Made by a program: the position numbers and the translations under genes
Notes under the pieces: generated by a model
What the model was told of the DNA's origin: nothing
Database searches by the model: none
What the model saw: only the letters and a program-made list of their open reading frames with translations
Source of the DNA: Clostridia bacterium
GTDB taxonomy: Bacteria; Bacillota; Clostridia; Oscillospirales; Acutalibacteraceae
Length of the DNA: 40,083 bases
Assembly (NCBI GenBank): GCA_017443405.1
Contig: JAFRXS010000096.1
Span: 1 to 40,083, forward strand
Direction of reading: 5' to 3'
Part shown: positions 1 through 40,083 of the stretch, piece after piece
How positions within the stretch are numbered: the stretch's first letter is position 1
How the letters are laid out: each line of letters begins with the position of its first letter

Positions 1-54
1 CTTCTGTGCGACCTTCTCTACAAAGTCGTCGACCCGCGCATCAAATACGATTAA
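1..54 (+). CDS. C-terminal end of an oligopeptide ABC transporter permease (OppB-type), cut by the window edge
   Basis: The first 17 codons, closed by TAA at 52-54, read in frame as a peptide ending DPRIKYD. Opp/Dpp/Nik-type permeases commonly end in a D-P-R-[IVL] tail, and the second permease, two ATPases and the binding protein follow directly, so this is most likely the first permease (OppB). Only the tail is visible, so membrane segments cannot be checked. An AGGAGG-type ribosome site for the next gene lies just after the stop, which indicates one operon. Confidence 0.7.
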   Translation, partial: LLCDLLYKVVDPRIKYD

Positions 55-66
55 GGAGGCAGGGCG

Positions 67-1197
67 ATGAAATACGAGAAAAGAACCAATAAATCGAAGC
101 TCGCGAAGAACAATCCGTTGCTCTCGCACTACGATCCCGATATCGTTCCGAAAAAGAACCCGCTGAGCCTCCAGCTCAACGTCGCCAAGTTCCAGAAGGC
201 GACCGACGAGCAGAAGCGTCAGCAGGACGTCATGAGCAAGAGCACGACGTTCTTCAAGGACGGCATGCGCAAGCTGATGAAGAACCCGCTCGCGGTCATA
301 AGCCTCGTCTTCATACTGATCATAGTGCTGACGATAATCTTCGCGCCGTTCTTCATTCCTTATAAGTACGACGAGATCCTCTCCGTCAACGGCGTGCGCG
401 ACAAGGGCGCGAAGAACCTCGCTCCGTTCACCTACAGCCAGATGGAGCAGAAGTTCATCGATGAAGGCGGGGAGCGTTTCCCGCATATCTTCGGCACGGA
501 CGAACAGTGCCGCGACTACTTCATAAGAGTCATCTACGGCACGAGGGTATCCCTCGCCGTCGGTCTGTTCGCGAGTCTGGTCGTTCTTGTCATAGGACTC
601 ATCTACGGCAGCGTTTCGGGCTACGTCGGCGGCAAGACGGATATGATAATGATGCGCATAGTCGACATCATCTATTCGCTGCCCGACATGCTCATGATAA
701 TCCTCTTGTCGGTCGTCCTGCAGCAGGTCCTGTCGTTCAGGCCCGGCAGCTTCCTCGACAAGCTCGGCTCGAGCATGATCTCGCTTTTCATAGTGTTCGG
801 TCTTTTGTACTGGGTCGGCATGGCGAGGCTCATCCGCGGTCAGATACTCTCCATCAAGGAGAACGACTTCATCCTCGCCGCCAAGGCGACGGGCGCGTCG
901 TCCGGCAGGATAATCCGCCGCCACATCATCCCCAACTGCATCTCGGTCATCTTCATTTCGACCGCGCTCCAGATACCCTCCGCGATCTTCACCGAGAGTT
1001 ATCTGTCCTTCGTCGGTCTGGGCGTGCAGAAGCCGATGCCCTCTCTGGGCTCGCTTGCCAACGCCGCGCGCGAAGGTCTGCAGTCCTATCCGTACAAGCT
1101 CGTGTTCCCGGCGATAATGATCTGCCTTATCGTCCTGTCCCTTAACCTTCTGGGCGACGGGCTGCGCGACGCGTTCGACCCGAAGCTGAAAAAGTGA
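67..1197 (+). CDS. oppC: Oligopeptide ABC transporter permease OppC
   Basis: Second membrane subunit of a peptide importer. The 376-residue protein has a long polar N-terminus (about residues 1-70) with an OppC-type first membrane span at about 75-95, and several further hydrophobic spans from about 155 onward. The cytoplasmic EAA-type loop, which couples to the ATPases, is visible as AKATGASSGRIIRRHIIPN near residue 280. The protein ends GDGLRDAFDPKLKK, the usual OppC finish. The ATG follows AGGAGGCAGGGCG. It is slightly longer than many OppC proteins because of the charged N-terminal extension and a periplasmic loop between spans 1 and 2. The order B-C-D-F-A is that of a standard Opp operon. 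Confidence 0.95.
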   Translation: MKYEKRTNKSKLAKNNPLLSHYDPDIVPKKNPLSLQLNVAKFQKATDEQKRQQDVMSKSTTFFKDGMRKLMKNPLAVISLVFILIIVLTIIFAPFFIPYKYDEILSVNGVRDKGAKNLAPFTYSQMEQKFIDEGGERFPHIFGTDEQCRDYFIRVIYGTRVSLAVGLFASLVVLVIGLIYGSVSGYVGGKTDMIMMRIVDIIYSLPDMLMIILLSVVLQQVLSFRPGSFLDKLGSSMISLFIVFGLLYWVGMARLIRGQILSIKENDFILAAKATGASSGRIIRRHIIPNCISVIFISTALQIPSAIFTESYLSFVGLGVQKPMPSLGSLANAAREGLQSYPYKLVFPAIMICLIVLSLNLLGDGLRDAFDPKLKK

Positions 1198-1205
1198 GGT
1201 GTGAG

Positions 1206-2210
1206 ATGGCTGACGAACAAAGGCTTCTGAGCGTGCAGCATCTCTGCACATCCTTCTTTACCGACAACGGCGAGGTCCACGCGGTCAACGACGTGAGCTT
1301 CGACCTCGACAAGGGCAAGATACTCGGCATAGTCGGCGAGTCCGGCAGCGGCAAGAGCGTCACCGCTTACACCGTCATGCAGATACTCGCGGACACCGCC
1401 AAGGTCAGGTCCGGTCACATATTCTTCAGGGGCGAGGATCTTCTTACCTGGCCGGAGCGCAAGATGCGCGCCTTCCGCGGCAAACGCTGCTCCATCATCT
1501 TCCAGGACCCGATGACGAGCCTCAACCCCGTTTTCACCATCGGCTACCAGCTCTGCGAGGCGATACGCCTTCACACCGACCGCAAGGGCGACGAGGTCAA
1601 GGCGCGCGCGATCGAGATGCTGCGTCTTGTCGGCATCAACGACCCGGACAAGAGGCTCAAACAGTATCCGTTCGAGCATTCCGGCGGCATGCGTCAGCGC
1701 GTCATGATCGCGATGGCGCTCGCCTGCGAGCCCGACATCCTTATAGCCGACGAGCCGACGACGGCGCTCGACGTCACGATCCAGGCGCAGATACTCGAGC
1801 TCATGCAGGACCTGCAGAAGCAGCTCGGCATGGCGATAATCCTCGTCACCCACGACCTCGGCGTCATCGCCGAGATGTGCGACGAGATAATCGTCCTCTA
1901 CGGCGGCAGGGTCTGCGAGCGCGGCACCGCCGACGAGATATTCTATAACCCCTGCCACGAATACACTAAGGGTCTGCTGCGCAGCATCCCGAGCGTTTCG
2001 ACGATGTACGAAAGGCTCGTGCCCATATCCGGCACGCCCATCAACATGCTCAACCTCCCGAAGGGCTGCGCCTTCTGCACCCGCTGCGACGAGGCGATGC
2101 AGATATGCATAGAGTCCGTGCCCGACGAGCTGGTCATCAACGAGAACCATAAGGCAGCTTGCTGGTGCAACGTGCGCGACAGGAAAGCGAAGGAGGCGAG
2201 CGCCGAATGA
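1206..2210 (+). CDS. oppD: Oligopeptide ABC transporter ATP-binding protein OppD
   Basis: First ATPase of the Opp importer. It shows Walker A GESGSGKS, the Q-loop region [12 protein letters not shown], signature HSGGMRQRV, Walker [14 protein letters not shown] and the switch histidine in LVTHDLG. The C-terminus carries the oligopeptide/dipeptide-transporter domain with cysteines in GCAFCTRC and CIES, which in this family can hold an iron-sulfur cluster. I chose ATG 1206, which has GAGG at 1196-1199 with a 6-nt spacer, over the upstream GTG at 1194 that overlaps the oppC stop. The stop overlaps the oppF start in ATGA, so translation is probably coupled. Confidence 0.95.
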
Positions 2211-3163
2211 GCGAGGAACTTCTGAGAGTAGAGCATCTCAAACAGTATTTCCCGATCCGCTCGGGCTTCAAGACTCTGCAGCTCAAGGCTGTCGACGACG
2301 TTTCCTTTACGATAAACGCGGGCGAGACGCTCGGCCTCGTCGGCGAGTCCGGCTGCGGCAAGACCACGGTCGGCAGGTCGGTCCTGCGGCTTTACAAGCC
2401 AACGGGCGGCAAGGTCATATTCGACGGCACCGAGGTCACCGACCGCAACATCAAGGGCATGCGCCGCAGGATGCAGATGGTCTTCCAGGACCCGTATTCC
2501 TCCCTCGACCCCAGAATGAAGGTCGAGAACATCATCGGCGAGCCGCTCGACGTCCACGGGCTGTACAGCTCGAAAGAGGAGCGCCGCGAAAAGGTCCTGA
2601 AGCTCATGGAGCTCGTCGGGCTCAACGCGGAGCACGCGACCCGCTACGTCCACGAGTTTTCCGGCGGTCAGCGTCAGCGCATCGGCATAGCCCGCGCTCT
2701 GGCGGTCGACCCGTCGTTCATCGTCTGCGACGAGGCTGTTTCCGCGCTCGACGTGTCGATACAGGCTCAGGTCATCAATATGTTCGAGGACCTGCAGAAG
2801 CAGCTCGGCGTCGCCTATCTTTTCATCGCCCACGACCTGCTCGTCGTTCAGCACATCTCCAAGAGGATCGCGGTCATGTACCTCGGCCACATCGTGGAGG
2901 TCGCCGATTCCTACGAGCTCATGTCGTCCCCGATACACCCCTACACCGAATCGCTTCTTTCCGCCGTTCCCATCCCCGACCCGAAGACGGCGCGCAACAT
3001 GAAGCGCATCGTGCTCGAGGGCGACGTCCCCAGCCCGCTGAAAATGCCGAGCGGCTGCCCGTTCAGAACGAGGTGCCGCTACTGCACGGAGCGCTGCGCC
3101 GCCGAAACGCCGGAGCTCACCGACCGCGGCAACGGCCACTTCTGCGCCTGCTGGGAAAAATAA
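2207..3163 (+). CDS. oppF: Oligopeptide ABC transporter ATP-binding protein OppF
   Basis: Second ATPase, partner of OppD. Motifs are Walker [24 protein letters not shown] after the Q-loop, signature [15 protein letters not shown], Walker [13 protein letters not shown] and switch histidine IAHDL. The C-terminal oligo_HPY region contains [11 protein letters not shown] and a final CACWEK, a cysteine pattern typical of OppF. ATG 2207 overlaps the oppD TGA by 4 nt and has AGGAGG at 2191-2196; an open stretch upstream to 2159 lies inside oppD and is not needed. Its stop is 95 nt before the binding-protein gene. Confidence 0.95.
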
Positions 3164-3258
3164 GGAGATATTTCTCCCCCTATTCTCGATAATTTGACAT
3201 GAGGAGGCGTAGAGCCGCCGACTTGTCGGATTAAATACACATTATTGGAGGAACAATA

Positions 3259-5031
3259 ATGAAGAAAATTCTTGCTATCGTTCTTGCCGCTGCCCTGATC
3301 TTTACTCTGGCTTCCTGCGGCAAGGGCGGTACCGAAGAGCCGGCCACCACAGCGGCTCCCGTCACCGACGCTCCCATCTCTGCCGACGCTACGGCGGAAG
3401 AGCTTGTCGGCGCCGATTACGTCGACCCCGTCAAGGGCTGGGACAAGTACAACGAGCTCATCTCGCAGATCAAGTCCAGCACCGATTACGCGGAGCGCGT
3501 ACAGCTGATGCATGACGCCGAGGACATCCTTATGTCCAACTTCTGCGTCATCCCCATCTACTACTACAACGACATCTATCTGCAGAAGGATTACGTCGAC
3601 GGCATCTACTCCAGCCTGTTCGGCACCAAGTTCTTCATGTACACCACGATGTCCAACGGCGCGACCACGCTCAAGCTGAACCTCGCTTCCGAGCCCGATC
3701 ATCTTGATCCCGCGCTCAACAGCTCCGTCGACGGCGCCTGCCTCGCGGCCAACTCTTTCTCCGGCCTGTATACCTACAACGCCGAAGGCAAGACCGAGCC
3801 CGCCTGCGCGACCGGCTACGAAGTCAGCGAAGACGGCCTGACCTATACGGTCAAGCTCCGCGAAGGCCTTAAGTGGTCCGACGGTTCCGACCTCACCGCA
3901 GAGGATTTCGCGTACTCCTGGAAGCGCGCTGTCGCTCCCGAGACCGCTGCCGACTACGCTTACATGTTCGCCGGTTTCGAGGGCTATGACGAAGAGACCA
4001 ACGACATCAACGTCGAGGCCGTCGACGCCACCACCCTCAAGTTCGTCCTCACCGCTCCCTGCGCTTACATGGAAGACCTCATGGCTTTCCCGACCTTCTT
4101 CCCCGTAAAGAAGGAAGCTGTTGAGGCCGGCGGCGACGAGCCCGGCGCATGGGCCAACGAGGCCGGTTTCGTTTCCAACGGCGCTTACGTCTGCACCGGC
4201 TGGAACCACGAGACCTCTATGACCTACGAGAAGAATCCCAACTGGTACGACGCGGACAAGGTCACCGTCGAGAAGCTTGAGTTCATGCTTTCCGCCGATG
4301 ATACCGCCATCTACGCCGCTTACAACGCCGGCAACATCGACTTTGCCGACACGGTTCCCACCGACGAGGTCAAGAACCTTCTCGACAACCCCGAGTTCAA
4401 GATCATCGACAACCTCGGCACTTACTATGCCGCCTTCAACTGCAAGAGCGATCTCTTTGCGGGCAAGACCCCCGCTGAGGCCGCCTGCATGAGAAAGGCT
4501 CTCTGCATCCTCATCGACCGTGACTACATCACGGAGAACATCGGCCAGACCGGCCAGGTCGCCGCTAACTCCTACATCCCGCTCGGCATGGCCGACGGCA
4601 ACGGCGGCGTGTTCAAGAGCGACAAGACCGTCGGTTACTTCGACGCCGAAGGCACCAACAAGGATCATGCCGCCACTCTTGAGACTGCCCGCACCCTTCT
4701 TAAGGCCGCCGGCTACAAGTTCGGCGACGACGGCAAGCTTTCCGCCGAGACCCCGATCTCCCTTAAGTACCTCACCAACGAGAGCACCGGTCACGTTGCC
4801 ATAGCCGAGGCTATGCAGCAGGACTTCGCCGAGATCGGCGTTGAGATGAACATCCAGACCATGGATTGGAACGTGTTCCTTGATGAGCGCAAGCAGGGCA
4901 ACTTCGACTTCGCTCGCGAGGGCTGGCTCGCCGACTTCAACGATCCCATCAACATGCTTGAGATGTGGATCACGAACTCCGGCAACAACGATTGCCAGTT
5001 CGGCAGAGTCGACACCGAGGCCGCTGAATAA
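3259..5031 (+). CDS. oppA: Oligopeptide-binding lipoprotein (SBP family 5, OppA-like), apparently circularly permuted
   Basis: The extracytoplasmic binding lipoprotein of the transporter. Residues 1-19 are a signal peptide with lipobox LASC (C20), followed by a Thr/Pro/Ala linker. Residues about 61-130 (GWDKYNELIS, YAERVQLMHDAEDILM, VIPIYYYND, GIYSSLFGTKFFMY) match what is normally the C-terminal end of OppA. The canonical N-terminus starts only at about residue 136 (LKLNLASEPDHLDPAL), followed by the usual core (LREGLKWSDG, TAEDFAYSWKR, SNGAYV). The protein stops after GWLADFNDPINMLEMW and SGNNDCQFGR, exactly where normal family members continue with the segment found at the front. The total, 590 aa, is near normal. 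The start has GGAGG at 3248-3252. The 95-nt gap before it shows no convincing promoter, so it is probably co-transcribed with oppBCDF. A terminator follows at 5079. Confidence 0.92.
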   Translation: MKKILAIVLAAALIFTLASCGKGGTEEPATTAAPVTDAPISADATAEELVGADYVDPVKGWDKYNELISQIKSSTDYAERVQLMHDAEDILMSNFCVIPIYYYNDIYLQKDYVDGIYSSLFGTKFFMYTTMSNGATTLKLNLASEPDHLDPALNSSVDGACLAANSFSGLYTYNAEGKTEPACATGYEVSEDGLTYTVKLREGLKWSDGSDLTAEDFAYSWKRAVAPETAADYAYMFAGFEGYDEETNDINVEAVDATTLKFVLTAPCAYMEDLMAFPTFFPVKKEAVEAGGDEPGAWANEAGFVSNGAYVCTGWNHETSMTYEKNPNWYDADKVTVEKLEFMLSADDTAIYAAYNAGNIDFADTVPTDEVKNLLDNPEFKIIDNLGTYYAAFNCKSDLFAGKTPAEAACMRKALCILIDRDYITENIGQTGQVAANSYIPLGMADGNGGVFKSDKTVGYFDAEGTNKDHAATLETARTLLKAAGYKFGDDGKLSAETPISLKYLTNESTGHVAIAEAMQQDFAEIGVEMNIQTMDWNVFLDERKQGNFDFAREGWLADFNDPINMLEMWITNSGNNDCQFGRVDTEAAE

Positions 5032-5078
5032 TCCCGTTTAACGACGGTATTATCGCGTCCGACGAAAACTCATAAAGG

Positions 5079-5109
5079 TACCGCGCCCGAAAAGGGCGCG
5101 GTATTTTTT
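5079..5109 (+). terminator. Rho-independent terminator of the opp operon
   Basis: TACCGCGCCC (5079-5088), a GAAAA loop and GGGCGCGGTA (5094-5103) form a 10-bp stem followed by TTTTTT, 48 nt after the oppA stop. Confidence 0.9.
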
Positions 5110-5146
5110 GCGACTGCGCGGCGCGCTGCGCCGCTGCCGTCGCAGC

Positions 5147-5250
5147 GATATTTGCCCTGACGGGCAAGTGATATTGCCTGCGGCAGTGATATGCGCTTTG
5201 CACGTGATATGTGCCTTCGGCACGTTGAGGGCGGGCTGTGCCCGCACCTG
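5147..5250 (+). repeat. Array of small variable hairpins separated by GTGATAT
   Basis: Short inverted repeats follow each other, each with different arms but the same spacer: TTGCCC/GGGCAA, TGCC/GGCA, an imperfect GCGCTTTGCAC unit, and GTGCC/GGCAC, joined by GTGATAT; a GCGGG/CCCGC unit closes the array. Stems vary with compensating changes while the spacer stays constant. The array sits between two convergent operons. Confidence 0.75.
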
Positions 5251-5259
5251 TAATAAAAT

Positions 5260-5287
5260 ACTCGCCGTTCCGTGAAGAACGGCGAGT
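5260..5287 (-). terminator. Terminator of the T-box operon
   Basis: On the minus strand, ACTCGCCGTTC pairs with GAACGGCGAGT (an 11-bp stem with a 6-nt loop) and is followed by ATTTTATT. It lies just after the acyl-CoA ligase stop and closes the minus-strand operon. Confidence 0.8.
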
Positions 5288-5310
5288 ATGTCATTTCGAG
5301 CAGCGATATA

Positions 5311-7023
5311 TCATTCAGAGCGCTGCTCCCTGTATTTCTCGATATCCCTCTGCCTGATCTCGGCGCGGCGGATCTTGCCGCTGATGGTCTTCGGCAGGGA
5401 GTCGACGAACTCGATGACCCTGGGGTATTTGTATGGCGCGGTGTTGAGCTTGACGAAGGTCTGCAGCTCCTTGATAAGAGCCTCGGACGGCTCGTAGCCC
5501 TTGCTGAGGACTATCGTCGCCTTGACCTTGAAGCCGCGAACGTCGTCGGGTACGCCCGTGACCGCGCATTCAAGCACCGCGGGGTGCTCGAGCAGGGTCG
5601 ACTCGACCTCGAACGGACCTATCCTGTAGCCGGAGGACTTGATTATGTCGTCGTTGCGCCCGACGTAGCAGAATCTGCCGTCCTCGTCGCGGTAGGCGGT
5701 GTCGCCGGTGTGGTACCAGCCGCCGCGGTAGGCGTATTTCGTGTCCTTCTTGTTCCAGTTGTAGCTGACCATAAGCCCGCAGGGGCGCAGCGTGGGCTTC
5801 GCCCTGATGCAGATCTCGCCGACGGAGCCGCGAGTCACGTCGTTGCCGTCCTCGTCGAGGATGCGCACGTCGTAGCCGGGGGAGGGAAGTCCCATCGCGC
5901 CCGGGGTGGGCTCGGTCCACGGGTAAAGGGTCGAGATGCTGCAGGTCGTTTCCGTCTGACCGAAGCCCTCGTAGATCTTGAGGCCCGTAGCGTCGTACCA
6001 GCGGTTGAATATCTCGGGGCTGAGCGCCTCGCCCGCCGTGCAGCAGTGCGTGATCGAGCTGAGATCGTAGTCGCCCACATGGCACAGCAGCATCATGCGG
6101 TACATGGTCGGCGGAGCGCAGAACGTAGTGATCCTGTACTTTTCGAGCTTCGAGAGTATGTCGCCGCCCTCGAATCTTTCGAAGTCGTAGACGAAGACCG
6201 CCGACTCGCCGAACCACTGACCGTAGAACTTGCCCCACAGGGATTTGAGCCAGCCGGTGTCGGAGATCGTGAAGTGCAGACCGCCGTCGACCACTCTGTG
6301 CCAGAAAACGCCGGTGATGATGTGCCCGAGCGGATAACGGAAATCGTGCGTTATCATCTTGGGATAACCCGACGTGCCGGACGAGAACGCCAGAAGCATG
6401 ACGTCGGTCGCTACGGTGTGCTGGTCGTCGTCCTCGTCGGGACGCTCGAACTCGGCGCTCTGCTTCTCAAATTCATCCTCGAAATCTATCCAGCCCCTTC
6501 CGGCGCGCTTATGCCCCAGGACGAATTTATACTTTACCGTTTCGTACTCGCCGTCGCCCTCGTCGAAATATTCCGTGCAGCTGCCGTGGTCGGTGATGAC
6601 TACGGCGTTTATCTTGCCGACGTTGCAGCGGTAGACGTAGTCGCTCTTTTTGAGCATGTCCGTCGCCTGGCAGGCGATCGCGCCGATCTTGGCGAGGCCG
6701 AGCATGCAGAACCAGAAATAATAGCTGCGGCGCAGGACGAGCATGACTCTGTCGCCCTTTTTGAGCCCGTAGGAACGGAAAAGGTTCGCCGCCTTGTTGG
6801 ACTCGGTCATCATGTCGCGGAAGGTGAAGCGTTTCTCGGTCCCGTCCGCGCCGACCCAGAGCATAGCGAGCTTGTCGGGCTTGGTGGTGCCGAGCTCGTC
6901 GACTATATCGTAGGCGAAGTTGAAATCGTCCTCGTAGGTGATGTGGTAATTCTCGGTGACGTCGCGGAAGGACGAGAAGCTGTCCCTGCTCCTGCCGAGG
7001 TATTTTTCGTAGATTGCTGACAT
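5311..7023 (-). CDS. AMP-forming acyl-CoA synthetase (short/branched-chain or medium-chain acid:CoA ligase)
   Basis: Activates a carboxylic acid to its CoA ester through an acyl-adenylate. The 570-residue protein has the adenylate-forming core motif LAFSSGTSGYPKMITH (about residues 215-230), the YEGFGQTETT motif, YHTGDTAYRDEDGR with GRNDDIIKSSGYRIGP at the hinge, and KTISGKIRRAEI near the end, whose lysine is the usual catalytic residue. It resembles acetyl-CoA synthetase and medium-chain ligases (MACS type) more than long-chain ligases. The ATG at 7023 has GGGAGA 6-7 nt upstream. It is the last gene of the operon with the 2-oxoacid oxidoreductase, so the likely substrates are isobutyrate, isovalerate, 2-methylbutyrate or an aryl acid. 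Which one cannot be told from sequence. Confidence 0.9.
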   Translation of the reverse strand: MSAIYEKYLGRSRDSFSSFRDVTENYHITYEDDFNFAYDIVDELGTTKPDKLAMLWVGADGTEKRFTFRDMMTESNKAANLFRSYGLKKGDRVMLVLRRSYYFWFCMLGLAKIGAIACQATDMLKKSDYVYRCNVGKINAVVITDHGSCTEYFDEGDGEYETVKYKFVLGHKRAGRGWIDFEDEFEKQSAEFERPDEDDDQHTVATDVMLLAFSSGTSGYPKMITHDFRYPLGHIITGVFWHRVVDGGLHFTISDTGWLKSLWGKFYGQWFGESAVFVYDFERFEGGDILSKLEKYRITTFCAPPTMYRMMLLCHVGDYDLSSITHCCTAGEALSPEIFNRWYDATGLKIYEGFGQTETTCSISTLYPWTEPTPGAMGLPSPGYDVRILDEDGNDVTRGSVGEICIRAKPTLRPCGLMVSYNWNKKDTKYAYRGGWYHTGDTAYRDEDGRFCYVGRNDDIIKSSGYRIGPFEVESTLLEHPAVLECAVTGVPDDVRGFKVKATIVLSKGYEPSEALIKELQTFVKLNTAPYKYPRVIEFVDSLPKTISGKIRRAEIRQRDIEKYREQRSE

Positions 7024-7041
7024 ATGGCGTCTCCCTGATGT

Positions 7042-7590
7042 TTACTTGAGGACGACGGCGATAAATTTCGCCGTGTCATCCAGAGCCTTTTCGGCGTGCG
7101 GGATCGAAGCGTCGAAATAGACGCTGTCGCCCTTGTTGAGTATATAGGATACGTCCCCTATGTAGAAAGCGATCTTGCCCGAAAGGATGTAGTTGAACTC
7201 CTGACCGTCATGCTCGTGCATCTCCGCCGCGTCGTCGGACGGCTCGACCGTCACGAGGAACGGCTCCGCCTTCTTGTTGCGGAAGGTGTACGCCAGATGC
7301 TTGTAGTCGTAGGCGTCCTCGCGCTTGATGGAGTAGCCCTTGCCCTTGCGGACGACGGAGCAGGTCGAGAGCCTCGGAGTCTCGCCGCTGATGAGGTCCT
7401 GTACGTCCACGCCGAGTATCGAGGCGCAGTTGAACAGCATCGAGAACGAAAAGTCGTTCTCGCCCATCTCATAGGCGGTGTACTGTTCGGGAGTTATGTC
7501 GAGACGCTCCGCCATTTCTTCGACGGATATCCCGGCTATGTCGCGCATCGTCGCGAGACGCTCGCCGATGTCCCTGAGTTGTTCTGTCAT
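7042..7590 (-). CDS. XRE-family regulator with C-terminal cupin domain
   Basis: A 182-residue protein. Residues about 8-65 form a helix-turn-helix (LATMRDIAGISVEEMAERL, then a recognition helix region and a stretch ending GVDVQDLI). Residues about 105-180 form a cupin_2 barrel with HEHDGQEFNYILSG and GDSVYFDASIPHAEK, giving the usual metal-binding histidines and glutamate. Proteins of this build act as small-molecule-sensing repressors or activators and often sit beside ligase and 2-oxoacid oxidoreductase genes in clostridia. The start has GGAGG 6-7 nt upstream. It lies in the middle of the operon, 18 nt before the ligase gene, so it may sense a product of the pathway. That role is inferred. 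Confidence 0.88.
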   Translation of the reverse strand: MTEQLRDIGERLATMRDIAGISVEEMAERLDITPEQYTAYEMGENDFSFSMLFNCASILGVDVQDLISGETPRLSTCSVVRKGKGYSIKREDAYDYKHLAYTFRNKKAEPFLVTVEPSDDAAEMHEHDGQEFNYILSGKIAFYIGDVSYILNKGDSVYFDASIPHAEKALDDTAKFIAVVLK

Positions 7591-7654
7591 GTGTTACCTC
7601 CGGCAGGGCCGGTCGGACGGACGTTCATCCGTCCCCCCGGCATGATCTGGTGTT

Positions 7655-8194
7655 TCAGTCTTCGTAATCGTAGCCTATCTTTATCGCTCTGAGGTCGTTC
7701 GCCAGAAGCTGCGGCTTGTTGGCTTTCACGACCTTGCGGAAAGCGGCCTCGGTGTTCTCGAGCGAAACGACGCCCGTGCGGCGTATCATCGCGCCCATGA
7801 GGATGATGTCGGCTCCGCCCCTGAGGTTTTCGTCCTCGGAGCAGATAGCCGTCGCGGGAAGGTAATAGGCTTTGACGTCGGTCCTTTTTACCTTGCGCTC
7901 GATGAGCGAGGAATCGACGAAGATGTAGCCGCCGGGCTTGACGGCGTCCTCATACTTGTCGAGCGAGGGGAGGTTCATCGCGATGAGGATGTCGGGATTC
8001 GCGATTATCGGCGAGCCTATCGGCTTGTCGCTGATCGTGACGGAGCAGTTGGCGGTGCCGCCGCGCATCTCGGGGCCGTAGGACGGGAGCCACGCGACCT
8101 CTTTATTCTCGATGAGCGCCTCGTGGGAGAGGAATTTGCCGGCGAAAAGGATGCCCTGACCGCCGAAGCCCGCAATAAGGATCTGTGTAGTCAT
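7655..8194 (-). CDS. korC: 2-oxoacid:ferredoxin oxidoreductase, gamma subunit
   Basis: Gamma subunit of a four-subunit 2-oxoacid:ferredoxin oxidoreductase (KorC/VorC type), 179 aa, the usual length. The N-terminus has the family signature [14 protein letters not shown], followed by [18 protein letters not shown]. In these enzymes the subunit helps bind CoA and links to the alpha chain. The gene starts 3 nt after the beta-subunit stop. I use the kor symbol for the family; the true substrate may be branched-chain 2-oxoacids (VOR) rather than 2-oxoglutarate. Confidence 0.93.
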
Positions 8195-8197
8195 CTT

Positions 8198-8946
<749 letters not shown>

Positions 8947-8947
<1 letters not shown>

Positions 8948-10014
8948 TATTCTGCGCCTCCTGTCTTTCTTGCTTCTTCGATCGTATCGAGGATGTTGCG
9001 CTCGGTCGGTATCATTCCGCCGACGCGGCTGCACAGCAGAACGGGTCTGCGGCACCTTTCGGCAAGCTCGATATCCTCTATCATCTGACCCATTGACATC
9101 TCGACGGAAACGAAGGCCTTGCAGCTGTCCGCCGCGGCGGCGATGGCGTCCTTCGGGAATGGCCAGAGCGTGACCGGCCTTATCATGCCGACCTTCACGC
9201 CGTTGGCGCGCGCGGTGTCGACCGCGTTCTTCGCGACCCTGGATGCGATGCCGAACGCCACGACGCAGAGGTCGGCGTCGTCCATGCGGTAGGACTCGTA
9301 CATCGCCTCGTTCTTTTCTATCTCCGCGTAGCGGGCGAAACGGGCGATATTCTGATCTTCAAGCTCCTCGGGCTGCAGGCACAGCGAGTTCACGATGTTG
9401 TGCTCGCGTTTCATTTCCGTGCCGGTCGTCGCCCAGGGCTTTTCGTAATCTGTGACTTCGCCGAGGTCGAGCGACACCGGCTCCATCATCTGGCCGACGG
9501 TGCCGTCGGCGAGTATCATCGAGGTCATGCGGTACTTGTCGGCGAGGTCGAAGCCCTTGAACGTAAGGGAGACCATCTCCTGCACCGACGACGGGGCGAG
9601 GACTATCATCCTGAAATCGCCGTGACCGGCGCCGCGCGTGGCGTGGAAATAGTCCGACTGCGAGGGCTGTATGCCGCCCAGACCCGGGCCGCCGCGCTGG
9701 CAGTTGACGACGAGCGCGGGCAGGTCGCAGCCGGCGAGGTAGGAGAGGCCTTCGCTCTTGAGCGAGATGCCGGGGGAGGAGCTGGAGGTCATGACCCTCT
9801 TGCCTGTGGAGGCGACGCCGATGACCATATTGATCGCGGCTATCTCGCTCTCCGCCTGAAGGAAGGTGCCTCCTATCTTCGGCATTCTTTTTGACATATA
9901 AGCGGCTATCTCGGTCTGAGGTGTGATCGGATAACCGAAGTAGAAGCGGCATCCCGCCATTATGGCGGCCTCGGCGAGAGCCTCGTTGCCCTTCATTAGA
10001 ACCTTTTCAGCCAA
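8947..10014 (-). CDS. korA: 2-oxoacid:ferredoxin oxidoreductase, alpha subunit
   Basis: Alpha subunit, 355 aa from the chosen start. It has the pyrimidine-binding domain start GNEALAEAAIMAGCRFYFGYPITPQTE, interrupted here as GNEALAEAAIMAG and YFGYPITPQTE, then TSSSSPGISLKSEGLSYLAG, GGPGLGGIQPSQSDYF, and a C-terminal transketolase-like domain. I prefer the TTG at 10014 because it lies behind GGAAGG and clears the ferredoxin gene. The ATG at 10044 would overlap the ferredoxin by 14 nt, and ATG 9996 has a weaker ribosome site. With the beta, gamma and ferredoxin subunits it completes the enzyme. Confidence 0.92.
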
Positions 10015-10030
10015 AACTATCCTTCCTTTC

Positions 10031-10249
10031 TTATTCTTTTTCAACCGTGATGACGCAGTCGGGGCACATCGTCGCGCAGAAAGCGCAGCCGATGCAGTCG
10101 CCCTCCTTGCCGGGGATGATGCCGGCGGGGTGATAGCCCTTGGCGTTTATCTTGTCGCGGCGCAGCTCGATTATATGCTTCGGGCACGCGTCGACGCAAA
10201 GGCCGCAGCCCTTGCAGGTGTTCTCAAGGAACGTGGTTTTGCCCACCAT
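10031..10249 (-). CDS. korD: 2[4Fe-4S] ferredoxin-like delta subunit of the 2-oxoacid oxidoreductase
   Basis: A 72-residue protein with two clear tetranuclear cluster motifs, CKGCGLCVDACP and CIGCAFCATMCP, the bacterial-ferredoxin CxxCxxCxxxCP pattern. It carries electrons between the catalytic subunits and soluble ferredoxin. It lies directly ahead of the alpha subunit and 21 nt after the ATPase stop, as in many four-subunit KOR/VOR operons. Confidence 0.94.
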   Translation of the reverse strand: MVGKTTFLENTCKGCGLCVDACPKHIIELRRDKINAKGYHPAGIIPGKEGDCIGCAFCATMCPDCVITVEKE

Positions 10250-10270
10250 ACGATTACTTCCTTTCGACGG

Positions 10271-10942
10271 TTATCTGTCTATGCCCTGACGGACGTAGAC
10301 TTCGATCGGGAAAATGTTTTCTATCCTTCCTTCAAGCCGGGGGGCGACGCTCTTTTCGACCGCCGTCATGACAACGGGGAGCCCCGTCAGCTTTGACAGC
10401 CCGTTCGCGAACTCCGCGGAGCGAAGCACGTCGTCCGCCGTCGTCTCCTCTCCGAGATTGGAGTTGTTGACGATGCCCGTAAAGTCGATGCCCGCCGCCT
10501 GCTGCGTCTCTCTCATTATCACGGCGCAGTCCTCCGGCGTGGAGGTCAGCGGCCGGTACATGTTGACGACGAGCAGCATGCGGTAGTCGTTTTCGGCTTT
10601 TATGCCGGGGGCGTAGCGCCCCAGAGCGAGGGCGCCCCTGTCGTCCCCTCCGACGTCGATGACGGCTTTTACAGAGCGGTCGTCGATGAGCGAATATGCG
10701 TCGGCGGGGAGAGCGGGAAGGTCTACGTTCGATTCCGCGTAGTCGGAGGCGATAAGCCTTATGCCGTTTTCTTTGAGGACCTTTTCGGCGTCCTTAGTGC
10801 GGAAATACGGATTGACTATGTCGAGGTCGGCGATCGCCGTCGGGCCCGAGCGGCTCAGCGCCACGGCGTAATTGACCGCGACGTTCGTTTTGCCCGAGCC
10901 GTAGTGCCCGGCGAAAAGCGTGACCCGTTCGGTCGCTGTCAT
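10271..10942 (-). CDS. P-loop ATP-binding protein of unknown role (MinD/CobQ-like fold)
   Basis: A 223-residue P-loop protein with Walker A GHYGSGKTNVAVNYA at residues about 12-26, followed by AIADLDIVNPYFRTKD, where the aspartate resembles the A' motif of the SIMIBI class (MinD, ParA, CobQ). The middle contains VIDVGGDDRGALALGRY, a Walker-B-like strand. Homologues of this layout recur next to 2-oxoacid oxidoreductase genes in Clostridia, and a role in maturing or regulating the iron-sulfur enzyme is a reasonable guess, but none is proven by this sequence. It sits 7 nt after the aminotransferase stop, inside the operon. Confidence 0.8.
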   Translation of the reverse strand: MTATERVTLFAGHYGSGKTNVAVNYAVALSRSGPTAIADLDIVNPYFRTKDAEKVLKENGIRLIASDYAESNVDLPALPADAYSLIDDRSVKAVIDVGGDDRGALALGRYAPGIKAENDYRMLLVVNMYRPLTSTPEDCAVIMRETQQAAGIDFTGIVNNSNLGEETTADDVLRSAEFANGLSKLTGLPVVMTAVEKSVAPRLEGRIENIFPIEVYVRQGIDR

Positions 10943-10949
10943 GAGTATA

Positions 10950-12017
10950 TCAGTCGAGCACCGTGACCCAGCCGAACTTGTCCTCGAGCGTGCCGCCCTG
11001 GATGCCGGTGATGGTGTCGTAGAGCTTCTGAGAAACGGGGCCGATGCCGCCGCCGTTTATGGTCATGACGTCGTCCTTGTAGCGCAGCTTTCCGACAGGG
11101 GAGATGACGGCTGCGGTGCCGGTGCCGAAGCACTCCTCGAGAGCTCCTGTCTTCTGAGCCTCGATGAGCTCGTCGACGGAGATCTTGCGCTCCTCGACGG
11201 GCATGCCCCAGTCGCGGCAGACCGTCAGGACGCTGTTGCGCGTGATGCCGGGCAGGATGGAGCCGTTGAGCATCGGGGTGGTGATGACGCCGTTTATCTT
11301 GAAGAAGATGTTCATCGCGCCGACTTCCTCTATATACTTGCGCTCGACGCCGTCGAGCCACAGCACTTGCGAGTAGCCGTCGTTGTGCGCCTTGACCTGG
11401 GCGATCAGCGAAGCGGCGTAGTTGCCGCCCGTCTTGGTGTAGCCCATACCGCCGCGGACCGCGCGGACGTATTCGTCCTCTATCCAGATGCCGACGGGCG
11501 CGAGACCGCTCGAGTAATAGGCGCCGGACGGGGAGAGGATGATGAAGAATTTATAAGTCTTGGAGGGAGCGACGCCGAGGAACTCGTCGGTCGCGATGAT
11601 GAACGGACGGATGTACAGCGAGGTGCCGGGGACGGTGGGGATCCAGTCCTCGTCGACCTTGACGACGGTCTCGATAGCCTGGACGAAATCCTCTACGGGG
11701 ATCTGCGGGATGACGAGCCTGTCGTTGGAGTCGTTGGCGCGCTTGGCGTTCATGTCGGGGCGGAAGAGGCGGGCTCTGCCGTCCGCGCCGCGGTAAGCCT
11801 TGAGGCCCTCGAACATCTCCTGACCGTAATGGAAGACCATCGCGGCGGGCTCTATCTCAAAACTGCCGTAGGGGACGATCCTCGCGTCGTGCCAGCCCTG
11901 CCCCTCGGTATAGTCCATGACAAACATGTGGTCGGAGAATATCTTGCCGAAGCCCAGATTGTTCCAGTCGGGCTTTGCCTTGGGGGACGTTGTTTTTTCG
12001 ATCCTGATGTTAAGCAT
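10950..12017 (-). CDS. ilvE: Branched-chain amino acid aminotransferase
   Basis: PLP-dependent fold-type IV aminotransferase, 355 aa, that interconverts Val, Leu and Ile with their 2-oxoacids. Motifs include FGKIFSDHMFVMDY at the start, YGQEMFEGLKAYRGADG, TGGNYAASLIAQ, QVLWLDGVERKYIEEVGAMN (the lysine supply and substrate region) and FGTGTAAVISPVG, all typical of the large (class II, eukaryote-like) IlvE group. I chose ATG 12017, which has AGGAG 8 nt upstream; the longer open frame to 12110 runs through the T-box and its terminator and is not used. It is the first gene of the operon and is controlled by the T-box leader. Confidence 0.95.
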   Translation of the reverse strand: MLNIRIEKTTSPKAKPDWNNLGFGKIFSDHMFVMDYTEGQGWHDARIVPYGSFEIEPAAMVFHYGQEMFEGLKAYRGADGRARLFRPDMNAKRANDSNDRLVIPQIPVEDFVQAIETVVKVDEDWIPTVPGTSLYIRPFIIATDEFLGVAPSKTYKFFIILSPSGAYYSSGLAPVGIWIEDEYVRAVRGGMGYTKTGGNYAASLIAQVKAHNDGYSQVLWLDGVERKYIEEVGAMNIFFKINGVITTPMLNGSILPGITRNSVLTVCRDWGMPVEERKISVDELIEAQKTGALEECFGTGTAAVISPVGKLRYKDDVMTINGGGIGPVSQKLYDTITGIQGGTLEDKFGWVTVLD

Positions 12018-12055
12018 TTTCGTTTCTCCTTTTTTTGTTTGATTTGCGAAAGCTA

Positions 12056-12312
12056 AAAAAACAGCCCCCGCAGAAAACTGCGGGGACGATAATAAATACC
12101 GCGGTACCACCCTGCTTGCCGAAAAACCGGCCGCTCACGCCGCCTGACAGCGGCCCGCCCTATAACGGAGGCATCCGTGACCGACTACACGCTTTCGTTT
12201 CGCCGGACCTGCTCGGGAAGGATATCGTTCGTTCTCCGATAACGGCTCGCACCAACCGCCGTCTCTCTGCATCTTTCAAACGGACGCGTTGTTTCCGTCA
12301 ACGCATTTGATT
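12056..12312 (-). promoter_or_regulatory. T-box riboswitch, probably sensing tRNA-Ile
   Basis: The transcribed minus strand contains the T-box core AGGGTGGTACCGCG (about 12101-12114), preceded by stem I elements AGAGAG and GGTTGGTGCGAGCC. Ahead of CTTCCCGAG, in the place of the specifier, is GAACGATATC. The best codon reading is AUC (12223-12221), isoleucine. The leader ends in a terminator with CCCCGCAG-TTTT-CTGCGGGG and a T-run at 12055-12085, which competes with the antiterminator formed by the T-box. It controls ilvE and the downstream oxidoreductase operon. The T-box call is firm; the specifier is less so because I could not fold the RNA. Confidence 0.92.
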
Positions 12313-12319
12313 AACAGTG

Positions 12320-12348
12320 ATTGTATCACTCGAAAAATGAATTGTCAA
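12320..12348 (-). promoter_or_regulatory. Promoter of the T-box/ilvE operon
   Basis: Minus strand: TTGACA (12348-12343), a 17-nt spacer, and TACAAT (12325-12320), a near-consensus vegetative promoter. Transcription would begin at about 12312, the start of the T-box leader. Confidence 0.88.
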
Positions 12349-12457
12349 GTACAAAAATATGAAATAATTTCCGTTCGGCGTAAAATCGGGTTCTCTGTAT
12401 ATTTTATCGTGTCATTTCAATCGTTTCGAACGTTTTTGAACGTTTTGAAAAAAAGGC

Positions 12458-12486
12458 TTGCATTTTAGTATCCGCTGTGTTATTAT
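12458..12486 (+). promoter_or_regulatory. Promoter of tRNA-Pro
   Basis: TTGCAT (12458-12463), a 17-nt spacer and TATTAT (12481-12486) lie just ahead of the tRNA at 12497. Confidence 0.7.
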
Positions 12487-12496
12487 ACTTCTGTTT

Positions 12497-12572
12497 CCGG
12501 GTGTGGCGCAGTTGGTAGCGCGCTTGACTGGGGGTCAAGAGGCCGTGAGTTCAAGTCTCGCCACTCGGACCA
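12497..12572 (+). tRNA. tRNA-Pro (anticodon GGG), CCA encoded
   Basis: The acceptor arms CCGGGTG and CACTCGG pair, the D-arm contains AGTTGGTA, the anticodon arm is CTTGA-CTGGGGG-TCAAG (anticodon GGG), and the T-arm has GTGAG-TTCAAGT-CTCGC. ACCA closes the gene. It reads CCC and CCU. Phage remnants follow directly, consistent with use of the tRNA 3' end as an integration site. Confidence 0.96.
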
Positions 12573-12573
12573 A

Positions 12574-12611
12574 CCGCGAGTCCTTGTATATCAAGGGTTC
12601 GCGGATTTTTT
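12574..12611 (+). terminator. Terminator after tRNA-Pro
   Basis: CCGCGA...CCTTG pairs with CAAGG...TCGCGG and is followed by ATTTTTT. Confidence 0.8.
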
Positions 12612-12618
12612 ATGCCAC

Positions 12619-12642
12619 AAAAAAAGTCGGCGAATCGCCGAC
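12619..12642 (-). terminator. Terminator after the integrase remnant
   Basis: On the minus strand GTCGGC-GATTC-GCCGAC is followed by seven T residues, 25 nt after the integrase stop. Confidence 0.75.
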
Positions 12643-12666
12643 AGGTGTCCAATTAGTGTCTAATAT

Positions 12667-12990
12667 TTATAACTTTGCGACGCGCTTTGCGTCATCGTCG
12701 CGCAGCTGCGACGTGAAGTGTGTGTAGATATCGAGAGTAACTTTTGAGCTGCCGTGCCCCATATAATGCTGCGCGCTTGGGAGGGAAAATCCTGCCTCGA
12801 AGAGCATGCAGCAGTAATTGTGCCGGAGGAAATGTTTGGTCACGGGCGTGTCGGGGCCGAGGGCGGCGGTGATAAACTTGCTCCAATGCCTGGTATGGAC
12901 GTGCAGGGAGAGCGGACCGCCGTCGGTCGTGAATACGCGACCTGTTCGACGGCGACCGGGTCCACGAGGCAACGAGCATACATTTAGGAT
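12667..12990 (-). pseudogene. C-terminal fragment of a tyrosine recombinase (phage-type integrase)
   Basis: Only the catalytic C-terminus remains. The motifs HFLRHNYCCMLFEAG (the H-x-x-R box), AQHYMGHGSSKVTLDIYTH (the second histidine and the nucleophilic tyrosine) and upstream VFTTDGGPLS are clear. The N-terminal DNA-binding domains and the first catalytic arginine region are absent, and the frame runs into unrelated sequence at about 12970-13030, where a phage-protein fragment on the other strand begins. The gene points back toward tRNA-Pro, the usual position for an integrase that used the tRNA as its attachment site. It cannot be functional as it stands. Confidence 0.85.
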
Positions 12991-13040
12991 CAACGCTTGA
13001 GGGGACACTTGTTCATCTCCCGGGTTCCGCAACGGTATTT

Positions 13041-13450
13041 GTGAAAAACGAAAATGAGCTTGTCCGCGCTACACGAAAGGCTGATATCCTCAGCCGCGTA
13101 CACAGCGCAGTCAAGCTCGTAGATAAAATAGCACAGGAAGACGCGGATGTCAAGAGCGAAAACGCAATAAAAGAGTCGCGCAAAGCAACAGATGACCTCG
13201 GGGCGATAATGTCCGAGGCGCGAATCGACGCGCTTATAAAGGACAGCGGCGCAGGGAAGCGTAAAGATTACGCGCGCAGATGGATAACGTCGATAAATCC
13301 AACGGACTTCATCAACCTCACGACGGGGAAAACGCAGGACAGAAGCGTCTTTGACCGAATGCCCGGAGAACGCGGCTCGACGGTAGATGAATACGACTAC
13401 GTGCAGGGGCTTAAAGGACGATATCAGGTGGAGCAGACAGTCGGGAAAAA
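13041..13450 (+). pseudogene. Fragment of a phage-type protein (possibly a large polyvalent protein)
   Basis: An open frame with no good ribosome site; the frame stays open upstream of GTG 13041, so it looks like an internal piece of a larger gene. It encodes a charged helical stretch (VHSAVKLVDKIAQEDADVK) followed by YARRWITSINPTDFINLTT and FDRMPGERGSTVDEYDYV. The latter resembles segments seen in large phage/mobile-element polyvalent proteins; I do not recognise a defined domain with certainty. Past about 13450 the frame becomes Arg/Lys-rich and non-protein-like, suggesting a frameshift or a fusion point. It begins where the integrase fragment ends, on the opposite strand, so a deletion probably joined the two. 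Confidence 0.5.
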
Positions 13451-13453
13451 ACA

Positions 13454-13678
13454 ATGGACAAGACGACGAAAAAAGAGTAAAATCCAAGAAGAAAGGATCT
13501 TACTTCAACGAGGTCGAGACCAATTATCAGATTTGGGCAAACAGCAAAAGCACGCCTGCCGGATCGTTATTCAAGAGGGAAAACCGAAACAATACGACCT
13601 ATTACATAATGTCCGAAGACGGCAATCCGCTACAGATAACACATCAGCAATACAATGAAGAAATAGGAGGCGCCATTG
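13454..13678 (+). pseudogene. Small phage-type gene, apparently frameshifted
   Basis: ATG 13454 gives a short lysine-rich start (MDKTTKK) that stops at once in its own frame. In the next frame, after an A-run near 13472, a protein-like stretch follows: GSYFNEVETNYQIWANSK, PAGSLFKRENR and YYIMSEDGNPLQITHQQYN. One shift in the A-run would join them. The frame then continues as Gly/Ser-rich sequence beneath the next gene, so the end given is where that gene starts. No function can be assigned. The position before another small ORF suggests two neighbouring phage structural or accessory genes. Confidence 0.35.
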
Positions 13679-13957
13679 ATGAATTCTTATCCGAAAGAAG
13701 AATTAAGGAAGGTGGTATACCTTCTTCAGGATATGGGAGTGCCGGAGGATTGGATCAAGGCAATGATCAGTCCGCTGGGGAATCGTCGAGAGGATCTGGA
13801 ACATCTATACGAGGATCTGAAAAATATGGAGCCGGGGGACGATCCGACAGTATGGATCGGGAAGTATCTGGTTCCGGTACTGACGGACGGGAAGATGACG
13901 AGCCCGGGCTTCGACGCGGACGGGAATAGGGTGAAGAGAACGGACACGGAGGATTAA
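13679..13957 (+). CDS. Hypothetical phage-associated small protein
   Basis: A 92-residue acidic protein that I do not recognise. It starts at ATG 13679 behind AGGAGG (13664-13669). The composition is that of a real protein: a helical N-terminus (EELRKVVYLLQDMGVPEDWI), a second charged helix (REDLEHLYEDLKNM) and a short C-terminal part rich in Gly/Asp. It lies in the phage remnant between broken genes and may be the only intact ORF there. Alternative readings in the overlapping frame are Gly/Ser-rich and less convincing. Confidence 0.55.
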   Translation: MNSYPKEELRKVVYLLQDMGVPEDWIKAMISPLGNRREDLEHLYEDLKNMEPGDDPTVWIGKYLVPVLTDGKMTSPGFDADGNRVKRTDTED

Positions 13958-14250
13958 AAGCATCCCGCAAGTCCGACAACAAATTCCTCAAGACGGAGAT
14001 ACAGGAATCCAGGGAAAAGCTCGACGACGCGATTGACAGCATGGCTCTCGGAACGAAGACGAATTACGAGCCGGCGGAGAAGAGAGTCGACCGCGAGGAG
14101 CGCAGGACGCTGATGCTCAACTACAAGAGCGCGGCGTCGCAGGGCGTGAGAATGGCGGAGGAAGCGGTCGCCGAGATACTTGAGACCGATACGGTGCTCA
14201 AGGAGGCCCTCAGAGAGGCGCAGAGACAGACGAAACTGTCGAAGGATATC

Positions 14251-14296
14251 GGATACCGTCTGACGGCCGCGAGCGTAAAGAGGGCCGCTGACGCGC
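14251..14296 (+). repeat. 46-bp direct repeat, copy 1
   Basis: This segment, encoding GYRLTAASVKRAADA, recurs at 15565-15610 with two mismatches and in the same reading frame. It lies inside the polyvalent-type phage ORF. Confidence 0.9.
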
Positions 14297-15564
14297 TCAC
14301 AGAGGCACATCCGGAGATCACCGCGACGAAGGTGGCGTTCGCATCGGCGCTTTCGGGACTGTATAAGCTGATGATGGACGACAGATCGCTGCCGGGAGAC
14401 GAAGCTCTTGAGCTCGCGTCCCAGGTCGCGAAGACCGCAACGGGAGACCCGTGGGGCGAGACGACCTTGGCGCAGCATGAGCTGGCGCAGGAGATACTCG
14501 GCAAGTATATCGATATCGGATATCAGCAGACGTTCGGCGACAAAGCAGACGAGAAGATCAGGGACCTGAAGGACAAAGCGCGCAAGGGGATCGCCAACGA
14601 GCGGGAAAAGAGTCGGCTCAAGCTCGCGGAAGCGAGGGCGGAGTACAAGAGAAAGCTGAAGGAGCAGCACTCGACCGACAGGGGCAAGTACGAGGAACGC
14701 CTCGGTGAGTACAAGGAGCATCACAAGGAGATGATGCACAAGAGGATCGAGCAGCACGCGAAGTCCAAGAGGATCGAGCAAATCAGGAAGCACGTGGCGG
14801 AGCTCCGCCGGAAGCTGACGAGTCCGACAGAGAAGAAGCATATCCCCGCGAACATGCTTAAGACCGTCATCGCCGCGCTGGATCTGTTCAGCGACCTCGA
14901 CAATACCTCGCACGGCAAGGCGGTCAAGTACGCGCTGTCGGACATCAGCGACGCGTACCGGGACGCCATCGCAAAGCAGCTCGCAGCGCCGAATGAGGAT
15001 CTGCTTGAGATCATAGACAATTTCAAGACCTCGCTCGGCGAGGAGGAGCGCCACATCAGGCAGCTCTCCGTCGACGAGATCGAGGGACTCTGGAAGGTCA
15101 TCAGGGCGGTCGAAAAGTACGTCAGCGAGCAGAACAAGGCGCACAGCGAGATGCTGAACAGGCCTATCAGCGAGATGATAGACGACCTTCAGCGTGAAAT
15201 ATCCGGCAAGACCGTAAAACCGACGAGGCTCAATCCCGACGGTAAGGCCGCGAGGGCGAAGCAGACCGCGAAGTCGCTTGAGCTGCGCAACCTGAAGCCG
15301 GTATACTTCTTCCGTCGATTCGCGTCCGATACGATGGAGAAGCTCTTCTGGGCGCTGCAGAACAGCGAGCTGGGCTGGGAGCGCATAGCGCAGGAGGCGC
15401 AGCAGGCGAAGTGGGACGCGGACAGGGCGTACGACCCGAACAACCGGCTGTGGTACGAGCGCGGCACGAAGCCGAAGACGGTCACACTGGAGCTTGAGCG
15501 CGGCGACAAGATAACGCTGACGGCGCTGCAGGCCGCTTCGCTCTGGCTCATGGCGAAGGACGAA

Positions 15565-15610
15565 GGATGCCGTCTGACGGCCGCGAGCGTAAAGAAGGCC
15601 GCTGACGCGC
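15565..15610 (+). repeat. 46-bp direct repeat, copy 2, at the break of the phage ORF
   Basis: Encodes GCRLTAASVKKAADA. It differs from copy 1 at two of 46 positions and sits exactly where resemblance to the protein family ends. Confidence 0.9.
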
Positions 15611-15612
15611 CC

Positions 15613-15657
15613 GCGGCTGAATCGAAAACCCGCGGTTTTCAGCCGCCGCGCCTTTTT
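15613..15657 (+). terminator. Terminator-like stem-loop at the end of the phage remnant
   Basis: An outer GCGGCT/AGCCGC stem and an inner GAAAACC-CGC-GGTTTTC stem are followed by CGCGCCTTTTT. It lies at the 3' ends of both the phage ORF and the converging oxidoreductase gene. Confidence 0.55.
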
Positions 15658-16744
15658 AAGAAGCGCTCAGCGCGGGGGCGCGCTCAAATATCTTTTTGAG
15701 CGTCACTTCTCTGCCGGCGTCGGAGGATTCGTGGAACGCGCACATGATGTCCAGTACGTGGAAGGTCTGGCGGCAGTTCGCTCGCGGTTCGCGGCCCTCG
15801 AGGATCGCGCCGCACATGTCCGCCACGCCGAGTCCGCGGCTGTTTTCGCAGTAGCCGAACGGGATCGGCACCTCTTCATAGCGGTTCCCGCCCTCGCGAA
15901 GAAGCTTTACCGGCCCGCCGAATCCGTTGGGGTCCGGCACGAGAATGCTTCCGCGGCTGCCGAAGACCTCTACGCACGCCTGACGGTCGTCGTACACGTC
16001 AAAGCTCGTCGTCAAAGTGCCGATGGCGCCGTTTTCGAACCGGATGAGTCCCGCGACGTGCGTGGGCACCTCCACGTCGACGAGCGTGCCGTAAAGCGGC
16101 TGCGACGTGATCAGCCGCTGCGGGAAGGTGATGCGGGCATAAGCCGAAACGCTTTTCGCGGGGCCGGCGAGGTTGACGAGGCAGGTCAGATAATATGGGC
16201 CCATATCAAACATCGGTCCGCCGCCTTTTTTATAGTAGAACGCGGGACCGGGGTGCCAGGATTCGTGTCCGCGGCAGCGCATTGAGGCGTTGACCGCCAC
16301 TACGTCGCCGATCACGCCGTCGTCTATCAGCTTGCGGCAGGTCTGTATCCCGCCGCCCAGGAACGTGTCCGGCGCGCCGCCGAGCAGCAGGCCTTTTTCT
16401 TTGGCAAGAGCGACCTGCCGTTCGCCGTCCTCGCGGCATATCGCCAGCGGCTTTTCGCAGTAGGCGTGCTTGCCGGCGTTCAGCGCCATCAGATTGACGG
16501 GGCAGTGCTGATCCGGCGTCGTGATGTTGAGTATCAGCTCGATCTCGCCGTCCGCCATGAGCTCTTCATCGGTGAAATAGGCTTTTTTTATGCCGTATTC
16601 CTTCTGCGCCGCAAGCGCCCTTTCGGGGATAAGGTCGCAAACGGCGACCACCTCCGCTCTGTCGGCGAAGACGCCCGTCAGGTTTTTGAGGTAGATGCCG
16701 CTTATGTTGCCGCAGCCCACCACGCCTATCTTTATCCTTCTCAT
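15656..16744 (-). CDS. Gfo/Idh/MocA family NAD(P)-dependent oxidoreductase
   Basis: A 362-residue sugar or cyclitol dehydrogenase-type protein. The N-terminal Rossmann domain has GVVGCGNISGIYLKN, and the dinucleotide-binding region ends in the family hallmark YCEKPLA (about residues 95-101). The C-terminal alpha/beta domain includes GAPDTFLGGGIQT and FYYKKGGGPMFDMGPYY, which carries residues of the catalytic region in this family. ATG 16744 is preceded by GAGGAGG. It is the third gene of an operon with a beta-helix protein and a ThuA-like protein. ThuA with Gfo/Idh partners is a common pairing in sugar (for example 3-keto-glycoside) metabolism. The substrate is not deducible. Confidence 0.92.
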   Translation of the reverse strand: MRRIKIGVVGCGNISGIYLKNLTGVFADRAEVVAVCDLIPERALAAQKEYGIKKAYFTDEELMADGEIELILNITTPDQHCPVNLMALNAGKHAYCEKPLAICREDGERQVALAKEKGLLLGGAPDTFLGGGIQTCRKLIDDGVIGDVVAVNASMRCRGHESWHPGPAFYYKKGGGPMFDMGPYYLTCLVNLAGPAKSVSAYARITFPQRLITSQPLYGTLVDVEVPTHVAGLIRFENGAIGTLTTSFDVYDDRQACVEVFGSRGSILVPDPNGFGGPVKLLREGGNRYEEVPIPFGYCENSRGLGVADMCGAILEGREPRANCRQTFHVLDIMCAFHESSDAGREVTLKKIFERAPALSAS

Positions 16745-16757
16745 TCCGCGCGCCTCC

Positions 16758-17483
16758 TCAGTACATTTTCGCCGTGTTCGAATACTGCTCGGGGTCGGGC
16801 GTCCTCTCGCGGAAGATCTGCTTGCCCTCCGCCGCCCACAGCATGCCGCGGCGCATCATCTCGAGCGCCTCGGGGATGTCGAACACGTCGTTGTGATGCC
16901 CCAGGGAGTTGTAGTAGACTCTGCCGTGGCCCCAGCGCCTGGTCCACGCCACGGGTACGTCGACTTCGCCGTTGGCGGCGTGGTAATAGTTGACTACCGG
17001 ATAGCGCGTCGTCGCGAGCACCTCGTTTGCGGGATCGACGTGTACGTAGTACTGCTCGGACCGGACGTCAAAATCCGCGATGCCATCGGTGAGGGGCGAG
17101 GAGCCCCTTTTTATATTCACGCGGTAAGGCGTGCCGTCGCCGCCCGGGTGCGACACCCACTGTCCGCCGGTCATGAACTGCCACTCCGTGTCGCTGCGGA
17201 AGGAATCGCACATGCCGCCGTGGCAGCCCGCGAGCCCCACGCCGTATTTGCCCACCGCCTCGGCGGCGGCGACGGACTGCTCGCGCGTGATGCTGCCCAT
17301 GGTCCAGACCGGCACGAGCAGGTCGATGCCGTTGAGCGTCTCTCTGTCGTCCGAAAGGACCTCCAGCGTATCGAATACGGTCACCTCAAAGCCCTCATTG
17401 CGCAGGACGCCGGCAAAGCGTTCCGCTACCTGTACGGGCTCGTGGCCGTCCCATCCGCCCCTGATTATCCATGCTTTTTTCAT
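16758..17483 (-). CDS. ThuA-like domain protein (trehalose-utilisation type)
   Basis: A 241-residue protein of the class I glutamine amidotransferase-like fold. The central GVGLAGCHGGMCDSF places a cysteine-histidine pair at the nucleophile elbow position, and GHGRVYYNSLGHHNDVFD near the C-terminus matches the ThuA family. The start is ATG 17483 behind AAAGGAGG; the longer open frame upstream lies in the neighbouring gene and is arginine-rich. It starts 2 nt after the beta-helix gene stop and is followed by the Gfo/Idh gene. Role inferred: processing of sugars, perhaps 3-keto-sugars, released by the cell. Confidence 0.9.
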   Translation of the reverse strand: MKKAWIIRGGWDGHEPVQVAERFAGVLRNEGFEVTVFDTLEVLSDDRETLNGIDLLVPVWTMGSITREQSVAAAEAVGKYGVGLAGCHGGMCDSFRSDTEWQFMTGGQWVSHPGGDGTPYRVNIKRGSSPLTDGIADFDVRSEQYYVHVDPANEVLATTRYPVVNYYHAANGEVDVPVAWTRRWGHGRVYYNSLGHHNDVFDIPEALEMMRRGMLWAAEGKQIFRERTPDPEQYSNTAKMY

Positions 17484-17485
17484 AG

Positions 17486-20257
17486 TCAGTCCTCCTTTGA
17501 TTGAACGCGGCGTTTCCGCGGGGCGGCGTCTGCCTCCGCTTTGAATAAAAGGTCCGCGGCGTTGTCGTAATGATCCGTCAGGTTTGTCCCGACGCCCGTC
17601 GGCGTGCCTGCCCGGCGCGAAGGACGTCGTTCCCCCCGAGTGCGCGCGGCGCGCGCGGCGGCGCATAAGAACACGACCGCCGCGGTCACCGTTTCGCCGA
17701 CTCCGAGCGCGAGACCGACGTCGATATTAAGAACGTTGTTGATGAGATAGGTCGCGCCGAACGATACGCCGACCGCGACGGCGATGAGAAGTACGCGCGG
17801 CGGGACGCGGCAGACGGTGAGCCAGATCGCGGCGCCCGCTGAGATCATGAATACCGCGAGGCAGGCGGCGTAGGCGTACATGCGCCACTCGGCGCAGAAC
17901 ACGCGGTACAGCGGCCACAGCAGAGCCGCCATTATCAGCGGCGCGGCGACCGGCAGTATCCTTTTTGCAGAGCGGACGCCCCTTTTGCGGCGTGCGGCGA
18001 CGGCGTTCAGCAGCGCGGCGGCGATGAGAAGCGCCGCGGGCAGCCACAGGGAGATAAGACGGACCGCTCTCAGCGCGCCGTAGCTGAAGCGCGCCTGCGA
18101 GCAAGCCTCGGGATAGGCGGAAAGGTCGCTTTTCCGGAAGACCGGACCGTGCTCCCATTCGCTCCCGCAGCCGACGCTCTCGCCGTCCGCGACGCCCGCC
18201 GAGGTGAAATCGCAGGGCTCGAACGCTATTGAGCCGGAGAGGGCGGGGGACCCGGGCAGCAGCGTGAAGTCGCGTCCGTCGGGATCGGCGAACACCGGAT
18301 CGCCGATAAGGTCAAGCGTCATATATCCGCTGCGGTTCGCGTCCTTAAAGGAATACCTCGTCTTTTTTTCGTAATTCCCGGAATAGCCGTCGGAGCCGAA
18401 AACGTCCGCGCCGTTCGCCGTGTCCCAGAGCAGGTTGCCCGCCTCGGTGTAGGTCGCCTTCTCCGACACATCCAGCAGCACCGGCGCGTTGTCGGAACAG
18501 AAGATATTGCCGTAACAGTCGCAGGTGTGGTCCGTTTCGAGCCCGTCGCCCCGGCCGGGGTCGAACGCCGAGAGCTTGCAGAACGCGACGGTATTGCCCC
18601 TTATTATATGATCCTTGTTGTAGCCGCCGACGTTGATCCCGGTGGCAGCGCAGTCGTAGATGAGGTTTTGTTCTATCGTGAAATAGGAGCTCCCGGCGTC
18701 CGTGTAGATGCCGTTGCCGCCGTAATCGTTCACGCCGTGTCCGCGCGTGACGCTGTAGATGACGTTGCGCGCTATGACCGTGCCCTTCTGCTCGCCGAGA
18801 AGGTACATCCCGCCGAGGTCGGACAGCCAACCCTGACCTATGTCGTAGATCAGGTTGTCGGTGATGCGGACGTTTTCGGTCACCTGATAATCGTGCCCCC
18901 ATATCCATCCGCAGGAAAGCCCCGTGTAGTAGCCGTCGTGTATCTCGTTATGGCTGACTTCGCTGTCCTTTACGTACATCAGGTGCACGCCGGTGGATTC
19001 GTAGGTGTTCCTGCCGTAAGCCTCTATTAGGTTGTTCTTCACGGTAAAGCCGCTCATCGCCTCCTGCGCGTTTTCCGCGTCCGGTTCGACGTTCTCGCCG
19101 TAGATCGCAAGAGCGGACGAGCCGATACGGCGCATAAGGCAGTTCTCGACCCGGCAGCCGTGGCAGTTTTTGATGAATTTTACCGCGGTATTGCCTATGT
19201 CGGTGAACTCGCAGCCCAGGAAGGAGACGGAGTCGGCGTTTTGTATCTCTATCGCGGCGTCGCAGTCGGTCGATGCCTGATAGGCGTCGATATCGTACTC
19301 GTACCGCGTGCCGCTGTCTTCGGGCGGAGAGGCGAGCGTCCACTCGCTGCCGGTAAAGCGTATGCCGGAGAACGTGACGCCGGAGCAGCCGTCGATCTTC
19401 ATGAGGTACTGCGAAACGGGAGCGTAAAGGGTCAGGTCCGCCGCGGTCTCGCCGTCAAACGGGACGTAGTAAAGCGTTCCGTCCGCCCCGTCAAGATACC
19501 ATTCGCCGGGCTCGTCGAGCGCCTCGAACACGTTCTCGAACCAGTACACGTCGCCCGGCTTTACTTCGTAGGTCGCGGTGCGTCCGAGCGCGACTCGGCC
19601 CGTCGCGGCGTCGTAGCCGCCTATAAGCGCTATCTCGTCGAGCCACGCGTGCGTTATGCGGCAGTAGACCTCGTCCGGCCGCGAAAAACCGGCGCCGACC
19701 TCCCCGGTGTCCGCGTAGAAAGCGACGCAGCCGTTCGACGCGTCCCACCAGCCCTTGTTGCCGGGGAAGCGCTCGTCCTCGCGCGACACGCTCTTGACCG
19801 TGAAGCTGCCCGTCTGCGGATACCGCGGCGTGCGTATCGTCCGATCCGGATGATAAAGGGCGTTGAAGCGCAGATCGGTATGGACGGAAAACGCCCTGAC
19901 GCCGCCGACCTCCGTTTCCGTGAAGCCCGTGACCGGGACAGACGCCGTGAATACGGGCGTTTCGTCCCCGTAGGCCTTGAAGGTCACGCCGCCGGGGACC
20001 GCGCCGTCGAGGATCAGCGGCTCGGCGAGCGTATATGTCCCCCCGCGCAGGATCACCACGCCGCCCTCAGCGGCTCCGGAACGTTTGAGCCTTTCGAGAG
20101 CCTCGGCGGGCGTCGCGAGCGGGTCGGAAACGGTGCCCGCGGCGCCGTCGTCCCCGTCGGGAGCGACGTACAGCGCCTCGCCCTGCGCGGCCGCGGGTAT
20201 CAGCAGCGCGAGTCCCAGCGCGAGTATTATGAGGATGCCGGTAAATCTTTTGAACAT
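17486..20257 (-). CDS. Secreted/membrane right-handed beta-helix protein with C-terminal transmembrane bundle
   Basis: A 923-residue protein. Residues 1-25 are a signal peptide (GILIILALGLALLIPAAAQG), followed by LYVAPDGDDGAAGTVSDP, the usual entry to a pectate-lyase-like parallel beta-helix. From about 290 to 640 there are repeated right-handed coils (SVSFLGCEFTDIGN, HGCRVENCLMRRIGSSAL, SEVSHNEIHDGYYTGLS, TVIARNVIYSVTRGHGVND). Catalytic residues cannot be assigned. After about residue 740 come about five hydrophobic spans and a basic tail, unusual for beta-helix glycosidases or lyases, so the helix is probably anchored outside the cell. ATG 20257 has GGAGGAG upstream. It is the first gene of an operon with ThuA and Gfo/Idh proteins, suggesting polysaccharide binding or degradation. 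Confidence 0.85.
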   Translation of the reverse strand: MFKRFTGILIILALGLALLIPAAAQGEALYVAPDGDDGAAGTVSDPLATPAEALERLKRSGAAEGGVVILRGGTYTLAEPLILDGAVPGGVTFKAYGDETPVFTASVPVTGFTETEVGGVRAFSVHTDLRFNALYHPDRTIRTPRYPQTGSFTVKSVSREDERFPGNKGWWDASNGCVAFYADTGEVGAGFSRPDEVYCRITHAWLDEIALIGGYDAATGRVALGRTATYEVKPGDVYWFENVFEALDEPGEWYLDGADGTLYYVPFDGETAADLTLYAPVSQYLMKIDGCSGVTFSGIRFTGSEWTLASPPEDSGTRYEYDIDAYQASTDCDAAIEIQNADSVSFLGCEFTDIGNTAVKFIKNCHGCRVENCLMRRIGSSALAIYGENVEPDAENAQEAMSGFTVKNNLIEAYGRNTYESTGVHLMYVKDSEVSHNEIHDGYYTGLSCGWIWGHDYQVTENVRITDNLIYDIGQGWLSDLGGMYLLGEQKGTVIARNVIYSVTRGHGVNDYGGNGIYTDAGSSYFTIEQNLIYDCAATGINVGGYNKDHIIRGNTVAFCKLSAFDPGRGDGLETDHTCDCYGNIFCSDNAPVLLDVSEKATYTEAGNLLWDTANGADVFGSDGYSGNYEKKTRYSFKDANRSGYMTLDLIGDPVFADPDGRDFTLLPGSPALSGSIAFEPCDFTSAGVADGESVGCGSEWEHGPVFRKSDLSAYPEACSQARFSYGALRAVRLISLWLPAALLIAAALLNAVAARRKRGVRSAKRILPVAAPLIMAALLWPLYRVFCAEWRMYAYAACLAVFMISAGAAIWLTVCRVPPRVLLIAVAVGVSFGATYLINNVLNIDVGLALGVGETVTAAVVFLCAAARAARTRGERRPSRRAGTPTGVGTNLTDHYDNAADLLFKAEADAAPRKRRVQSKED

Positions 20258-20297
20258 GACGCTCCTCCGACTGCGGAAATAACGAAGTTACAAAACG

Positions 20298-20326
20298 AGT
20301 ATAACACGCCCGCCCCGCCGAATCAA
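20298..20326 (-). promoter_or_regulatory. Promoter of the beta-helix/ThuA/Gfo-Idh operon
   Basis: Minus strand TTGATT, a 17-nt GC-rich spacer, TATACT. The predicted transcript start is about 30 nt ahead of the ribosome site. Confidence 0.78.
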
Positions 20327-20405
20327 GAGCGCGGGGATATGTTTGAGGTTTCCGCAAGAGCCGCGGGGCACCGGCGCGGAAACAACATATATGCGGCAAA
20401 ACGAC

Positions 20406-20434
20406 TTGATTTATTATCGCGAATGATATATAAT
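20406..20434 (+). promoter_or_regulatory. Promoter of the glycosyltransferase/radical SAM operon
   Basis: TTGATT (20406-20411), a 17-nt spacer, TATAAT (20429-20434), divergent from the beta-helix promoter. Confidence 0.78.
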
Positions 20435-20500
20435 AAAATTGAATTATTACAAGCGAGAGGTCTTTGTCGGTGAAAACTGTCCGGATCGTGAAGGATTGAG

Positions 20501-21226
20501 ATGTTCGAAGGATTAACTGTCATTGTCATGGCAATGAATGAACGCAGCTCCCTGGAGCAGACGGTCGATACGGTCATAGACGTCTGCGATAAGGATGATA
20601 TTTATGAAATAATCATCGTGCTGCCTTCGGAAAACTGTCCTTCCGCTCAAACCGGCCGTTCGCTTGCTTCTTCGGACAGAGGCGTTCCGATCCGGACGTA
20701 TATCCAGACGGACCGGAACAGATCCGTCGCTCTCAACGATTCGTTCAGTGAGATCAAAAGCTCGCATTTTGTATATATCGGCGCCGATCTTGAAATGGAC
20801 CCCGTCTCGCTCCGGGATATGATCGCGGTCTCAAAAGAAAAGCCCGACAGTATCGTCTGCGCCTCTAAGTGGCATAAAGAGTCGAAGGTTTACGGACTCG
20901 ATCCGCTCCATGCGCTGGGCAGCTGGACGGTGAACAGGGTCGCGGCTTTCATCCTTGGGTCGAAGGGGACCGATCTGTTTGTGCTGTATGAGATATATCC
21001 GAAGTCCGTTCTTGACCGTATGAGATTCAGCGCGCCGGAAAACGTTCTGTATGAATATACCCTTCGACCGGTTTCCGAGGGCGTTGAGTATATAGAGATA
21101 CCCACGGTATTCCGTAAACGGACCGACGGTAGGTCCACCGTAAGTTTAAAGCAGAATCTGGAGTTTACCTCCGGTTTTATCAAAGCGGCGCTGAGGCTGC
21201 GCCGTGAGACTCTTGGAAAACGATAA
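20501..21226 (+). CDS. Short GT2-like nucleotide-sugar transferase
   Basis: A 241-residue protein with a GT-A-like fold: EGLTVIVMAMNERSSLEQTV at the N-terminus (the typical GT2 start), EIIIVLPSEN, and HFVYIGADLEMDPVSLRDM, where the D-x-E/D element could bind metal and nucleotide sugar. Compared with polyprenyl-phosphate mannosyl- or glucosyltransferases it lacks the C-terminal membrane spans, and the middle region is short. It may be a divergent or non-catalytic member. It is 12 nt ahead of a B12-type radical SAM gene in the same orientation, so the two probably work together. The acceptor is unknown. Confidence 0.75.
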   Translation: MFEGLTVIVMAMNERSSLEQTVDTVIDVCDKDDIYEIIIVLPSENCPSAQTGRSLASSDRGVPIRTYIQTDRNRSVALNDSFSEIKSSHFVYIGADLEMDPVSLRDMIAVSKEKPDSIVCASKWHKESKVYGLDPLHALGSWTVNRVAAFILGSKGTDLFVLYEIYPKSVLDRMRFSAPENVLYEYTLRPVSEGVEYIEIPTVFRKRTDGRSTVSLKQNLEFTSGFIKAALRLRRETLGKR

Positions 21227-21238
21227 ACGGAAGGCATT

Positions 21239-23140
21239 ATGAAACGTATCTACATGGTACAGCCGAATTCCATTTACGGGAATTCCATATATTTCCCATA
21301 TGCCGCAGGGTCTTTGATCGCGTTTGCTTTTAAAGAACCTGCGGTAAGGGACAGTTATTGCTTCCGCGGCTTCGTTTATAAAAAAGAAAAGATCGAGGAT
21401 GTCGTGCGGTCTGTTGACGATCCGTTTCTTATCGGTTTTTCCTGCTATCTCTGGAATTATGAGTACAATAAGGCGTTAGCGCAGGCGATAAAAAAAGAAT
21501 GGCCGGACTGTATCATCGTTTTCGGCGGGCATCAGGTATACAGGGGCAGCGGGCTGCTGGAGGACGGTATCGCGGATATCCTGCAGTTCGGTGAGGGGGA
21601 TGAGACCTTCAGGAGCATCCTGCTCGCGCTCAACGGCGACGGTGAACTGAACGACATACCCAATATCGCCTACAGGGATAACGGCAGCTCCGTCTTTACG
21701 GTATCGCAGACCGTATGTATACCGCAGAGGGTATCCCCTTATCTTGAGGGCTGGTTTGACGAAATACTGGAAAAGGAAAAGGAGCTGACGTTCTGCGCTA
21801 TCCTGGAAACGAACCGCGGCTGTCCCAATAAGTGCGCTTTTTGCGACTGGGGCAACGTCAAATCGCACGTGCGCCTGTTCGATAAGGAGCTTGTAAAGGC
21901 GGAGATCGATTGGTTCGCCGAAAAAAAGATAGATTACGTCTACGGCGCGGACGGCAATTTCGGTCTGTTCCCGCGCGATGAGGAGTTCGTCGATTATCTG
22001 ATACAGAAACACGGCGAAACGGGGTATCCGCAGAAATTCCAGACGACCTTCTCCAAAAACAACCCGGACCAGGTTTTCCGGCTCAATAAAAAGCTGAACG
22101 ATTCGGGTATGAGCAAGGGCGCGACTATCTCATTCCAGAGTCTTTCGCCTGAGGTGCTGAAAAACATCCACAGGCAGAATCTCCCGCTGGATCATTTCAA
22201 GCGGCTGATGCGGCTGTATAACGAAAACGGGATCGCCGCGTATTCCGAGATCATCCTCGGTCTTCCCGGGGAGACTTACGAGTCTTTTCGCGAGGGGCTG
22301 GAAACGCTTCTTGAGAGCGGGCAGCATATGTCCATCGTTATTTTTAACCTGGAGCTGCTGTATAATTCGGTGATGAACGCTCCGGAGTATATCGAGGAAT
22401 ACGGTATAAAGTATTCCTCGATCGAACAGCATCAGTATCACGTTATCCCTTACGATCTGGATATCAGAGAGTATTCGCGCGTGGTGGTATCAACGAAGGA
22501 TATGCCCCCAGACCGGTGGATAGCGACGAATATCCTGGGCGATTTTGTGCGCGCGTTCCATAATCTCGGACTTTTGCAGTGTTACGCGATATATCTGTTT
22601 TACGAAAAGGGGCTCGGTTATACCTCGTTTTACGAGCAGCTGATCGGTTACGCAGCCTCGCATCCCGAAACGGTGTGCGGCAAAGCTTATGCATTGCTTG
22701 AACGGAAGTTTACCGAGATACTCAACGGCAACGGTTCGCTCACCTGGCAGGACGACGATTACGGAAAGCTGACCTGGCCGCTGGAAGAGGGGGTGTTCCT
22801 GCTCGTCGCAAAAGAGATCGATGTTTTCCGCTCCGAGATGCGCTCGTTCCTGCAGCCTCTTTTTGAGGATAGGGAGCTTTTTGAGGATCTTGAGAAATAT
22901 CAGAACGCCGTCGTTAAAACACCGGGTCTTAAAAAGCAGATACTGACGCTTGAATATGATTGGTACGACTATTTTTCGGCGGTTTACGATATCGGCTACA
23001 GACCGCTGAGCAAAAAAAACAACCGGATCGTCGTTGACCCGGGCGAGATCGATTCCGATCTGCCTTCTTTCGCGGAAAAAACTATCTGGTACGGCAGAAA
23101 AGGCGGCAAGAACATAGCGACCGACATCCGCTATGAATAA
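21239..23140 (+). CDS. B12-binding-domain radical SAM enzyme, paralogue 1
   Basis: A 633-residue protein. Residues about 1-135 form a cobalamin-binding-like Rossmann domain (MKRIYMVQPN; PDCIIVFGGHQV; ILQFGEGDETF). The radical SAM core follows with CPNKCAFC (Cys195, 199, 202), which binds the 4Fe-4S cluster and SAM, then ATISFQSLSPEVLKNI and SEIILGLPGETYESF. The C-terminal 190 residues form a further helical domain ending in WYGRKGGKN. Enzymes of this build typically perform C-methylation, ring changes or other radical chemistry, but the substrate is not known. Its paralogue lies convergently downstream. It is probably co-transcribed with the GT2-like gene. Confidence 0.9.
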   Translation: MKRIYMVQPNSIYGNSIYFPYAAGSLIAFAFKEPAVRDSYCFRGFVYKKEKIEDVVRSVDDPFLIGFSCYLWNYEYNKALAQAIKKEWPDCIIVFGGHQVYRGSGLLEDGIADILQFGEGDETFRSILLALNGDGELNDIPNIAYRDNGSSVFTVSQTVCIPQRVSPYLEGWFDEILEKEKELTFCAILETNRGCPNKCAFCDWGNVKSHVRLFDKELVKAEIDWFAEKKIDYVYGADGNFGLFPRDEEFVDYLIQKHGETGYPQKFQTTFSKNNPDQVFRLNKKLNDSGMSKGATISFQSLSPEVLKNIHRQNLPLDHFKRLMRLYNENGIAAYSEIILGLPGETYESFREGLETLLESGQHMSIVIFNLELLYNSVMNAPEYIEEYGIKYSSIEQHQYHVIPYDLDIREYSRVVVSTKDMPPDRWIATNILGDFVRAFHNLGLLQCYAIYLFYEKGLGYTSFYEQLIGYAASHPETVCGKAYALLERKFTEILNGNGSLTWQDDDYGKLTWPLEEGVFLLVAKEIDVFRSEMRSFLQPLFEDRELFEDLEKYQNAVVKTPGLKKQILTLEYDWYDYFSAVYDIGYRPLSKKNNRIVVDPGEIDSDLPSFAEKTIWYGRKGGKNIATDIRYE

Positions 23141-23188
23141 AGCGGATGGCATTGCCCGCTCCGCAACACGGGAGACCGGAAATATAAA

Positions 23189-23224
23189 CAGATAAACCCC
23201 ATCGCGGCAGATGGGGTTTATCTG
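23189..23224. terminator. Bidirectional terminator between the two radical SAM genes
   Basis: CAGATAAACCCCATC (23189-23203) and GATGGGGTTTATCTG (23210-23224) form a perfect 15-bp stem with a 6-nt loop between the convergent genes. Confidence 0.85.
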
Positions 23225-23242
23225 TATGTCGGACATCCCCGC

Positions 23243-25165
23243 TCAATCGATATATGAGATATCCGGTCTTGACGTGGACCACCCCATCCTGCCGTACCAA
23301 AGCACGTATTTGCCGTAGTCCACCCAATTCGTTTTGTGATCGCTGTCGCTCAGCCTGAGCTTGTGCGGTCTTTTTTGCAGATGCCGAAGCTGATTATCAT
23401 AAACCGCGGTCAGAAAACCGTGGACGTCGTACTTCAGGTCGATCACGCTTTCCCTTGAAAGAGGCGTGCGAACGAGATTTTTTGAATACAGCAGCAGGTC
23501 GTCAAAGACGTCTCCGGGGATATCGAATCTGCGCAGATACGGCTCTATCTCATCAAAAAAACGGTCCTGTTGCTCAAGGATATGCAGCAAGGTGTATTCG
23601 TGGTCGTTCCAGATAACGTCTCCGCACGGTCCGAACGTCATTCGGATTATCGCTTTGCCTTCCGACTGTTCCTGCGCATGCCGCTTTACGTTGAAATAAA
23701 GCTTTGACGGCAAAAGGTTGGGGTTTTCCTCGAAAAAGTCGATCATTCCGTCATAAAAACGTTCGTACGGGACGCCGCGTTCAACGTGCAGGTAAACGTC
23801 GAACGCCCGCAGCAGACCGAGACAGTGATAAGCCCTTGCCGTGACGAAAAAGGTCGACGCCCGGACCCACATGTCCCTGGGAAGCGTATTGGTCTCCACG
23901 ACGATCGGACAGTATTCCGGTATATCGTTTTTCTGCATCGCGAAATGCGCGCGTATCAATTCCGTACGCACTGTCTTGATCCCGAAGCGCTCAACGTATT
24001 CCGGCTGCCCCATAAGCGAGTTCGGCAGCAGGATCGCGTGGTATACCTCGAACATAAAATGCTGACCGATCTCAAACAGGGTACCGATGCCGCGTATGAA
24101 GCTTTCATACGTTTCGCCGGGCAGACCCAGGATCAGTTCGGAATAGGCGTGCATCCCCTCCGCCGTATACATGGTGAGGAGGTTTTTGTAGAATTCCAGC
24201 TCGGCGTTGCTTCTTCCGATGTTTTTCAGTACCGTGGGGGATAAACTCTGAAACGAAAGCGTCGCGCCGAACCGGTCAAAATCGCATTCCTTGAATTTCT
24301 TGACTATGGTGAAAACGTTTTCGAAATTGTTTTTTGCGTAATTGATGCGCATGCGCTCCGGAAATCCGGAGGACTCTTTTGCCTCGATAAGAGCGTCGGC
24401 GATCTCAAGATCGCGGCTGAACAGCCCGAAATTTGCGTCGGCGCCCCAGATGAACGCGATCTTATGCTCCGACATCCAACGTATCTCCGCTTTTACCCGA
24501 TCCAGCGGGAACAGCCGGACCTTTGACTTCAGCAGGCCCCAATCGCAGTATGCGCACTGATGCGGGCAGCCCCGGCTGGTTTCCAGGATCGCGTTGAAGG
24601 AAAACTCGGGGTGCTGCTGCAGGATAGTGTCAAACCATCCGTCCAGATAGGGGGAAGGGAAGTCCAGCGCCTTCAGGCATACGGTCTCGGTACGGCGGTA
24701 TCCGCCGCCCGGAAGCCGGAATGAGATGTTCGGCACGTCTTCGGCCGGCGTTCCGAGCGCAAGCGCTTCCATCAGCGCTCGCACGGTGTTTTCGCCTTCG
24801 CCGTGGCACAAATAATCTATGTACGGGTAATCCTCTAAAAATGAAAACGAGTCCGGCACGTTATGTCCGCCGAACGCTACTATGCAGTCGGGATAAGCTT
24901 TTTTGATCTCACAGGCGAGACGTTTGTTGTATTCGGTGTTCCAGCAGTAGTTTGAAAACGCGCAGAAGGCAGGATCATCCAGACGCGCGACGACCTCCCG
25001 CACGTCTTCTCTTAAAAAAATGAATTCCTTGAAGCGGTAAGCTTCGCGCACTGTCTCGCTCTGCCATGCCGCGGCAGCCAGGACGCCTGCGGTGTAAGGC
25101 AGATAAGCGCTCGGCGCGCCGATGCTGGCGGAAACGTCCACCTGCACAAAATACACGTTTTTCAA
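23243..25165 (-). CDS. B12-binding-domain radical SAM enzyme, paralogue 2
   Basis: A 640-residue paralogue of the gene at 21239, with the same domain order. The cobalamin-binding-like domain has PDCIVAFGGHNVPDSFSF and YLCHGEGENT. The radical SAM core has CPHQCAYC (Cys200, 204, 207), GATLSFQSLSPTVLKNI and SELILGLPGETYESF. The C-terminal helical domain ends WYGRMGWSTSRPDISYID. It starts with TTG 25165, behind AGGAGAAGG; there is no in-frame ATG upstream before a stop. Its promoter diverges from that of the twin-peptide genes. The substrate is unknown; the two paralogues may act on related substrates or on different positions of one. Confidence 0.9.
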   Translation of the reverse strand: MKNVYFVQVDVSASIGAPSAYLPYTAGVLAAAAWQSETVREAYRFKEFIFLREDVREVVARLDDPAFCAFSNYCWNTEYNKRLACEIKKAYPDCIVAFGGHNVPDSFSFLEDYPYIDYLCHGEGENTVRALMEALALGTPAEDVPNISFRLPGGGYRRTETVCLKALDFPSPYLDGWFDTILQQHPEFSFNAILETSRGCPHQCAYCDWGLLKSKVRLFPLDRVKAEIRWMSEHKIAFIWGADANFGLFSRDLEIADALIEAKESSGFPERMRINYAKNNFENVFTIVKKFKECDFDRFGATLSFQSLSPTVLKNIGRSNAELEFYKNLLTMYTAEGMHAYSELILGLPGETYESFIRGIGTLFEIGQHFMFEVYHAILLPNSLMGQPEYVERFGIKTVRTELIRAHFAMQKNDIPEYCPIVVETNTLPRDMWVRASTFFVTARAYHCLGLLRAFDVYLHVERGVPYERFYDGMIDFFEENPNLLPSKLYFNVKRHAQEQSEGKAIIRMTFGPCGDVIWNDHEYTLLHILEQQDRFFDEIEPYLRRFDIPGDVFDDLLLYSKNLVRTPLSRESVIDLKYDVHGFLTAVYDNQLRHLQKRPHKLRLSDSDHKTNWVDYGKYVLWYGRMGWSTSRPDISYID

Positions 25166-25197
25166 GCCGAAGCATCCTTCTCCTTATAACTGTTGAC

Positions 25198-25226
25198 ATT
25201 TTATCAAAAATATCAGGTTGCGTCAA
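25198..25226 (-). promoter_or_regulatory. Promoter of radical SAM paralogue 2
   Basis: Minus strand TTGACG (25226-25221), a 17-nt spacer, TAAAAT (25203-25198). Confidence 0.8.
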
Positions 25227-25295
25227 TCGTTTTTTGCCGCGTCGCGCCGGCTGTTAAAATTCACCGAAATATCACAATTGTACAACAGTGCGGGC

Positions 25296-25324
25296 TTGAC
25301 ATAGCGGGATTTTTGTGGTAAACT
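25296..25324 (+). promoter_or_regulatory. Promoter of the twin-peptide unit
   Basis: TTGACA (25296-25301), a 17-nt spacer, TAAACT (25319-25324), divergent from the radical SAM promoter about 70 bp away. Confidence 0.82.
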
Positions 25325-25338
25325 ATCTAAGCACAAAG

Positions 25339-25356
25339 TAGATTTCTTGAAATCTA
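25339..25356 (+). promoter_or_regulatory. Palindrome in the 5' leader of the twin-peptide unit
   Basis: TAGATTTCTTGAAATCTA is a perfect inverted repeat (8-bp arms, 2-nt centre) located about 8-25 nt after the expected transcript start and ahead of AAAGGAG. It could be an operator or a short RNA hairpin. Confidence 0.5.
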
Positions 25357-25383
25357 TCCGATTTTTTTGAAAGGAGCACACCC

Positions 25384-25530
25384 ATGGACGACATTTTCTC
25401 TATCTTCGACAATATCGGCATCGGCGGCACTGATTTCAGCTACATCCGTCAGTTCATCGACTTTTTCATCCAGGGCCTCAACGCCATCCTCAGGCTGTTC
25501 GGCAAGGATGAGATCGTCATTTCCGACTGA
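25384..25530 (+). CDS. Small amphipathic-helix peptide A (48 aa), unknown
   Basis: MDDIFSIFDN begins a 48-residue peptide without a signal peptide, cysteine or known motif. Residues 19-39 contain SYIRQFIDFF, followed by a helix in which hydrophobic residues fall at 21, 24, 25, 28, 32, 35, 36 and 39, an amphipathic pattern. A longer glycine-containing N-terminus and a charged C-terminal tail (KDEIVISD) flank it. A strong ribosome site (AAAGGAG) and mostly C-ending codons suggest high expression. The next gene encodes a shorter paralogue with the same SYI-x-QFID core. The pair has its own promoter and terminator. Functions to consider are a membrane-active peptide, a small regulatory protein or a modified peptide; none is shown. 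Confidence 0.75.
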   Translation: MDDIFSIFDNIGIGGTDFSYIRQFIDFFIQGLNAILRLFGKDEIVISD

Positions 25531-25573
25531 TCCGGCTTACCGAAACATCTATCAATAAAGCGAGGTGAATACC

Positions 25574-25690
25574 ATGGCTGACGAATCCACCACCAACAAG
25601 TACTCCTACATCCAGCAGTTCATCGATTATTTCAAGATGCTCCTTGAGATCCTCAGGCAGCTCTTCAACGCCTTCAAGACTGCGGAATAA
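25574..25690 (+). CDS. Small amphipathic-helix peptide B (38 aa), paralogue of A
   Basis: A 38-residue peptide starting MADESTTNKYSYIQQFID. Residues 12-34 form a near-ideal amphipathic helix with hydrophobics at 13, 16, 17, 20, 23, 24, 27, 30, 31 and 34 and polar or charged residues between. Aligned to peptide A with offset 8 it shares SYI-x-QFID-[FY]-F and the downstream L/I/L/F positions. It has no signal peptide or cysteine. The ribosome site is AGGTG about 7 nt ahead of ATG, 43 nt after gene A. A terminator follows 10 nt after the stop. Acidic N-terminus, basic C-terminal part. Function unknown. Confidence 0.75.
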   Translation: MADESTTNKYSYIQQFIDYFKMLLEILRQLFNAFKTAE

Positions 25691-25700
25691 GAGTTTATTT

Positions 25701-25727
25701 AAGGGCTGTTGATCAGCCCTTTTTTTG
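25701..25727 (+). terminator. Terminator of the twin-peptide unit
   Basis: AAGGGCTG (25701-25708) pairs with CAGCCCTT (25714-25721) and is followed by a T-run. Confidence 0.9.
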
Positions 25728-25755
25728 TTTGTTTTCAGAACGGTTTGAGTCATAA

Positions 25756-26325
25756 ATGAACGTCTACGATTTTGACAATACGATTTACGACGGGGAAAGC
25801 ACGCTGCACCTGTTCTTCTTCTATATGCGCAGGCGCCCGTCGCTTGTGAAAAAGCTGCCCGAGGTACTCAAGGCTTTCGCGCGGTATAAGCGCGGCGAGG
25901 TGACGCTCGACGACATGACGCGGGTCTACGCCCCGATGATCGAGGAGATCGTTCTCGACGTGGTCGATTTCGACAACGACGCGAGGGTATTCTGGGACGG
26001 GCATATAAAAAGGATAAAGCCGTTCTACGCCGGTATCCGCCGGGACGACGACCTTATCATAACCGCGTCTCCCGACTTCACGATAGAGGAGGTCTGCCGC
26101 AGGCTCGGCATAAAGCGCTTCCTTTCCTCGACGATCGACCGCGAAACGGGAAAGATAGGGCGTATCTGCATGCGCGCGAACAAGATAAAATACTTCTTTG
26201 AGGAGTACGGCGACGAGAAGATAGAGGATTTTTACACCGATTCCGAGAAGAACGACCGTCCGCTGATCGACGCGGCTGAGCGCGCGTTCATCGTAAAAGG
26301 GAATAAGATAACAAGAATAAAATAA
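25756..26325 (+). CDS. HAD-superfamily phosphatase (SerB-like IB type)
   Basis: A 189-residue HAD hydrolase. Motif I is YDFDNTIYDGES, with nucleophile Asp5 and acid/base Asp7. A helical cap follows at about 18-75. Motif II is LIITASPDF, motif III the lysine region around AIRM...NKIKYF, and motif IV FYTDSEKNDRPLID, which holds the metal-binding aspartates. It would hydrolyse a phosphate monoester; the substrate is unknown. It lies 28 nt after the twin-peptide terminator with no obvious promoter or good ribosome site, so it may be expressed by readthrough. Confidence 0.88.
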   Translation: MNVYDFDNTIYDGESTLHLFFFYMRRRPSLVKKLPEVLKAFARYKRGEVTLDDMTRVYAPMIEEIVLDVVDFDNDARVFWDGHIKRIKPFYAGIRRDDDLIITASPDFTIEEVCRRLGIKRFLSSTIDRETGKIGRICMRANKIKYFFEEYGDEKIEDFYTDSEKNDRPLIDAAERAFIVKGNKITRIK

Positions 26326-26353
26326 GCCGCGGGAGCGGATCTGCTGGAATAAG

Positions 26354-26400
26354 CGACAACCGGAGGATGACCGTTTTCCTCCGGCTGTCGTGTTTCTTTG
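26354..26400 (+). terminator. Terminator after the HAD gene
   Basis: CGACAACCGGAGGA pairs with TCCTCCGGCTGTCG with one mismatch and is followed by TGTTTCTTTG. Confidence 0.7.
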
Positions 26401-26409
26401 GGATACGCT

Positions 26410-26997
26410 CTATTTCCTGAAATATTCCTTCATGCTTACGCCGTCTATGAGCAGGTCGGTTATGACGATATCGCCTTCGTAGACCTTGCCGACGGCGAGG
26501 ACCTGCGTAAATCGGTCCTTTATCCAGAATTCGGATACGCCGTCCGGTGCGGCTCCGTCGAAATTGAAGAGGTTTTTGAATATGTGGTTCTTCTCACCCT
26601 CGAAATAGCGGAAGAACGGATACTCCTTATCCGCCGCCTCGGGAAAGACGGTGTCGAAGTAGTCGCTGACCTCTATCCTGCACGCCTTTTCGAGTTTCGC
26701 GAGGCGTATCGCTCCCTTCCCCTTTGCCGGAACGAGATACGCGAAGCCGTCCCCGCCGACCTCGACCGCGGTCAGATCGTCGTACGCGCCGTATATGACG
26801 AAAGAGACGTAAGGGCAGGTGACGCCGGTCGGCGCGTTTTCGCTGTTGACCGTATAGTCGAGCTCCGCAAGGCGGAAGGTATATTCCGTGCCCTCGCGCA
26901 GCACCTTTTCGTCGCGGGCGCCGGCGCGGCTCATTATGACCGCGGGGACGGCGAGCTGTATCACGCAGACGAGAGCGATGAATACCTTTTTAAGCAT
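26410..26997 (-). CDS. GDYXXLXY-like membrane-anchored protein
   Basis: A 195-residue protein with one N-terminal hydrophobic span (VFIALVCVIQLAVPAVIMSR) and an outward domain. The stretch EGTEYTFRLAELDY resembles the GDYxxLxY motif found in partners of DUF2157/DUF4401 membrane proteins, and such a protein lies directly upstream. ATG 26997 overlaps the end of that gene by 8 nt and has GAAGGAGG 9 nt ahead. The long frame continuing to 27387 is a repeat-derived shadow of the neighbour. Function unknown in the family. Confidence 0.72.
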   Translation of the reverse strand: MLKKVFIALVCVIQLAVPAVIMSRAGARDEKVLREGTEYTFRLAELDYTVNSENAPTGVTCPYVSFVIYGAYDDLTAVEVGGDGFAYLVPAKGKGAIRLAKLEKACRIEVSDYFDTVFPEAADKEYPFFRYFEGEKNHIFKNLFNFDGAAPDGVSEFWIKDRFTQVLAVGKVYEGDIVITDLLIDGVSMKEYFRK

Positions 26998-28801
26998 TTT
27001 TCTGACCTCCTTCGCCGTCGGGTGAGCATCCGTACTCGTCGAACGGGGCCATCGGAGCAGTCGGAACGCCGCCGGGGCGACCTCCTTCGCCGTCGGGTGA
27101 GCGTCCGTACTCGTCGAACGGAGCCATCGGTCCGGGCGCAGCGCCGCCGGGGCGACCTCCTTCGCCGTCGGGTGAGCGTCCGTACGCGTTGAACGGAGCC
27201 ATCGGAGCAGTCGGAGCGCCGCCGGAGAGACCTCCTTCGCTGCCCTGTGAGCGTCCGTACTCGTCGAACGGGGCCTTTTGTTCATGCGGAGCGCCGCCGG
27301 AGTATACGCCCGGGACGGGCGCCGTCTCGGCGGGGACAGCCCGTTCTTCCGCCGGAGGCAAACCGTCGGCGCCGTCCTCCCCGTCACCGTCGGCGGGGAG
27401 TTCCAGACCCCTTTCTTTCAGCTTTCTGAGAGCGAAGCGGTTGATGAGCAGCAGAGCGACGCCGCCGGCGACGAATACCAGACCGGTCGTTATCAGGTCG
27501 TCGTTGAGCGCGTTGATGATCATGCCCAGGTCGGCAATTATGACGACGATGCCGAGATTGACGCCGAGCGGCCGTTTGTCGCGTACGCCTCTGACCATTA
27601 TTACGGTCGCGAGGGCGAAGGAAACGGCGGAGAACGCGATGGCGGCGACCGTCTTGTCAAGGTCGAGGTACGCGAATATATCCGTGAGCAGGGCCATCAG
27701 GGCGCAGAGCAGGAAGAACGCGAGGTCCTCGGCTCTCTTTATCAGCTTGCGCCCGCCCGCAGCGGCGGCGACGACGAATATCGCGAAGCTCGCCGCTATC
27801 ACGGGCAGAGCCGCGAGGAAGATATCGGGTTTTACGGCGTGTCTCCAGAACGACGAAACGGAAAGCAGGCAGGAGATGACCGCGGCGCAGGGCACCGCGA
27901 AAAGGCGGAAGCGGCAGGGGAATCTGTCTCCGAGTTCAAGGCAGAACATCAGCGCCGAAGCCGCGAGCAGCAGCTTGACCACGGTGAAGCCGGATTCCTC
28001 CGAGATTATCGTCAGGTCGACGCACAGAGCGGAAACGACGGCAGCGGCGGCGAGCCACAGGGCTATCTTGCGCCGTCCGTCGCGCCTGAGCTCTATTATC
28101 AGCAAAGCGGCGGAGCCCAGGAGCAGGACCGCGCCCGGGATTATGCCCGAAAGGGAATCGTACTGCGAGCTGACGAAGCCCGGGAACGAGACCGCGAGGA
28201 AGGTGTAAGCCGCCGCCGGTATGACGGCGTCCGTTATGAACACGACGGGCAGGGTCAGCAGGGCGTCGATGAAAACGAGGTTCGAGTAGCCCAGCTCCGC
28301 CGCGAACAGCGCGTTTATCAGCGCGTTCGTCACGTACATGCCCGTCAGCCATACCGCGGCGCCCGCCTCGCGCCAGCCCTCGCTGCCGCCCTTTTTGAAC
28401 CGGACGGTAAGTCCGAACGCCATTCCCGCTATCAGCGGTATGAAGCCCAGAGCCCCCCTCACGGCGGGACCGAGGACGTTCCAGTAGTAGACGAAGATCA
28501 TCACGAGCCCGACGACCGTAAACAGGGCGCCCAGAGAGCCCAGAACGGCGGCGAGCGTCCTGCGCCCCGACCCGGGAGCCGGCTCGAACCCGACGTTCTT
28601 CATGCTTCCGTATATCAGTTCTTCGACCTTTACGCCCAGCGCCTCCGACAGCGCGCGGAGCATCCCTGCGTCGGGCGACGAGCGGTCGCTCTCCCACGCC
28701 CAGACGGTCTTTTCGCTCACGCCGAGCCTTGCCGCAAGCGCGCGCTGCGAAATGCCTTCGCGGGTGCGGAACTTTTTTATGTTCTTTGAAACACTGTTCA
28801 T
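26990..28801 (-). CDS. HTH-XRE protein fused to a polytopic DUF2157-like membrane domain
   Basis: A 603-residue protein. Residues about 5-60 are an XRE helix-turn-helix (NIKKFRTREGISQRALAARL, then GVSEKTVWAWESDRSSPD). From about 85 to 475 about 14 hydrophobic spans follow (for example LGALFTVVGLVMIFVYYW and GLVFVAGGVALLLINRFAL), like DUF2157 proteins, whose usual GDYXXLXY partner is encoded next. From about 500 the tail is Pro/Gly-rich with four 25-residue repeats (consensus APFDEYGRSPDGEGG). A DNA-binding domain joined to membrane spans suggests a membrane-tethered regulator. Start ATG 28801 has AAAGGAGG, and a strong promoter lies just upstream. Confidence 0.82.
   Translation of the reverse strand: MNSVSKNIKKFRTREGISQRALAARLGVSEKTVWAWESDRSSPDAGMLRALSEALGVKVEELIYGSMKNVGFEPAPGSGRRTLAAVLGSLGALFTVVGLVMIFVYYWNVLGPAVRGALGFIPLIAGMAFGLTVRFKKGGSEGWREAGAAVWLTGMYVTNALINALFAAELGYSNLVFIDALLTLPVVFITDAVIPAAAYTFLAVSFPGFVSSQYDSLSGIIPGAVLLLGSAALLIIELRRDGRRKIALWLAAAAVVSALCVDLTIISEESGFTVVKLLLAASALMFCLELGDRFPCRFRLFAVPCAAVISCLLSVSSFWRHAVKPDIFLAALPVIAASFAIFVVAAAAGGRKLIKRAEDLAFFLLCALMALLTDIFAYLDLDKTVAAIAFSAVSFALATVIMVRGVRDKRPLGVNLGIVVIIADLGMIINALNDDLITTGLVFVAGGVALLLINRFALRKLKERGLELPADGDGEDGADGLPPAEERAVPAETAPVPGVYSGGAPHEQKAPFDEYGRSQGSEGGLSGGAPTAPMAPFNAYGRSPDGEGGRPGGAAPGPMAPFDEYGRSPDGEGGRPGGVPTAPMAPFDEYGCSPDGEGGQKNA
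27006..27305 (-). repeat. Tandem coding repeat, 75 bp x 4
   Basis: Units start at 27006, 27081, 27156 and 27231, each beginning CCTCCTTCGC on the plus strand, with a constant 75-bp period. They encode the 25-residue tail repeats of the HTH-membrane protein. The fourth unit is the most divergent. Confidence 0.9.
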
Positions 28802-28823
28802 CGTCGCGGCCTCCTTTAATGTG

Positions 28824-28852
28824 ATTTTATAACTTTTCGCGCCTTTTGTCAA
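28824..28852 (-). promoter_or_regulatory. Promoter of the HTH-membrane protein gene
   Basis: Minus strand TTGACA (28852-28847), a 17-nt spacer, TAAAAT (28829-28824). Confidence 0.82.
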
Positions 28853-28929
28853 CTTCCCGCGCCGCCCGCTCTTTTTTAAGCGGGACTTATTCTTATTTAT
28901 TATTTTATTTATTTCCTAATATATTTTTC

Positions 28930-28958
28930 TTGATATATTCCCGAAAGCGGATTATACT
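28930..28958 (+). promoter_or_regulatory. Promoter of the methyltransferase/dprA operon
   Basis: TTGATA, a 17-nt spacer, TATACT (28953-28958). The predicted transcript start is only about 10 nt ahead of the ATG, so the leader is very short. Confidence 0.7.
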
Positions 28959-28974
28959 GTCTGCGGGTGATGAT

Positions 28975-29805
28975 ATGGGACCGGTCAGGATCGAGTCCGC
29001 CTCGAACGACAGGATAAAGCTTCTGAAGAAGCTGACGAACAGCTCCGCCGAACGCCGCGAAAGAGGGGCGTTCGTTCTTGACGGCGCAAGGCTCTGCCGC
29101 GACGCGGTGCGCTCGGGCAGGGTCCCGCTTGAGGTGTATATGACGCCGGAGTTTGTTTCGCGCATGCCCGACGCCGCAGGGGAGATCGCCCGCGGCTGCC
29201 CGTCCGTTTTCGAGATCGCGGGGAAAGCCGCCGCGGCGGTGTCCGACACGGACGCTCCGCAGGGAGTATTCGCGGTCTTTCCTCTGGCGGGCGACAAAAT
29301 GACTCTTGACAAATCATCTTTTACGGATAAAATAAATAAACGCGGCGTGTATATCGCCCTCGAGAACGTCCAGAACCCCGGCAACCTCGGCGCGACCGCG
29401 CGGACGGCGGAGGCCCTCGGCGCGGACGGCATGGTCATCTGCGGCGGCTGCGACGTTTATTCGCCCAAGGCGCAGAGGGCGGCGATGGGCTCGCTGCTGC
29501 GCCTGCCGGTGTTCCTCGCCGACGGGCTGCCCGCGGCGCTCAGGCTCTTTGAAGAGGCGGGAATGACGACTCTGGCGTCCGTTCCGGACGCGTCCGCTCT
29601 CCCGGTGACGAAGCTCGGAAAAAGGGAAGGGCTCGTCTGCGCCGTAGGCAACGAGGGCGCGGGTCTTTCGGAAGAAGCCGTGAACGCGTGCCGTTTGAGG
29701 GTGACCGTACCCATGGCGGGCAGGGCGGAATCGCTCAACGCGGCTGCCGCCGCCGCCATACTCATGTGGGAGCTTCTGAAGCCGGAGGGGGAGCCTGACG
29801 AATGA
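28975..29805 (+). CDS. TrmH/SpoU-family RNA 2'-O-methyltransferase
   Basis: A 276-residue SPOUT-class enzyme that methylates ribose 2'-OH in rRNA or tRNA using SAM. The N-terminal substrate-binding domain shows GAFVLDGARLCRDAV. The SpoU catalytic domain has motif 1 ALENVQNPGNLGATARTAEA, motif 2 VCAVGNEGAGLS and motif 3 VTVPMAGRAESLNAAAAAAI. ATG 28975 is chosen because the upstream frame overlaps the promoter. Its stop overlaps the dprA start by 4 nt. The RNA target position is unknown. Confidence 0.93.
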   Translation: MGPVRIESASNDRIKLLKKLTNSSAERRERGAFVLDGARLCRDAVRSGRVPLEVYMTPEFVSRMPDAAGEIARGCPSVFEIAGKAAAAVSDTDAPQGVFAVFPLAGDKMTLDKSSFTDKINKRGVYIALENVQNPGNLGATARTAEALGADGMVICGGCDVYSPKAQRAAMGSLLRLPVFLADGLPAALRLFEEAGMTTLASVPDASALPVTKLGKREGLVCAVGNEGAGLSEEAVNACRLRVTVPMAGRAESLNAAAAAAILMWELLKPEGEPDE

Positions 29806-31049
29806 CCGGAGCCGATCAACGCGAGATATACGCGCGCGTCTTTCTGTCTACGGGAGCGGGCGCCGGGGCGAACCTCAACGAGGCTCTGCGCTTTTACGGC
29901 AGCGCCCGGGCGTTCCTCGAGGCGGGCAGGCGCGAATGGCTTCTGTCCGGTCTTGTCGGGAGGACACTCGCGGATCGCATAGCCTCGGTCGACGAAAGAA
30001 CGGTCGAGGGTATAATCGAGACCTGCGTGAAAAAGGGCTACGGCATACTGATCCCCGGCGACGGGAGATTTCCCGACAGACTTGCGGAGATACCCCGCGC
30101 GCCCTTGCTGCTTTACGCGAGAGGCGGCGCGGACGCGCTGAACAGCGGCGTTCCGGTCGCTTTCGTCGGGACGAGGCAGGCGTCGGCGTACAGTCTGACC
30201 GTCGCCCGCAGGCTCGCCTACGGCTGCGCGAAAGCCGGCGCTCTGATAGTCAGCGGCGGCGCTCTCGGAGTCGACAGCAGCTCGCATAACGGCGCTCTCG
30301 CCGCGGGCGGGAAGACCGTCGCCTTTCTCGGCTGCGGTTTCGACTGCGACTATTTAAGGGAGAACAGGGACCTTCGCTCGCGCATCGCCGCGCACGGCGC
30401 GCTGCTGAGCGAATATCCGCCCGCGTACCCCGCGTCGAGGTCGACCTTCCCGATACGCAACCGCCTCATCTCCGGCGTCTCGCTCGGAGTCGTAGTCATA
30501 GAAGCAGGCGAACGCTCCGGCTCGCTCATCACCGCGCGCTGCGCTATGGAGCAGGGGAGGGACGTTTTCGCCGTTCCGGGCGACGTCACTCTGTCGTCCT
30601 TCACCGGCTGCAACCGTCTCATACGCGACGGAGCATCTCCGGTGTTCGGAGTCGAGGACGTGATGGGCAGATACGCCGCGCTTCTTCCCGAAGAGGTGGA
30701 CCTCAGCGGCGTCGTTCCCCTTTCGCAGGAGCCGGAAGCCCTGCGCTCCCGCGGCGCGGAAGAGCGGCCCGCAGCCGGAAATAACGAAAAGCCGGTCAGC
30801 AAGTCCGGCATATCGGAAAAACCGGAAAAACCGGAAAAACGGGAAAGACGGGAAAAACCGCCTCTGCTCGGGGGGCTTTCTCCCGACGCCGCGGACGTCT
30901 TCGGACGGCTGGGCGGCGAGCCGCTTTCCGCCGACGAGCTTTCGATGCTGTGCGGCAAACCCGCCTCGGAAATACTCCCGGCGCTGACGGAGCTCGAGCT
31001 TTTCGGGCTCATAGCCGATACAGGCGGGGGAAGGTTCGTCTTAGCGTAA
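29802..31049 (+). CDS. dprA: DNA-processing protein DprA/Smf
   Basis: A 415-residue single-stranded DNA-binding, RecA-loading protein used in natural transformation. The Rossmann-like core has AFVGTRQASAYS, VSGGALGVDSSSHNGAL, FLGCGFDCDYLREN, TFPIRNRLISGVSLGVVVIE and AGERSGSLITARCAMEQGRD with VFAVPGDV. A charged linker of KPEK/RERREK repeats (about residues 335-355) leads to a C-terminal winged-helix domain (ELSMLCGKPASEILPALTEL). It overlaps the methyltransferase stop. The gene is intact, but competence is not shown by it alone. Confidence 0.95.
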   Translation: MTGADQREIYARVFLSTGAGAGANLNEALRFYGSARAFLEAGRREWLLSGLVGRTLADRIASVDERTVEGIIETCVKKGYGILIPGDGRFPDRLAEIPRAPLLLYARGGADALNSGVPVAFVGTRQASAYSLTVARRLAYGCAKAGALIVSGGALGVDSSSHNGALAAGGKTVAFLGCGFDCDYLRENRDLRSRIAAHGALLSEYPPAYPASRSTFPIRNRLISGVSLGVVVIEAGERSGSLITARCAMEQGRDVFAVPGDVTLSSFTGCNRLIRDGASPVFGVEDVMGRYAALLPEEVDLSGVVPLSQEPEALRSRGAEERPAAGNNEKPVSKSGISEKPEKPEKRERREKPPLLGGLSPDAADVFGRLGGEPLSADELSMLCGKPASEILPALTELELFGLIADTGGGRFVLA

Positions 31050-31071
31050 ACGGGCGCAGTGTTTAAAAAAA

Positions 31072-31196
31072 CGCGCCTCCGGCGCAAGTTATGATCGCGC
31101 TTTCGCGCGAGTTATGATACGCGGCTCTCGCCGCGCAGGTTATGATCGCGCCTTTCGGCGCAAACGATGATGTGTGTTCCGCCGCGCGGAACACAC
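31072..31196 (+). repeat. Array of variable hairpins separated by GTTATGAT
   Basis: GCGCC/GGCGC, CGCGC/GCGCG, GCGGC/GCCGC and GCGCC/GGCGC stems are joined by AGTTATGAT-like spacers (one has diverged to ACGATGAT). The last unit is TGTGTTCC/GGAACACA. The array fills the dprA-topA gap, and the last hairpin may act as the dprA terminator. Confidence 0.75.
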
Positions 31197-31218
31197 CGTT
31201 CCGAGAGAAAGGACCGTT

Positions 31219-33336
31219 ATGGCAAAATTAGTTATCGTCGAGTCTCCCGCGAAAGCGAAGACCATAGGCAAATTCCTCGGCAGCGGCTACAAGGTCGAGG
31301 CGTCGATGGGCCACGTCCGCGACCTTCCGAAAAGGAGTCTGGCTATCGACGTCGCCAACGACTTCGCGCCGACCTACGAGACCATAAAGGGCAAGGAAAA
31401 GCTCGTCGAGAAGCTTCGCGCAGACGCCGCTTCGGCTCAGGACGTTTATCTCGCGACCGACCCGGACCGCGAGGGAGAGGCGATATCCTGGCATCTCTGC
31501 GCGGAGCTCGGGCTCGACCCCGCCAGGGTCAAGCGCGTCAAGTTCAACGAGATCAACCGACGCAGCGTCGAGAACGGCATCGCCGACCCGGGCCGCATCG
31601 ACATAGACCTTGTCAACGCGCAGCAGGCGCGCCGCATCCTTGACAGGATAGTCGGCTACAAGCTCAGCCCGTTCATCAGCTCGAGGATACACAAGGGTCT
31701 GTCCGCGGGCAGGGTGCAAAGCGTCGCCGTCAAGATGATCGTCGACCGCGAGCGCGAGATAAGAGCGTTCGTCCCCGAGGAATACTGGACGCTCGACGCA
31801 CGCCTTTCGGCTCCGCCGTCGCGCAGGCTGTTCAAGGCGTCCTTCGTCGGCGACGAGAGCGGCAAGGTCAAGATAACCAACGCCGAACAGTGCGAGCGCT
31901 ACAAGGCGAGGCTCGACAACGCCGTCTGGAAGGCGGTTTCGGTGAGGCACGGCACGCGCCGCCGCAATCCGCTGCCGCCCTACATCACCTCGACGCTCCA
32001 GCAGGACGCTTCTCACCGTCTCGGCTTCTTCTCGAGACGCACGATGAAGATAGCGCAGGAGCTGTACGAGGGCGTCAATGTCGAAGGACGCGGCCAGACC
32101 GGCCTTATCACCTACATGAGAACGGACTCGCTCCGCATCTCCGAGGAGTCGCGCGCCGCCGGCAACGCGGTCATCGAGGCCATGTACGGCAAGAAGTACA
32201 TCCCCGAAAAGCAGCGTTATTTCAAGGTCGGAAAGAACGCACAGGACGGTCACGAGGCGATAAGGCCCGTCGATCCGTCGCTTACGCCGGAAATGGCGAA
32301 GTCGTCGCTCACGCCGGAGCAGTACAGGCTCTACGACCTTATCTGGAAACGCTTCATCGCCAGCCTTATGGCGTCCTGCGTCCAGAATACGATGAATATC
32401 GACATAACCGCCGCGCGTCCCGAGGACGAGGCTCAGGGCAGATACTGCTCCTACTCTGCGTCGGGCTACAGCATCAAATTCGACGGTTACCTCGTGCTCT
32501 ACGACGACCGTACCGACGAGGAGAAGGACGCGACCGTCCTTCCCGACATATCCGAAGGCGATATCCTCAGGCTCAAGGAGCTCACAGGCGAGCAGCACTT
32601 CACCAAGCCGCCGGCAAGATATACCGAGGCGACGCTCATCAAGGCTCTTGAGGAGACCGGCGTCGGCAGACCGTCGACCTACGCGACGATAATCAGCACC
32701 GTCATCGACAGGGAATACGTCGCCCGCGAGGGGCGGACGACACTCAAGCCCACGGAACTCGGCGAGGCGTCGACCGTCCTGCTCGAGGACAATTTCCCGA
32801 ACATAGTCAACACCAAGTTCACCGCGGGCATGGAGTCCGAGCTCGACGAGGTCGAGGAGGGCAAGGTCGACTACGTCAATATGCTCCGCTCGTTCTACGA
32901 CGGCTTCGCCGCGAGCCTGCAGGACGCCAAGGAGAAGACCAAGGGCGTCAAGATAACCCTCGAGAGCGAAAAGACGGACATCCCCTGCCCCAAATGCGGC
33001 AGGAATCTCATAATCAAGGTCGGCCGCTTCGGCAAGTTCTACGGCTGCCCGGGCTACCCCGAGTGCGACTACACGACGCCGTACTACGAGAAAACGCCGG
33101 GCAAATGCCCCGACTGCGGCGAGGGCGAGATACTTCTGCGCCTGTCGAGAAAGGGCCACCCGTTCTACGGCTGCTCGCGCTATCCGGACTGCAGGTTCTC
33201 CACCTGGGACGTTCCCACCGCCGAGACCTGCCCGAACTGCGGCTCGACGCTGTTCAAAAAGTCGCGCGGCGGCACGCTCGTCTGCCACAAGGAAGGCTGC
33301 GGGTACGAGGGGAAGATAACGAAGAAGAAAGAATAA
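31219..33336 (+). CDS. topA: DNA topoisomerase I (type IA)
   Basis: A 705-residue enzyme that relaxes negative supercoils. The Toprim domain starts LVIVESPAKAKTIGKFLGSG and has ATDPDREGEAISWH with the metal-binding aspartates. The active-site tyrosine is in GLITYMRTDSLRISEES. The C-terminus holds three Cys4 zinc ribbons, from about residue 590 (CPKCGRN, CPDCGEG, CPNCGST with their later cysteine pairs). ATG 31219 is preceded by GAGAAAGGA; the longer frame starting at 31174 includes part of the upstream hairpin. dprA-topA is a conserved gene order in Firmicutes. Confidence 0.97.
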   Translation: MAKLVIVESPAKAKTIGKFLGSGYKVEASMGHVRDLPKRSLAIDVANDFAPTYETIKGKEKLVEKLRADAASAQDVYLATDPDREGEAISWHLCAELGLDPARVKRVKFNEINRRSVENGIADPGRIDIDLVNAQQARRILDRIVGYKLSPFISSRIHKGLSAGRVQSVAVKMIVDREREIRAFVPEEYWTLDARLSAPPSRRLFKASFVGDESGKVKITNAEQCERYKARLDNAVWKAVSVRHGTRRRNPLPPYITSTLQQDASHRLGFFSRRTMKIAQELYEGVNVEGRGQTGLITYMRTDSLRISEESRAAGNAVIEAMYGKKYIPEKQRYFKVGKNAQDGHEAIRPVDPSLTPEMAKSSLTPEQYRLYDLIWKRFIASLMASCVQNTMNIDITAARPEDEAQGRYCSYSASGYSIKFDGYLVLYDDRTDEEKDATVLPDISEGDILRLKELTGEQHFTKPPARYTEATLIKALEETGVGRPSTYATIISTVIDREYVAREGRTTLKPTELGEASTVLLEDNFPNIVNTKFTAGMESELDEVEEGKVDYVNMLRSFYDGFAASLQDAKEKTKGVKITLESEKTDIPCPKCGRNLIIKVGRFGKFYGCPGYPECDYTTPYYEKTPGKCPDCGEGEILLRLSRKGHPFYGCSRYPDCRFSTWDVPTAETCPNCGSTLFKKSRGGTLVCHKEGCGYEGKITKKKE

Positions 33337-33348
33337 CGCAGGATATGA

Positions 33349-33383
33349 AAAACCGCTGTGCGACCGTCGCGCAGCGGTTTTTT
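33349..33383 (+). terminator. Terminator of topA
   Basis: AAACCGCTG and CAGCGGTTT flank a GCGAC/GTCGC inner stem, followed by TTTTTTC. Confidence 0.8.
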
Positions 33384-33440
33384 CGGCGATATATATCCCT
33401 TGCGGGATCTACGATATATCCCTTCGGGATGCGATATGCA
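33384..33440 (+). repeat. Small hairpin array with CGATAT spacer
   Basis: ATCCC-TTGC-GGGAT, CTACGATAT, ATCCC-TTC-GGGAT, GCGATAT. It has the same design as the arrays near 5150 and 31072, here between convergent genes. Confidence 0.65.
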
Positions 33441-33478
33441 AAGCGCAAAACCACTTCACTGCGCGAAGCTTAAAACGC

Positions 33479-34750
33479 CTATGGCTTTTTCAGCGCGCGC
33501 ATATATTCCGCCGCCGCCTGTTCTATCCGGTTCTCGCCGGGGACGTAATACACCGTGCCGAGCATCTCGGTCGGCATGTACTGCTGCTTTACCCAGTGAC
33601 CGGGGAAGCTGTGCGGGTAAAGGTAGTGCTGCCCCTTGACCTTGACCTCGCTCGAATCGAGATGGACGTTTTGAAGGTTGCGCGGTATCGGACCGGATTT
33701 GCCCTTGGCTATGTCCGCCGCGGCTTTCTCCACGGCGACGCAGCCGGAATTGGATTTTGGCGAGGTGCAGACGAGGATGACCGCGTCGCTCAGGGGTATC
33801 TGCGCCTCGGGCAGACCCACGCGCAGGGCTATCTCGCAGGCGGCGTTGACTATCGGGATTATCTGCGGATAGGCGAGTCCGACGTCCTCGCACGCGCATA
33901 TCGACAGCCGCCTTATCGCGGAAACGAGGTCGCCGCCCGCGAGTATCCTCGCGAGGTAATGCACCGCGGCGTCCGCGTCGCTGCCGCGCATCGATTTCTG
34001 GAACGCGGAGAGCAGGTCGTAATGCTCGTCGCCGAATTTGTCGTATTTCGCGGCTCCGGACGCTCCCGCGGCGACGGCGTTTTCGACCGTTACGCGTCTT
34101 TTTTCGCCCTCGGGCGGGATATCCGAGCCCAGGACGCTCATTTCGACTATGTTGAGAGCGCGGCGAACGTCGCCGTTGGCGCTCATCGCTATGCGCCCGA
34201 AAACCTCGTCGTCGATATCCAGCCCGAACGGGCTTTCCGCCTCAAGGACACCGAAGCCGCGGCGGACCGCCTTTTCGATCTCCGCAGCCTCGACCGCCTT
34301 GAACTCGAACACCGTGGAACGCGAAAGAATCGCGTTGTAGACGTAAAAATAGGGGTTCTCGGTGGTCGAGGCTATCAGCGTCATCGAGCCGTTCTCGATG
34401 TATTCAAGCAGGCTCTGCTGCTGTTTTTTGTTGAAATACTGTATCTCGTCGAGGTACAGCAGCACGCCGTTGACCGCGCCGACGGTGCCGATCTGCGAGA
34501 CGGCGTCGCGTATGTCCGCGGTGGAGGCGGAGGTGCCGTTGAGCTTTATCAGCTTGCGCTGCGTCGCGGCGGCGATGATGCGCGCGACCGTGGTCTTCCC
34601 CGTGCCGGGAGGACCGTAGAATATGAGATTGGGCAGGTCCGAGCCGCTCGAAAGCAGATTCCTCAGCGGCTTTCCCTCACCCACGAGATGCTTCTGCCCG
34701 ACTATGTCGTCGAGCGTTTCCGGTCTTAACCTGTCGGCAAGAGGTGTCAT
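33479..34750 (-). CDS. rarA: Replication-associated recombination protein A (AAA ATPase RarA/MgsA)
   Basis: A 423-residue clamp-loader-like AAA ATPase acting at stalled replication forks. Walker A is YGPPGTGKTT (about 45-54), the sensor and Walker B region is VLLYLDEIQYFNKKQQQ, and ASTTENPYFYVYNAILSR carries sensor 1 and the arginine finger region. The C-terminal tetramerisation part has AFQKSMRGSDADAAVHYLAR and HYLYPHSFPGHWVKQQYMP, which are family hallmarks. Length is normal. ATG 34750 is close behind AAGGAG. It is a single gene, converging on topA. Confidence 0.96.
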   Translation of the reverse strand: MTPLADRLRPETLDDIVGQKHLVGEGKPLRNLLSSGSDLPNLIFYGPPGTGKTTVARIIAAATQRKLIKLNGTSASTADIRDAVSQIGTVGAVNGVLLYLDEIQYFNKKQQQSLLEYIENGSMTLIASTTENPYFYVYNAILSRSTVFEFKAVEAAEIEKAVRRGFGVLEAESPFGLDIDDEVFGRIAMSANGDVRRALNIVEMSVLGSDIPPEGEKRRVTVENAVAAGASGAAKYDKFGDEHYDLLSAFQKSMRGSDADAAVHYLARILAGGDLVSAIRRLSICACEDVGLAYPQIIPIVNAACEIALRVGLPEAQIPLSDAVILVCTSPKSNSGCVAVEKAAADIAKGKSGPIPRNLQNVHLDSSEVKVKGQHYLYPHSFPGHWVKQQYMPTEMLGTVYYVPGENRIEQAAAEYMRALKKP

Positions 34751-34783
34751 TTGCGTCTCCTTACGTTTCAGAACGTTCGCTTT

Positions 34784-34811
34784 ATATTATCCGTTTGTAA
34801 CCAATTGTAAA
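34784..34811 (-). promoter_or_regulatory. Probable promoter of rarA
   Basis: Minus strand TTTACA, a 16-nt spacer, TAATAT. Confidence 0.55.
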
Positions 34812-34821
34812 TTTTAATATC

Positions 34822-34850
34822 TTGCGCCGCGGGCGGAAATATGTTAAAAT
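34822..34850 (+). promoter_or_regulatory. Probable promoter of the metallophosphoesterase gene
   Basis: TTGCGC, a 17-nt spacer, TAAAAT (34845-34850). Confidence 0.65.
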
Positions 34851-34886
34851 ATTATTAATTATGGGATGTTTTATCCGGAGGTCAAT

Positions 34887-35822
34887 ATGCTTACTAAACT
34901 CGGCTACGGTATCCTGAGCATAATAATCGCTCTGCTGTCTATATTCAGTCCGGCGCTCAATTTCCGCAGGCGTCCGGCCGACGCGATAATGCGTATGGTC
35001 GCCGTCAGCGACACGCACATCGGCTCCATGGCTCTCAGGGTGGCCGGCGGCTCGCTCTGCTTCAACGACATAGCGAAGACGATAGATCCCGACCTCCTCC
35101 TGATCGACGGCGACTGCGTGGACGAGGCGAACGAGGAGAACTGGACCGCGTTCGAAACCATATACGACAAATACTGCGGCGTGGAGAACGTGCTCATGAC
35201 GCTCGGCAACCACGACACGTGGGAGGATTACGATACCTCGCACGATTATGACGCCGCCGTCGCCCGCTGGCTCGATTACACGAACCGCATCATGAATTAC
35301 CGGCACGACTCCCCCCGTTACGCCTATGAGCAGAACGGGTTCCACTTCGTCGTGCTCGCGCAGGAGACCACGTCTACCGCCGCCGAGATAAGCGACGCGC
35401 AGATCGCGTGGGCGGACGGGCAGATAACCGCCGCCGAGGAGGCCGACCCCGGCAGGCCGGTGTTCGTGCTGCTGCATCAGCCGATGGCGTACACCCACGG
35501 CATAGGCGCGGGCGATATCGACGATACCGACGAGAGCTTCACCACAGCCCAGGCGAGCAGGAAGTTCATGGAGATGCTCGACAGCCACGAGAACATAATC
35601 TACATCAGCGGCCACGCGCACCATATCTACAGCAACGGTCAGCTCGGCTACAAGACAGTGGAAAAGGTCGGCGAGCATATCACCAGCGTCAATCTTCCGT
35701 CCATGCTCTACGGCGGTCAGGGCGCGGTCATCGACGTTTACGAGGACAGGGTCGAGTTCATGGGCAGGAACTTCCTCACCCGCACCTGGGACAATACCTT
35801 CAGGTTCACGGTCGAATTCTGA
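34887..35822 (+). CDS. Membrane-anchored calcineurin-like metallophosphoesterase
   Basis: A 311-residue protein with one N-terminal hydrophobic span (YGILSIIIALLSIFSPAL) that probably anchors it facing outward. The dimetal centre motifs are in order: AVSDTHIGS (D-x-H), LLIDGDCVDEA (GD), TLGNHDTWEDYD (GNH), LLHQP and YISGHAHHIYS (GHxH). The fold hydrolyses phosphomonoesters or diesters; the substrate is not clear. ATG 34887 has CCGGAGG ahead. The gene stands alone between its own promoter and a terminator. Confidence 0.9.
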   Translation: MLTKLGYGILSIIIALLSIFSPALNFRRRPADAIMRMVAVSDTHIGSMALRVAGGSLCFNDIAKTIDPDLLLIDGDCVDEANEENWTAFETIYDKYCGVENVLMTLGNHDTWEDYDTSHDYDAAVARWLDYTNRIMNYRHDSPRYAYEQNGFHFVVLAQETTSTAAEISDAQIAWADGQITAAEEADPGRPVFVLLHQPMAYTHGIGAGDIDDTDESFTTAQASRKFMEMLDSHENIIYISGHAHHIYSNGQLGYKTVEKVGEHITSVNLPSMLYGGQGAVIDVYEDRVEFMGRNFLTRTWDNTFRFTVEF

Positions 35823-35850
35823 GCCGGTCCCGTCAATATTCCATATCGTT

Positions 35851-35877
35851 CCCGCGGAGATCCCGCGGGATTTTTTT
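35851..35877 (+). terminator. Terminator of the metallophosphoesterase gene
   Basis: CCCGCGG-AGATC-CCGCGGG followed by ATTTTTTT. Confidence 0.88.
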
Positions 35878-35887
35878 GCGCCGTCTG

Positions 35888-36667
<780 letters not shown>

Positions 36668-36673
36668 CGGTCT

Positions 36674-37582
36674 TTACTCCCTGTTTTCGGTGTATGCGGC
36701 GGGACTTTTCCACTCCGCAGCCGCGCGGACGTCCGCCTCTATCTGCGCCCTGAGGGCATCGACGGAGGCGAACTTTTTCTCTTCTCTTAAAAAGTCAAGC
36801 AGGAACACGCGGACGTTTTTGCCGTAGAGGTCGCCCGAAAAACCGTGAATATAGGTTTCGCTGCGAACGTCCGTGCCGCCGACGGTCGGCCTGCCGCCGA
36901 TATTCGTCACGGAGCGCATGCGCCGCCCGCCCGCTTCTGTTTCGCTGACGTAGACTCCGCGCTTCGGCACGGTGAATCCGTCGGGGAAATACTGATTGAG
37001 CGTAGGGAAGCCCATCTTCCTGCCGAGCGCGTCGCCCCTCACGACCTCGAAACCGTAGCCGAAGGGCCGCCCGAACATGGCGCCGGCTTCCGCGACGCGC
37101 CCGTCCGCGAGCGCGCGCCTTATCCGCGTGGAGCTCACCGGCTCGCCGAGATATTCCACCGCGGGTATGACGCTGCACTCCGCGCCGTATTTTTCGCACA
37201 GACGAACGAGATCGTCCGCTTTGCCCGCCGCGCCCTTGCCGAAGGTGAAATTCCAGCCGACCGACACGAACGCCGCGCCGAGACGGCCGATGAGCACCTC
37301 CGACACGAACCTTTCGGGCGACATGTCGCGTATTTCCGAAAAGCTGAGCCTGACGGGGCACACGCCCATATCCAGCAGTATTTCGTCGAGCATATTGTCG
37401 CTCAACAGCCTCGGAGGAGCCGCGCCGAAAAGCGCGCCCGCGGGGTGAACGTCGAACATGACGGCGAGCGCTTTCATTCCCGCCGTCTTTTTATCAGCTG
37501 CCGCGCGCAGCACCGCCGCGTGGCCTATGTGCGCGCCGTCGAAATTACCGAGAGCGACCGCCGTCTTCATCTTCTGCGTCAT
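36674..37582 (-). CDS. ribF: Bifunctional riboflavin kinase / FAD synthetase
   Basis: A 302-residue enzyme that makes FMN and FAD. The N-terminal adenylyltransferase domain has ALGNFDGAHIGHAAVL (the H-x-G-H motif), VSVGWNFTFGKGAAG and SSTRIRRALADG. The C-terminal riboflavin kinase domain has GRKMGFPTLNQYFP and KRGVYVSETEAGG with NIGGRPTVGG. I chose ATG 37582, with GGAGG and an 8-nt spacer, over GTG 37591. larB starts 6 nt after its stop. Confidence 0.95.
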   Translation of the reverse strand: MTQKMKTAVALGNFDGAHIGHAAVLRAAADKKTAGMKALAVMFDVHPAGALFGAAPPRLLSDNMLDEILLDMGVCPVRLSFSEIRDMSPERFVSEVLIGRLGAAFVSVGWNFTFGKGAAGKADDLVRLCEKYGAECSVIPAVEYLGEPVSSTRIRRALADGRVAEAGAMFGRPFGYGFEVVRGDALGRKMGFPTLNQYFPDGFTVPKRGVYVSETEAGGRRMRSVTNIGGRPTVGGTDVRSETYIHGFSGDLYGKNVRVFLLDFLREEKKFASVDALRAQIEADVRAAAEWKSPAAYTENRE

Positions 37583-37713
37583 CGACCCCACCTCCCCGCC
37601 GGTTCGATCTCATTTTCATCGTCAAATATATCATAAAACCGCCGAGGTTGCAAGCGGTAACGAGAGACAATAACATTTGCAGAATAACGTGTAGAATAAC
37701 GAAAAAGAACGTA

Positions 37714-37744
37714 TTGACATTATGATAGCACTTATGCTATCATA
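37714..37744 (+). promoter_or_regulatory. Promoter and palindromic operator of the HigBA module
   Basis: TTGACA (37714-37719), an 18-nt spacer and TATCAT (37738-37743). The spacer and -10 region contain a perfect inverted repeat, TATGATAGCA (37721-37730) / TGCTATCATA (37735-37744), a likely antitoxin operator. Confidence 0.82.
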
Positions 37745-37771
37745 AGAAAGAAGCATCAAGGAAGTGCCAAG

Positions 37772-38134
37772 ATGTTTAACGTTGAGTTTTTTGAGGACAA
37801 AAACGGCAGATCTGAGCTTTGGGATTTTCTCGAAGAGTTGAGGACAAGATCTGATACCAACAAGGACCTGCGGGTCCAGTATAAGCAGATCATTTTCTGT
37901 ATCGAGTTGCTGAAAGAAAACGGCACTCGTTTGCCTGAAAACATAACGAAGCACCTGGATGACGGGATATGGGAGCTTCGTCCCGGGAATAACCGGGTTC
38001 TGTATTTTTTCTTTCGGGACGATACCTATGTTTTGCTGCACCACTTTAGGAAGAAAACTCAAAAAACACCGGCGAGAGAGATAGAAAAAGCAAAAAGAGA
38101 ACGCACCGATTATATATCAAGGAAGGAGTCTTAA
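37772..38134 (+). CDS. HigB-like (RelE superfamily, Gp49-type) toxin
   Basis: A 120-residue basic protein of the phage-derived Gp49-like/HigB group, mRNA interferases of the RelE fold. Key stretches are FEDKNGRSELWDFLEEL near the start, then LPENITKHLDDGIWELRPG and NNRVLYFFFRDD with LLHHFRKKTQKTP at the end, the usual strand-and-basic-residue pattern. The toxin comes first and the antitoxin second, the HigBA order. Base composition is AT-richer than most neighbours, which suggests acquisition. An operator and promoter lie immediately ahead. Confidence 0.9.
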   Translation: MFNVEFFEDKNGRSELWDFLEELRTRSDTNKDLRVQYKQIIFCIELLKENGTRLPENITKHLDDGIWELRPGNNRVLYFFFRDDTYVLLHHFRKKTQKTPAREIEKAKRERTDYISRKES

Positions 38135-38136
38135 AA

Positions 38137-38412
38137 ATGAGAACGTGGGATGATTATAAAGATCACGTAAAAGATATCGATGAAAAAACGAAACAGGAGA
38201 TCGAAGAAATAGAGGGACTTGCCGCTATAGTCAGTTCGATTATTGAAAAAAGAAACGCTATGGGATTAAGTCAAAGGGACCTGGCTGAATTATGCGGAAT
38301 GCCGCAGTCTTCCGTTGCCCGGATCGAAACATATAAAACGACGCCTAATGTTGATACGCTGATCAAAATAATGCAGCCCCTCGGGTTGAAACTGACTGTT
38401 TCAGTCGCTTGA
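38137..38412 (+). CDS. HigA-like antitoxin (XRE family)
   Basis: A 91-residue protein: a charged N-terminal helix (DIDEKTKQEIEEIEGLAAIV) and an XRE helix-turn-helix (KRNAMGLSQRDLAELCGM, then SSVARIETYKTTPN). It would neutralise the toxin and bind the palindrome at 37721-37744 to repress the pair. ATG is 2 nt after the toxin stop, behind GGAAGGAG. The next gene is unrelated. Confidence 0.9.
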   Translation: MRTWDDYKDHVKDIDEKTKQEIEEIEGLAAIVSSIIEKRNAMGLSQRDLAELCGMPQSSVARIETYKTTPNVDTLIKIMQPLGLKLTVSVA

Positions 38413-38488
38413 TCAACACGATATATCTGCTTTCATCAGATTTAAAAGCGTTTAAGTTCCCTAATATAAGACAGAAGGAGGAACCCAC

Positions 38489-39514
38489 ATGACAAAAAAG
38501 ATCACCGCGATCCTCTTGAGCCTGTGCATACTCGTGCCGCTTGTCGGCGTCTGCGCGTCCGCCGAGACCGCGTCGCTGAGCGACGGGCTCCCCGCTTTGC
38601 AGGACACCTTCAAATTCGGTATCGGCTCCGCGGTCAACAACGTGACCATGGACTACTATTACTTCGAGCCCGACGCGGACGGGAAGTATCCGCTCGTTAT
38701 CTGGCTGCACGGTCTCGTTTCCGGCGGCTGGCCCGGCAGGCAGATAACCAAGAACGACATAAGCTACTGGGCTTCCAAAGAATTCCAGTCCCGGTTCACC
38801 GGCGGCGGCGCGTTCATCCTGGCTCCGCGCTCGACCGAGACGGTATCCGTCTGGGGCGATAATATGGTCGAGCCGCTCAAGGGCTGCATAGACCAGTTCA
38901 TCGCCGCCCATTCCGACAAGATCGACACAAAGAGGATCTATCTCGGCGGGCTGTCCATGGGCGGAAAAATGACCGTCAAGATGACCGCCGCCTACCCGGA
39001 GATGTTCGCCGCCGTCTTCCCCTGCAGCCCGTATTACACGCTGAGCGACGAGCTCGCGAAGGGCTGCGCGAACACGCCGATCTGGCAGCTTTCCAGCAAG
39101 GACGACTGCTATATGGACTATGAAACGCGCATAAAGCCCGACTGGGACAAGATGATGTCGTATTCCAACCGCAGGGCGGACTGCCGCTATACCGTTATGG
39201 ATACCGCGCTCAAGCCCGACGGCACCGCGCCCGGCACGACGCACGACACCTGGTACGCCGCCACCTACGATATGTTCATGTACAACAGGGCGGAGTTCAC
39301 GGGCAGCGTGACCTACGACGGCAACGGCAGGGTCGTGACGCTGAAATATCCGCGCGGCATGATCTACTGGCTCAACAGGTACACCTCGGATTACGTTCCC
39401 GAAAAACTGCCGGAGCAGGCGCCGTCGACGGTGTTCGGCAATATGTACCGCGTGCTCATGTCTCTTTTCGCCGCCCTCGCCAGAGCTCTCGGTCTCAAGG
39501 GAGTGCTCGGATAA
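38489..39514 (+). CDS. Secreted alpha/beta hydrolase (esterase-like)
   Basis: A 341-residue protein with an N-terminal signal peptide (TAILLSLCILVPLVGVCASA, cleaved near residue 25). The alpha/beta-hydrolase core shows PLVIWLHGLVSGGW (oxyanion region) and YLGGLSMGGKMT, with the nucleophile Ser156 in G-x-S-x-G. A catalytic histidine may be in GTTHDTWY near residue 250, and an Asp near SSKDD. It resembles prolyl-oligopeptidase/PHB-depolymerase type esterases. A C-terminal hydrophobic helix (VLMSLFAALARALGLKG) could attach it to the membrane. It lacks an N-terminal cysteine lipobox. Substrate unknown. Confidence 0.87.
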   Translation: MTKKITAILLSLCILVPLVGVCASAETASLSDGLPALQDTFKFGIGSAVNNVTMDYYYFEPDADGKYPLVIWLHGLVSGGWPGRQITKNDISYWASKEFQSRFTGGGAFILAPRSTETVSVWGDNMVEPLKGCIDQFIAAHSDKIDTKRIYLGGLSMGGKMTVKMTAAYPEMFAAVFPCSPYYTLSDELAKGCANTPIWQLSSKDDCYMDYETRIKPDWDKMMSYSNRRADCRYTVMDTALKPDGTAPGTTHDTWYAATYDMFMYNRAEFTGSVTYDGNGRVVTLKYPRGMIYWLNRYTSDYVPEKLPEQAPSTVFGNMYRVLMSLFAALARALGLKGVLG

Positions 39515-39523
39515 GCGGGATAC

Positions 39524-39561
39524 GGGAATTCGGAATGCGGAATTCGGAATTAGGAATTATG
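39524..39561 (+). repeat. GGAATTCGGAAT-type simple repeat, copy 1
   Basis: Repeated GGAATTCGGAATGC/GGAATTAGGAATTA units lie directly ahead of the four-helix-bundle gene. The same type recurs at 39905-39937. The ATG at 39535 lies inside this repeat and is not a likely start. Confidence 0.8.
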
Positions 39562-39906
39562 AGGGAAAACGCGATAAAGGATAAAAGCAAGGCGTTTGCT
39601 CTGCGGATCATAAAACTATACCGGTATTTAAGCGAGGAAAAACACGAATTCGTTTTATCAAAACAGGTTCTGCGAAGCGGAACAAGCGTTGGCGCCAATA
39701 TACGCGAGGCGCAAAGAGGGCAAAGCAAGCCTGACTTTTATTCAAAAATGAGTATCGCGTTAAAAGAAGCGGATGAAACGGCGTATTGGCTTGAACTTCT
39801 ATATGAAAGCGGATTCATTGATGAATCGCCGTATGAGAGCATTTATGCGGATTGCGACGAAATCATAAAACTACTTACCGCGATAACCAAAACACAAAAT
39901 GAATAA
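39559..39906 (+). CDS. Four-helix-bundle protein (23S rRNA intervening-sequence protein family)
   Basis: A 115-residue helical protein of the IVP/avd-like family. Hallmarks are SKAFALRIIKLYRYLSEEK, LSKQVLRSGTSVGANIREA (the family signature) and KEADETAYWLELL. Family members are small, homopentameric and of uncertain role; some are tied to rRNA intervening sequences or retroelements. I chose ATG 39559, the first codon past the GGAATTA repeat, giving MRENAIKDKSKAF. A partial duplicate follows. AT-rich compared with the neighbours, which suggests a mobile origin. Confidence 0.85.
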   Translation: MRENAIKDKSKAFALRIIKLYRYLSEEKHEFVLSKQVLRSGTSVGANIREAQRGQSKPDFYSKMSIALKEADETAYWLELLYESGFIDESPYESIYADCDEIIKLLTAITKTQNE

Positions 39907-39937
39907 TTCGGAATGCGGAATGCGGAATTAGGAATTA
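39905..39937 (+). repeat. GGAATTCGGAAT-type simple repeat, copy 2
   Basis: AATTCGGAATGCGGAAT and GGAATTAGGAATTA units resume right after the stop of the four-helix-bundle gene. Confidence 0.8.
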
Positions 39938-40083
39938 AGGGAAAACGCGTTAAAACGAGTGGATGAAACGGCGTATTGGCTTGAACTTCTATATGAAAGC
40001 GGATTCATTGATGAATCGCCGTATGAGAGCATTTATGCGGATTGCGACGAAATCATAAAACTACTTACCGCGATAACCAAAAC
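39938..40083 (+). pseudogene. Partial, internally deleted duplicate of the four-helix-bundle gene
   Basis: Bases 39961-40083 are identical to 39771-39893, a constant offset of 190. The preceding AGGGAAAACGCG matches the 5' end of the first copy (39561-39572), so the second copy keeps the first codons and the second half but lacks about 180 nt between them. The join falls at an ACGCG/TCGCG stretch shared by both ends. The start ATG is lost (TTAAGGG instead of TTATGAGGG). It is cut by the window edge. Confidence 0.85.

Follow-up and report, generated by a model that had tools for sequence, protein, structure and literature searches.

The window, by which we mean the whole 40,083-nucleotide stretch analysed (Clostridia bacterium; GenBank assembly GCA_017443405.1, contig JAFRXS010000096.1, positions 1 to 40,083), carries oppC, oppD and oppF upstream of an oppA gene whose product presents the C-terminal block of OppA first (Table 1). 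No oppB gene was seen because the window begins at the contig start. The minus strand encodes, at 5311-12110, an acyl-CoA synthetase, an HTH-cupin regulator, POR-type and TPP-binding oxidoreductase parts and a class IV aminotransferase. The signal peptide, lipobox and linker that the initial annotation had placed in front of the OppA sequence were seen in the translation, with the lipobox LASC (L17-A18-S19-C20) recognised by eye. Behind them, the OppA part of the protein comprises about 530 residues and includes the peptide-site motif GWLADFNDP at residues 555-563.

Table 1. Features of the permuted oppA gene and of the opp genes upstream of it in the window
Feature	Position	Strand	Basis
oppC, permease	67..1197	+	PF00528, OppC_N; NCBIfam Opp3C best match, below cut-off
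oppD, ATPase	1194..2210	+	ABC_tran and oligo_HPY; OppD model best, below cut-off
oppF, ATPase	2159..3163	+	ABC_tran and oligo_HPY; OppF model best, below cut-off
Shine-Dalgarno-like GGAGG, 5' of the start codon	3247..3251	+	seen directly in the sequence
ORF of permuted OppA	3259-5031	+	590 aa (translation)
Lipoprotein signal peptide, residues 1-19, and lipid-acceptor Cys20	3259..3318	+	translation
Low-complexity linker, residues 21-59	3319..3435	+	translation; outside both OppA matches
Displaced OppA C-terminal block, residues 60-130	3436..3648	+	60-126 to 8are 451-519; hmm 491-561 of the canonical profile
Junction of old C-terminus to old N-terminus, residues 131-135	3649..3663	+	gap separating the two 8are matches
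OppA N-terminal and middle part, residues 136-583	3664..5007	+	8are 16-450; PF00496 179-577, E 3.3e-83
7-residue tail VDTEAAE and stop codon	5008..5031	+	translation
Terminator-like hairpin, then T run	5079..5110	+	by eye

Results

The protein matches solved OppA in two swapped stretches

A phmmer comparison with all PDB chains gave Bacillus subtilis OppA (8are) as the best match, in two stretches: residues 132-579 aligned with positions 16-450 of the chain (228.5 bits) and residues 60-126 with positions 451-519 (23.8 bits). DppE (8ay0) was likewise matched by residues 132-577 (positions 18-444, 194.6 bits) and by residues 60-118 (positions 447-507, 37.1 bits). These two-stretch matches indicate that the block order is swapped, with a cut at 8are 450/451; the canonical order is absent and the C-terminal block stands first, as the initial annotation had proposed. 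The whole mature chain is homologous to solved OppA, and the match of residues 60-126 rules out that an unrelated domain occupies the N-terminal end. The two stretches cover 8are 16-519, and the permuted domain is of near-canonical length (by a rough estimate, a median of 524 residues in proteins with the window's cut, type I below, against about 528 in 90 canonical proteins), in agreement with the earlier view that nothing large is missing or duplicated. Its boundaries needed slight correction, the displaced block spanning about residues 60-130 instead of 61-130 and the old N-terminal strand running from about 136. The chain had also been said to stop exactly where the displaced block would begin; this holds for the cut at 8are 450/451, but the old middle part stops at about residue 583 and is followed by the 7-residue tail.

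Pfam placed the protein in solute-binding protein family 5 (OppA/DppA, cluster C) with a PF00496 score of 280.2 bits against a gathering cut-off of 32.4. This match is a single stretch (179-577) that spans only the middle of the protein, and the displaced 70-residue block has no Pfam match, so that domain annotation alone would suggest an ordinary OppA. A Pfam alignment of both halves, from which out-of-order matches had been expected, was run and cannot reveal a permutation of type I since PF00496 covers the middle only. The OppA equivalog NF011684 was the best NCBIfam model, scoring 238.5 bits against a curated cut-off of 947, and the protein is thus not an equivalog. Family 5 was the only Pfam assignment and the best PDB and NCBIfam matches were of OppA type, which sets the protein apart from the cluster B sugar-binding proteins.

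The swapped order recurs in related loci

A contig scan of a public genome collection returned 70 related loci with a core identity to the window protein of about 49-78%. Read ORF by ORF, the displaced block precedes the core in 68 of them, the order that the initial annotation had suggested looking for in metagenomic proteins; in the other two (L099 and L103), the ORF is cut at a contig end and its block order is unreadable. Two of the loci (L061 and L090) show the permuted order within contigs of 270 and 324 kb. The identical order in 68 of the 70 loci excludes misassembly and likewise rules out a chance origin of the swap. By title, the records behind the loci are mostly metagenome-assembled genomes, labelled for the most part Clostridia, Oscillospiraceae, Ruminococcaceae and Lachnospiraceae, and many bear the name of a gut or rumen sample. 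Type I genes also occur in records labelled Treponema and Sphaerochaeta (L045 and L079), by transfer or wrong binning.

Permuted genes were also met when genomes were sampled from the window's family (61 of 300 genomes with any match at E 1e-30), order (50 of 394 at E 1e-55), class (86 of 381 at E 1e-60) and phylum (87 of 388 at E 1e-60); a further family sample, queried with the type II protein of L014, gave a match in 29 of 398 genomes at E 1e-90. These match counts include canonical genes, and block order was classified for fetched genes only. One new permuted gene (G1174, type III) was among those fetched from the phylum sample; it was the only one.

Three cut points are found among the relatives

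The ORFs of the collected loci were compared with a canonical profile of 562 positions derived from 22 canonical relatives. The comparison distinguished three cut points: type I, the window's, at about profile position 490/491 (outliers 485-501); type II, between 399-401 and 401-407; and type III, at 319-323. After four of the 103 permuted ORFs had been omitted as not full length (L105, L093, L139 and L205) and identical sequences merged, 97 distinct full-length permuted proteins were obtained, the window's included, comprising 80 of type I, 13 of type II and 4 of type III. The initial annotation had described a single case; the permutation itself is real, but it occurs at three cut points and with more than one origin among the relatives.

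In phmmer comparisons, the type II protein of L014 aligned with 8are 18-340 and, through its front part, with 356-453 and 457-516, while the type III protein of L137 aligned with 15-282 and, through its front part, with 295-450 and 457-522. The last blocks of these two proteins, taken alone, matched 8are weakly (E 0.08 and 0.026) and DppE 8ay0 firmly (E 2.6e-8 and 4.4e-6). Two PF00496 stretches were obtained for each of the type II and III proteins compared with Pfam (L014, L134, L260 and L137). In all three types the joint is identical in place, running from the profile end (about 560) to positions 49-57, which implies that the downstream part has lost its signal peptide and linker. One permuted OppA (L206:4107-5921, plus strand; G497) has a twin-arginine-like signal (SRRSFLQ) together with a lipobox.

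Fusion of tandem copies is the favoured route

In the probable route to the permuted order, tandem oppA copies were fused in frame and each then lost one of its ends. Duplication and trimming predict redundant ends, and in 12 of the 82 type I ORFs the NNDxxxG[KR]-type end is followed by a tail longer than two residues; nine of these long tails (eight distinct proteins) read [YF][ED]GW.., like the [ND]GW/[ND]DW start of the displaced front block. The window's own tail, VDTEAAE, has no such overlap. Canonical oppA genes stand in tandem at two loci, four at L149 (G284) and three at L222 (G602), and no fused oppA dimer was met among the relatives examined. The tandem duplication with trimming that the initial annotation had put forward is thus plausible, with weak support: short end overlaps in a few relatives and tandem genes in two speak for it, but the fused intermediate was not met. 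A 1125-aa frame in G200, considered as a fused tandem dimer, was rejected as dockerin, Bmp and canonical OppA; the 1117-residue sequence concerned (L147:5234-8584, plus strand; G200:C225) combines a dockerin type I, a PnrA-like Bmp and a canonical OppA, that is, two SBPs in one chain.

An OppA split into two genes that were then fused in reverse order would give the same arrangement, and fission followed by re-fusion is a known alternative route (PMC3320104). However, the one split-oppA candidate met, in G678, was rejected as a contig break with a short overlap, and the short overlap at both ends in some relatives is what duplication predicts, which leaves this route a small, though not trivial, chance.

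Trees point to more than one origin

Trees were built on sequences rotated to canonical order, and clade constraints were evaluated by AU tests. For a 54-row tree, 29 of 83 rows were dropped, 24 as long-branch or distant (one of type I) and 5 of type I for thinning; later trees used chosen sets of 61 and 57 rows, the latter without L207, L217 and L170. In the 54-row tree, type I formed a clade with support of 100/100 that includes one canonical row, L007, and types II and III were placed among canonical orthologues. A single clade of all permuted rows was rejected with both 54 rows (p=2.4e-9) and 61 rows (p=5.9e-38). If canonical order is ancestral, this rejection implies at least two origins, one for type I and one for types II and III. 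A single clade of types II and III gave p=0.0539 with 61 rows; with 57 rows it was not rejected without L260 (p=0.376) but was rejected with it (p=2.2e-4). Type II as one clade gave p=0.0211 (61 rows) and, with L260, was rejected (4e-4, 57 rows), whereas type III as one clade was not rejected (p=0.403, 57 rows). A third origin, that of L260, is therefore supported and hangs on one long-branch row, L260 having the longest end branch of the 57-row tree and no opp gene in 3.7 kb upstream. We infer at least two, and probably three, such rearrangements of oppA within this phylum.

Across class and phylum, the 57-row tree requires at the fewest eight changes among the four states. The type III pair L137 and L216 is sister to seven type II rows, so that the cut differs between close relatives within types II and III. 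For type I, the canonical rows L007, L170 and L226 fall inside the clade, and type I may thus have had more than one origin or undergone reversions; with p=0.196, 0.0275 and 0.241 for one clade (54, 61 and 57 rows), a single origin is neither proved nor clearly rejected. These canonical rows within the type I clade of the best trees, together with the shared place of the joint in all types, would also suit a single ancient permutation as the source of all permuted proteins, with canonical order regained repeatedly. The strong rejection of a single permuted clade speaks against this, however, and canonical relatives are interspersed and both solved chains, aligned in full, show canonical order, so that several reversions would be needed; we consider a single permutation quite improbable.

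The permuted genes appear to be kept in function

For 22 pairs of close relatives, 20 within type I and 2 within type II, estimates of dN/dS ranged from 0 to 0.34 in the first block and from 0.04 to 0.30 in the rest; purifying selection acts on both blocks in the relatives. Of the 97 permuted proteins, 94 carry a GWxxD[FYT]x[DE]P motif, and the GWxxD motif is absent in the remaining three (L171, L203 and L217). In pneumococcal AliD, W498 and D501 hold the first peptide residues (PMC11192437), and on our own reading the G-W-x-x-D of the permuted proteins may be the same motif. Of 99 ORFs, two of which are duplicates, 85 show a lipobox pattern, and some of the 14 others have a plain export signal by eye.

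Either oppF or oppD lies directly upstream of 90 of the 97 permuted genes (74/80 of type I, 12/13 of type II and 4/4 of type III), and many canonical relatives occupy the same operon place. No opp gene was seen in the upstream flank examined of six (L091, L100, L151, L171, L217 and L260), and that of L063 was too short to read. At L067 (3-533 and 4815-6611) and L268 (G346), a single oppC-D-F operon stands between a canonical and a permuted oppA of one genome. A second oppC, oppD and oppF set and an oppA fragment (36-52% identity) follow the permuted oppA at L084:7905-11696. An in-frame stop interrupts a canonical oppA in L170/L265 (G559) and a type I gene in L168/L205 (G410), which may be pseudogenes or sequence errors.

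The window genome as assembled has no second close OppA, the next match being 35% identical over 150 residues and the others signal-peptide matches. Among 20 other genomes with a type I gene, 17 had no further match of at least 40% identity at E 1e-20; the exceptions hold a canonical copy (G346, 40%), a partial copy (G339, 43%) and a second permuted copy (G354, 47%).

These data bear on whether the permuted protein could be a decaying or repurposed paralogue, other than the working SBP of the operon. A few relatives would fit such a role: L171 (identical to L207) and L217 lack both the GWxxD motif and an opp gene in the upstream flank examined, and such a gene is equally missing beside the dockerin-like L091, L100 and L151. 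As a general account it is very unlikely, because the permuted protein is the sole close OppA in its own genome as assembled and in 17 of the 20 others, oppF or oppD stands upstream in nearly all cases, dN/dS is well below 1 and the motif is almost universal. The first two proteins (L207:4333-6072, plus strand, G466; L217:587-2539, plus strand, G529) are divergent type I members that may bind something else. The other three (L091:802-2709, L151:527-2422 and L100:4564-6447) are permuted OppAs with dockerin-like repeats in front, for which Pfam Dockerin_1 scored below cut-off in L091 and L151 and was absent in L100; their upstream flanks were examined over 0.7, 0.5 and 4.4 kb for L091, L151 and L100, respectively, and they possibly represent a cell-surface or complex-bound offshoot.

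A chimeric contig joining pieces of two oppA copies, conceivable for an assembly of 227 contigs and 88.5% completeness, has a negligible probability given the recurrence of the order in 68 of the 70 loci, two of them within contigs of 270 and 324 kb, the lack of a second close oppA in the assembled genome and the selection on both blocks in relatives. Together, the homology of both blocks, the 97 distinct permuted proteins, the operon context and the purifying selection support a genuine natural circular permutation of OppA.

The new chain ends map to domain III

OppA domain I comprises residues 1-44, 189-269 and 487-517, domain II residues 45-188 and domain III residues 270-486 (PMC6305025); in AliD, lobe 1 consists of domains I and II, and lobe 2 of domain III (PMC11192437). 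In 1b05 numbering, the type I cut falls after about residue 441, the type III cut after about 278 and the type II cut after 319 (equal to 8are 340-356). All three cuts thus lie in domain III (lobe 2), and both natural OppA termini lie in domain I. The argument of the initial annotation that the natural ends share a lobe and could be joined by a short linker agrees with this placement and with the five-residue junction in the window protein. Domain III makes up about 42% of the chain, and by our own arithmetic three of three cuts would fall in it by chance with a probability of about 0.07; a shared location beyond chance is suggestive only.

Homology shows that, in the permuted protein, a few residues connect the two old termini in domain I and that the opening of the chain lies in domain III, with the last approximately 70 residues now first, behind the signal peptide and linker. 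With the cuts in lobe 2 and the old domain I termini fused, the positions of the cuts imply that the lipid tether has probably been relocated from lobe 1 to lobe 2. For the permuted binding protein Tp0684, its authors consider tethering a possible reason for the permuted topology (PMC4990184). A more speculative proposal, which we advance tentatively and hold to be rather doubtful, is that circular permutation has a hot spot in the oppA of this phylum, where it recurs convergently, with two, three or more rearrangements, cuts shifting among close relatives, lobe 2 opened and lobe 1 termini fused, selected to place the tether on the lobe that is the first to recognise the peptide or to ease docking to the permease. 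If true, this would be a system in which permutation evolves tether position.

Discussion

Taken as a whole, the findings are very probably best explained by a permuted OppA of the Opp importer that arose by fusion and trimming, repeatedly within the phylum, with a shift of the tether. The gene product would be a naturally permuted OppA that, anchored by a lipid, serves as oligopeptide-binding protein to the Opp ABC importer whose genes lie immediately upstream. To judge from the sequence matches, its fold is most likely that of an ordinary two-lobed OppA; by homology and operon context, the retained GW-x-x-D site would bind peptides between the two lobes for delivery to the Opp permease. Like canonical OppA and DppE (8are, 8ay0 and 1b05), the gene product has the same blocks, the peptide-site motif, a place in an opp operon and a Gram-positive lipoprotein anchor, but it differs from them in its block order, its ends in domain III and its fused old termini.

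Circular permutation as such has been described before (PMC3320104). In the open-access literature, most subscription papers lying outside this scope, the matches listed included neither a permuted OppA nor any other permuted protein of cluster C, and the initial annotation had likewise known of no established example. The closest precedent, and the sole naturally permuted binding protein among the matches listed, is the glucose-binding protein Tp0684 (TpMglB-2; 'Type Ic / Cluster Bc'), which, like the window OppA, is described as a lipid-anchored, permuted ABC substrate-binding protein encoded beside its transporter genes; its relatives occur in treponemes and in Gram-positive bacteria of the gut (PMC4990184). 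Tp0684, however, has a sugar-binding Type I / cluster B fold for which one permutation is described, whereas the permuted OppAs belong to peptide-binding cluster C, with three cuts and more than one origin. Moreover, the permuted part of Tp0684 showed poor similarity to the canonical part in its authors' attempt (13%), while both blocks of the permuted OppAs are clearly homologous to their canonical counterparts. Natural permutants also stand beside canonical members among the C5 DNA methyltransferases, for which one uniform natural pattern is reported (PMC5944983), in contrast to the three cut points of OppA. In the saposin/swaposin pair, the permutation is likewise at the gene level and by duplication, but concerns a small helical domain of an unrelated family (PMC3320104).

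Routine domain annotation misses the type I permutation, the Pfam model being confined to the middle of the chain. A protein of about 525 residues occurs in its canonical order and in three permuted ones, in relatives whose oppA genes mostly occupy the same place in the operon. The series offers a test of how permutation arises, of which loops tolerate chain ends and of what the place of the tether does, and, as far as the sequences tell, it would represent a natural experiment in the re-wiring of a protein without loss of its job.
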